A DNA stretch of 64,000 bases from Siphonodentalium dalli (taxonomy: Eukaryota > Mollusca > Scaphopoda > Gadilida > Siphonodentaliidae): positions 96,493,319-96,557,318 of the forward strand of contig CP136066.1 in NCBI GenBank assembly GCA_032622095.1, in the 5' to 3' direction. Below the pieces are notes generated by a model. It made no database searches. It saw only the letters and a list, made by a program, of their open reading frames with translations, and was not told where the DNA came from. Below are positions 1 to 64,000 of this stretch, piece after piece; position 1 is the first letter of the stretch, and each line of letters starts with the position of its first letter. Position numbers and translations under genes: made by a program.

Positions 1-272
1 GCGTTCCTGTCTCGTTAAAATAGTTGGCATTTTAAATTTTCCATAACACTTTATAACTCTATGAATGTTCGATATGGACTATAGGTTGTTTGTCCGCAGT
101 AATTCACTTCAACAAACACGACTAACACTAGTCACATTGAGCTCAATCAACGTCAACTAACCCGCCGCTTTCTCACGGGCATAATCTTTGCAGCAAGAAA
201 ATATCAGAGTACAATTGTACCTGATATTTTCTTGCAGATATTTTCTTGCAGCTTCATCTGTACGCGCCCTAA
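1..272 (+). repeat. Half copy of a palindromic (foldback) element
   Basis: This stretch matches one arm of the large palindrome at 62012-63433. Shared landmarks are ATGGACTATAGGTTGTTT, TTGAGCTCAATCAACG, TCTCACGGGC and the ATATTTTCTTGCAG motifs. It stops at the sequence that forms the centre of the palindrome (GCGCC then TAA in the other copy; GCGCCC then TAA here). The other arm is not found beside it: after position 272 the big transposon starts, and the sequence after 11923 is an unrelated AT-rich minisatellite. No gene is seen. Confidence 0.75.
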
Positions 273-338
273 TAGTCCAGGCACATTAGACATAAAAATG
301 AGAAAGTAAGGAAAAAAATCGGAGAAAGCTGATTTTTT
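273..338 (+). repeat. Left terminal inverted repeat of the large transposon
   Basis: The outer 17 bases are identical to the reverse complement of 11904-11920. After about 15-20 diverged bases, the GGAAAAAAATCGGAGAAAGC block matches again. This copy is about 9 bases longer than its partner because of the extra run around ATGAGAAAGTAA. Confidence 0.85.
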
Positions 339-381
339 TATATGTTTCCGGGACACACATTGCGGATAAAGTGTGAAAAGT

Positions 382-810
382 TATGGAATCCTATTACGGC
401 CACTTGCTAATGGCGCTTTCGGCGCACTTTTTGTCGCTTTCGGCGCATCGCGCCGAAAGCGCCGAAAGCGACAAAATGTGCGCCGATCGGCGCACTTTTT
501 GTCGCTTTCGGCGCTTTCGGCGCGCGCGCCGAAAGCGACAAAAAGTGCGCCATTAGCGTTGTTTCGGCGCGCGCCGAAAGCGCCGAAAGCGCCGAAAGCG
601 ACAAAATGTGCGCCGATCGGCGCACTTTTTGTCGCTTTCGGCGCTTTCGGCGCGCGCGCCGAAAGCGACAAAAAGTGCGCCATTAGCGTTGTTTCGGCGC
701 GCGCCGAAAGCGCCGAAAGCGCCGAAAGCGCCGAAAGCGACAAAATGTGCGCACCGCGCCGAAAGCGACAGAAAGTGCGCCATTAGCGCGGTGCGCCATT
801 AGGGCATGTA
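382..810. repeat. GCGCC/GAAAGC foldback array, left end of nested element
   Basis: After the terminal ATGGAATCC...GCTAATGG stretch, the array alternates GGCGCACTTTTTGTCGC and its reverse complement, with TTTCGGCGC or CGCCGAAAG spacers repeated one to four times. A higher-order unit of about 130 bp recurs (GATCGG at 485 and 615). Every unit is self-complementary, so a single strand could form a chain of hairpins. The open frames here are simple repeats in all directions and should not be called genes. Confidence 0.9.
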
Positions 811-1859
811 TACAATTAAGTATGTGATCAGCCCAGCAGGGGTGCCGGAAGAGGGGGCAGCTGATCCCCTGCCCTTGACCAAGGGGGCAGGACTTGCCCT
901 TTTTCTGGAGACAGAAAATGCTGTGTTTAATCTCGTGTTTTTATAGCAAAATGTAACTTTTTGGGTCCAAATACCACCAATTTCACAAGGAATATTAATT
1001 TTTTGTCAAAAACGGCCATAAAAACCGACAAATACCTTTAAAATAGGGATTTTTGCCACAATGAATTTATGGTTGTTTTTTCCGAGTTTGCGGAGAAAAT
1101 TTCCTTTTTTGGGCAGAAAAGTGCCATTTTTGTAGGCTCTCCCCCCCCCCCCGATGCCCTTGGATGCTCCCGGCACCTCAGTGCAGATCGGACATGGCCA
1201 TATGTGTACAATGTATAGGCCTATGTATCAATTTTAAAAGGGAGGGGCTGAATTTTGCTGTAGATACACCTCTAAATGCTATAATTTGTCATTATTCAGA
1301 TTTAAAATTATTTATTAATATGGTACTTAACACATGTATGAATTTTCACTATAAATGAGTCTAAATATAGTCAAGTGATTAGTATGCATACATTTGAGCA
1401 ACTTTTTAAGTGAGTGTTGCCGCATGTAATTAAATGTAATATAATGAAAAAGTCTGTTAATAATTGAACACCACAACTGACTGTCACTAGCTGTGATAGA
1501 CTTGCAGTGAATATATTGATTGAGTAATTGGCAATCATGAATATTTTTGTGGGACAAACCCCAGCTTCTGGCATGATTCAGGGTACGTTCATACGCTGGC
1601 AAGTTTGCAAGGTACATTTTTGTGGGCATTTCGTCATAGAAAACCACATGGTGCCAGAATATGAACGGAAATATGCACCTAACATGCATCTTTACCAGAG
1701 CGAAAGACATCGGAAGTAACATTTATATAGTTCCACTTGTACTACCAGTGCTACCTCCAAATACCTGTATGATTTATTCTTGTGAGATAATTTGCATGAT
1801 ATTTACAGGCAAATTCCGGTAGCATCGTTACCAGTGGAACTACAGAGATTTATTTCGCA
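811..1859. other. Interior of nested foldback element, no gene
   Basis: AT-rich sequence with a C-run at about 1141-1152. A short imperfect inverted repeat lies at 1728-1842 (TAGTTCCACTTGTACTACCA... against TACCAGTGGAACTA), which may be a small MITE. The open frames of 60-130 codons on both strands overlap one another and show no recognisable motif. Confidence 0.5.
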
Positions 1860-2760
1860 CGTATACTAGTAGTTAGCCCCCCAACTTTGGTCAAAAGTAT
1901 AACAGTTGGAAATTTCATACTTGCCAAAACATTAGTTGGAAATTTCACACCAACAATAGGTGAAATATGTTCTTGTAGTTTGATTATAAAACAATTTATT
2001 GGGGGGGGGGGGGGAAATGTTCCTATGTTTGGTAAAAACTTTGGACAGAAATGGTCATCAGTTGGAAATTTTCCAACCTTAGGGGGGGGTAACAGATTGG
2101 AAATTTCCAACACTTGGAAAGCTTGTGTCCTGGTCCCTCCCCCGTGGCCAGTCAAAAACTTCTAGTTAATTTAAGAAAACAATATTGTCATACATTTGGT
2201 CAACATTGTCATTGGAATTGTCATCAGTTGAAAATTTTCCAACCTAAGTGGGGGGTGTAGGGTTTAAATTTACAACGGTAGGAAGGCTTGAGGCTAGTGT
2301 AGATGTTACGATTTCAAAATTTTCTTGTTAAGATTTCTAAATTTTCGCACACCGGATCGAACCATGGTCGGCCCGGTGTGTCATTGCCCCACATCCACAT
2401 GGCCAATACAAAACTGCTAATTAGTTTAGCAAAACAATATTTTACTACATTTGGTCAAATTTGTGGACAGAAACGGTCATCACTTCCAACCTGAGGGGAG
2501 TATGAGGTTTGAAATTTTCAAATAACTAATAAATGTTCAGGTTAAAATATCTGTCAATGTTCTCATACCAGGAATATAGAAATATAAAACCATGGCTTAT
2601 GAATATATTAGAAATTAGGCCTGACTGAGGTTCAAGGGGGGGGGGGTGCAAATGGAATTATTCAAAAACTTGTGTTGGTCTGATTCTGACTAAAGGGGGG
2701 ATGCAGTTGGAATTTCCCAAGGTGGACACCCCCCCCCCCAAACATGTAGTTGAAATTGAA
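1860..2760. repeat. Dispersed repeat with GGAAATTTCCAAC motifs
   Basis: Contains repeated CAGTTGGAAATTTTCCAAC-type motifs, G or C homopolymer runs (for example 2000-2013), and phrases such as TTTAGCAAAACAATATTTTACTAC. The same phrases occur in the opposite orientation at 35.8-37.27 kb and in partial form at 22.38-22.64, 46.87-47.02 and 63.22-63.64 kb. No protein is supported. Confidence 0.7.
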
Positions 2761-3109
2761 GTCAGAAGAACCCCTCCCCCCAGATTGTGCCATGAAACTT
2801 TACTCTGCATAGTGCTTGTAGAGATATTATTCCATCAGTGCAAAACATGGGAACTTTTTTTATGTTCTAACATGGAACTTTATAACATTGAACAAACAAG
2901 GCAGAGAACATGTTGGACTCTCCGTTACCACATCCCTGCATCCATGCGAATGGGGGGGGGGGGTTCAGGAGCTGTGGCTTTTGAAGTTCACTCACCTAAT
3001 TGTAATTCCATATTTCTGATAAAACTTATAGATAATTTCACGGTGTGTAAAATTTAGAAAAAAATTGTCAACAATAAACGCCTCCATTTTAATGGCATAC
3101 AGAAGTTAC
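2761..3109. other. No gene seen; inner spacer of foldback element
   Basis: AT-rich sequence between the GGAAATTTCC repeat and the right array, with C- and G-runs. A 118-codon open frame (2701-3057, plus strand) crosses these homopolymer runs and shows no domain. Confidence 0.4.
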
Positions 3110-3537
3110 TATGGAATCCTATTACGGCCACTTGCTAATGGCGCTTTCGGCGCACTTTTTGTCGCTTTCGGCGCATCGCGCCGAAAGCGCCGAAAGCGAC
3201 AAAAAGTGCGCCATTAGCGTTGTTTCGGCGCGCGCCGAAAGCGCCGAAAGCGACAAAATGTGCGCCGATCGGCGCACTTTTTGTCGCTTTCGGCGCTTTC
3301 GGCGCGCGCCGAAATAACGCTAATGGCGCACATTTTGTCGCTTTCGGCGCACCGCGCCGAAAGCGCCGAAAGCGACAAATAGTGCGCCGTTACGGCGCAC
3401 TTTTTGTCGCTTTCGGCGCTTTCGGCGCTTTCGGCGCGTTACTAATGGCGCACTTTTTGTCGCTTTCGGCGCTTTCGGCGCATCGCGCCGAAAGCGCCGA
3501 AAGCGCCATTAGCAAGTGGCCGTAATAGGATTCCATA
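3110..3537. repeat. GCGCC/GAAAGC foldback array, right end of nested element
   Basis: Same composition as the array at 382-810. It starts TATGGAATCCTATTACGGCC and ends with the reverse complement of that sequence, so by itself it is a complete 428-bp unit with terminal inverted repeats. It has no matching direct repeat of its own: AGTTAC lies on the left and AAAAGT on the right. The duplication AAAAGT pairs with the far-left array instead, so the whole 3.16-kb block moved together. Confidence 0.88.
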
Positions 3538-4237
3538 AAAAGTCCCCGCGAATCCGAGTTGAGCTTTTTTAGTTATAGCGTTTTTTTGATGAAAAAAAAA
3601 ATTGAAAAAAAAATTCGACCCAGCTCCATATTTCTCATTCTTATTCGCCTTAGTAGGGTGAGAATCATAAATATCGTGCTGAATTATATTGAGAATACAT
3701 ATCCCCAACAGAAAATGCCAACTTTGTACCAATCCTCACACTCAATGGTGAAATATTCACGAAAATGTACAAAATTACGAAAAAAAAATTAATTGTTTTC
3801 ATACACACAACGGTACACAACGTCCATTAAATCAAATCTACGACTACTTTGGGAGTTAAATTATATATCAAAAATTGCAGAAAAGCAGTGGCTTTATAAT
3901 GATATATAACAATAGTCATTTATTCCATAATGAACTGGTGAAACGTGTGAAATATTAACCATACCCCCTAAACTCAAATTCAAACGGCATCGACTTTTCT
4001 CATTCAATTTCCTGATGAAAGTCGTTCAAGGCTATATTGCATCAAAAAGAGCGTTGTTCGCCTACACTCAAGATGCATTGGCATGTAATGTGTGCACGCC
4101 CTTTATAAACAAATTTGTTACGACAACGCTCTTTAATTCCGCATTCCAGGTCTGTCCATTGCACAATTTGCTCTGTTCAGTATTGGACACTCCGCATTTG
4201 ATGCCTAGATATTGAAACCAATGATCCCTTGATAGAT
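3538..4237. other. Left subterminal region of the large transposon, no gene
   Basis: The first about 33 bases (AAAAGTCCCC...GAGTTGAGC) are the displaced continuation of the left TIR and pair with 11793-11827. The rest is AT-rich with A-runs and has no coding region I can support. Confidence 0.6.
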
Positions 4238-6791
4238 ACATATGGGGACATGACAATCTGCGGAATGGGATGGAATATGGAATAGAACGACAATCTGCGG
4301 AACAGAATTTCAAATTGCGTGGAACGGCCGATATCTCGAGGAATACAGGGCGTATGGCGCTCATGTTGGTGTCTAACGAAAGGCCCACATTCGCCCTATC
4401 CACACATATTAACCCCGCCACTGACCGGACACCAGAAGTTGCATTATTTGATCGAAAACTGACCTAACATGGGGTGAAATTTGGGATAGCATGGCAATCT
4501 GCGGAACGGAATTTCAAATTGCGTGGAACGGCCGATATCTCGAGGAATACAGGGCGTAGGGCGCTCATTTTGGTGTCTAACGAAAGGCCGATATTCGCCA
4601 TATCCACACATATTAACCCCGGACACCGGAAGTTGCATTATTCGGTCGAAAACTGACCTAACATAAAATGCCACAAACACGAAAAACTGCGTTCGACATT
4701 AATGTTTAGAATTTAGATTTCTCGACGAATACGCTAGCAAACACCAAGTTTTAGGTATCAAATAACGCAGTGGAATACTGTGCACTCGTTTTTATCTACA
4801 ATATGGCTGTTTTAGTGCGAAAACTGTAATAGCGAAACGCAAACAAGCGCCGATAAAACAGCTAAAAATAGACTCGATGTTTACATTTACACGATCGATT
4901 TCAGCTGGTATATTCAATATAATGGGGCGTATAGTATATCAAAATGTAGGATTAGACACAGGGAATGTATTTTTTTCCAAATGGGTCCACCACGCGGTGA
5001 AATTGTTGCAGAAATTCGCTCCAAAATATTCGCACTTCAGTTGTGACTAAAAGCCCAGATGCCGGAGCCCGGCGACTAAAAGCCAAGTTACAAAATAGAT
5101 TAACTGGTTTGAACGCATGAATATGTCAATGGTCAGACTGTTGGAAATAATACCCAATTTTTTTTATAGACTTATATAAACACTTACGTGTGAAACTCGA
5201 ATTTTAATTAAATCCATGATTGTGTAGTCTCTCGTATATCACGAACACTGCGCGCACACATTTTATTGGAATACATGCCATCTTTGCCTTGTGTTTTGTT
5301 TAGTTTAGTTTTTTTGGCGACCAAAGATGAGATGTGTTCGCACCACACTGTGCTAAGGCCAATGAAATCACTGAATTTCAGATTATCAGCTTAACCGCAT
5401 TATTTCATTAGTATCTGAAGCAAATTAATGAACACCATAAACAATAGAAAATTAACACAGCTCTTCGTGCGGGATAATCTTTAAAGCCAGTGACACCTCA
5501 GTCATCCTGACAGACTGTACAAACATAATGATAATGGGGCATTATGCATCATGAATATTTTTGTTAATTGGAATTGTCAAATCTAACATGCATGTTGTGG
5601 CTTCTAAGTAAACAAATTACCAGTTTTTTTAAATGGAGGCATGATGTTAAAGGACTCTTAGTTGCAATTAAGACCCTCGCAATAAATGCTTCAACAAACG
5701 CTCTTTATTGACTACCCTATACATGTTCTATGTATACTATAGGGCGACTGTATATACACAGACGGTATAGATAACTTTTAAGAGTGTTAACAATATTTTA
5801 TTAGAACGAAAAAACAGAACGTCACATTTACAATGTATACATAGAAAAATAACAAATAGTTCAAATGGCGATATGATAACAAGCAACAAGCAATATTCAT
5901 GCGTTCAAACCAGTTAATCTATTTTGTAACTTGGCTTTTAGTCGCCGGGCTCCGGCATCTGGGCTTTTAGTCACAACTGAAGTGCGAATATTTTGGAGCG
6001 AATTTCTGCAACAATTTCACCGCGTGGTGGACCCATTTGGAAAAAAATACATTCCCTGTGTCTAATCCTACATTTTGATATACTATACGCCCCATTATAT
6101 TGAATATACCAGCTGAAATCGATCGTGTAAATGTAAACATCGAGTCTATTTTTAGCTGTTTTATCGGCGCTTGTTTGCGTTTCGCTATTACAGTTTTCGC
6201 ACTAAAACAGCCATATTGTAGATAAAAACGAGTGCACAGTATTCCACTGCGTTATTTGATACCTAAAACTTGGTGTTTGCTAGCGTATTCGTCGAGAAAT
6301 CTAAATTCTAAACATTAATGTCGAACGCAGTTTTTCGTGTTTGTGGCATTTTATGTTAGGTCAGTTTTCGACCGAATAATGCAACTTCCGGTGTCCGTTC
6401 AGTGGCGGGGTTAATATGTGTGGATAGGGCGAATATCGGCCTTTCGTTAGACACCAAAATGAGCGCCCTACGCCCTGTATTCCTCGAGATATCGGCCGTT
6501 CCACGCAATTTGAAATTCTGTTCCGCAGATTGCCATGCTATCCCAAATTTCACCCCATGTTAGGTCAGTTTTCGATCAAATAATGCAACTTCTGGTGTCC
6601 GGTCAGTGGCGGGGTTAATATGTGTGGATAGGGCGAATGTGGGCCTTTCGTTAGACACCAACATGAGCGCCCTACGCCCTGTATCCCTCGAGATATCGGC
6701 CGTTCCACGCAATTTGAAATTCTGTTCCGCAGATTGTCGTTCTATTCCATATTCCATCCCATTCCGCAGATTGTCATGTCCCTACATATGT
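4238..6791. repeat. Large imperfect palindrome upstream of the transposon ORF
   Basis: The left arm (about 4238-5124) and right arm (about 5894-6791) are near-identical reverse complements separated by a spacer of about 770 bp. Each arm contains two tandem units of about 204 bp (CAATCTGCGGAACAG at 4291, CAATCTGCGGAACGG at 4495). The second unit of the left arm lacks about 10 bases present in the right arm. The right arm ends about 200 bp before the transposase-like ORF, so it may hold promoter sequence. The 65-codon frames in the units are repeat-derived. Confidence 0.88.
5125..5893. other. Spacer of the palindrome, no gene
   Basis: AT-rich loop between the two arms. No open frame of useful length, RNA gene or repeat family was recognised. 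Confidence 0.5.
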
Positions 6792-6987
6792 AATTTTGCC
6801 TGTTGTTGATTATTAGAGTCTTGTGTTATTTGTAGAACTGATCAGTTATGTTGTTGGCATATCACTTAGCGTTACCTGTTGATACCTTACGGTGACAACG
6901 AAGCAGGTCCGCACATTGATATCTGTTCTGTGGTATTGTACTTGAGTTTATTGTGTCTATCATCTTTTTTCTGTTGTGACTTTGGCA

Positions 6988-9942
6988 ATGGATAAATGTA
7001 TCAAATGTAACGATGAGTTGACCGGCTCGTCCGGAATAACTACACTTGGTGAGCGGGGTATAGAAAAGTTGGTTGCTGTAAGCGTCGAGCTTGGCGATAA
7101 TCTTTTTGCCGGTTCGAAGAAACCCACAGTTGGTGAGAAAATTCACAGATTCTGCTACAAGAATTATACACGGGAAAGTTCTGTAAGAAAAAGTAATAGA
7201 ATGTCTCTAGATGCAGCTGAATCTGACGAAGCTGGTCCATCTATGACAAAAAAATTGCGCTCTGATCAAGATGCTTTCAATTTTAAACTCCATTGTCTGT
7301 TCTGTGGAGAATCCGCCGACAAACAAACTCATATACCCGTTCAACGTAGAAGAGAAGTCCACACCGTTGAAACATTGACTCTTGTTGATAGTATCAGAAC
7401 CCGTTGTTTGAAACGTAGTGATGAATGGGGTGAGTCTGTACTTACTCGGATCGGTCGTGCTATCGATCTAGTGGCCGAGGAAGGTCGGTATCACCATGAT
7501 TGCTGGACAGGATTTGTCAGAGATAAGCCTGAGCGAACTCTTTCACGGGGTAGGCCTGTTGCAGACAAGAAAGCACTTGCATTCCATGAATTGTGTACCT
7601 TTATGGAGAACAGCGATGAGTGTCAGTTTTCCTTGAGCGAATTGGCAGAGACGTTTGAATCGTATCTTGGTGACGAAGTCGGTTACACAATTAAACATCT
7701 TAAAACCAAACTGCTTGAGCATTTCGGTAGTAGAATCTCTATTACAACACTGAGGTCCCTAAAAAATGTTGTCACATTCAGAGATTCATCAGACAAAATA
7801 CTATATGATTCGTGGTACTCAGACAAATGTACCAATGAAACCGATGAACGTATGCGCATCGTCAAGAAAGCATCGGCTATAGTCCGCGATGATATTCGGT
7901 CAACCATTTACGAGTGTGACGTTTATCCCAAACCCGATTCGTTATCTGTATCTAGTGATCTACTACCCGATACACTCCAAACCTTGTTACAAGGGATTGT
8001 TGCTCCGTCGCAGCGTGGGCAAAACATCCAAGCCAACCAGAGACGCGTGACAGCCATAGGTCAGTCTCTAATAAGTTCTTGTCGGCCCCGTTCATTCTTG
8101 TCACCAGTATTATTGTCGGTAGCAGTTTACATACATAGGAAATTCGCATCTCGGGAATTGATCGACATTCTGAATGGACTAATGTTCTCTTCTAGCTACC
8201 GGGAAGTTCAACAATACGTTCATTCTGTCATGATAAGCAAAGGTCCGTCGCCTAGACTTGCGAACTTCACACAATTCGTTTTCGATAACGCCGATTGTAA
8301 TGTGCGCACGCTAGATGGCAAGAATACTTTCCATAGTATGGGAGGCATCGCCTGTATAACTCCAAGCAGAGATCACACAGAAGAGTCTCCGATAAAACGA
8401 CTAACTGGTGATCATTCGAATATTGGCTCTGGTGAATTCGGGTACATCCCTTTGAAAGGTTACAGTAAACCAAGCAAATCGGGTCTTGACGAAATTGTGA
8501 TGAAGGATTTATCAACATTGGGTGAATCTGATCCGAAAAATTTGAAACTCGCAAAAACAGTCGACAGTCTTTGGTCTTTGACGCATGTACTGAGAGTACC
8601 TTGCCCATCTTGGGCTGGATATATGCACATTGTCACATCATCAGATGATTATGAAACAAGTGATGTCGAGATACTTCCCTTTATTAATTTTGATCCATCC
8701 AACCCGAGCACAATTTACACTGCTCTCATGTTTGCACAAACTGAATGTGAGAAACAGGGACTGAACGTTTGTCCAGTGACGTTTGACCAACCACTTTATA
8801 TCAAAGCAGTGGAGATTGTGTCTTCGTCAGATAAGTTGACAAAAGTTTTCGTTAGACTCGGCGGCTTCCATATGATTATGTCATATTTAGGGGCAATTGG
8901 TTCGATCATGGCTGGTAGCGGCTTGGATGAACTTTGGAGGACTGTTTATGCTGGTGGGTCAATCCATCATTTGATCAGTGGTCATGCATATTCAAGAGCA
9001 GTTCGTGCCCATTTGCTAACACAAATTGCCATTACAAAACTTGTGTTTGAAGAAAGCCGAACACTAGATAACATAGACTGCACAGAAGTCAATGAAATAT
9101 TCTGTGGACTTGCCAGAGGTGACTGTACAACAGCTGACGCTGTCAATCAAGAAAGTGTCAACCATCTACTGTCAAAATTACACGAACTGCTCCAGAATGC
9201 GTCCGTAGGACGCACAGGAAAGCTTTGGGTACAATACTACGAGCAAATAGGTCTTCTCCAGTTGTTCTTGAGAGCAGAGCGCACAGGCGACTGGGAACTC
9301 CACACATATTGTGTTCGCAATATGATTCCAGTATTTCACGCAGGTGGTCATTTTGCATACGCAAAAAGTTCTCATCTCTATTTGCAGCAGATGAATGAGC
9401 TAACAGAAATAATGCAACAGGATGATTTGAAGTTGTTCACTGAGAAAGGTTACTTTACCATAAGGCGCTCAGATAAATTCTGGGACGGGATATATTCTGA
9501 TCAGACCATAGAGCAGTGTTTAATGAGAATGTTCAAGCTCCCTGGTGGTCTCACACATGGCAGGGGAATAACCGATAGCACTGTTGCGAAATGGGTACAT
9601 GGACTACCTCTTTGCCTTCCGATATGTAATGCTCTCGAAAATTTTGTTAATGTTCACACTGGTCATGGCGAACAACATCGGGATCTCCGTCAAAGTTCAC
9701 AATTGACTGATGCCAATGATATCACCAAATTATTGAACTGGCTCAGAGTGCATTCCCCCTTTCAGATTAGAGATCCACTACAATTAGTCTCTATAGCGAC
9801 CGGGTTTGTGGCCGACGAAACTGTGAACTGTGACCAAGTTCGCAAAATTGGTGAATGTTGCGTATCGAATGTTGTAAGCAAAACGTTCAACAGCATCAAA
9901 CTACGACGTGTTGACACTGTGAAGTCCGTGGAAGTAAGGTAG
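6988..9942 (+). CDS. Transposase-like protein with two zinc modules and a DDE-like core
   Basis: A 984-codon uninterrupted frame. The in-frame GTG at 6976 is upstream, but ATG 6988 (GGCAATGG, good start context) is the likely eukaryotic start. Two similar zinc-binding-like modules are visible: C4-x2-C7 with H53-x2-C56, and C103-x2-C106 with H169-x2-C172. The middle holds FDNADCN (D433), TFDQ (D600), GGFHM then SYLGAIG (625-638), GHAYSRAVRAH (665-675) and AERTGDWELH (E764). The spacing of D433, D600 and E764 and the G-x-FH motif resemble RNase H-fold transposases of the KDZ/DUF6589 type; this is inference from motif memory. The protein probably binds transposon DNA and catalyses strand transfer in the nucleus. 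It resembles an uncharacterised protein family common in invertebrate genomes. In those relatives the frame continues into the nuclease region, so TAG 9940 probably reflects a frameshift. Confidence 0.8.
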   Translation: MDKCIKCNDELTGSSGITTLGERGIEKLVAVSVELGDNLFAGSKKPTVGEKIHRFCYKNYTRESSVRKSNRMSLDAAESDEAGPSMTKKLRSDQDAFNFKLHCLFCGESADKQTHIPVQRRREVHTVETLTLVDSIRTRCLKRSDEWGESVLTRIGRAIDLVAEEGRYHHDCWTGFVRDKPERTLSRGRPVADKKALAFHELCTFMENSDECQFSLSELAETFESYLGDEVGYTIKHLKTKLLEHFGSRISITTLRSLKNVVTFRDSSDKILYDSWYSDKCTNETDERMRIVKKASAIVRDDIRSTIYECDVYPKPDSLSVSSDLLPDTLQTLLQGIVAPSQRGQNIQANQRRVTAIGQSLISSCRPRSFLSPVLLSVAVYIHRKFASRELIDILNGLMFSSSYREVQQYVHSVMISKGPSPRLANFTQFVFDNADCNVRTLDGKNTFHSMGGIACITPSRDHTEESPIKRLTGDHSNIGSGEFGYIPLKGYSKPSKSGLDEIVMKDLSTLGESDPKNLKLAKTVDSLWSLTHVLRVPCPSWAGYMHIVTSSDDYETSDVEILPFINFDPSNPSTIYTALMFAQTECEKQGLNVCPVTFDQPLYIKAVEIVSSSDKLTKVFVRLGGFHMIMSYLGAIGSIMAGSGLDELWRTVYAGGSIHHLISGHAYSRAVRAHLLTQIAITKLVFEESRTLDNIDCTEVNEIFCGLARGDCTTADAVNQESVNHLLSKLHELLQNASVGRTGKLWVQYYEQIGLLQLFLRAERTGDWELHTYCVRNMIPVFHAGGHFAYAKSSHLYLQQMNELTEIMQQDDLKLFTEKGYFTIRRSDKFWDGIYSDQTIEQCLMRMFKLPGGLTHGRGITDSTVAKWVHGLPLCLPICNALENFVNVHTGHGEQHRDLRQSSQLTDANDITKLLNWLRVHSPFQIRDPLQLVSIATGFVADETVNCDQVRKIGECCVSNVVSKTFNSIKLRRVDTVKSVEVR

Positions 9943-10685
9943 TGATTGACCCCACAATTCTGTTCAACCGCATCACATGTGTTATTCAGTCACAAGCAGA
10001 GATGGAAGAGTATCTCAAATATGAACTCGCCCCGAAACCAACAGCATTGTTTGATTCTGCTGGAATGAGGAAGACACAGAAAAGCACGCTCGGTAAGATC
10101 CTCAAAACATACGGTTCCGAGCAAACTAAAATCCCAGAACATTCTCTGTTTGTTGTAGATGGTGGATTTTTATTGAGGGCAGTTGTATGGCCTAAACAGT
10201 CGTCATATAAGGACATATGTACATCATATTCCAATTATCTAGTGAGACATTTTGGGGCGAACGTCGTGGTTGTTTTTGATGGTTATGCTTGTACAATGTC
10301 GACAAAGGGCATGGAACAAGCCCGTAGATCTAAAAACAGGTATTCCATTGATATCAATATCTCACCCGAGTTACCAGCCACCACACCCCAATCCGATTTC
10401 CTTGCAAATGCCAAGAACAAAACCCAACTGATCGATCTTCTAATGCAGGAGCTATCTGCTATCAATATTCAGTCCAAGCAGGCCGAGGCTGATGCTGATG
10501 TACTGATAGCCGAAACTGCACTTGACATCGCTCAAGATGACAACAATGTTGTCGTTGTGGGAACAGACACAGACTTGTTAGTCATTCTTACCTCTCGAGT
10601 TCAACCGGGATGTAATATTCACATGATGTATTCCATTACCCAAAACTTACTAGTTTCAGTTAGTGAAATAGCAACCTCCTTGTAG
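9942..10685 (+). pseudogene. FEN1/XPG-like nuclease region, first part, frameshifted from the upstream ORF
   Basis: Open frame of 247 codons in a different frame from the upstream ORF and overlapping its stop by one base. It opens on GTG, which is not a usual eukaryotic start, so it is probably a continuation of the 984-codon protein. Acidic active-site positions of the FEN1/XPG family are visible: VVDGG (D at 10158), VFDGY (D at 10278), EADADVL (E at 10485, D at 10491 and 10497) and GTDTDLL (D at 10566 and 10572). This family cuts flap or branched DNA using two metal ions. A GTAAGG donor at 9934 and TTCAG ending at 9989 could form a 56-bp phase-0 intron that rejoins the frames. However, 9945-9989 reads as plausible family sequence, so a frameshift near 9936-9942 is more likely. 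Confidence 0.7.
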
Positions 10686-10879
10686 CACATTCTATAAGTG
10701 GTTGTGACACTACTTCTGCACTCTTTCGAGTTGGTAAGAAGAAAGTATTCAGTACAATTGTCTCCGATGTTACTAGCGACTCACAACAGTATGTCAACAC
10801 AATTTTGGCGGATGACAGTACACCAAGTGCAGTAGCCGCTACCCGGGGAACAACTTCTCCTGATCTTATACGGGAGTAA
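10667..10879 (+). pseudogene. Nuclease continuation with SGCDTTS motif, shifted frame
   Basis: The reading continues in a third frame: AHSISGCDTTSALF, then RVGKKK, at 10685-10744. The GCD motif supplies the last acidic residue expected in FEN1-type enzymes and begins the helix-turn-helix region that follows it. The frame has stops at 10661 and 10664 and ends at TAA 10877. The joint with the preceding frame must therefore lie between 10666 and 10684, and the family reading leaves this frame again at about 10840-10877. Confidence 0.65.
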
Positions 10880-11294
10880 AACTGTTTCCTCTCTCGACCA
10901 ATATAGATATGTCACTTACAAGCGTTATGTTGCAAAATCTAAACTGAATAAACCCATCGACCTAGCCTCACTCCCACCAAGCAGCGATGCTGCACAACAA
11001 CATGTCTACAGATGTTATCTCCAGGTCCAACAATGGCTGGGCACTTCGCTTCCTCCGACGGATTGGGGGTGGTCGCTAGACAATGGACTTCTTGTACCGA
11101 CTGCAGCCACAAAGCCATGTGCCCCCGATAACCTACTGAATCTGATCAGTTGTGGTTGCAAGAGTGCTTGTACAAAAAGGTGTGGGTGTAAGAAGGCAGG
11201 ACTCTCTTGCTCAGGTTTGTGTAATTGCAGTTCGGATTCTTGTAACAACCACAGAAACACTGTCCTGTCGGAAATTTCTGAGTTCGATGAATAA
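10840..11294 (+). pseudogene. C-terminal part with TSO1/tesmin-type CXC cysteine motif
   Basis: From about 10851 the sense frame reads LLLILYG and then a region ending AAQQHVYRCYLQVQQWLG, which is familiar from the same invertebrate family. At 11151-11249 a cysteine cluster follows: CGCKSACTKRCGCKKAG, then CSGLCNCSSDSCNN. This C-x-C-K...C-x-C pattern is the CXC motif of TSO1/tesmin/MSL2-type DNA-binding domains, which coordinate zinc. Stop TAA is at 11292. No start codon is needed, because this is the C-terminal end of the broken multidomain gene. Confidence 0.72.
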
Positions 11295-11864
11295 TATGTA
11301 TATAGGTCATGTCATTTCTGTATATAGCGTTGATAATAGTCAATGTAACTTAATCCATGTTGATTGATTTGTACATCGAAAATAGTTGAGTTCTCATGCT
11401 GACGAATTTTATGCCAAAAGGGGAACTCGGCCAGAAGCAGAGGGGGTCTTCCATAATGTCTATTTTGTAAGCAATGATAAAAGTCTTCAAATGGTGGTGG
11501 ATTTTTTATCGTCTGTCCAACTAACATCCCGTTCTGTACTACGACCCTTTGGGCAAATCCGTTAGGAAAATCGTAATTTTTTGCGTAAATCCGATACTTT
11601 TTTGTGAATTTTCAATAATTTTTCGCAGAAATTGTCACAGAATGCACATTTTCCTCTAGGTAAATGTATATTAGACATTATGTAGCTCGAAATACGCCTA
11701 AACAAAAAATACAGTTGGATCAATTCGAGGTTACAAAGTTCGTGCGATTTTTTTTGATTTTTTTCAAACGCGTTTTCGAAAAAAGGCTGTAGAAAAAAAA
11801 GCTCAACTCGGATTTTAGGGGACTTTTGTCTAATCGTTCAGTGACATGTACTCGACATTCCCTG
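11295..11864. other. Right subterminal region of the large transposon, no gene
   Basis: AT-rich sequence after the stop codon. The part at 11793-11827 pairs with 3538-3570. Poly-A and poly-T tracts dominate and no polyadenylation signal stands out. Confidence 0.6.
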
Positions 11865-11920
11865 AAAAAATCAGCTTTCTCCGATTTTTTTCCCTAGTGA
11901 AACCTAATGTGCCTGGACTA
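11865..11920 (-). repeat. Right terminal inverted repeat of the large transposon
   Basis: Reverse complement of 273-338, with the same AAAAAATCAGCTTTCTCCG block and the perfect 17-base terminus. It is followed by TAA, matching the TAA before the left end. Confidence 0.85.
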
Positions 11921-12035
11921 TAAGTTTATATTTTAACTCTAACTTAATATTTTAACTCTAACTAAATATTTCAATTCTAAGTTAATATTTTAATTCTAAT
12001 ATTTCAATTTTAACTCAACATTTTAACTCTGACAA
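11921..12035. repeat. AT-rich minisatellite
   Basis: Short degenerate units of roughly 16-20 bases built on ATTTTAACTCTAACTTAAT, repeated about six times beside the right end of the transposon. Confidence 0.75.
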
Positions 12036-13452
12036 TTTGTATTTTTGCATTCCGGTAAATTTGCCATTCGTAAAACTACTTCGTACTCAACAGACTTTCA
12101 AATAATGGGAAAATTGTTACCTTATTCTTCGACTCGGAGACTAACAACAACATTTTGGGTACAGTATCCCTTTAATATTTTTATTTCAATGTTTTAATTG
12201 TAGCTTCAAAGTAAGAAGCTAAATACAAATCTACTACTAAAAGATATAATGTTGGAATTAAAATATTATAATTCAAAAGTTGAAATTGGAATGAACATAA
12301 AATTTATCTCAGAATTGAAATGTAAATATTAAAACAAACATAAAACGGATATATTGAGTTGGAATTGTGACCCGAATGTTCCGCGTATACATTCTATAAC
12401 AATTCTATCGAAAGAGGTCGCGGAAATTGCCTATCTCACAAGCTTTCTCAGTGTCGCTATCCTTGTCGATGCGTGATGCGGCGTTTCTGTTGGATCTTAT
12501 TTGTCCCTGGGAGAACAATGATTACTGTTGTCAATAATTTGATGGTTATTTTTAAATTGCATCTATATATACAAGGGGCGTTTCAGACAGGAACATAATA
12601 ATAATTATAATATAATAATAAATAATTATGTTGAGATGTATTTCAAGCCATATATGGTAGTAAAATGTTCGATTATATCTGTTTTCAAGCATTTGCTGAA
12701 TATATTTCTTTTATATAATACAGGAATGGGTCGACAAGTATTATATCATGTTATGAATTTCTACTTGATGTTCTGCATGACGTGTAACATTATAGCATTC
12801 AACACACAACGCAGGGAATGTATCAATTGTTAGTACTTGTTCCTTAATAATATATTTCACAGTGGGGGCTATGGTACCAACTCCAGATTGCATGATTTTT
12901 TGCCATGTTTGTGAGTCGATATCTCAATAAACATTGAAATGATTACCCGCAAGAAATTTCACGATTTTAAGAGATGCCAATTAGACTTGGCTCAACAAAT
13001 TGACCTATTCTATTTCAAGTATGCAATCTCGAGCTGCATGGAACCTACATTTACTGTGGAGTACCGGTGCATAATTATTAACTAAGGAACAGGTATTATT
13101 CCTAAGAAATATATTATAAACTTAATTCCCTGTCAGAACGTGAACAAATTATCATGATTTGAACTGGTGGATTATGAACTTTAACGGACTGGAAACAAGA
13201 AAGTGAACGCCCGTTTGAATCTGGATGTAACTCATTTCAGAGTTGATATCACCTAAATCCGTGGACAAATAAATCAGCTGCGTTTGGCTCAGGTAAACTA
13301 ATTTGGCTGGTTTTGGCATTTCCGCGCACATTGTATAACAATTGGAAGCATTATATGTGGATCGGAAAGTGGTGAAATCCTCGCAATTCGACCCGATTCG
13401 AATAATCATCTGAAAAGGATATCAAAATCCCCACTCGAGGACGCTCTCTTCG
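12036..13452. other. AT-rich sequence, no gene seen
   Basis: Small overlapping open frames only (65-85 codons), none with a motif. I recognise no repeat family with confidence. Confidence 0.4.
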
Positions 13453-13950
13453 GTGAAAAGGATCTCTGGAAGACCTCAACAAAGTAATTTATCACTACAG
13501 AGTTTGAGTATGACAGCGACCAGACGATACTGTTCTCCCAAGTCGCGGACGACCTCAATATCCAGCACAAAGAAAACACTTACATCAGCCGAGTTGGTTA
13601 ATTTGGCAAGAAGCTCTGAGCAGTTCTCTCAGAAATGTACTGATGCACAGTTACCAAAACATGAAGAACCAATTGTAGACCAAATAAAATCCCAACTCAC
13701 CGAACTGGTAAACAGCGGGGTAAAAAGAGCCGTTGCCGATGTTGTCTACCATGCATGGAAATGTATAGAAAGCAGTTGAAAGTTCAATGAATGCCCTTTC
13801 TGACTCTATAAATAACCTCCATTCCAATGTGAAACAACTGAGGGAAACAAACAACCAACTGATTGGAAATGCACAACAATCCGATAACGACGACGTGAAA
13901 GAAGCACAGTATACAGACAAGAAAACCATAATCAGAAATGGTAACGCCCT
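13453..13950 (+). pseudogene. LINE ORF1 remnant, coiled-coil part
   Basis: Two frames, 13453-13779 and 13787-onwards, read as one protein broken by a frameshift near 13780. The first ends in a stretch with VDQIKSQLTELVNSGVK. The second begins MNALSDSINNLHSNVK followed by LRETNNQL. The heptad-like leucine and asparagine pattern resembles the coiled coil of LINE ORF1 nucleic-acid chaperones. At about 13919 the coding match stops at ACAAGAAAACCATA, which also starts dispersed repeat copies at about 59053 and 63868, so an insertion or fusion is likely there. Confidence 0.5.
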
Positions 13951-14984
13951 CACGATCATATTATTAGCCATAAATATAAATTATAATATAAAATATATTG
14001 GTTACATGAATTCACCGCCTCAGAATTCCGTTAAAACAACTAATCCTTCGAATTATTACAAAAACTACGGCTTATTACTGCAGGTTTCTCATTCACCACA
14101 CCATAAAGCTTCTAAATGCGGATCAAAAATCGGAGGTATTGTGTTCCGGTCAAGAGTGCATGGTCCAGCCATTGTTCATACCTAAATATTGAAAGCAATT
14201 AACGCGGTCATAATGATTACATACTGCAACTCTAAGACATCCAGCGGATACACACCCCCACGAAAACCCGAAATGTGTTGTCCTGCGAGAAATCCCATCG
14301 CTATACAGTAATGCCCTAAGTAATCGACTTCTTAACCACAGGATGCAGAATTATGGGTAACTTTTCAGGATTTAGTCGGAAATATGGCTTGTTGCCATTC
14401 ATCGGAAAGCTCTCGGGGCTCAATTTGACACGGCCAGATTAGCATTCCTACAATATCCATAAATAAGATCATATATTATATACCCATGATTTTAATTATA
14501 GAATATAAAATATATTGGTTTCGCGAATGACCAACTCAGAATTCCGTTAAAATAACAATAAGCAACCAGCACCTAATTAACGAACAGGCGGCAGACTCGA
14601 CCGTCTCGAGCCACAACTATCAGTGGGCTACAGAACGAAACATATCTATAAAAGTTGAAATATAAGACTTACAAATTATCTTTTTAATTTCTTTTATTGG
14701 TAATTGAAAATAGCTTGTCACAAACCAAAAATCAACATTATTGACATAATAATGTAAAGGACAATAAACGAAATTGAAATTCACAACTACACCTTTTATC
14801 GGACTCGGCCTCCTGGTCGCGTAGTTCGACTTTTAAATAAACCGGAAAAAACAATTTTCTATTTATAAAACGCTCATCGGCCCACGTCTTTCTAATATTT
14901 GACCAACAGTATACACGCGGGCGTGCTAATGAGTCTTCGGTTTTTTAAATTTCTTATCTGTGATAATGTAACCAACATTTATAA
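13951..14984. repeat. Dispersed repeat interrupting the LINE ORF1 remnant
   Basis: Begins with a CAGAAATGGTAACGC phrase shared with 59053-59110 and 63868-63960. A second related segment at 14470-14560 repeats the ATAAAATATATTGGTT and CAGAATTCCGTTAAAA phrases seen at 13985-14040. No protein is recognised. Confidence 0.45.
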
Positions 14985-15339
14985 ACTGGGCTTTCAGCCA
15001 ACTACTAAAATGATCATTCAGTTCTGTGAAGATAAATTGGGAATAGCTGTTACCCAAAAGGATATTGTGACGTCACATCCACTCGGTAAGGCACAAATAT
15101 GTTCAACAGGAACAAGAAAATTCAAGGAAATGAAAATACAGGAAAAGCTACAGCCTCCAATAACTCCATCTACTCAAAAAAAACAAGCTTACTGTGATGT
15201 TTGTTATTGTGAGATTCACATATTGGCATGTGAAAAATGCTATTTTCATGTCGAAAAAACTATTCTGATATGTGAAGACCTCACGACCAAAAGACAAGGC
15301 CTCATCGCGCATGAAAACATTAAATGGTGCCAGACTTAA
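14985..15339 (+). pseudogene. LINE ORF1 remnant, C-terminal part
   Basis: The frame of the 146-codon ORF (14899-15339) reads IQFCEDKLGIAVTQKDI, SHPLGKAQ and, near the end, ICEDLTTKRQGLI. These are characteristic of the RRM and C-terminal region of L1/CR1-like ORF1 proteins, in which a partner phrase EDLTKKR is common. It is probably the other half of the fragment at 13453-13950, separated by about 1 kb of inserted repeat. Confidence 0.5.
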
Positions 15340-16070
15340 CAAGAAACAATTCAATTCACTCATACTGGAACGGAAATATATTTTACAAATGATATCTATT
15401 TTTGAAGTTTGTTTATTTCTTGAGATGTGTAATAATCTGTGACCCAGAAATACGTGGTCAAACGAAAGGTCTCGGACAAAATTGCGGATGAAGATGGATA
15501 ACTCTAAAATCAAGTGGTAATACGGCCAAATTTCGAGATACTTAAAGGTATTCAATCCGATCAGATGCTCCTAGATTAATATTTCTTTGGCTTCGGGGGT
15601 AACAAATATTTGATTTGAGTCGAGGAACCCGCCCATCAAAGTTCAGAGTGATCACATATATCGATTTTTGAAGTTTGTTATTTCTCGAGATGTGTAACAA
15701 TATGTGGCGCAGCAACACGTGGTCAAACGGAAGGTCTCGGACAAAATTGCGGATGATGATGGATATAACTCTAAAACAAGTGGTAATACGGCCAAATTTC
15801 GTGATACTTAAATGTACTCAATTCGATTAGATGCTCCCAGATTACTATTTCTTTGGCTTCGGGGGTAAAGTATTTTATTCGAGTCAAGGAACCCACACAT
15901 CAAAGCGCAGAGTGATCAAGTATCGATTTTTGAAGTTTGTTATTTCTCGAGATGTGTAATAATATGTGGCCCAATAACACTTGGTCAAACGGAAGGTCTC
16001 GGACAAAATTGCGGATGAAGATGGATAACTCTAAAATCAAGTGGTATTACGGCCAAATTTCTTGATACTT
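15340..16070. repeat. Tandem repeat, about 260-bp unit, three copies
   Basis: GGTCTCGGACAAAATTGCGG recurs at about 15468, 15734 and 15993 (spacing 266 and 259). Each unit also carries TTTCTTTGGCTTCGGGGG and a GAGTC[G/A]AGGAACCC phrase. Diverged single copies occur at about 41.65, 42.47, 44.2, 44.85 and 45.3-45.5 kb. Confidence 0.85.
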
Positions 16071-16541
16071 AAGTAATAATACGGCCATATTTTGTTGAAC
16101 AAAATGTTGATAAATAACAAGTTTTGGAAATTTGATACCATATTTGACAGTGGTTAGCATTATTTTGTTGTAATAAAACGATTCTTATAACTAAAACGTA
16201 TCTTGAAGAAATGTTGTTGTTGTTGTATCTTGATGATATGGGGACCGTCTGATAGGATTGAGTACTTGCTCCCGTAATTTTAACCATGAGACTATTTAGA
16301 CCGTAAGTTGATTGAAATGAAACACCGTCTAATCTTATTTAGACTGTAGGGTATCATAAAGGATTTAGTCATACAAAGAGTAAGACCCAAGATGGCCGCT
16401 AGCGGCCATGTTCTTTTAACATAATTCAGAAATGAAAGTGTTAATGACACTGTAGCTCAACATGGAGAGGGGGTAATTCCATGTTATACATTCAATGGGG
16501 CGACTAGGAATGCGGACAGTTGAAATGTCTAAGTAATACTA
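16071..16541. repeat. Dispersed repeat fragments, no gene
   Basis: 16075-16270 resembles 45490-45610 and the reverse of 43975-44165 (CAACATGTTGATAAATAAC, TATGGGGACC). 16370-16440 carries a copy of the CCAAGATGGCCGCTAG-type unit that is arrayed at 19.2-20.85 kb. Confidence 0.55.
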
Positions 16542-16550
16542 GATATCAAC

Positions 16551-17915
16551 TAGTCCAAGTCTTCTTGTACTAAAACCAGCTAAGATATTGGGATGGCGAT
16601 GCTGGTGTTTAATCCAAGACCGCCCTATATGCTCGCTTATGACACGGCTTAAGCGTTAGTGACCCGCTCAAATAAAACCACAATTATATGAAATAAAATA
16701 TCACAATTGCGACAATAAACGGATATTTTCCGCAGAAGACATGCTATTTTATCTGAAACCCACATCAGTTGTGAATTTAAAACGGTAATTTAATGCGAAA
16801 AGAGACATTTACCTCAATGTTTACAATTTTTTAAAAGTATGCGAACTCGGTTGACCTCGCGAACTGTGTTCGGCATTTTCCGTTGAAAATATTCCGTAGA
16901 TTTTGGACAACAACGCAAATTACGAAGAATTCTCCATTGTAATCGTAATTATGTGTGTCAATAAATAAAATAATAAATAGATTAATTAAACATTGAAGAT
17001 ATAAATGTAATACATTAAATAAATTACGGGGAATTACAACCCTCTCAAATTTTAAAACAGTGTAAACACAACGAGTATTAGAATAAATAATATGGTGCTA
17101 CATTTCCCACATTTGGTGGACTTCGGCGAAATTAAGATATATACTAAGCGAACAGAGCAATATACTGCTCTTGTTAAGCACACAAAAAATCAAACAAAAT
17201 TTGTATAAATTTTTAACCTTAAGTTTGAAAAGTCCCACTAAAACGGAAGAACTATATTTCGAAACTGTGTGATTCGGTTCTCCGATTATTTTATCAACAC
17301 AAAAGTCAAAATGCACATGGATGAAAATCACACACATGGCAAGTCAGACACAAGAGTTCTAATTTGCTCCAATTTTGACAAGTTGCTTGCGAAAATTGTC
17401 AACAAAACTACCGTTCTGATCCTCCATTATGTCATTAAGTTTTTAGTGCGGGAATTGTTCTGAAAGCACATAGAAAACTGGACTTTCGGGCGATCGGTTT
17501 TCGCCATTTTTGTTCGGAAAACCCGCGCTATATATAGAAACGGAAAGTAGAATTCCCAGAACAAACAGCGGATTATGCCGAACTTATTCGGACCACTTCG
17601 GCTTTCGGTTAAAACGTAAACAAACAGAGAAACAAATCGATGTTTGTGGCAATCAACCGGAATATTCTATGTGTAATTTAACATTAAAGTTAGATTATTA
17701 TACACCATTATGACCATAAGATGTAAGCCTTTCCGATGTATATAGCATCATGTATTGATTTGCTAGGTAAATCGAGTAAAATACACCACAAATTCCCGCC
17801 ACAGATCGTGGGCGTAACTCGTGTGATAGGATTGGTATACAAGCGGGCTTGGACTAAACACCAGCATCGCCATCCCAATATCTTAGCTGGTTTTAGTACA
17901 AGAAGACTTGGACTA
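16551..17915 (+). mobile_element. 1365-bp non-autonomous TIR element, copy A
   Basis: Terminal inverted repeats of about 73 bp with about 2 mismatches begin TAGTCCAAGTCTTCTTGTAC. A perfect 9-bp target duplication GATATCAAC flanks the element (16542-16550 and 17916-17924). The interior has no transposase. A second copy of exactly the same length is at 47715-49079. Long TIRs and a 9-bp duplication suggest a Mutator-like element, by class features only. Confidence 0.85.
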
Positions 17916-18027
17916 GATATCAACATGAAGAGATTTATATAAAGTAAAATCCAAGATGGCCGCTGGTAGGCATGTTTTCATATGCAATTCAAAACATTTT
18001 ATAGCTGACATATAGTTGTCATATATG
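16841..18027 (+). repeat. Tandem duplication, unit 1 (about 1.19 kb)
   Basis: Starts at GCGAACTCGGTTGACC inside transposon copy A and runs past its right end into flanking DNA (CCAAGATGGCCGCTGG). It is directly followed by a near-identical second unit. Confidence 0.9.
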
Positions 18028-19206
18028 GCGAACTCGGTTGACCTCGCGAACTGGTTCGGCATTTTCCGTTGAAAATATTCCGTAGATTTTGGACAACAAC
18101 GCAAATTACGAAGAATTCTCCATTGTAATCGTAATTATGTGTGTCAATAAATAAAATAATAAATAGATTAATTAAACATTGAAGATATAAATGTAATACA
18201 TTAAATAAATTACGGGGAATTACAACCCTCTCAAAGTTTAAAACAGTGTAAACACAACGAGTATTAGAATAAATAATATGGTGCTACATTCCCCACATTT
18301 GGTGGACTTCGGCGAAATTAAGATATATACTAAGCGAACAGAGCAATATACTGCTCTTGTTAAGCACACAAAAAATCAAACAAAATTTGTATAAATTTTT
18401 AACCTTAAGTTTGAAAAGTCCCACTAAAACGGAAGAACTATATTTCGAAACTGTGTGATTCGGTTCTCCGATTATTTTATCAACACAAAAGTCAAAATGC
18501 ACATGGATGAAAATCACACACATGGCAAGTCAGACACAAGAGTTCTAATTTGCTCCAATTTTGACAAGTTGCTTGCGAAAATTGTCAACAAAACTACCGT
18601 TCTGATCCTCCATTATGTCATTAAGTTTTTAGTGCGGGAATTGTTCTGAAAGCACATAGAAAACTGGACTTTCGGGCGATCGGTTTTCGCAATTTTTGTT
18701 CGGAAAACCCGCGCTATATATAGAAACGGAAAGTAGAATTCCCAGAACAAACAGCGGATTATGCCGAACTTATTCGGACCACTTCGGCTTTCGGTTAAAA
18801 CGTAAACAAACAGAGAAACAAATCGATGTTTGTGGCAATCAACCGGAATATTCTATGTGTAATTTAACATTAAAGTTAGATTATTATACACCATTATGAC
18901 CATAAGATGTAAGCCTTTCCGATGTATATAGCATCATGTATTGATTTGCTAGGTAAATCGAGTAAAATACACCACAAATTCCCGCCACAGATCGTTGGCG
19001 TAACTCGTGTGATAGGATTTGTATACAAGCGGGCTTGGACTAAACACCAGCATCGCCATCCCAATATCTTAGCTGGTTTTAGTACAAGAAGACTTGGACT
19101 AGATATCAACATGAAGAGATTTATATAAAGTAAAATCCAAGATGGCCGCTGGTAGGCATGTTTTCATATGCAATTCAAAACATTTTATAGCTGACATATA
19201 GTTGTC
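18028..19206 (+). repeat. Tandem duplication, unit 2
   Basis: Offset of 1186-1187 bp from unit 1, with only about half a dozen differences seen by eye. It contains the 3' part and right TIR of copy A plus the same flank and target duplication, but no left TIR. Open frames of 64-79 codons recur identically in the two units and in copy B because they are repeat-derived. Confidence 0.9.
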
Positions 19207-20850
19207 ACCCCGAAGATCAATATGATGTTTGGTGACGATCAAATGACGGATACGGTATGTAGGTGTGCTAAAGGATTTAGTCATGGCATGATGCAAAGAG
19301 TAAAATCCAAAAATGGCTGCCGGTTGTTATGTTTTTTAACATCTTGTGGTCATAAAATTTTCCATTTCGATAGCTCCCACCTAGAGGTGATCCGAAACAT
19401 GCCTGTAAATTTTCGAGACAATTCTCCAAAAAAATCCATGATGTGTGCTGCATGTCTGTTCACATATTTCGGACAAAAAGTGATGGCTCCCATCTAGAGG
19501 TCAGCCCGAAGTTCCATATGAAGTTGGTGACGATCGGATGAGGGTCTGTACGCTGTGCCCAATGATTTAGTCGTGCAAAGAGTAAAACCAAAGATGGCTG
19601 CCGGCAGCCATGTTTTATGGCAGAATGACTCCAAAATGACTCGTTCCATTGTTGCCTGTAGCCCGTGCTAATGGATTTAATTCTGAAATCCAAGATGGCC
19701 ACAGGCGGCCATTTGTTTTTTGCCGAATGACCCCAAAATGACTCGTTCCCATCTACATGGTAATGTCAACAGCCATTACACTTACACATTTCATAATGAT
19801 CCAACCAAAAGTAGATATGTAGCCCGTGCCAAAGGATTTAGTCCAATATGGCTGTCGGTGGTCACGTTTTATGGTCGAATGGCCCCATCTAGATGTCAAT
19901 GTCAACAGCCATGACAAATTTCATGATGATCCGATCAATGCTAAAGGAAATTATTGACGGACGTCTGCACACACACACGCACGACGGTTATCGACCAATG
20001 GCAATAGCTCAAACTTTACAAAGTAAAGTTGAGAAAAATGATAAGCACTCATCTAAAGCCCACACATACGATCTATATCAAGATTGGTGACGATCGGGTG
20101 AAAGATGTGACCTGCGGAATGTGCTAAAGGAGTTATTCATACAAAGAGTAAAACCCAAGACGACCACTGGCAGCGATGTTTTTTAACAGAATTTTTAAAA
20201 ATGGTACACTCCCATTAAGAGGTCATCCCGAGGATCCATGTGAAGTTTGGTGACGATCTGATGAGGGATGTGGCATTCAGGGTGTACCAGAGGACTTAGT
20301 TGATCTCAGACTAAAAGCCAAGATGGCTGCCAGCTGCCATGTTTTTCATCGGAAATCGTTCAAATTTAATAGCTCCCATCTAGAGGTGATCCCAAACATG
20401 CCTGTATATTTTCAAATTATCGCCGATAATTGTGGGCTGCATGGTGTGCCGATCGATTCAAATCTTAAATCCAATATGACCGCTGGCGGCCATGTTTTTG
20501 GCAGAATTCGGGAAAATATTGTTAGCTCATATCTGTAGAGACTGAGTTCAGCACCGAAGCTTGGTGACGATCGGATGAGAGATGTGGCCTGCATGGTGTG
20601 CTAAAGGATTTATTCATACAAAGAGTAAAATCCAAGTTGACCACTGACAGCCATTATCTTTTAACAGAATTCGGGCGGGTGGTAAGTTCACACTAGAGGT
20701 CGAAGATCCATATGAAGTTTTGTTGGCGGTCGGATGAGGGATGTGGTCTGTAGGGTGTGCCAAAGTAAATTGTTGACGGACGCACACACGGACGACCAAC
20801 CAATGGCAATAGCTCAAACTTTACAAAGTAAAGTTGAGCTCTAATGAACT
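19207..20850. repeat. Tandem array of about 180-bp units with CCAAGATGGC motif
   Basis: Repeated phrases are GGTGACGATCGGATGAGG, GTGTGCTAAAGGATTTAGTC, AAAGAGTAAAATCCAAGATGG, GCCATGTTTTTTAACAGAAT and CTCCCATCTAGAGGTCATCC, cycling at variable spacing with strong divergence. The block ends twice with an AATGGCAATAGCTCAAACTT phrase (20000 and 20802). No gene. Confidence 0.85.
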
Positions 20851-22090
20851 GTCAGTACAACAAGGCAAGACATTTCTGGACACTTTATAAGAGATAACTT
20901 TTTATAGGAAGACACGTGTGCATTATGTGCCTGATCTTATATAAAGCGCAACACATTAAGTTGCAAATGACCACATTACCGGTACGTGGGCAATGCTTCA
21001 AGAAGACTTACATACGAATCATGATTCACTGGATTGAATAATAACGACACATGTAAATTTCACAGAAAATACTGAATATCACAGTGTACGTGGGATAGAC
21101 TCAGATGACAACGATGGAGTCAATGACTACGAACGACTAACACCAGTCGTCCTAACTGTATATGTGTGACACTAAGCCCGTTATGATCTGCAATGTAGCT
21201 GTAAGCACCATTCAGTTGACAACAAGTATCAATAATCCAATAATTTAATATGTAGTCATATCAATCTTGTTGAGAATGTTTTCGTTAGACCCAACAGGCT
21301 GAATATTATCGGTGACATTATAAAGCCATTCGACACATCATACTTTTGCCAATTACTGTATCTTGTGGCATAACTTTATCGAAATATTGCATTTATTACT
21401 GATTGATACAGTGGGTCAAAAAGCTAGTGTTTAGTTTATCTTCATATACAGTATGGCAGCACATGATCGCCAATTAGTGATATGCACTACCAAATTTCGA
21501 GCAAAATACGAAATTCTCAATTGGGTTCAGCTGAGTCCAGTGTTAAATTTTTATCGCCACTGTCCCAGTAAGTATTATCTTATCACCTCCAATTTTTTTC
21601 AAACTACGTTTAAGTTTCATTCTTATAAAGTTGTTTTTTTTTAGGAAAAATCCAATTTGCGCATAATAAATTATCATCTTACGAAAAATGGCGACATTTA
21701 TCCAATATACTGGCATATCCATAGAGTATGATGTTAAAATTTGATCGCAACTGTAGCCAACAAGAAGCAACTGATTACATCCAAATTTTCTGATATATCT
21801 ATGGTTCATACCTATAGTAGTTTCGAGCAATTTCAAACCGTACTGATCACCATCTACCAGATGGCACTCTCTATCATTTTATGTAAATACGAAACGCTCT
21901 CTAAATTAAGTCGATCCCGATTTAGGCTCCCCCCCCCCCCCCCCCCCCCAATTCAAGAATGGAAACAAGTCAATTCGAAAACACACCTAGTATAAATAAT
22001 ACATTTCACATCGCTTTTAACAAACAAAAAATGACTAAATGGCTGATTCGGTGATTTTGATTTTTACTGCGAGAAAAAATCAACAAGAGT
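20851..22090. other. No gene seen; AT-rich with a C-run
   Basis: Small frames only. A run of about 19 C bases lies at 21931-21949. Confidence 0.4.
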
Positions 22091-22680
22091 CTGCTCATTT
22101 TGTTTATTTTTACTATTTTATACATTTATTCGATTGGATATACGTATATATCGTACCATCTAATTAGCTGCCAATCCGCACTCAATCGCGTCTTTTTTCA
22201 AATTAAAGTTTGTTTATTTATGATTGGAAGCATTTCTAACAGCTCTCCTGAATCAAATTCCGACGTTTGGAGAAACTTGTCAGTTGCACAGGGACGTGGA
22301 CACGTGGGTTGGTTGGTGTTTCAACCCCCATCCCAACTTGGGTTAATTGCCAAAAGTTGGAGATCTCATTCCTGACACAACCTTAGTTGGAAATTGACAT
22401 CAGCTATAGGTTGGAATTATTCGCATTGGATGATTTTCCAACCAGTAATTAGTGGGGAATTTTGGTATGAATTGGTCATCAGTTGGAAATTGTCTAATCT
22501 TAGGGTGTGTCAGGTTGGATATTTCCTAGGGGTGTGCAAATGGAATTCTGCGAACCTGGGAGTTTGGTGTCTGGTTCAAGGAGTATGCAGTTGGAAATTT
22601 GAAGGTGGACCCCCCCCCCCCCCCCCCCCCCCCTATGGGAACACTCTAGCCACGTCCCTAGAACTTGTTCGTGAGGGTAT
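22091..22680. repeat. Partial copy of the long-armed element plus GGAAATTTCC repeat
   Basis: 22100-22380 matches the left arm at about 33890-34140 (TCTTTTTTCAAATTAAAGTT, CTCCTGAATCAAATTCCGA, GGGACGTGG). 22380-22640 continues into the AGTTGGAAATT family and ends in a C-run of about 26 bases. Confidence 0.7.
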
Positions 22681-23420
22681 TTAATAAAAATTAATTGACT
22701 GACATTTCGACTATAGTCCTGCGACCCTAGAATAAGCTTTATTTTTATGTTTGTGCGATTGAGAGATGCAGTTCACATGCAATCAAGACCAGTCTTTGTA
22801 AACATGCACCCAGAGTCATATGGTTTCTATTTTATATGTGGGTATGTAGTTTACTCAAGACTGCCACAAGACCACAGCAATAGCTATATGTACCGGTACC
22901 TCAAAGCTTTATTTTCCAACTAATGCAGAGCACTTGGGCCACACAAGTGACTGTGGTCGATACTATACATTCAGAAACTGATGTGCGAAACGACTGCATT
23001 TAACGAAAAAAAAATTAAATATGGAATTGTTATAAGACTAGATAGTACATATATGTATCTGATAATCCATATATAAATATAATATAATCCTACTATTTCT
23101 CGAATAAGAAGGAACATATAATTACGAACAGTGTAGAAGATACATTCAGGTTTGTGTGAATTCGATCATACAATGATGACGTTATTCACCGAGTTTAGTT
23201 GAAATCGACATGTGTGCGGGCGACATTTTATGGATGGAATTATTTTATGAAATGGACATGAAGAAATTGACAGTGAAATTCACAAGCTTCGCCATCAACG
23301 GAAGGTCTCCCCCGGCGTTACTATCAGTAATGGCTAATTTCAGAAAAATTCTCCAAGTTTACACCCGACAGCACAAATTTTCTCCTTATATTAAATAATT
23401 TGATATGGATGGTTCATATT
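22681..23420. other. No gene seen
   Basis: AT-rich. A 62-codon frame at 23210-23398 has no motif and no splice context that I trust. Confidence 0.35.
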
Positions 23421-23439
23421 CTGCAACAATTTGTACCCT

Positions 23440-23650
23440 GCAAGGGACGGGTTCGTATGTTTTATTGGGTTTTAAAACTGCGAGGTGAGAAAATCTCGGT
23501 TTGTTTACATTATTAATGTTCTGATTCCGATTACGGAATCAGAATAAGATTACCACGAAATAACGATTACGGTCTGTTCGTTTACGGAACCATATTGTAC
23601 GGAGTGTAATCGGTAATCAATAATCGGAATCAAACCAAGAAATAACGCAT
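23440..23650 (-). repeat. Dispersed GATTCCGATTACGG repeat
   Basis: Matches the reverse complement of about 34870-34990, sharing CTCGGTTTGTTTACATTAT and ATTACGGTCTGTTCGTTTAC. Confidence 0.65.
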
Positions 23651-24197
23651 CAGGCTATACTTCGTTTTCAGGTTTTTGCAGTTTTTGGACCAATTAACAA
23701 CCAGTCTATTCAAGAGGAGACATTCAGTAAACTTCCATATGAGTCACACAAACAATGGCAGACGACCGCTGTATAGTAAATTGCAAGTATAGGCAATTGT
23801 ATCAACTTCGAGACGAAAATCTGTTATTAAAATGTACTTTTACTTCCATGAAGTAGAAACTTAAGAAAGTTGTTGCCGAATTCGCCATTATAATGGTCCT
23901 TGTTATAATCGAACCAGCCGCCCGACTCGTAGTAGCCTGTCCCTTTCTGTCATACTGAGTCCGGGCCTCCATAAGTATATATGATATATTCCAGAAAATT
24001 ATCTCATAACAAATAAAATAGTTTTGTTTGTATTATACACAACATACAACACCGAAATACTATTGATGGTGTATGCACCATGCCATGCATGCATCATACT
24101 ATACACACACACTTACCTCGTTGAGGGTACCACGTTACTTCAGTGAGCTTGTCACGTGAAGATGCGAATTAACGCTCCAAAATTACTATTTCTTTGG
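23651..24197. other. No gene seen
   Basis: AT-rich sequence with small open frames and no recognised family. Confidence 0.35.
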
Positions 24198-25108
24198 CTA
24201 AAACCAGCTAAGATATTGGGATAGCGAGATGCTATAGTTTTAGTACGAGAATGTCATGTTGCCATTTTGTTTGGCATGAGTTAAGCCCAGGGTTGGTGGT
24301 GGGAATTGTAGTCTATTTTACTCGATTGTTCTCAACCAATCATTATCTGATTATATATATATCGGAATGAGTGACATCTTATGGTCATAATGGTGTATAA
24401 TACTTTAACTTTCATGTTATATAACACATAGAATATTCCGGTTTATTAGGACTAACATCGGTTTGTTTACGTTTTAAACCGTAATGTACTCGGCTAAGTT
24501 CGGCTTCTATGCCGTCAATCGAATGCGCCCATACCAATCGAATATTACCCTTTACTCAACACCGTGTGCTGTTAAGATATTCCACCGCTACCGCTAGTAT
24601 GTGTTTATTTGTATTGTAAGTGGTCCTACATTACTTATTAGTTGAACATTTCTTAAACGGAACGTCTCGCGATATAAAAAAAAAATTTACTTAAAATTAC
24701 CGGGTATTAGTGATATAATTAATTCAATTTACGACCACTTTGTTTTGTTTATGTTTACCTTACGATTGCTAGAATATTTTCGCCGGAATATGCCGCTGTC
24801 ACTTCCTGAGGTCAATTAAATTCGCAACAATATGTCAACACTACGGTAAATGTCTCTTTTCACATTAAATTATCGTTGTCAATTGGCAACTGATGTGGGT
24901 TTCAGAACAAATATCATGTCTTCTACGGAATAAACCCATTTATTGTCGCAATTGTGATATGTGATTACATTTAATTGTGGTTTATGTGAGCTGGTCACTA
25001 ACGCGTAACTCATGTCATACACAAATGGTAACGGGACGTTCTCGCACTAAACTGGCATTCCGCTATCCCATTATCTTAGCTGGTTTTAGTACGAGCAGGC
25101 TTGGACTA
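24198..25108 (-). mobile_element. Degraded inverted relative of the 1365-bp TIR element
   Basis: The ends carry CTAAAACCAGCTAAGATATTG and, at the right, CTTAGCTGGTTTTAGTACGAG and CTTGGACTA. The interior resembles copies A and B in reverse orientation (ATGGTCATAATGGTGTATAAT, AGAATATTCCGGTTTA). It is shortened to about 0.9 kb, its left terminus is truncated, and no target duplication is visible. Confidence 0.7.
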
Positions 25109-25870
25109 GATTTTGTCCAGAATTTTTTTTTTTTTTTTTAAATCAGAAGGAACCGTAACAAATCATTATTGAACCGTCACAAAACCGGCAATTGAATAAC
25201 TTCGGATGTAAGAATTCCTATATACAGCGACGAGACATGGGGAATCCATCGTGCTGACACAAAACAACCATAATCCGGCGTGTATATATATGTACGAAAA
25301 ATGGGGATGGTATAGCATTCTTGTTATATATACAATGTACGATGCTAACAGTACTGTTTGCTCTGAAATCCATGCCACGAATTCATCTTCTATGGAATGT
25401 AATTCGCCATGTCGTCCATATAGGTCTACAATCACTCGATGTATTCCGGTTCTATATACATATATCTGTTATGTATTGCATTGTACATTGCGTTGATAAG
25501 TTGGCTCTAATTGCGAATTCTCAATTTATGTCTGAGCACATCATGCAGCGTCCGATCCATAAAGGGAAGTAAACCAGTTAGACCAGTTGGAGTTAGAAGA
25601 ATTCTATATAATAACCCCACGTAACAAATTAACGTTTTCCAACTTCGGTTTCGATCATGATTCATGATTCACTTGCATGGCACTATATATATACACTGGG
25701 TGCATGGGGACTGCGACGGACTGAGAAATTGTTCGCGTCCGATAAATGCTATGATGACAACTGAAGTTAACACTGCCGTTATTAGTAGAGGCTTTTATGT
25801 ACTCCCGTGTGCATTTTATGATTATACTGCTGATATTGCTTGATATCCCAGGCACCCTTAGGCAGCAACC
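25109..25870. other. No gene seen
   Basis: Poly-T tract at about 25122, then AT-rich sequence with overlapping small frames on both strands. Confidence 0.35.
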
Positions 25871-28800
25871 GATTGCCTTAGGCAGCTGGGTCGCGACTGG
25901 TTGATTTTATGACGTCATCAAGATAGCCCACATGCAACATTTCAGAGTAAATACTGAGTCAGTTTGATTAATAGCTAGTAGTGAATAGCTGATAGAAAAT
26001 TGAACAATCTCTATCTGTTGAGATAAAAATACATCATACTTCCCCTTAATAGAAAAAGTGGCTGCCATAATCCAAGATGGCCACTAAAATGGCGACCGAA
26101 TTTTGGAAAATTGATGAATTTTCACATTTTCCTCTTAAATCTTTAACGGATATTTGAAATTTGTAGCTAATAGCGACCTATATTTGAATAAATTATAATA
26201 TCCAACCAAAACTAACCAAACTTTGGGTCTTACTCCTACAAACTATCTTTAAAATGTAAATTCAAAAATGTGCTATGAAATTTTACCAAAATTATTTTCT
26301 GGTATTCTAGCCAAGTGTTAAACAGAAAATAGCTGAATTTGATAAAGAGAATGTAAAGCAATATTGAAATATGTGGACTGCCATATAATTACACTCAAAA
26401 TATTGCATATTCGTTCAAGATGGCTGCGAATATTGAGAAATCATCAAATATGTTAAATTTTCATTGATATCACTCCTAGGTTGGGGCATAGTGAGAACAT
26501 GCGAATATATTTGCTCCCTGTTCGCGACAGACCGTGGAGTACTGGTATACTTTGTAAATTTGGTGAACCATGTCTATTTTACCCCAGAATTCTGCAGAAT
26601 GATACCACAAAAATTTGATAAAATCATCATCATGGCAGCCATTGGCAGAGTGGGCACTGAGTCAGGAATGATATTTCACACAGAAAACGGAAAGGATATT
26701 TTCATCAATGATAGTATTGCATTAATCTTCCCTTGAAAAATAACATTTACCCAAAGACCAAGATGGTTGCCAAAATGGTGACCGAAAATATTAAACTTGT
26801 TTAATTGTCACACATGCCCCTTACACCATTTTCGGTTATTTGTAAACTGTAGCAATTAGGACTTGCTGTACAGCATATTATGTTCTAATTTTGGTAAAAT
26901 TTTGATGCCCATCTTCTGAAAAAAATCGCAATTTAACCAATGCACTTTGTAATTTCACAATATCCTGCTTCTCGTGGGTCTATGTTAATGTTTGGTAGAC
27001 ATTGGCAGAATTTTATTTTTAAAAAGTGTTCACAGTTTTATATATGGTTATTGTCATTCACGTATGCTTGAAATTTATCAATTTGAACTAAGATGGGCGC
27101 TAAAATGGCCATCAAACTCACAATTATAAATTGGACTAATGTTCACATATATCGCTTTTCAAATGTATATACCAACGTCCGTAGATATATTCGCCCAAAT
27201 TAATGAAATATTACCGTGTTGTGAATACGTTTGAAAAAAAATCGTTTTTAATTTACTTTCGGGACGCCAGGAACTCAAACTGAATATATGTGATCATTGC
27301 ACTGTGGGGGATATGCTCCTCGAATTTTCATTCCGCCCGAGCAAAGTCCGATTCCGTTGTGAAATTTTCCGGCAGAAAAACTTATAAAGACAGATATAAG
27401 ATAAGTTTGATAACATATTACGGTAATGTTTACCTCTAGCTTCAACAGATACATGTTCCCTAATCATGTTGTTGCCCAAAAAGCCAGCAAACTGTTGTAA
27501 TCGATTATTTATGTTTTCGCTCCGATTCCCCCTGTATGTTCCGTTGTCGCCATAGTATGTTCTACTGTCGCCCGAGCAATACTCTTCAGATTTCGACTAG
27601 AAACGTCCATTTTTCTGGCGATAAACGACTCCATGGAGCGGCCCTTAGCTTCTGTCTTCAAAATGATGACGAAAGTAAAGGGGCATGCAATCAGAATATT
27701 TATGCAGTACATTCTCATAAAATTATCAATGTTATCGATCAATGTTTTCATTTTCCTGATATAAACAGTATTCGTCGTTGGAAAATTTCCTACGTCAGTA
27801 TAATAACCAGTCGCGAATTTTACTTTGAAGACGTGTAGACAAGATGGCGTCCATCATGACCGCCGTTTTTCAGACCATACCCTAAGTCAGTTTATGCAAA
27901 GTATTACGGGAAAATCTCGTAAAATGTATACAAATGTATATATTTTCGTGAAGGCAGACAAAAAAATGACATTGTTTCGGGCAAAATTGAAACTCACCAT
28001 TTAAGATGGCCGCCCAAAATGGCCACCGGAAGTTGAAAATATGACGTTTTTTCACAAATATCTTCTAGATCAGTTCATACTATTTGAAACTGGTTGATTA
28101 ATATGACTTTATTTTGTATATTAACTGATCATTGGATCAATTAAATTTGCCTCAAAATCCGCGGTATAAAATTTCACAAAAATTACAATTGGGAATCTAG
28201 TCATATTTCAACAAGAAATGGACAAAACCTTGTAATATAAGTGAGGCATATCATTACCTATGAATATTCCAACTCAGTGGAACAATAATTCTTGCTTTGG
28301 CCTAAAATGGCTACCAAAATGGCCACCAAAATATGGAAAATGGCCAATGTTGCCCCAGGGTGTCCTGCAATAGCTTACAAGTTGTGGTTGATGTATAACA
28401 TTGGATATTCTGCATTCTATACATTGAATACTAACATGTCTGATACACCATGGATCGTTGTTACTATTGTTACCATTGGAATCACCGGAAATATTGGATT
28501 TTTCTATCACAAACTTGACATAAATATCGTAAAATATTCACTTTTCAGGGTTGGACCATTTTTTCAAGTAAATGCAACTATCTTTGGTATCAAAGGTGTT
28601 TATTGTTTTCGTCTATTTTTAATGTGTCACACTACGGTGTTTATAGACAAAATTGCTCAAATTGGCTTTAGTAGGGTCCTTTATGTACTTCCGTGGGAAT
28701 TTTTTGAACAAATGTAGAGACTATGATATTATGATAGGGTATCATTTACTTTGTCCGAAAAAGTTTGTTAGACTTCATTGGTCCGCGACTGGAGGGAATT

Positions 28801-29345
28801 ATGACGTCACAAAGATGACGGCATTGTCAGTTCAGTTCATATGTAGGGTTGTCCTAAGAACTGATGGATTCTGCGCATATTTCTTAATTGTTATACATTT
28901 TTTCCAGTAAGGGCAATTCATCAATAGTAGTTATCAAAGTACAGTACCCAAATTCACGGGGAAATGTTATTCTAGTCAAAGATGGCTGCCAAAATGGCAC
29001 CAGAAAATCAACAATTTAGCGATTTTCAAGAATCTCATGTAAATGATCTTCCGTTTGGTAGCGACTGCGAATTGTGACAATTCAGTGTTTTCTTATTTCT
29101 TCAGCAGTGTAGTGCATCAATTTTATTGTACAAAACATGTTCGATCTGTCAAAAATCCACTTTAGACAATCGAATTATTGCATTTTGTCAAAAAAAATTC
29201 CGATATTCTAGCAATAGATTTCAAGAAATGAGCGGAATTCAGTGAGGGAAATATTCGTGCCACATTCGGAATTATTATCAAACTTCAACAGAACTGTTCA
29301 ATTTCATCCAAGATGGCTACCAAAATGGCAGTCAAAATACAAAAG
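25871..29345 (+). repeat. Diverged repeats with AAGATGGCxxCCAAAATGGC motif
   Basis: The double motif AAGATGGC..CCAAAATGGC occurs at about 26070, 26759, 27090, 28003, 28300, 28976 and 29308, each followed by ACCGAAAAT-like text. GTCGCGACTGG followed by a GACGTCA motif occurs at 25887 and about 28781, suggesting a higher-order unit of about 2.9 kb. Open frames here (for example 28292-28717) begin inside the motif and read KMATKMATK, so they are repeat-derived. Confidence 0.7.
27294..27530. repeat. Dispersed repeat shared with 41.5 kb
   Basis: CGAATTTTCATTCCGCCCGA and GATATGCTCCTC match 41530-41610 in the opposite orientation. Confidence 0.6.
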
Positions 29346-30475
29346 TCAGTGTTCGTTACACCACCAAATGTCGCTCTGGCATTCCATCATGGGTTAGTCG
29401 GCTACTTTTCAGTAAATGCGAATAGCTTTAATTTCTTATGCAAATTAACGGATGTCCTATACTGCATTCGTGTCATCTCTTCAAATTTCCTGATATTAAG
29501 TGAGATGGGAGTTGAAGAGAAAATCCAACTCTCTATGTGAAATTAGAAAGTATGTGTAGACCTCCATCTTAGCTTGAGGGACAAATTTTATCTCAATGTC
29601 TTGCCTTCTGTGCTATACTCTAGGCCAGAGTACTAATTGAGAAATAATGTTGGTTACCATATCAAATGCAATTGATGATGCAGATAGGCTTTGGTGTTAG
29701 TTCTTTTCGTGACATCTCCTCAGTAGAAAATGCCTATAGCATATATGCATATATGAAAGCAATACATAACTATTTATTGTGATATCTATGAGGTGTACTT
29801 CTCAGCTATACCATTTTCTTGGCAAGCAAGAAATAACACATCCTTGTTTACAAAACACAAACAATAGTAGAATTAATTATATGGCTGTCATTTGGCCTTC
29901 TTGTCTCAATAATATATGCCATGTAACCTTGAATTAAATTTGCACGGTAACACAATTTGAACCTCGTTTTGCTGAACTTGACATGTTCCAATCGTATTGA
30001 TAACCACGACATATCAAAATAGAATAGACCCCCATATGTGGATAATACATTCGTAAAAGGGGTAGCGTCCCATATCAAGATTGAAGTGATATATTGTGAA
30101 TATTGTGGAGACCTTATATGACGTTACTATATGTTAGTGACATCCCAGGACATGTTTATTCAGTTGAAATGAATATTATCATGCACCAGGCTAGATCCCC
30201 GATACCAGGCGAAGTGTGTGTCTGGTGCTTGTCTTTCCTCGTGTTCAGTTAATTGAATACGAAAGATGTCTTGGTATGAAGACAGTAGGAATGTTATGGA
30301 CCATTGATAGTATACAGCAAATTGATTTCTATGATTTAGGCATAGAGGTTTAGTGGGGACAATGCATTGCGTTTGTACAGTTCAACGGGAAAGTGCTTAT
30401 TGGCAATGGTTATGATTTTGCTGCCGGTCCCAATTGATTAATGATTATTTTGACGTTTATCGAAATCAACAGGGA
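29346..30475. other. No gene seen
   Basis: AT-rich. Open frames are under 80 codons and have no motifs. Confidence 0.35.
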
Positions 30476-31677
30476 CTGCAGGGTTGGGGATAATCGTAAT
30501 CAGTAATCGTAATCAAAGTAATCGATTACAAAATTTGGAGTAATCGTCTGTAATCAGTAATCCCATTTTTTTATTACAAGTAATCGTAATCGATGACTTT
30601 CAAATGTACCTGTAATCATGATTACATTTTGATTACTTTTTGATTACTCTTACTAAAATATCCATATGGCTGTCTATTGGATACGCATAGTCTCATACTG
30701 TAGTACTGTGGAGTGTGCACAGATACAAACAACATATCAGAAAGTTAGTACAATTGTTTCATGTGTGTTGTTAGTGCTACACTGTGTACATTCTGGAAGT
30801 GGACACAGATAACATACAATTACTGAAATGTTGAATACAGCTTGTACGGCAATACACTTATGATACAGACAATGAAATGTCCTAATAAGAATAAAATAGG
30901 CTAGCCAACTTCTATAAGGATTAAATATTATTGGGAATGCTGTAGACAATGACTGTAGAGTCACACTTGTACAATAGGGCTAATTAACTGAACAAAGAAG
31001 GTGTGATGTACATCGGTAGACCTAATTAGCTGGTTTGTCATTGACTGCACTCATGAGTTAAGCCTCATTTAATCCTAATCAGGATATCAACTGAATGGAT
31101 GATCATCAAATAAATCTTAGTGTTATTTTCATTGCTCGTTATTGAATCTAAAATAACATGCGAATAATTTATAATTGTTTCTAATGATAGCTTCATAAAT
31201 AGTATGGGCTAGTTTCAATGCATGTAAGAAAAATATATTAAAAATAAATTCACATAAATAAATACACATAAAACATAATATATTCCCAACAAGTTGTGGA
31301 CAACTTCATGGTGAAACCTCACCAATACATGTAAATGTAAAAAGTCTATGTGTTTATTGCTTGTTTTTTCTATATTGTTTCAGTCGTTTCTTGTTTCCAT
31401 GTTATGTAGTGATGTTTTTATTCAATCAAATTTGATATTTTAATTTGATTTATTTCATTATTTATTCCTATGCGATCAAAATGATTGAAAACTAACAATT
31501 GTAATCATATGTAATCAAAAAGTAATCGATTACATTTACTAAAGTAATTGTAATTGTAATCGATTACATTGGGGAAAAAAGTATTCAGTAATCGTAATCG
31601 TAATCATGTAAATCAAAAGTAATTGGAATCGTAATCCTGAGGGACTGCGCAACTGCTCTGCATATCCAACCCTGCAG
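30476..31677. mobile_element. TIR element with ATCGATTAC-rich ends
   Basis: Bounded by CTGCAGGGTTGG and CCAACCCTGCAG. The subterminal 180 bp at both ends consists of repeated TAATCGTAATC and AGTAATCGATTAC motifs in opposite orientation. The CAGGGTTGG end resembles non-autonomous hAT elements. I could not find a matching target duplication, and no transposase is present. Confidence 0.65.
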
Positions 31678-32800
31678 TTTAGATTACGAAAGAATGTGAA
31701 TGGTAAATGTAATAGATATGAGCCAAAACTAGACAGGCGATACTTATTATATCACTAATTCCTGTGTTTTGACGAGCTGTACGGACACAAGGTGGGAAAC
31801 GGGTGTAGAATCCATTGGTAGTGATGGGTCTTGTGGTGGCATGTCATCAGTTTGATTTATTATGTCAAATATACTCTGGAATCCAGGTTCTGAATACTGA
31901 ATGACATAATGGGGCAAAGTAGTCCACTAACTTCTTACAACACAATGTGAAGTAATAGTTGGAGTTAATAACAGCTCGTGCTGGGCCATGTTGATTCTGA
32001 GGCAGAACGTTATGAACCAAAGGAAATGAAGGAAGTTGAATTAGCACGCGTAACTATGAAGGCGGCCATGGTTCACTATAATAATGGCTGTAATACAAGT
32101 GAATATATTGCTTGAGTTCTGGTTCAAATGTATCACGATACAATCTTGGTCGTCATATTAATGCACATGTGGAAATGTACCAGTACTTAGTATGAACTGG
32201 TGACAAGAAGCAGTTTAAGCATAAGGCAATCATAAACATTTCTTCCTCTAGATATATCTCTGGCAGAATGGTAGAAGCAATCAACTTGTGTCGATTTCCC
32301 ATTCCAATTACCAAGAGTACCGATACAAGGATTCATTTTACGAAGACTGGGCTTTTATAGCTATTATTTCAGAAAACTGGCGGTATACATGTACCATGGT
32401 GAAATGGATTAAAGTATAGCTATACTATCCGAATAAGACCCCGGGCGATCTCATTGTCTAAGCCAGTCACTGTTAACTATACACAGTAATCTGATTGAGT
32501 CCGTCGATAGACCTTTTGGTATACGAGTAGATATACTCAATCGTTATCGATATGCATGAACGTATGGCGATCAAATGCATCAGTTGGCTCTGGTAGCCGA
32601 CAGCGCCTGAAGTTGGCAGCTTCATTATTCTCTCCACATACCATATTGGTATCTTTTAAAATATTTATATAATATCAGAATCGAATTTGGCACACGTCCA
32701 TATACTTATCTTGCTTGAACATATATTTTTGTTTTATATAGTGAACGGTACGTTCTCACCGAAAGCCCATGTATGATAACGATTTGCGTATGTGTAATTC
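31678..32800. other. No gene seen
   Basis: AT-rich sequence without recognised family or coding motif. Confidence 0.35.
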
Positions 32801-33688
32801 TTACACGGTGGGATATATTGCCGCCACATTGGCGGCCATCTCGATTACAATAAGATATCAATAACTCCGGATTACCTAAATAGGAATACATTCATGCATA
32901 TATCTAACACCGATATATCGTTCTCCTGTAGTGGACAAGTTGTTTGGTGTATAAACAAATATAACGTTCGGCGAATTTTTACGATGCTTATTTTAGAAAA
33001 TAATTGTCATGCGAACTCGCATTTTGAGTCATTGCAATAAGACAACTAATAGGAATGTGTCATAACATGGCGATTATTTATTTGGAAGAAGCAAATTAGT
33101 CTACTTCATTCTCCTTCTACATGAATTTTGGCCGCCATCTTGGACTAAGTTGACAGTGTCTGGATCCAGTTAGATGTAGATACCTTATGTCTTATGTAAT
33201 GATCCTACTCATTTCCAATACCGATTAATTCAAATTTTCTTTAAGGAAATAGTTATAATATACAAAAGTATATTATAGCGAAAATTCATACCACTTCCTT
33301 TAAACTATCGGATTTGGAGAAGAAAATCAAGGTTATGATCCGAGAAATCAATTATTTTGATGTCTAAGTGATTCATTAGCAAGAATAAATATAGATATGT
33401 TCTCTAATCGTCACCAGTTCGATACAATCGGAAATGATGTAGGCGACTTATATGGAAAATCATAAATTATCCCACATTCGGTCGCCATTTTGGCGGCCAT
33501 CTTTGATCAGGAGGACAAATTTTTATACATAAATATAACATGGCCTCACACCATACACTTTTCAAAAGGATTGTCATATATTTTATATCACAATTATATT
33601 TTTATCATGAAATCCAACAATAGCGAACTTAAGAAAATGAGCATGGTGGCCATCTTTGTGACGTCGTCAGACTACCCAGTCGCGACCC
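32801..33688 (-). repeat. GCCATCTT-motif repeats, reverse orientation
   Basis: GGCGGCCATCT at 32831, GCCGCCATCTTGG at 33121, TTTTGGCGGCCATCTT at 33490 and GTGGCCATCTTTGTGACG at 33646 are reverse-complement relatives of the 25.9-29.3 kb motifs. The block ends in CCCAGTCGCGACCCC, the reverse of the start of that region (GGGTCGCGACTGG at 25889). Confidence 0.6.
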
Positions 33689-36600
33689 CAGAGCCGTAAT
33701 TTCGCTAAAATCCGGATTGAGAATCCAAAGCCGATTACGGGGGGCGGAGCTAATTTCGGATTCTAGGTCAGATTTTGAAATCCACGTGGTCTCCGAAAAT
33801 CTCTCCCAGCGTCAAACATGGCTCATGTATTTGACAAAAGTATCATTTGTATCTTATATTTATAAAGTGCATGTTTGTTGTGAAATCATGCTTTTCGTCT
33901 ATGTGTATATACACGGCACATAATTTGCTGCAAATCCGACTTAATCGCATCTTTTTTTTTCAAGTTAAAGTGTGTTTATTAATGTTGGCAAGCATATCTA
34001 AACATGACAGCTCTAGGCCTCCTGAATCAAATTCCGAAGATGTTGCGAAGAACACACAAAACTTGTCAGTTGAACAGGGACGTGACGACAGGTGTTGCTT
34101 GGGTGTCTCGACCCCCACCCCGATTTTTGGTACAATTTGCTAAGCTGTGCAGTCATTCATACGTGAGGAAAATCAGGATTATTTTGACTAACTGTTTCAA
34201 ATAATGATACGTACAAGCCAACAAACGCAACAAACAAACAAACCCGATTTTAAATAAATACATATACAAACTTAATTATGACTAACTCGGGAGATCGAGG
34301 GGGTGTCCAGTGATCTGTATATATGTTCAACTTGTTTTGGTAGTCATGTTGCTTTGCCATTACTAATTATTTATTTTTTCAGTGTAATAACATTTGGGAG
34401 AGGGGGTACCCTTAAGTGAGTCAGTACTTGTCCCCCAATTCCTTTGTATGTATAAACAAATGTATGTGTTATATATCATGTGTTATCTAAATTTGACATA
34501 TATTTGAAATAAATATATCTAAACTAAACTTTGGTACATTCCAGCAGTCGGAAATTTCATGCATGACACAACATTAGTTGGACATTAATTTGACACCATA
34601 TATAGGTTGGCATTGTTCTCATTGTTTGATTTTTTTCAACCAGTAAAAGTTGGTAATTTTCCAATCTTAGTGTTTGTCAGATTGGATATTTCCAAGGGGA
34701 GCAAATTGAATTCGGCGAACCTGTGAGATTGATGTTTGGTTCAAGGGGGGGAAGTTTGTGGTCTGAGGCGTTATTTCGCTAAAATCAGATTCAGATTCTG
34801 GATTCAGATTACAGATTGGTCCCCGTACGACTTGGTTCGGCAAAAGAACAGACCACAAATTTGCAGAATCAGTAAACGAACAGACCGTAATCCTAATTTC
34901 GTGGTAATCCGATTGGGATTTGGATTCCGATTACGGACTCAAATGTTCATAATGTAAACAAACCGAGATTTCGCCACCTCGGAGTTTAAAAACACAATAA
35001 AACATAAGAATCCGTCTCTTGTGTACAAATTATTGCAGAATATAAACGATCTATACCAAAGAATTTTAAATGCGGAGACAAATTTGTTTTATTGAATGTA
35101 AACTGAGAGAATATTACTGAAATTAGCCAAATAATAACGCTATTGATAGTAACGCTGGGGGAGCACTTCGGTTGATGGCGAAGCAATTGTAAATCATAGT
35201 TGATTGTCACTTTCATATGTCCATTTCATAATTCCATCCATAAATACCGCACGAACGCATGTCGATTTCGAATTCGGCGGATACGTCACCATTGACCGAA
35301 TTCATATGAACCTGCATGGATTGTCTTCTGCTGTGTTCGTAATTATAATGTTTCTTCTTATTCAAGAAATAGTAGGATTATATATATATATGATATCGAT
35401 GGATTATCAGATACACGTATGTACTATCATCAGGGATGTGGCTAGAGGGTCTCCGCTGGGGGGGGGGGGGGTGTTCACCTTGGGAATTTCCAACTGCACC
35501 CACCCCCCTTTGAGTCGGAATCACACCAACACAACTTTTTGCATAATTCCATTTGCACCCCCCCCCCTTGTACCTCATGCTCAGGCCTAATTTCCTATAT
35601 ATTCATAAGCCATGCTTCTGTTTTCCCAGTATGAGAACATTAAGATATTTTAAACTGAAAATTGCCCCCAAAAAAACAACTAGTGATCTAATTCCAGACA
35701 AATGCACACAGCTGCCGACAACAGACCAGGAAACACAGGGCCGACCATGGTTGTTTGGCCCGGTGTGAGAAAATTTTGAAAACTATATACAAGAAAATCG
35801 CAAATCCTAGCATCTAGACTGGCCTCAACTGAAGCTTTCCTAGTGTTGGAAATTTCAAACCTCATGCTCCCCCTCAGGTTGGAAAATTCTTCAACTGATG
35901 ACCATTTATGTCTACAAGTTTGACTAAATGTAGTAAAATATTGTTTTGCTAAACTAATTAGCAGTTTTGTATTGGCCATGTGGATGGGGCAATGACACAC
36001 CGGGCCGACCATGGTTCGGCCCGGTGTGCGAAAATTTTGAAATCTGAACAAGAAAATCGCAAAATCCTAACATCTAGACTAACCTCAAGCCTTCCTACTG
36101 TTGGAAATTTCAAACCCTACACCCCACTTAGGTTGGAAAATTTCCAACTGATGACAATTCCAATGACAATGTTGACCAATTGTATGACAATATTGTTTTC
36201 TTAAATTAACTAGAAGTTTTTGACTGGCCACGGGGGAGGGACCAGCACACAAGCTTTCCAAGTGTTGGAAATTTCCAACCTGTCACCCCCCTAAGGTTGG
36301 AAAATTTCCAACTGATGTCCATTTCTGTCAAAATTTTTGACCAAAAATAGGAACATATGCAAATATTGGTCGAAAAACAATAAATTGTTTTATAATCAAA
36401 CTACAAGAACATTTTCAACCTATTGTTGGTGTGAAATTTCGTTGTGGCAGGTATGAAATTTCCAACTATTGAAAATATAGCTCTCTGCTGGGGGGGGGGT
36501 GAGACACCCCACACCCCCCCCCCTCTAGCCACATCCCTGACTGGCCTCAACTGAAGCTTTCCTAGTGTTGGAAATTTCAAACCTCATGCTCCCTTCAGGT

Positions 36601-38410
36601 TGGAAAATTCTTCAACTGATGACCATTTATGTCTACAAGTTTGACCAAATGTAGTAAAATATTGTTTTGCTAAACTAATTAGCGGTTTTGTATTGGCCAT
36701 GTGGATGGGCAATGACACACCGGGCCGACCATGGTTCGGCCCGGTGTGCGAAAATTTTGAAATCTGAACAAGAAAATCGCAAAATCCTAACATCTAGACT
36801 AACCTCAAGCCTTCCTACTGTTGGAAATTTCAAACGCTACACCCCCACTTAGGTTGGAAAATTTCCAACTGATGACAATTCCAATGACAATGTTGACCAA
36901 TTGTATGACAATATTGTTTTCTTAAATTAACTAGAAGTTTTTGACTGGCCACGGGGGAGGGACCAGGACACAAGCTTTCCAAGTGTTGGAAATTTCCAAC
37001 CTGTCACCCCCCTAAGGTTGGAAAATTTACAACTGATGTCCATTTCTGTCAATTTTTTTTAACAAAAATAGGAACATATGCAAATATTGGTCGAAAAACA
37101 ATAAATTCCCCCCAATAAATTGTTTTATAATCGAACTACAAAAACATTTTTGTTGGTGTGAAATTTCGTTGTGGCAGGTATGAAATTTCCAACTATTGAA
37201 AATATAGCTCTCTGCTGGGGGGTGAGACACCCCCACACCCCCCCCCCCCTCTAGCCACATCCCTGACTATCATCTAGTCTTATAGCAATTTCATGTTTCA
37301 TCTTGAAAATATTTTGTTTTGTTTAATGCAGTCGTTTTGCACAATAGTCTATGTATAGACAACAGACATATGTTCTAGGGACGTGGTTAGATGTTTCCTC
37401 AAATTTCAGGCCAACTGCACACCCCCCCCCCCCCCCCCCCCCCCCCCATTGAACCAAACATCAATCTCACAGGTTCGCAGAATTCCATTTGCTCCCCTTG
37501 GAAATATCCAACCTGACAAACACCAAGATTGGAAAATTACCAACTTTTACTGGTTGAAAAAAAAAATCAAATGTACCAAAGTTTAGTTTAGATATATTTA
37601 TTTCAAATATATGTCAAATTTAGATAACACATGATATATAACACATACATTTGTTTATACATACAAATAAATTGGGGGACAAGTGCTGACTCACTTAAGG
37701 GTAAGTATATATTATTACACTGAAAAAATAAATAATTAGTAATGGCAAAGCAACATGACTACCAAAACAAGTTGAACATATATACAGATCACTGGACATC
37801 CCTCTCCCGACTTAGTCATAAGTTTGTATATGTATTTATTTAAAATCGGGTTTGTTTGTTGCGTTTGCTGGCTTGTAAGTGTCATTATTTGGAACAGTTA
37901 GTAAAAATAATCCTGATTTTCCTCACGTATGAATGACTGCACAGCTAAGCAAATTGTACCAAAGTTTGTGGTGGGGGTCGAGACACCCAAGCAACCCCTG
38001 TCGTCACGTCCCTGTTCAACTGACAAGTTTCCTGTGTTCTTCACAACATCTTCGGAATTTGATTCAGGAGGCCTAGAGCTGTCATGTTTAGATATGCTTG
38101 CCCTCATCAATAAACGCACTTTAACTTGAAAAATAAGATACGATTAAGTCGGATTGGCAGCAAATTATGTGCCGTGTATATACACATAGAAGAAAAGCAT
38201 GACTTTCACAACAAACATGAACTTTATAAATATAAGATACAAATGATACTTGTGTCAAATACAAGAGCCATGTTTGACGCTGGGAGAACATTAAACGTAG
38301 TTTCGGAGACCACGTGGATTTCAAAATCTGACCTAGAATCCGAAATTAGCTCCGCCCCCCGTAATCGGCTTTGGATTCTCAATCCGGATTTTAGCGAAAT
38401 TACGGCTCAG
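33689..38410. mobile_element. Long-armed foldback element, about 4.7 kb
   Basis: The outer left end reads AGCCGTAATTTCGCTAAAAT and the right end carries its reverse complement. The arms, about 33689-34752 and 37430-38410, remain inverted copies for about 1 kb, although small indels occur. The inner region contains tandem GGAAATTTCC repeats. No transposase is seen. A partial relative is at 22.1-22.6 kb. Confidence 0.78.
35440..37265 (-). repeat. GGAAATTTCC repeat with internal 722-bp tandem duplication
   Basis: TGGCCTCAACTGAAGCTTTC occurs at about 35820 and 36542 and is followed by about 720 bp of near-identical text each time. Each copy carries ACCGGGCCGACCATGG and TTCGGCCCGGTGTG. Flanking G- and C-runs sit next to CTAGCCACATCCCTGACT. 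It is the reverse orientation of 1860-2600. Confidence 0.8.
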
Positions 38411-38759
38411 GGGGTCTAACAATTTTTTTTCTTAAGTAGAGACCATATACTGGCTCATGAGCATGGCCTCTATATTTGTTCATGATTTTCCCATGGGAGC
38501 CCAAAATCGGACATAGGCGACTATAGTATTTTTTTTTACATATATCCCGAACATTGTTCCCTACGTTATCCCAAAAGGTAGCAAATTGTGATTAACTTGG
38601 TTATTATACGTGTTAGCTAATTAACTGACAGCTACGTTTTATTCTGTTTGTCCCACGAAAAATTCATTTTAAAGTTGCAGCATGGAATTTTGCGGAGAAC
38701 CTCCTTTGTGATTCTGGCAATATTGTTGAAAGGAAATGGGCAGTACTTTGAGACGGAAC
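38411..38759. other. No gene seen
   Basis: AT-rich spacer between the foldback element and the minisatellite. Confidence 0.35.
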
Positions 38760-40510
38760 TGAGACGAACCATGATATGTGGCTATTGTGTATATGATATA
38801 AGGAGTGGCTGTATGGTCATGTGTGAGGTGATTCGGTATACATGTAGTGACTGTACGGTGTATGGTTGTGTGTGGCCGATGTGTCGTTATGGACATTGAT
38901 ACGGTGTATGGATATAACGAGAGTAGCCACATGGCCATCCGTGTGTTGTTCATGTATATATGGAGTGAGTGTAAGGTCGTGGGTGGGATGTATATGTGTA
39001 CCGTGTGTGGCTGTATTATGACAGGTTGGTGTGTATATATATGTGTGTATTATCTGTATGATCATGGGGGAGAGCGTAGATAAATAGGGAGTGATTTTAC
39101 GGTTATGGTTAATGTGCATAGGTGTACATGGGATGACTGTATGGTCAGTGTATGTGCATACCTGTAGTAAGCTGGATGGTCATTGGCAAGCTTGTTGGTA
39201 TATAGGGATTGCCCTTTTGGTAACATGTACATGTGTACATTGGGTTGCTATCGCTTTCCAAAATAACTCAATGATATGTTAATCAATAGAGAGGTCATGA
39301 CATGTCAGAGAGTTCTCAATCTTGGTGGTGTTTATGTATGTGGGGGAAAAGTTAAATGTGGAAAGCGATAGCCACCCATTATCACAAAGTCATTCGACAT
39401 ATACATAAACACCACATACATAACAATATAGTGACCTACTTTATAGACGTACAACTGACCCATGACCACGGATTATCACACAACCATGAGTCACAATGCA
39501 GACACACCGGGTATACTCCTAAACATGACCCATAATCATATAGTCACTCATTGTATATCCATTCACCTCACCATTGGCCATACGGTCATCCCCTATATAA
39601 CTATTCTCCACACATATGGTCAAATAGACATTCAATATATACATCAACACCACAACAATGACTATGGAGTCACTCCGGGTATACATATGCACCTCACCAA
39701 TGGCCATATAGCCACTCACTTCATACACATGGCACCCGGTATACTCCTTCATCTGACCTATGACCATATAGTATCCCCGTGTGTACCAATACAAAACATT
39801 CATACATGATCATGGTCAATCACTGCATACATATCCACCTCACCATTGGCCATGTCACTCCCTGTATCCCTGTTTGTCATACCATAGCCGAATAGCCACT
39901 CAGGGTATACTAATACACTCCAGGAATGTCAGTATAATCACTCCTTGTATCCATATGCACCTCATTCATGGTCACATAGCCACTCGTTATATATACACAC
40001 ACACCTCGCACATGACCATATAGCAACACGTGTGTATACCCGTATAACATACACATGACCATACCGCCACGAGTCACCAAGCAGTAACACCAGGTATACT
40101 CATGCACCTGAGACATGACCATTTAGTCACTGCCGTATAGATAGGCATTACATTTGTGATCATACAGTCACTCACTGTATACCTACATGTACTCACCTCT
40201 CCATTGACCATACATCCACTACATGCATACCTATTCGACACACATAATGAAATCATTCCATATTTATCCACACACCCCATCCCTGATCATACAGACAACA
40301 CATGGTCATCCTACCCATGACGTTACTCCGTATATACATAAACAACACATAGATGACCATGTAGCTATATCCATATACCACATCAATGCCCATATAGGCA
40401 CACCCTGTGCACCGTACTGGATACACACATTTATATAATCACACCATGCATACCGATTCACCTCACACATGGCCATGCATGACCTCTCCATGTATACTTA
40501 TACATCTTAC
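38760..40510. repeat. Inverted minisatellite with central hairpin
   Basis: 38.8-39.25 kb carries degenerate units of about 50-70 bp in one orientation (GTATGGTCATGTG...GTGACTGTACGG). 39.45-40.51 kb carries the same type of unit inverted (ATAGTCACTC...CACCTCACCATTGGCCAT). The centre is a hairpin: GGTTGCTATCGCTTTCCA at 39242 pairs with TGGAAAGCGATAGCCACC at 39359. The 115-codon frame at 39462-39809 consists of repeated HLTxGHI-like peptides and is not a gene. Confidence 0.8.
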
Positions 40511-41073
40511 AATGGACAACCCACTCATAACTTTTAACTCCTTGTATTCCTATTCACATCAATATTCACCTCATCTATGATCATGGAGTAATTCACTGGC
40601 TACCATCTTGGCATCCACCCTGTATCCAGTTGATATTGTTTTTGTTATCTTAATGGACCAGAATAGCCACATCGCATCAAAATCAACACCAGGGACGTAT
40701 AAGATGCTAAATCATTATTGGACAAATTACCATCATATAGAACGGTCGTGGAGCCATACAAATGAAGCAAGTAACTGAATTACGGTAAACGGTTATACAT
40801 GTCAGGAATCGGAAAGCTGAAAATGTGCATGTCGTGAATCGGAACACTCCGAAAACAGAATCGGAGCGTATGGTAGTGTTACATTGAAGGCATGTCAGGC
40901 TAAAATGGCGTATTTTGATCAACTGTCTTTTTAAAGTAACGATGGGATGTTTGCGGACACACATAAGCTATTTGTTCTTCAAAACATTATTACTTTCGCA
41001 TCGAAATTCACATTTGTTCGCAATACTTTTTTTCTTTGCGTGTGGATTTAAGTGAGCAAACCCTTGTAATTTG
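40511..41073. other. No gene seen
   Basis: Small frames only, and no repeat family recognised. Confidence 0.35.
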
Positions 41074-41320
41074 TATAAAATGATTTATTAGCTCATTCCA
41101 TAGCTTTCGGCCATAGGCCTTCGTCAGTGGAAAACGATTAACACAGTAAAGTCTACATGTTGCTCTGACATCAACTCATTCGTAAATGCCAGACGGATAA
41201 CGTACGTTCATTGATTGAGTTGATGTCAGAGCAACATGTAGACTTTACTGTGTTAATCGTTTTCCACTGACGAAGGCCTATGGCCGAAAGCTATGGAATG
41301 AGCTAATAAATCATTTTATA
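41074..41320. repeat. Long near-perfect hairpin (possible MITE)
   Basis: 105-bp arms (41074-41178 and 41216-41320) are almost exact reverse complements with a 37-bp loop. The arms include CATAGCTTTCGGCCATAGGC and CAACATGTAGACTTTACTG. The very high arm identity suggests a recent insertion or gene conversion. Confidence 0.88.
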
Positions 41321-43040
41321 TTAATGACAATTGGTCCCTTTATCTGGACTTTATACATATACATTGTAATTTGGTTCAGCGTCATATATATAGGATTAAA
41401 GAATAAATAAGTGAGGGTAAAACACATTAGAAAGACGTCCCCTCATTTGAATCTGTCATCCCATGACCTGCTTCACCGATATTCACTAATTTGTAAACAT
41501 AGTCGTAGAAAATCGAGCAAAACTTTCACGGAACATATACCGCTCGGAATCGGAATTTTGCTCGGGCGGAATGAAAATTCGAGGAGCATATCCTCCACAG
41601 TGGATTATTGTATCATTATAAGACGACCATAACGAGGACGCCGAACGCAAAAGGTGGGTTCCTCGACTCGAATCAAATATTGTTTACCCCCGAATCCAAC
41701 TAAATAGTAATTAAAGACATATTGTGGACTTATTTCACTGAATAAAATCAGTCTGTTAGTATCCAAACCCTAACCCAATTGGGGGAATGTAGCAATGAAC
41801 TACGATTGTCGAAAATTACAACCACGTCGACTCTACCATTTCAGAGAACACAACGGTTGAACTGCGCACAAATGTAAATATTTATATCTTGTTCGGGACG
41901 CATTATTGTGCATAAATTGAAACATTGTGGTAATGATTTCACCAATAGTCACTGCGTGTAATTCGTTTATAATAATGACGTTATTTTCTGACTATTTAGA
42001 TATCAAATTTATGAAAATAACTTATTTTAGCATGATTAATTGTTTTTCCGTTTGGAACCCACAAGTGGAGTGTTCCACATCACTTTAACTTGACAACACT
42101 CTTTCTTTCTGAATTATATCACTCTATCCCCTCTTAGAACAGTATATTATCGGATCTAACATGTTATCCCCGTATGCTAAATTTTACCCTATATGGTATC
42201 TATTCTGATACCAAGGGTAACTTTCTTGTTCCGAGGAATTAAGACTTAATAAAAGTCGTTTAGGCTTGTTGTCTTATCCCCGTTTTTAACATGTGTTGTA
42301 ACTGTCAACTTGGTTGTATATGTTCGAAAATAAAATATTGTTTACACTAAATAATTAATACTGAAGTCTGAAAACCAAAAAGAAAAAAGACAAAATATTT
42401 TTCGAAAGTGAAATCATAAAAAATAGGATTAAAGATACATAATCCGATTTTACTCCTCTATATTCCTATTTCGTCGGCTTCGGGGAAAAACTAATATTTT
42501 ATTCGAGTCGAGGAGCCCACCCATCAAATCTCAAAACTATCGATTTTGTAAACTTTATTATTCACCACATCGAATATTTGGCGGCCTAGCAAAAATTCCA
42601 ATGATCTTCTTCCAGAAATATATGGACATGCGCGTCCGCCGTCGTGAAAGTTCGATAGGTCGCGCAATATCACAGTTCGCTGTGACTTTGCATGTCGATC
42701 AGCGCTATTGCAAATTAACTTTGGAATATAACACGACGAAAAGTAACGCCAGCAACAACAAATAAGTTAACTTGTGATCATTGACGTGCGGATACATACA
42801 TATACTTATTTACGAACCGGTAAGAATGTTTTAATAATGCAGATGTACATGTTATGTAACAGAATGACGGGTACGCGTGGAAATATATTTGTTTACACTT
42901 GTGATGACATGTGATGACATGTGTTGAGTAATTCAACTAAAACTAGAGATGTGACTGTCCCAATGGGACTAAGGATATCCCCGTGTTTTTAAAATACTAA
43001 GATGTTTCACATGTCAGTAAACATTTAGTTAAAATAACAG
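41321..43040. repeat. Scattered dispersed-repeat fragments, no gene
   Basis: 41530-41610 is the inverse of 27.3 kb. 41653-41715 and 42470-42560 carry GGTTCCTCGACTCGAATCAA-type phrases of the 15.3-kb tandem repeat. The remainder is unrecognised AT-rich DNA. Confidence 0.5.
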
Positions 43041-43480
43041 TTCCCATTGCAGGTGCACAACCCTAACCCTAATCTTAAACATATTGACCGAAAAATGTAG
43101 GAATAAAAGCTCGGACAAAATTATGCATGTCGAAAAAGGGGAATAACTCCACACAAAAAAGTCGGACAGACATCATAATCGCAGGTGCACATGTTCCCAT
43201 GGTACTAAATGTCAGTGCCAAAATTTAAAAAAACATTGACCTAAAATTGCAGGAATAAAAGCTCGGACAAAATTATGCATATTGCAAAAAAGTTTCTAAG
43301 TCGAAAAGGGGGGATAACTCCACCAACAAATGTCGGACAGACGTCATAATCGCAGGTGCACAGGTTCCCATGGTAATAAATATCTGTGCCAAGTTTTTTT
43401 TTGAATTGACCTAAAAATGTAGGAATAAAAGCTCGGACAAAATTATACATGTTGCGAATATTTGCGGGGGGTATAATGAT
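43041..43480. repeat. Tandem repeat, about 160-bp unit
   Basis: GGAATAAAAGCTCGGACAAA recurs at about 43100, 43252 and 43421, together with CATAATCGCAGGTGCAC and GTTCCCATGGTA phrases. Confidence 0.75.
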
Positions 43481-43974
43481 TGGCATCATCATATATGGAA
43501 TTTGTAAACCACAATTGCTCGTTTTACAAACCGCCAAGAAAAAACGTTAATATAGCTGATTATTGCTAGACTTTTTCGTCAAATATGATATCGTTAAATA
43601 CATTTATTCGTAATACACTAATTTGGATTAGATAACTAAATCGGCTTTTGTTGAAATTCCGTTTTTGTTGTAACTTTTGAACTGAACTTGGGACTTTAAA
43701 TGCATATATATACTAATAAGTTACAACTAAAATGACCGAATTTACGAAGATATTGTCTTTTAGATTGCAGAAATTAAAACATTTTGATGCGAATATTAGT
43801 GGAAAAATTGAACATAGGATTGACCATTGAAATCTTCAAAATAAAAAATGACGTTAAAACTCTTATTATTCCATATTTTATGCTGATTTTCCGTATTTCT
43901 GCGTATAATGCTGATATAGTTTTAAAATGACAGAATGCAGCATGTAATTGTGTTCTATATGGAAGAAATTAAAG
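43481..43974. other. No gene seen
   Basis: AT-rich sequence. Confidence 0.35.
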
Positions 43975-44254
43975 ATATTCAATCCGATTCGATGGTCCCC
44001 CATATAATCATATTCCAACAACAACAATTTTAAAAATCGATTAATTGCCCAAAAATAATGCAATGAAAACAAAATAACTTATATGTGTCTGTCAACATTG
44101 GTATAAAATCGCCCGAAACGTTTTATTTATCAACATGTTGTTCGACGAAATGTGGCCATATTATCAACACAAAGCCTCTTGATTTTAGAGTTATCCATCT
44201 TCATCCGCAATTTGGTCCGAGACCGTCGGCTCGTCGACGTTTTACTGGGCACCA

Positions 44255-44832
44255 ATAGTCTCGATTATGAGTCGACTGGACCAATTAGCCCATGGCGTTT
44301 CACCAAGATTGATCTCTATTCATTACGGTTTGCTAAATTGTATTCCGCTACGATATATATATAATATTGCACGATAGATCGTCCAGAATTGTGTTTGACC
44401 GTGGTAATTTCCTCATTGACTCACATATCATGCATGTGGTACGTTTTTTTTTATGATCTCAATGCATGCATGTTTATCTACTTATATTAATTGCATTAAT
44501 AAGAATAACCATGGCTGTTGACAGAAATGGGTTATTCATTAAGTTATCAAATGGACTTGTGTGTTAGCATGCAAAATATAACATTGCGTGTTGAGTGAAG
44601 ATCAATAGCGACAAGAAATTCACAGGTAGATACATCATTGAGATATCGACCGTCGCTGGTAGAGCTTGGTAGACTCATTGTACGAATTAGCAGAGGGCGA
44701 CATGGCTTGCTATGGCATATTAATTACGACGACCAATTAATTGTCACCAAACTCCACCATAATAAATTGTCACACCTACCATGACATCGCTACTGCGGTA
44801 CGTGTGTCCGCAGCCAATAACCATGAGCTTTG
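44255..44832 (+). repeat. Dispersed repeat, intact copy
   Basis: Shares TTTCACCAAG.TTGATCTCTA, CGTCCAGAATTGTGTTTGA, AATTGTCACACCTAC and TACGTGTGTC with 58680-58880 plus 61283-61608. This shows that the other copy is split by a 2.4-kb insertion. Confidence 0.75.
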
Positions 44833-44968
44833 ATAGGTGGGTTCCTCGACTCGAATCAAATATTTTTTATCATCGAATCCAAATAAATAGTAATTGATGG
44901 GGCGTTTAAGCGGATTATGCATCTTTAAGTTCCGATGCTATGTATATGTTCGGCTAATGTATTATATA

Positions 44969-45109
44969 TTAAATTGTAAACAAACCTTTCCTAGACGAAC
45001 CGCCCACTGTTTTCGACTTGGTGCGAAGACCGTCTGCCTCTAAGGGTGGCTTTGTCGGCGGCTCCATGGTTGGCCTGTGGATCCGGAACTTGTGATCACG
45101 CTTACTCAT
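44969..45109 (-). CDS. Candidate host exon encoding a short basic peptide
   Basis: On the minus strand, TGTTTATTTTTCAG (a good polypyrimidine tract and acceptor) is followed directly by ATG and a 46-codon frame ending TAA. It starts MSKRDHKFRIHRPTMEPP and has a proline- and lysine-rich middle. A GTTTGT donor-like site at 44985 could instead end the exon after 124 bases. The segment is GC-richer than its surroundings and matches no repeat copy in the window. It could be a real exon of an unseen host gene or an exon trapped in an inverted repeat. I do not recognise the protein. Confidence 0.4.
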   Translation of the reverse strand: MSKRDHKFRIHRPTMEPPTKPPLEADGLRTKSKTVGGSSRKGLFTI

Positions 45110-45610
45110 CTGAAAAATAAACAATCATTTTGTTATTAAAATGAAAAATTGGCCAGGGCCACCTAATGCGCACGAGAGTGGACTATAAACGATATCGAAA
45201 CCTTCGGAGGACATATAGTTTTTTATATGCGATTTTTCTCTCTTTTTAGGAATCTTTTAAAGATGCATAATCCGATTAAGCGCCCCTCAATTACTATTTA
45301 TTTGGATTCGGGGGTAAAAAATATTTGAATGGAGTCGAGGAACCCACCTGTCAAAGCTCAGAGTTATTAGATATCGTTTTGAAATCTATTTATTTTTCAC
45401 AATCGAGATTAATAGTGGCCCAGTGGACGATCTCGGACCAGATTGTGGATAAAGATGGATAACTCTAAAATCAAAAGGCTTTCTGTTTGTTAATAATAAG
45501 ACCAATTTTCATCGAACAACATGTTGATAAATAACACGTTTCGGGCAATTTTATACTGTTGTTGTTGGAATCTGATTATATGGGGACCATCGAATCGGAT
45601 TGAGTACCTT

Positions 45611-47700
45611 CAACAGTTTCAGAGGATTCATATCAGATCGTGCATATCCACATATCCTTGTCCCTGTACTATAGATTCCCAATACCCGTGTTTTGACTGT
45701 GGGGAACGTGTCGAATACTATGGATACCGGCAATTTACAAGTGCATGTGTGCTATTTCGCGTCATTTACAAGAACAGACAAAATCCAGTACTATAGATCT
45801 CCGTTTTCTGCGCGTGCAGGCGAACACGTGTTAACGGGTAAAAGGGACTTACTCTAATGTTATACATCAATGGATATAGCAATGACTATTTGAGTCAGTT
45901 GGCGAGTGGTTTAGTTGATGTATACATCTATGTGACAAGTTTCCGATAGTTGTGTTATTTTGTCCACAATTACATGCGCACTGTGAAAATTCATTTCATC
46001 GATATACTGTTGAGATGTTTTATCCCACATTGATTGCGTATTAGTGCGGAATATAGGGAATTCAATGTACGTATAACGTGACACCCCATCCAATCTATTC
46101 ATATCTGAACCCACACGTCCCATGACGGTCAGCTTGTTCCGCCTCCACATGTGATTGCTACTACACAAATGCTTACATCATTTTACGCTGAACACGAGTA
46201 AAAAAGATCATAAGTGAAAACGCTCTTTATAAGAGGTAGATGTTTTCTTGATCTACATCATATAAGACTATATATACAGCTTTTACTGGCTGTCCTTGTA
46301 TTTACATGGTTCATGGTAAAATATATTTAATGATGTATGTACGAACACAAAGGGATAGAGACGGATAGAGTGATCATAATTAACAAATAAACCTCACCGA
46401 CAGAAAAAAACCTACACATGGTGATTATATGGTGTCAGATTGAGCAGGGTAACGTTTAACTGTATGTCGTATACATACGATTTCAATACATGTACAATGT
46501 AATCGAAAACAAACTGAATTGCCGGAGATAACAGACTGATAAAAAATATTTTCAAGTGGAAAGGGTGCAAATATATAATTCAAGTATATTTTCCAAAGTG
46601 TTGCTGTTACTTTTTGTTTAAGGAGAAACTTAGATTTTACAACCAATATTATACTGAATGTAGGAAAACATCATACTAATGCTATAAAGTATAATGTGCA
46701 GTTATATTAGCTGGAAAATTTAGCTATTGGAATGATTACAACCTATTCTCCAGTTTTGATTTTCAAACTCAGTGCCATTTTCTGCCATGAAATCGCGGTA
46801 ACATTCATGCATAGGGTCTCCACTGCCCGAGTGCACCTCCATCCCTTGATCCAGATATTATTTCCGAGTCAGGAAAACTATATTTGCACCCCATTCGGTT
46901 GAAATTCTGCAATGGTTACTCAAGATTTCCAACTGTTAGAAATCTCCAACCCAACAACTCCAACCGATCGAAACCTCTCAACTGATTGCCATTTAACTCC
47001 ATAATTCAAGCAATATATGGGATCATCGTGAACTTTGGAACGAATATTATAGTGATGCCCCAACCCCCTATCGACACGTCCCTGCATGAAATTCCCAATT
47101 CGGCCCTGTCACAACATAATTTATGTGGAAACCCCTATTTATCAAAGGCAAATTCTCTCTGTTTATGAACCCTATCTCAAGATATATCTATATATGCATA
47201 ATTTGAAGCCAGCATCCCAACATGATACGACATTGATGTTATTGGCCCCGTGAGAACTTAGCACGACGACAAATGGTTAATGGATGAGTGCGCAATACAT
47301 CCCAGCGATAATCCTACATATCGACATTCGCACGCGTTTCATTGCGGTGACTACCACTCATTCAGCATCGTATACTTGTAATTTTAACACCGTCTTCTAC
47401 CCGACGATGTGTTATTTCTGTACTATGGAACTCCCTAAGTTGGTAATTTATCAGCCCGTCAAGCCTTATAGAAGTGAGTTCTTGTTTAAGTTGTTTTCCC
47501 CAAGATAGGCAATTCGCGTACTATAGAATAACAAAAAGATGCAGCGTTAGGGCACTCCATTCACCCCAAAAACCGAGCAGCTTGCTGCTGAAATGAATCC
47601 CAGTTACAGATGGCTCGACGAGAATATCATATAAGTCAGTTCACAACAATGTATGGTGTGAACAAAGAGTAATCGACTATTGTTAAATTCCAATAAACAA
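45611..47700. other. No gene seen; a few repeat fragments
   Basis: 45655-45830 resembles the inverse of 49090-49215 (TACTATAGATTCCCAATA). 46870-47020 holds a diverged GGAAATTTCC repeat. Open frames are under 95 codons and have no motif. Confidence 0.4.
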
Positions 47701-47714
47701 TGCAAGTTATTTAC

Positions 47715-49079
47715 TAGTCCAAGTCTTCTCGTACTAAAACCGGCTAAGATATTGGGATGGAGGTGCCGGTCTTTAGTCCGAGTTCCAGGCCCATGCATTC
47801 TTATGACACGACTTAAGCGTTTGTGACCCGCTCAAATAAAACCACAATTATATGAAATAAAATATCACAATTGCGACAATAAACGGATATTTTCCGCAGA
47901 AGACATGCTATTTGATCTGAAACCCACATCAGTTGTGAATTTAAAACGGTAATTTAATGCGAAAAGAGACATTTACCTCAATGTTTACAATTTTTTAAAA
48001 GTATGCGAACTCAGTTGACCTCGCGAACTGTGTTCGGCATTTTCCGTTGAAAATATTCCGTAGATTTTCGACTGACCACGCAAATTACGATGAATTCTCC
48101 ATTGTAATCGTAATTATGTGTGTCAATAAATAAAAAATAAATAGATTAATTAAACATTGAAGATATAAATGTAATACATTAAATAAATTACGGGGAATTA
48201 CAACCCTCTCAAAGTTTAAAACAGTGTAAACACAACGACCATTAGAATAAATAATATGGTGCTACATTTCCCACATTTGGTGGACTTCAGCGAAATTAAG
48301 ATATATACTAAGCGAACAGAGCAATATACTGCTCTTGTTAAGCACACAAAAAATCAAACAAAATTTGTATAAATTTTTAACCTTAAGTTTGAAAAGTCCC
48401 ACTAAAACGGAAGAACTATATTTCGAAACTGTGTGATTCGGTTCTCCGATTATTTTATCAACACAAAAGTCAAAATGCACATGGATGAAAATCACACGCA
48501 TGGCAAGTCAGACACAAGAGTTCTAATTTGCTCCAATTTTGACAAGTTGCTTGCGAAAATTGTCAACAAAACTACCTTTCTGATCCTCCATTATATCATT
48601 AAGTTTTTAGTGCGGGAATTGTTCTCAAAGCACATTAGAAACTGGACTTTGCGGCGATCGGGTTTCGCTATTTTGTTTGGAAAACCCCGCGCTATATATA
48701 GAAACGGAAACTAGAATACTCAGAACAAACACCGGACAATGCCGAAGTTCTTCGGAACCTGAGTTCGGCTTTCAGTTAAGTAAACAAACAGAAAAAACAG
48801 CGATGTTGGTGACAATCAACCGGAATATTCTATGCGTAATTTAACATGAAAGTTAGATTATTATACACCATTATGACCATAAGATGTCTCTCTTTCCGAT
48901 GTATATAGCATCATGTATTGATTCATTAGGTAAATCGAGTAAAATACACCACAGATTCCCGCCACAGATCGTGGGCGTAACTCGTGTGATAGGATTGGTA
49001 TGCAAGCGGGCTTGGACTAAAAACAGCAAATCGCCATCCCAATATCTTAGCTGGTTTTAGTACAAGAAGACTTGGACTA
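47715..49079 (+). mobile_element. 1365-bp non-autonomous TIR element, copy B
   Basis: Same length and ends as copy A (TAGTCCAAGTCTTCTCGTAC...CTTGGACTA). Flanked by a perfect 9-bp duplication GTTATTTAC (47706-47714 and 49080-49088). It diverges from copy A mainly toward the right end. No transposase. Confidence 0.87.
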
Positions 49080-49416
49080 GTTATTTACAAGAATACAATT
49101 GCTCGAGTACTATAGAACACAAGTCTCGCTTTACAAGACTATATAGGAAATTACCGAGGAACGTTCTCCGTCGGTTAAAACACGGCTATTGGGAATCTAT
49201 AGTACAGGCCCCTGAACAGACGACATTTTTGTCTTCTGCTTCGAAATGTGTTGGTCACAGTGTACTCTCTCAGTACCATAATAAGTAAATATGGCATTAT
49301 GTACTCATCCTCCATTGTTGAATGGACAGAACAGTTTCTATGTTTGTAATAATGTAAAAATATGTAAATATTTGCAAGCATCAAGAAAAATGGCGGTGAG
49401 CTCTGAAGGTGGTATT

Positions 49417-51797
49417 CACTGGGTCCAATACGCTCCATGTGATTTTGCGCTGGGGTGATCATTGCTCCCGTGTTTAACGTGATTTTGTACCCGTCCTGTA
49501 GTGATTTTGTTGAATATTGTGTGTCGCCAGCAACAACAATGGTAAGTTTGATAAATATTTGCAGGATATCGTTACGTTTTCATGCGCGGTTGGGTAGAAC
49601 ATGTCCCAAACATGGATACAACACCATTCCCGTGGCTGTGGACCGTATATATATATGCTGAGAGGCGCCGATCACTGAGAATTCTGACTGAAAACAAGTA
49701 GACCGCTCCCTCAAATGCAATTTTGTACACCCCGGAGCTTTCCCACTCGGTGTTAGGTGTCTCGCGTCGTTGGTGGGTCAATATACCATGCAATATGCAC
49801 ACAAGTTTGCGAGTAAAACATCATTTTCCGTTTAAATAAAACGTTTTCCCAGCACACACTAGGCTCCTGTTCTAATTTTGGTGAGGCTCCTGTTCTTTAT
49901 ACCAAATAAATCGCATGCTCCTGTGCTTTCCATTGGAAATCTCATACAACATTTGGTAGAAGATTGCACAATTTGAACGGATTTTCAATGTAAAACGTGG
50001 GTGAACATGTTGTCTAAAGGTAGTGTGAATATCCAGCGATTGATTGGGCTGTAAATATGGTCGAAAAGCGAGCTATTTTATATCACGGACTGAGCAACAC
50101 AAATCGTGCATAAATGCATGTTCGTATTGTTAATATAATGCAAATACAACACAACACTAACGAGACCACTAAAATTTCTATTTCCTGATGAATTACACGT
50201 GTTATCACTGCAAGGAGAAGTACGCCTGCTCCACGGAAACACTCGCTCATATGCAAATGGTCCACGAAGAAGCGCCATTATCATTATACATAAGGGAATC
50301 CGAGAGTTTTGGGGTATCGAGGAAAAAGGCGGTGTATACATTCGAATATAGTCTATAGAGACTAAATGCCATTTTTCGTTTCCCGATCTGTGAGATTATG
50401 TTTCAGTGGGTAATGCGATTGATCGCGCAATTTTCCAATGGACCAATGAAACAGCTACCGCGGTTAAATAACAACTATTCGTGGGCGGACTGTCCACAGA
50501 AATCGCACCGCACACACAAATTGACAGTGTGGCAAAACAAAATGACATCACGTAATTGACAGCGCGTACCCGATTACATGCGATATGGGACCTGTCAATC
50601 ATCGTTGCTCCAAAAAAACGAAAATTGATCGATAGTCATCAGACTGAATAGATAATGATATATTTATTCGATATTTATTCAGACTGCGGATAAACGTATA
50701 ATTTTATACGCGACAGATGTGTTGTCATATATAGTAGTTTGTTCGCGTCTATGTGATTATAAGCTTATCTGATACAATTATTATATGTCAAGTTATTATT
50801 ATTCAAAAGTGTTTCTGTGACTTTTAATTAATCATGTGCAGTACTCCCTGCAATCATTTTCATTTATGTAAGATTTCAAACCAGGGTTTGGTAAAACATT
50901 CAGATATGAACCTTAAATTCGAGTTAAGGGCCTTTATGGTAGACCTACAGCAGCTGCCATGTCTAAAAACTAAAACGTCTAGTTGACGACGCTATATATG
51001 GGATTTATGACATATATGTGTAATGGAATGCATGTCTTATTGTGTGGTGTCGGCAGCAGCAGAAACATTAGTATGTTTACTGGCATAGGTACACCTTGAA
51101 GTTGCCACTAAATTGTCCAAACCAAATTAAGTAAAGTCAACCGTAATTTAATATAGAACAGGAGCACACATAACACATATTTACATTTACAGTCTCTATA
51201 CGTCTGCTACAACATAACAAACGCACGAAATCCCGCGAATTGTCTAGCCAAACCTGTCAAATGCATGTACATAATGTTGCAGTCATCATAGAACAGTAGC
51301 GAATTTAATCACTTCACGAACAGAAAGCGAATACATAATCCACCCGAGAACAGGAGCTATTTTTCGATCATTTTAAACTGCTAATTCTCACTGATATATT
51401 CGAGTTAGCGGAACTAATTTTGGCCGAATTGTAGACTGGCACATCCGCAACGATACGCAGTAAAAAAATCGCTGTTATATTCGGGATTAATACCACTTTT
51501 GATGTCATGAAAGTTCAATGGAAAATGTACACAAATGAATGGCTGATGGAAACATGTGCGGTATGACCCCACATTCCTGTCATCTTCACTTATTATTGTT
51601 GTGTTATGATGATTATATATCTAAGTACATTATTCAATCAAGATATTAGCTAATTTGCTACAACTTCTCACCTTTCATCCAGCATTTGTAAGTCGTTCAC
51701 TTGGTCCAAATCGTACCGCGAACAGGAGCGCGTCACTTTAGCACGGGAGTGGTGATCACCTAAGCGCAAAATCGCATGGAGCGTATTGGACCCAGTG
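49417..51797. mobile_element. TIR transposon, 2.4 kb, 5-bp target duplication
   Basis: The ends CACTGGGTCCAATACGCTCC and its inverse form TIRs of about 55 bp with small mismatches. GTATT flanks both sides (49412-49416 and 51798-51802). The left part repeats GCTCCTGTTC and the right part repeats its inverse GAACAGGAGC, which are possible subterminal transposase-binding sites. There is no long ORF, so the element is non-autonomous. CA...TG ends with 5-bp duplications fit 5-bp-TSD hAT-like elements or Transib; the class is uncertain. Confidence 0.8.
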
Positions 51798-51802
51798 GTA
51801 TT

Positions 51803-52798
51803 AGTATATCGACAAACACTTGATCTGTTTTTATTTTAAATGTCAATATCTCAGGTTTTGAGAACATTGAACAGGAGCTGTTCATTTTATTGAAAACAGT
51901 TGGCCTACAGTCTGAGCATCATATGATTTCATAATTTATATTTTTTATATATATTAAATTAATCTCATGGATTATTTTTCCAACTATCAAATATAGACCT
52001 ATGATGTATTTAAGTTTTTCACACCAAGATTGAATATTTCCCTACTTTTAGACTGAAAAAGCCATCAGTTGAAAAAATAGGGTGCTAGAGTGGAAATGTT
52101 CAAGTTAGAAAGTTGAAAAATATATTTTCACATTTGCCGACTGACTGTGGACGCCATGCATCACACAAAAGTTCGAAATTATTATCGAAGCTTTAACCCA
52201 GTAACATGTGTTAGAACATGGAGTCTAGCAACCCATCCAGTGACTTGATATACGATTTTAATAACAATATATGCCATAAAATATTATTAACTTTAAGATA
52301 CTATAATTCATCACCATTTGGAACGTTGGTGTCTCAGAAGGTGCCCATATATTAATAGAAAATAGCTGAAATCACAGAAATATATCCCCCGTTGCGGCTC
52401 CCAGAATGCAACAGAATTCAGACTATTGTTTATTTTCAATGGACGGGGAATAATGGACTTTGTGCAGAAACTTGAGCATAGAACACACGTCGATATCACA
52501 ACAGAAACAACAGGATCACAGTTTATTAAACGAATAAGTTGATAATACAATGTTTTGGAGCTTCCTCTTTCAAATGGTATATAAATATGGCATATATTTT
52601 ATATAATGTGATCTGGTGGTTTGAAAATTAGTGGGGCTTTAGGATAGATAATGCATGGTGAAAATCCAGGTTCACTCCAAAGAGCGATCCCTTGATCCTC
52701 TAATCTCTTGATCCCTATATATATCTCAATCGCTGGTAGTCCTAAAGTCAAAAACATTTTGTATAAGATGCTGAAATGCATCTGCTAATCTCGTTAAC
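51803..52798. other. No gene seen
   Basis: AT-rich. GAACAGGAGCTGTTC at 51869 is a short palindrome containing the same motif as the neighbouring transposon. Confidence 0.35.
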
Positions 52799-52803
52799 AT
52801 ATC

Positions 52804-53184
52804 CAGGGCCTGGAACCTACGTCACCGGAAGGGTAACCCTAACATCAAAATAACTGTAAATAAAGTTCGACTCGCTACTTCGACATCGATTTTTAAATAA
52901 ATACAATCGATTTCGATGTAGTATTATAAGCAAAGGAGCTATGCGACCTGCAAATCTCAACAAATACAGAAACCGAAAATCGGAAAGAATTGCTCAGGGC
53001 CTGGAACCTACGTCACCGGAAGGGTAACCCTACATCAAAATAACTGTAAATAAAGTTCGACTCGCTACTTCGACATCGATTTTTAAATAAATACAATCGA
53101 TTTCGATGTAGTATTATAAGCAAAGGAGCTATGCGACCTGCAAATCTCAACAAATACAGAAACCGAAAATCGGAAAGAATTGCT
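52804..53184 (+). repeat. Duplicated left end of the CAGGG transposon, two 191-bp units
   Basis: The first 191 bp of the element, ending AAGAATTGCT, are followed at 52995 by a second CAGGGCCTGG copy that is identical apart from one missing A near ACCCTAACATC. Confidence 0.9.
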
Positions 53185-56100
53185 TATAATGAGAATTTCG
53201 CGTTCGCAATTCAAAATCGCGTCCGATTTCCTATTTTCGTGCAGGTGTTAACGCCAACATTTCATGTTCTCCGCGCCCTAAACTCATTTAAAAACCGTAT
53301 ACATTGAGTTTCGGGATATTATAAATGCTAAAATTTTAATCAATAACAAAAAAATAACTTTTCCGTGGTTTGTTTGTAAATTTCTTAAGACACAAAGAAT
53401 TTGTATGAATTTGTCTATTAATGGTAACGCCCACATCGCGTTGACGCTCACATATTGGCCTGTTTGCACTAACAATTGAGTCACCATCCGTATAATCCGG
53501 TAGATGAATCCGGTGTTCACATATACACACTCTGTTAAATGCGTTACAATACACAAATGGCTGTTATAGAGATGCCAAATACTATTTGATAATACTATAT
53601 ATAAAGACGAACATAAATTAATGGCATAATCATTGTTTTTATGTTCTCGTTGTATATTCGGTAGTTTAATTAAGTGTATGCCATGTCATTCGTTCTCTTA
53701 TTCCATATTCATTGTAGTATTACTTTATTATTCCAGTCTATTTCCGTTGGTTGAATCCATGTTAATTTGTTCATATTTCCAGTTTCGTCTGAAATACTTC
53801 CAGTTTAGTCTGAAATACTTGTCCTGGCTTGTCGTTAAAACATTATCATGCAATAAAGATTTCTTTAATTATATTCTATTACTAACATTCATTGTTTACC
53901 CATGTTTATTGATAATTAATTGAATGTGTTATTCGGTCCAGGAACCTTCGTTGTCAAACAATTAATCTGGTCACGCATCAATTATATTCGCAATCCAAAA
54001 CCAAAACATCGGGATATATGTAACGGATAAATACACCCTGTCCCATCATCAGTCAATAATCATAAAGTATGGTTAGGTACTCAAGTCCCAAAAACTAATT
54101 GGTCATATATATATTAACTATAGCAGGTTATATAGTAAATTGTGAACATAATGTGGTTCCTGTGGCTGGATATTCATTTAGTTTGGTTATGTTTAACATT
54201 ATATATTACAAAATTTTATATAAACTGGATATTCCGTTTATTGAATACTTTTGCGGACAAAAATAATATATACAAGGGAAAAAACCAACTTAAAGTTAAA
54301 TAGAAGAAAAAATTACAACAAAAAGAGGCTTGTTGTGTCGTCTAAGAGGGGGGGGGGGGGGTCTACAAACAAAATTCCGTATATAGGTCCGATCCAGAGG
54401 CGGAAAAAATCGTGCTTGTAATTGTTTTCTATATAGCAGCTATAGTGACCTCTTTAGCCTCAGATTTAGCAACATTCTGGATTTCACAGGATCCCGGACC
54501 ACTTCACAGTGGACCACCGTAATAGCGTTCAGGAAACTTATTATCAGCGGAAGAAATATTTAGTAACACAATTAATATATTACCCAGTTGTATTACTTGA
54601 ATAAAAGTAATAAAACATAAAAACTGTATCACAAATTGGATACTACATGGTGAATACTCAATTATGACTATATATATCATTAACATGATTGTTGCATAAC
54701 CTGAAATTGAAAAGGGTACCTCATAAATTTCTAATGTCTGAAATACTGTCTTGTCCTGGCATGTAATCAAATTCATTCCTCCTGGTTATTTCTCATCTTG
54801 AATGATTGCAAGTAATGTTAATTTGCAACAATTATCAAAATTAAACTGAATTGGTCATGATGAATGACCGTTAACTGTTTACTGCTCAGACAATCCCAAC
54901 TGAAGGTGACGCTATTCTCGTTGAATTTCCGAACTTCATCTTGGAGCTTTACTGCTCAACAAGACTAAACTAAAATACTAATTGTATACTGTTATCACTT
55001 ACAAATAGATGAACTGAAATAAAGTGATGCATTAAGAAATGACATTCAATTCTTAATTCTGGTCTATCACCATACCAAACCACATCAAAATTCGACAACC
55101 GACACTTAACTTATATTGCAAAAGCTTTGTACGGACTGAATTTCATGATGTCGAACACGGCCCATAACTCTGGTAGGCATTAATAGTCACAACCCGTGAT
55201 ATTATGCATATTCGTTCCCCATTTCTGGTCCGTCACCATGCCATAGGGTATAAAAATATGACAACCGACTCTTGAGTTATAATGCAAAATGATTGTACGG
55301 ACGGACGGCTCGAGACGTCAACTATATACCCGCCGACTAATATTGGGCGGTATAATAACCATATATCTATGTGTATACCTAACCAAAAACAATTCCCCTC
55401 CCCCACCCCACCCCACCCCACCCCGGTGGAGAAGACTTAAAAGAGTTATTTGGTCATCTACAAATAATTGTGGAACCCCTGACCTGTTTACCACTATTTA
55501 CACTGGTCGGTGTTCTCTGTCAGACACAACACACTCGATTTATTAAGGCTATAATGGGGTCTAGGGCGATTTGTGACATATAGTGTACCTACACAATGCT
55601 TTATTATTGTTGTTAGATACTGAAAACACACGGAAACGTCTGGAAATACAGATTATTTTTCGTTTTTTTCTGATCTGTGTTTACCAATTAGTAAGACAGC
55701 TAACACAGTTATTGAAGAACGGCTAAAAAAAACTCTGAAATTTTGATAAAAATATGAGAAAGAGGGGGTGGGTCCCCAAAATTCTGGAGGAAAACAATAT
55801 TTTTTGGGGTGGTGGGTCCCTCTGGTCAGAAAAAAAACTTTTTGGTGTGCAATTTTTTTCCAGACCCCCCCCCCCCCCCCCCCCCCCCCTGGCTGGCTCA
55901 ACCAATTTTCGTGACTGGTTATCTAGCTAAGCCGGCTTAGTCACGACGTTCGTGGCTGACGAAATATGGCGGCTCAGTCGGCTGAGACGTTATCATTCAG
56001 AGTATTTCGTTTCCGAAATTTTCCTAATACCCGGTTATAGACACCCGCTGGTTTTAGCGTTTGTTGTGAACCCGCGCGCGCGTAGAATTCCAGACCACGC

Positions 56101-57396
56101 ATGTTTTTTTGGTGTTGGGGTTTTCCGTTATGGCGAGAATACACGAAGGCCTCAGAAAATGACTGGCAGGGATGTACTATGTAGTTTCCCATCTATACAA
56201 TCGGTATAAGTTACATTGCGACTTCAGACGGCTATCATCACTGGCATCTTGCGATATATGCATGCATCATTGAATGCTGAATCCGATAGTATTGATATAT
56301 AATATGTCAAACTATTTTCTAGTACCTTAAATTCTACATGTTATGTGCATATATTGACAAATGTCAGCGATATGAGACTGAGTCGTGTCGAAATAAACGA
56401 TTTCGCCATCGGCAGTCACTGCATTTAATTAGTATATAAGAATGACGGTGTGTGTTGTTATTAAGATATAACATTTGTAAAAATAACTACTTTGAACAAG
56501 ATTATTCTCCACTTCTATTCGATCACCTTACCGGAGTGTTTCACATCACTTTAAAAGTTTTTTCTTTTATTAATTTCAGAAACATTTGAATTTGAAACAA
56601 AAATTGAATAATACAACTTAAAGCTTCTTCCTGGTTCAACTCAAGCAGTGGCGATATTGCGATTTATTCATTTATCAAAGTTTGGTTTATTTTAGCCTAT
56701 AATTATACATGTATATGATGCATCAACCAGAATGACCCTTTTTCTTATTCCCTATAATAATATTGATATATAAAGGTCATATAATTACTTATTATTTTAT
56801 TCATTTATGTCTTGTGATAGTTATTCCGTGAAAAACGTATTAATTAGCCTGCCACAAGTGAAGTAGTCTACTTTTGAGCCGATATATACCGATTCGCCTC
56901 GGCAATATTCGGGTATCTTATAGCGAGGGAAGAATTATACTCTTGCGCTGCCATAAGTTCCAGTAACTGTGAAGGCATACACTACTCACTAGTCCTAAAA
57001 CTAATTGTGATATTCGGCAAGTGAAAGAAAGAATTCAGCCAAATTGCCAATTTTGGAATCAAATGTTGACTATATGTAGGCGTTACCATTTATGTCACAA
57101 TTCCAGTTTTAAAAGTCAATGTAGGCGTTACCATTTTAAAACTCTGAAACATGCCTCCAAAATTGGTGACGGAAACCACCTGAACGCGATAATCTTTACA
57201 ACCGTTACATATATATATCTCTCGGTATAGATGACTGTGAGCTAGCAAACAATGTTCTACAGCTCATAAGCAATGATTTGTTTAGTGGTTTATGAACATA
57301 GTTTGCAAAAACGATAAATACTTACTTCGAGTCGCACCGAGCAGCCGCCATTTTTCGGTGAAAAACTTTGTTTTATGACGTAGGTTCCAGGCCCTG
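52804..57396. mobile_element. TIR transposon, 4.6 kb, CAGGG ends, 5-bp target duplication
   Basis: The left end CAGGGCCTGGAACCTACGTC and the right end TGACGTAGGTTCCAGGCCCTG are inverted. ATATC flanks both sides (52799-52803 and 57397-57401). CAGGG ends are typical of hAT elements, and the 5-bp duplication is unusual but known in some hAT-like groups. The interior has no transposase ORF. It contains G- and C-runs (54347, 55865) and a short hairpin near 55915-55955. ORFs such as 55952-56209 show no domain. Confidence 0.75.
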
Positions 57397-57401
57397 ATAT
57401 C

Positions 57402-57984
57402 AGATTGTGATAGCTATTCAAATAAATTATGCTGGTATGTTGATGCCAAACTGGGCAGTGGATGAATAGTTAGTATTGTGCAAGCAGACATTCCAGCTAA
57501 CCGACTATTAAATTAAGATCAAATATGCGGGCATTGAAGTGGGTACATGCACAGTCGGTCCATATGGCCCATATATGGTTATTTGTTTATGGGCCTGTTT
57601 TGGACACCCATGCCTCAACCACAGGCATAATTTCTTTGCAGCATGAAGGGAACAAGAATGTTTACTTGTTATGTATCTGACCAAATGCTTGAACAACTTC
57701 AAGATAAAGAAAATGAATGAGCCTAACAAAAACTGAAATTGAGTTAAAATAATTTAATATCTATATTAATAAAAGAAATAATAGTAATATATAGACAAAT
57801 ATTGTTCTTATTCCAATCATAAATATCGCATAAATAGCATGTTATTGTCAAGATCGTAAGCCATGTTAATTAAATAAAATCCATCTGATAATGTACAGTA
57901 CGTAAAATGTGTGCGAATCGCAAAACACTCAATATAACGGGGGGACTTCCACTGAGTGAAAGGTTAAAATTGCCACCAAATTGA
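57402..57984. other. No gene seen
   Basis: AT-rich sequence upstream of the LINE fragment. Confidence 0.35.
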
Positions 57985-58635
57985 ATACAATTGACCGATA
58001 CTCCCATGGCTACAATCTCGGACAGGTCGGATTTACTTAACACACCCATTACTGAGGGTGAAATCGCCACTTGTATAAGCCATTTAAAGTCAGACAAAGC
58101 ATCATCCGATGACGGAATCCGCAACGAATACCTAAAAGCTTCAGCGGGAAAACTCATGCCGTTACTGATAAAACTCTTTAACTACGTGCTCGATATAGGG
58201 TGTATCCCGGATTCATGGCTTGTGGGTTCTATTATCCCAATATATAAAAAGAAAGGAAGCAAGCAGGAACCAGGCAATTATTGGGGTATAACATTATTGA
58301 GCTGTTTGGGGAAACTATTTACGTCAATTTTGAATACGAGACTCACACAATTTTCTCATATGTTCAATGTAATTCACGAAAATCAGTCAGGATTTCGAAA
58401 AAAGCACTCGACCATTGACAACATTTTTATAATTAATTCTTTACTTGAAATAGCTAGATATAAGAAAAAGAAGATGTTCTGTGCATTCATAGATTTCGAG
58501 AAAGCTTTTGATAGAGTTTGGAGAGAAGGTATGTGGTATAAACTCAGATTAAACCAAATCACTGGTAAAATATATCGCGTAATTGTGAATATGTATGACA
58601 TTTTTTTGGAGTTTGGTGACAATTGGCCAACATAA
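57985..58635 (+). pseudogene. LINE reverse transcriptase fragment, N-terminal half
   Basis: The frame reads an RT fingers/palm region: ITEGEIATCISHLKSDKASS, then KLFNYVLDIGCIPDSW, IIPIYKKKGSKQEPGNYWGI, SGFRKKHSTIDNIF and the motif-A block FIDFEKAFDRVW carrying the first catalytic aspartate. This is a Jockey/CR1/Nimb-like non-LTR retrotransposon RT. Motif B (GxxQG) is missing because the frame ends in inserted sequence at about 58620. TTG 57991 is not a true start; the segment is the middle of ORF2. Confidence 0.85.
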
Positions 58636-59296
58636 TTTATATGCCATAGGAAGTCATGTCGCCCGCCGCATATTCACACAGTGAGTCGACTGACCAATTA
58701 ACCCATTGCGTTTCACCAAGGCTGATCTCTACTCATTACGTTTAGCCACATTGTATTCTCTACCATACATAAAATTGCACGATCGATCGTCCAGAATTGT
58801 GTTTGAACCCATTCACTCACATATCATGCACGTGGCATGTTTTATTGATATGATCTGAATACATGTTTATCTACATATATTATTTTCACGCGTATTAAGT
58901 CAGTTCCCCAATTGCGTGTTTTATTTTGCGACGTTAAATTCTACGCATAATTAGGCTAGCATCATGTGGACAGATGAAGCTGTATCGGAATTGTTGGAAG
59001 AGATGCAGATAAGAGAAAGTATATGGAATAAACAAAGCGACATAACACTTACAAGAAAACCATAGTCAGAAATGGTAACGCCACCAAGATCGTATTATTA
59101 GCCATAAATATAAATAATAATACAATTATTCTATAAACTAGCTTTCAAATTTTATGCGGGAAATTTGCGTACTTCCATATTTCAAGTTTTCCCGTTTCTC
59201 GTGGCATACATTACTTTCATCAAACTGTCTTCTTTATTACACAAGCTGATTCACCCGGGCTGTTTCCCATCTGCTTTCCGGTGAAAGGTGCGATTT

Positions 59297-59815
59297 GACC
59301 TTCAATTGACTATTTCGAAAGTCAAGGTCAGGTCAGGGTCATGATTTGTCCAGTCCAAAACACCCCCACCCGTAGAAAACTACCCATAGGTATCAAATTT
59401 CGTCGAAATCCGTCCGTTTTACCCAACTTGACCTTTAATTAACAATTTTGAAGGTCAAGGTAAGGTCAGAGTCATGATTTGACCCGTCCAAAACACCCCC
59501 CCCCCCCCGACAAAAGTACCCATAGGTATCAAATTTCGTCGAAATCTATCCGTTTTATCCGAGTTGACCTTTGATTGGCCATATTGAAGGTCAAGGTCAG
59601 GCCGAGGTCACGATTTGACCCGTTCAAAACTCTCATCGGACCAAAGTATCCCTAGGTATCAAATTTCGCCGAAATTTGTCCGTTTTACCCAAATTGACCT
59701 TGCATTGACAGTTTTAAAGGTCAAGGTCAGGTCGGGGTCACGATTTGACCCGTTCAAAACACTTCCCGGACACAAATACCCATAAGTATCAAATTACGTT
59801 GAAATCTATGGAAAG
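59297..59815 (+). repeat. Tandem repeat, about 133-bp unit, four copies
   Basis: TTGACCTT[T/G]xATTG starts recur at about 59297, 59429, 59563 and 59695, each followed by AAGGTCAAGGTCAGGTC, GATTTGACCCGTCCAAAACA and TACCCATAGGTATCAAATTT. Confidence 0.88.
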
Positions 59816-60220
59816 CCGAGGAGGACATGTTGGTTGCTAATTGCTTGATATACGACGCGGTATTTTGAAGGTGTTTCAAACTAGGAGATAGAAGTATTCT
59901 GCCTTTCAAATGGTGATGAATTATAGTAGTTTATTCAAATTTTATGGCATAAATTGTTATTAAAACCGTATATACTATAAAAAATTAATGACTCGAAAAT
60001 TAAGTGGGCCTTTAAACAAAGTCACAATTGCATTTAGGCTCATCTCATACTCGTCCATTCAGCGATATTCTACTGCGCAGTTTGTTATAGCCTCCAGTAT
60101 TTATTGAGCGTTATACCCCCAACTGTTATAATTCGCCTTTAGCAGGCGTACTCTTGCCTCAGATTATTGAGATATTAGGTCACACATAATCACATTAAAT
60201 CGCATCGTAACATAGCAATT

Positions 60221-61040
60221 GTGTGGGCTCCTTGGCGTGAATATGTAATGAGAAATAAGGTAATACGTAATGACATTAAACTCAAGAAAACCCTCGAAAA
60301 CAAAACAAAATCACATTTAATGTTTTACGTTATTTCCTTCATAAAAAGAATCTTCGTGATAATGAACCCTCTCGTTACTTTAGAATATAGAATTAACCTT
60401 AAAATAAAAAAAATCTTTGGAACACAGAACCTTCGGAATAACGAACCTTCGGATTGGTGAACCTTCGGAATAGCGAACATTCAGAGAAATTTCGGAATAG
60501 TGGACCTTCGGGATAGTGAACCTTCGGAATAGAGACATGCCCCCCAATATTCATATTATATGCCCAGAGTTCAAAGGTATGGACCCATAAAATTCTAAAC
60601 TTGGCCCTTAAAATATTGAACTCCAAATTGGAGCACACACAGAACACCACTTAAGTCAACTGAACCTATGTCATGTCCCAATGCGGGAGGGTCCATATAT
60701 ACCACAACATTCATAGTATATGCCAAGAATTCAAAGGTATGGGCCCACGTAATGACATAAAATCTCAAGAAAACCAGCGAAAACAAAACAAAATCACATT
60801 TAATGTTCTAAGTTAAGTTATTTCCTCCTGTATCTGTATCGGTGTGCGCGCATGATCAGTTCGGATGTGAGCGCACACTCCATATAAAGAATCTTTGTGA
60901 AAATGAACCCTCTCAAATTAGTCTCAATACTTTAAAATATAGAATTAACCTAAAAATAACAAAAACCTTCGGAATAGAGAACCTTCGGAATAGCGGACCT
61001 TCGGGATAGCAAACCTTCATAATAGAAGCATGTCCCCACA
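60221..61040 (+). repeat. Direct duplication with CCTTCGGAATAG microrepeats
   Basis: 60290-60540 and about 60775-61030 are direct copies (GAAAACAAAACAAAATCACA, AAGAATCTT). Both end in runs of a roughly 16-base unit AACCTTCGGAATAGCG. Related ATTCAAAGGTATGGxCCCA phrases lie between the copies. Confidence 0.75.
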
Positions 61041-61619
61041 ATTACACCGGTGACGTAAACACATGTGCCAATCTTAGTTGTACTCTCGTAATTATCGGTA
61101 CGATGAAACGGTGACGGAATCTGACGAGGTTTGCCGAATGTACAATCACCCAGTGAATTATCGATCGACCATGCGATATCAAAAAACCAAAAGCTAGAAA
61201 CACCACACTACGGTGGCGTAATAACTGATCGCAATGTTTGACCCACTTTTATATATGCTGAGAAATTACACCGGTGATTTGTTCTTAGTAAGAACAATCA
61301 TGACTGTTGACAGAAACGAGGTATTTATTAAGTTATCAAGTGGACGTGTGTGTTAGCATTAAAATATAACATTGCATTTTGAGTAAAGATCAACAGCGAC
61401 AAGACATTCGGTTAGATAAATCATTGAAATGTCGATCTCGACGCTGATAGAGCTTGGAAGAGACTCATTGTGTGAATGTGCGGCGGACGACATTGCTCGC
61501 TATGGCACAGAAATATGACGACCAATTGTCACCAAAATTGCACCATAATTAATTGTCACACCTACTATGCCATCGATACTGTGATACGTGTGTCGGCAGC
61601 CAATGGGAACAGTTTCTAA

Positions 61620-62005
61620 TGAAATGGAGAGAAAACTAGACTGTTATCTGAAATTGTGTGTCCTTTTTTTACGCTGACGATACAGTTTTATTCGCCGAAT
61701 CAAAAAAAAGATCTGCAGTACCAGTTGAACTGTTTCGAAGACTACTGCCATATATGGAAACTAAAGGTTGACATTCCGGAAACCAAGGTAGTTTACTTCT
61801 CGCGGGGGCGACAACCCAAACATCTTGGCTTTTCATTCAATAATATTAATCTAGAAGTGGCTAGCTCATTCAACTATTTGGGTATACCTCTTTCCAGAAA
61901 TGGGTCATTTACAGAAGCTAAACGCGCTGCAGTTAGAAAGGCTACTCATTCAATGTATGAAGTCTTCAGAATCGGGAGGGTTCTAGAAGAAATTCCAAAC
62001 CAATA
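61620..62005 (+). pseudogene. LINE reverse transcriptase fragment, catalytic motif C onward
   Basis: FYADDTVLFAES at 61669-61704 is the RT catalytic YADD motif. It is one frame away from the ORF at 61656-62021, which continues KKDLQYQLNCFEDYCHIWKL, SRGRQPKHLGF and SFNYLGIPLSRNGSFTEA. Frameshifts in the T-run (about 61664) and the A-run (about 61702) break it. It probably continues the 57985-58635 fragment with motif B lost, and ends where the palindrome begins. Confidence 0.8.
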
Positions 62006-62011
62006 TTTTGA

Positions 62012-63433
62012 CCAAAAGTAGGAAGAAATTCAAATGTTGGTCTAAACCACAAATTCCACATACATTACTGGTTGAAAAATCAGACCACCAGAACAATTTC
62101 AACCCATTATTTGTGTATTATTTCCAACTAATATTGTTTCCAACTGTTGAAAACTTAGACCATATATGGCGGGTCCATGTCCCCACATGCACCTCTGTTT
62201 GGTAACGTTATTTACGCCACAGCCCCACGAACCAAGCAAAATCCACAACTCTAGAAACTTCATATAGGGTCACCATGGGGTGGGGTCATCCGATTTGCCA
62301 CAAAACCATGATAACGTTTGTCACCCCACATATGCATGTACTATGAAATTACAACATAGGCATGTACCTATTTCCAAATAACGTGACCACTTTCTCATTA
62401 TGTAGAAGGTCTTTTTGCATGATATCAGCAACGTTGCTACAGGTCGGTGGGTGTCTCATCCCATCCGACTTCGTTAATATAATAATGTCAACAGTTGGAC
62501 ATTTCAAAAAGTTATGAATTGCCTTTATGGACGCAATTCACCCGAACCAGCACGACTGACACTGTTCTGATTGAGCTCAATCAACGCCATCTAAACCGCC
62601 GCGTTCTCACGGGCGTAATCTTTGCAGCAAGAAAATATTAGTGTAAAGTTGTACCTGATATCTTCTTGCAGATATTTTCTTGCAGCTACATGCGGACGCG
62701 CCATAATGGCGCGTCCACGTGTAGCTGCAATAAAATATCTGCAAGAACATATCAGGTACAATTGTACTCTGATATTTTCTGAGATTACGCCCGTGAGAAA
62801 GCGGCGGGTTAGATGGCGTTGATTGAGCTCATTCAGAACCGTATTTGTCGTGCTGGTTCAAGTGAATTGCGTCCGGTAAACAACCTATAGTCCATATTGG
62901 AAATTCATAACATTATTAAATTTCCAACTGTTGACATGGATTACCGTTGTCGGTGGGATCAGGCACCCACCGACATGTAGCCACATTGCTGCTCTCATAT
63001 GCAAACAGACCTTCTATATATACTGAGAAAGTGGTGACGTTATTTGAAAATAGGTAAACGCCTATGTTATAATTTCATTGTACATGCATATGTGGGGTGA
63101 CACAAGTTATTATGGTTTTGTGGTAATCAGATATACCACACCCATTGAGACCCTATATCAATTGTTCTTGAGTTGTTGGTTTGGCGTGGTTCGTGGGGCT
63201 GTGGTGTATATTTCGTTACCAAACATACAGGAGGCATGGGACCCGGGCCCACCCCCAACTATGGTAATTTTTCACCAGTTGGAAACTTCATAACTAACAC
63301 AATATTAGTTGGTAATTTTACAACAACAATGGGTCGAAATTGTTCTGGTAGTCTGATTTTCCAACCAGTAATGTATGTGGAATTTGTTGTTTTAGACCAA
63401 TATTTGCATTTCTTCCTACTTTTTGCCAAATAG
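62012..63433. repeat. 1.4-kb imperfect palindrome
   Basis: The arms 62012-62702 and 62708-63433 are inverted copies around ATAAT at 62703-62707 (GCGCC ATAAT GGCGC). Paired landmarks include ATGCATGT against ACATGCAT near 62335 and 63085, CACTTTCTCA against TGAGAAAGTGG, TCGGTGGGTG against CACCCACCGA, and ACATTACTGG against CCAGTAATGT. The window's first 272 bases are half of such an element. The short ORF at 62622-62822 crosses the centre and is not real. Confidence 0.85.
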
Positions 63434-64000
63434 TGGTTTGAAATTTCCTCTAGGTTCATCCCTCCCCGATGTACAGTCAAAATTCAAGTTAAAAACAAAC
63501 AAAAACAAGACATGTGAGGTGCCAGGTGGGAAATTCAAAACAGATGGGAGGGGTGCCATATTAGAATTATGTGATCTTGGGAGATGAGTTTGTCCTGGTT
63601 CAAGGGGTGTACAGTTGGAAATATCACATGGACATCCTCCGTCAACGGAAACCCTATATTTCTATTTGTTCCTACGCACATGTCCATATAATACGTCAGC
63701 GATTCGGTCAACCCATCTAAAATGGAATTACGAAGTCAGTTGTTGAAACAGGCGATACTATTGATAGATCATAACTCAAGTGCGTGAACTGTTACCAGCG
63801 CATCCGTTACAGATTAGTTAACGGATACCGATGACCACCAATCAATGTGAACACATATCGACCACAGGCGATACAAGAAAACCATAGTCAGAAATGGTAA
63901 CGCGCTCAAGATCATATATTATATACCCACTAGCTGGGTACCCGTCCTGACGGGGAGAGTCGTTGTGTTTTTTTTTTTACACCAACACCCCAAAAATGGT
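63434..64000. repeat. GGAAATTTCC-type and other dispersed repeats at the window end
   Basis: 63480-63640 carries diverged CAGTTGGAAAT and TTCAAGGGG phrases. 63868-63960 carries the AGAAAACCATAGTCAGAAATG repeat, ending near CCCACTAGCTGGGTACCCGT. No gene. Confidence 0.5.

Follow-up and report, generated by a model that had tools for sequence, protein, structure and literature searches.

Positions 273 to 11,920 of the 64,000-nucleotide stretch of DNA analysed here (the window) were described in a first-pass annotation as a mobile element of 11.6 kb that fits no named superfamily. The locus raises two questions, namely what the element itself consists of and to which kind of transposon it belongs. 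We conclude that, very probably, a recently active family of cut-and-paste DNA transposons is represented here by one broken copy, and that this family belongs to AcademX, a lineage within the superfamily Academ; the placement was made from printed descriptions of duplication length, enzyme set and element length. Coordinates are collected in Table 1.

Table 1. Features of the window copy, in order of position.
Feature	Position	Strand	Evidence
Target-site duplication, left copy (TAA)	270..272	.	Equals 11921-11923
Left terminal inverted repeat, outer part, resuming at 3538	273..381	+	Its 109 bases identical in L010
Nested unrelated transposon, ends TATGGAATCC/GGATTCCATA	382..3537	.	AAAAGT (6-bp duplication) at 376-381 and 3538-3543
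Left terminal inverted repeat, inner part	3538..3611	+	Pairs with about 11748-11827
Second nested unrelated transposon, inverted arms of about 0.9 kb	4245..6782	.	8-bp duplication TACATATG at 4237-4244 and 6783-6790
Transposase part, 984 aa: N-terminal CxxC...HxxxC motifs, DDE-like core	6988..9942	+	Open reading frame; 20 places, window included, at 95% or better over residues 1-980
Codon D433, first presumed catalytic acid	8284..8286	+	Residue retained in L031 and L032
Codon D600, second presumed catalytic acid	8785..8787	+	Residue retained in L031 and L032
Codon E764, third presumed catalytic acid	9277..9279	+	Residue retained in L031 and L032
XPG/FEN1-like nuclease part, in a shifted frame in this copy	9942..10682	+	PF02739 and Xni profile matches; invariant acidic positions
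End of coding region, with SGCDTTS as last nuclease motif, then a linker and a CXC-like cysteine cluster (about 11143-11262)	10683..11291	+	Two shifted frames here, one frame in L010
Right terminal inverted repeat	11748..11920	-	End alignment; other genomic copies of the last 145 bases
Target-site duplication, right copy (TAA)	11921..11923	.	Equals 270-272

Ends, nested insertions and genomic copies

The element termini read TAGTCC...GGACTA. The terminal 16-mer TAGTCCAGGCACATTA is present without mismatch at 273-288 (forward strand) and 11905-11920 (reverse strand), and no further site was found in the window with up to 3 mismatches allowed. At this tolerance, which is not strict, chance sites averaged 0.49, and two or more occurred in 8 of 100 shuffles. 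Alignment of the longer ends, together with other genomic copies, is stronger evidence for terminal inverted repeats (TIRs) than the 16-mer count. When the nested insert at 382-3537 is skipped, the TIR extends over about 190 bp with gaps and reaches a local score of 81, compared to a maximum of 28 across 300 simple letter shuffles. The TIRs proposed in the first-pass annotation are therefore present, and only their length, given as 66 bp, was too short.

The size of 11.6 kb had to be abandoned as the element's own length, since it includes two unrelated nested transposons that are both missing from a 5,982-bp copy (L010). At the first insertion point, L010 has a single AAAAGT and no insert; the left end of this insert gave 96-100% matches at dozens of other places (best 40 of 1,779 candidates scored). 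The second insert is likewise absent from L010, where its 8-bp target is single, and has 98-99% copies elsewhere, at least 5 of which are in inverted pairs (best 40 of 2,522 candidates scored).

Residues 1-980 of the window protein were matched at 95% or more at 20 places of the host assembly, window included. Over about 2.94 kb of the gene, 20 copies showed a median pairwise identity of 99.7%, the lowest value being 99.5% (190 pairs, gap columns ignored). Matches of 99-100% to the last 145 bases of the right TIR were found at 28 places, including the window's own (27 over the full length and 1 over 143 bases; best 40 of 1,420 candidates scored).

Target duplications were scored in 25 copies with both ends read. 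They measured 3 bp in 20 copies, one of these within a GA repeat; a length of exactly 4 bp was seen in 3 copies, and no duplication in 2. Mismatched end pairings, used as a control, agreed in 34 cases of 600. The duplicated sequences were mixed (CTG, CAG, CAA, TGA, ATG, TGT and others). Left out of this count were L013, whose right end lies outside the fetched piece, the loci without a left end (L033, L034, L036, L037), and the residue 1-980 matches that gave no locus. Empty-site paralogues of one copy carried a single TAA in all 5 that were read. The recovery of copies sharing ends and of an empty site confirmed the mobility that had been proposed from the TIRs and the TAA duplication, and the suggested search for other copies with the same ends around the same protein was answered by the copies above. 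We infer that the family moves by cut-and-paste rather than by copying.

A sister family (L031 and L032) has 16-bp ends identical to those of the window family, 3-bp duplications as well, and an unchanged domain order at 70-72% identity. L067 and L068 are two pieces whose right ends are 85% similar; no left end was found within the approximately 1 kb of sequence examined.

A transposase-like core followed by a nuclease-like part

The frame at 6988-9942 and the residues D433, D600 and E764 were as first annotated. The core bearing these three acids would be the catalyst of transposition; in more decayed relatives (L064), part of it is lost, E764 included. Searches with residues 1-984 in Pfam, NCBIfam and the Protein Data Bank returned nothing significant, and no relatives of the protein were confirmed in viral contigs or prokaryote genome contigs.

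The proposal of one coding region applies to L010, in which the region is whole and one open frame encodes one protein of about 1,453 aa, but not to the window copy, which is interrupted by three frame switches, near 9930, 10680 and 10850. The broken frame as a family feature, for example one due to introns, is ruled out by open frames of at least 1,458 aa, matching without a stop, at 10 of the 20 places that match residues 1-980.

For the nuclease part, matches below the curated cut-offs were obtained with PF02739 (E=0.0015) and with the NCBIfam flap endonuclease Xni (E=0.00033), which point, if weakly, to a FEN-like nuclease. PF02739 gave E=0.036 for the whole L010 protein, and was not among the listed matches for L032. 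Six acidic positions do not vary among three sequences; L010 and L032 share a seventh. An hhalign comparison with E. coli Xni aligned the two co-linearly, with weak scores (E=0.047, probability 1.1). Profile and single-sequence searches of solved structures found no FEN/XPG enzyme and nothing significant; PADLOC gave no match with the nuclease part as query, and PHROGs a single match at chance level (E=0.54). The cysteine cluster of the C-terminal tail was recognised by eye, and may be CXC-like.

Placement among DNA transposons

The Academ superfamily reportedly goes back to Kapitonov and Jurka in 2010, and its lineages to Kojima in 2020. In PMC10045372, AcademX is described as duplicating 3 or 4 bp of target and as encoding a nuclease beside the transposase, and the duplication length in each Academ lineage seems tied to the enzyme encoded. 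We placed the family in AcademX because its 3- and 4-bp duplications, its transposase and its nuclease reproduce this printed description; contrary to the first-pass annotation, the element therefore does fit a named group. The TIRs, and a length of roughly 5-6 kb, are also in keeping with AcademX: L010 is near the mean of 5,565 bp given for curated bivalve Academ elements in PMC10294476. The pairing of a transposase with a nuclease is a kind of element already described, and we do not regard the family as a new class of mobile element.

Three other placements were considered. PIF/Harbinger and EnSpm/CACTA also typically make 3-bp duplications, and an element of one of these superfamilies could have acquired a nuclease. 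Harbinger prefers TWA as target, whereas the duplications here are mixed, 3 of 25 being 4 bp long; EnSpm/CACTA elements have CACTA-type ends, unlike the TAGTCC...GGACTA found here; and no Pfam transposase model was among the listed matches. We consider such an origin very improbable. Slightly less credible still is a truly unnamed superfamily whose likeness to AcademX would go no further than the length of its duplications and its set of enzymes. The libraries searched gave no significant match to the core, and Academ was compared by its description, yet duplications of 3-4 bp, nuclease beside transposase and element length all agree with what is printed for AcademX and Academ. A KDZ (Kyakuja-Dileera-Zisupton) or DUF6589 element, suggested by the large multi-domain transposase with cysteine clusters typical of KDZ, is just as improbable. 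The profile check proposed at first, with Pfam matches listed up to E=10 and filters that drop most of those above about 0.1, showed no KDZ, CxC or DUF6589 model for the window protein, L010 or L032.

Proposed mechanism and comparison with known systems

Where nested inserts are absent, a copy measures about 6 kb; its TAGTCC...GGACTA termini are set in long, imperfect inverted repeats, and it carries a single gene, which encodes a protein of about 1,453 aa. In the AcademX reading, the N-terminal zinc-finger-like motifs of this protein probably bind the element ends, while DNA cleavage and joining, with a stagger of 3-4 bp, are probably the work of the DDE core (D433, D600, E764). The FEN/XPG-like nuclease that follows may trim ends or flaps, and further DNA binding is probably contributed by the CXC-like tail. 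That the nuclease acts on branched or hairpin intermediates, as first suggested, is conjecture. A further reading, which we regard as unlikely, is that the fused FEN-like nuclease has a part in the transposition reaction proper and removes flaps where the ends have been joined, so that the duplication wavers between 3 and 4 bp among near-identical copies. If this were true, nuclease activity would set the length of the target duplication in an AcademX-type lineage. The family is a clean and recently active one, with near-identical copies, open fused genes, an empty site, and duplications of both 3 and 4 bp within a single genome, and is therefore a convenient subject for studying the role of the nuclease in transposition. 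The AcademX nuclease is of XPG type; our literature search found no paper joining AcademX or Academ with XPG in this sense.

E. coli Xni, of the XPG/FEN1 family, has its acidic motifs in the same order as the window protein (VVDGG, VFDG, ADAD and GTDTD, co-linear with Xni), whereas sequence similarity to the window nuclease is weak. The Kolobok lineages KolobokE, KolobokD and KolobokP are likewise DDE transposons with an extra nuclease, as stated in PMC9587614. Kolobok, however, duplicates TTAA (same source), and its accessory nuclease is of another type; the mixed 3-4-bp duplications and the different nuclease rule out a placement there. AcademH is assigned to Academ like the window family. 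According to PMC10045372, it codes for a helicase and its target duplications are 9 or 10 bp long, in contrast to the 3-4 bp found here, where no helicase model was among the listed Pfam matches. With AcademX itself, compared by its printed description (PMC10045372), no difference appeared in the features tested; both show duplications of 3-4 bp and pair the transposase with a nuclease.

Copies, ends and empty site

The first-pass annotation had read positions 273 to 11920 as one large DNA transposon with inverted repeats, a possible TAA target duplication and a single coding region in which DDE-like, FEN1-like and CXC modules occur together. Repeats and duplication were borne out: the 16-base end TAGTCCAGGCACATTA is present at 273-288 and, in opposite orientation, at 11905-11920, both mismatch-free, and TAA lies immediately outside either end. 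The chance estimate for this end, made loosely at up to 3 mismatches, gave a mean of 0.49 occurrences, with at least 2 in 8 of 100 shuffles. The inverted repeat extends beyond this outer part: when the nested insert is skipped, the two ends align locally with a score of 81, and none of 300 simple letter shuffles scores above 28. The three-part coding region was also seen in the sequence.

A host-genome search for copies sharing ends and protein, as proposed at first pass, was positive. The assembly (2,226,750,531 bases, 9 contigs) was searched with the 984-aa transposase part P0001 (6988-9942, plus strand), yielding 52 match rows; scoring covered the best 46 of 3,061 candidates, which makes the counts lower bounds. 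At least 20 places, window included, are 95% identical or better over residues 1-980, and 10 of them have an open frame of at least 1,458 aa without a stop inside the match. Counted from MDKC, the protein of one copy, L010, has 1,453 aa spanning transposase, nuclease and cysteine cluster. Among the best 40 of 1,420 candidates for the 145-bp right end, 28 match at 99-100%, of which 27 run the full length and one covers 143 bases; another matches at 100% along 123 bases, and the other 11 match at 85-86%. At two of these 11 (L067 and L068), no left end was found within about 1 kb.

Median pairwise identity was 99.7% and the lowest 99.5% (20 copies, 190 pairs, about 2.94 kb, gap columns ignored). 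Fourteen of the 19 genomic copies besides the window one differ from the majority base at 0 to 5 of 2,968 columns, and the remaining 5 at 12 to 48, mostly gaps in 3 of those 5. The copies being near-identical, the family must have moved very recently. We conclude that it is a real and recently active transposon family. A sister family with the members L031 and L032 (host contigs C3 and C9) has about 70% protein identity (73% in the P0001 search), shares the end sequence and is flanked by duplications of 3 bp.

Left and right ends were paired for 25 copies, window included, leaving out L013 (right end outside the fetched piece), four loci with no left end (L033, L034, L036, L037) and match rows without a locus. 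Three flanking bases are equal at both ends in 20 of the 25 copies, one of these lying within a GA repeat, where the duplication is unmeasurable; 3 further copies (L011, L026, L027) have a duplication of exactly 4 bases, and 2 (L014, L018) have none. When the left end of one copy was compared with the right end of another, equality was found in 34 of 600 pairings. The check for empty sites succeeded with L023, a copy inserted within a dispersed repeat: with its flanks joined by one TAA, 38 of the 40 matches listed (best 40 of 4,251 candidates) span the junction, and the other 2 are its own flanks. All 5 junction-spanning matches that were read, out of the 38, carry TGCTAAATGACG with a single TAA, and are a direct empty site for L023.

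The copy in the window

The first-pass reading holds in that 273-11920 is a transposon copy; its 11.6 kb is not the element's own length, and the gene is broken, with frame shifts near 9930, 10680 and 10850. Compared with L010 (5,982 bp), it carries two extra insertions, members of other families that each occupy many genomic places.

Features of the window and longest stop-free frames of family members
Feature	Place	Size	Remark
Nested insert 1	window 382-3537		6-bp duplication AAAAGT; target once in L010
Nested insert 2	window 4245-6782		8-bp duplication TACATATG; target once in L010
Tandem array	window 15392-16072	unit 266 bp	
Tandem array	window 52804-53184	unit 190 bp	
Tandem array	window 59295-59807	unit 130 bp	
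Open frame	window 57991-58635	214 aa	by eye resembles a LINE reverse transcriptase fragment (FIDFEKAFDRV)
Longest stop-free frame	L010	1467 aa	
Longest stop-free frame	L012	1461 aa	last residues differ
Longest stop-free frame	L018	1469 aa	
Longest stop-free frame	L027	1465 aa	tail replaced by unrelated sequence
Longest stop-free frame	L032	1391 aa	
Longest stop-free frame	L031	689 aa	

Insert 1 has the ends TATGGAATCC/GGATTCCATA, contains palindromic arrays of CGCTTTCGGCGC-type units, with a 130-bp tandem unit at 450-730, and its left end occurs at dozens of places at 96-100% among the matches listed. Insert 2 has inverted arms of about 0.9 kb; it looks internally deleted, because in at least 5 other copies of its family the two inverted arms lie about 3 kb from each other. 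A duplication of 8 bp suggests a hAT-like element.

Protein parts and proposed mechanism

D433, D600 and E764 stand where the first-pass annotation placed them, and L031 and L032 both retain all three; in L064, a more decayed relative, part of the core is missing, and E764 with it. In the profile search against DUF6589/KDZ transposases proposed at first pass, no KDZ, CxC or DUF6589 model was among the matches listed up to E=10, with filters that drop most matches above E of about 0.1. Resemblance of the cysteine cluster to a CXC motif is by eye only: Pfam gave Metallothio_Euk (E=0.46), and no TCR/CXC model was among the matches listed.

The FEN1-like part was recovered faintly by profile search. 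The region after 9942 matched PF02739 (E=0.0015) and the NCBIfam flap endonuclease Xni (E=0.00033), both below curated cut-offs, a signal of kinship with 5'-3' exonucleases that is consistent but weak. Against it, PF02739 was weaker with the whole L010 protein (E=0.036) and absent from the matches listed for L032. Alignment to E. coli Xni by hhalign was co-linear over four motifs and weak (E=0.047, probability 1.1), and searches of solved structures gave nothing significant. We take the FEN/XPG acidic pattern to be the D of VVDGG, the D of FDG/YDG, two D of ADAD, two D of GTDTD and the D of SGCDTT. All but the last are invariant in the window copy, L010 and L032, and the last is the same in L010 and L032.

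We infer a cut-and-paste movement with distinct roles for the protein parts. Most likely, the protein would bind the inverted ends, and the DDE core would excise the element and insert it at a target cut staggered by 3-4 bp, gap repair then most likely producing the observed duplications; a possible role of the fused nuclease is the trimming of flaps or ends. That near-identical copies carry duplications of either 3 or 4 bp would be compatible with variable trimming, but also with a variable stagger.

Probable placement in AcademX

The AcademX nuclease is of the XPG type. Academ lineages were reportedly treated by Kojima in 2020. According to a passage of PMC10045372, duplications in the Academ superfamily are of 9 or 10 bp in AcademH and 3 or 4 bp in AcademX, a difference that seems tied to the encoded helicase and nuclease. 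Passages of PMC4455052 name Academ as one of the superfamilies that were added to Repbase, with reference to Kapitonov and Jurka 2010, and according to a passage of PMC10294476, 100 curated bivalve Academ elements average 5,565 bp. The window element shares with AcademX its duplication length and enzyme set, and its family is close to Academ in size, as in L010. Placed by these printed descriptions of duplication length, enzyme set and size, the family is best filed as AcademX, a known kind.
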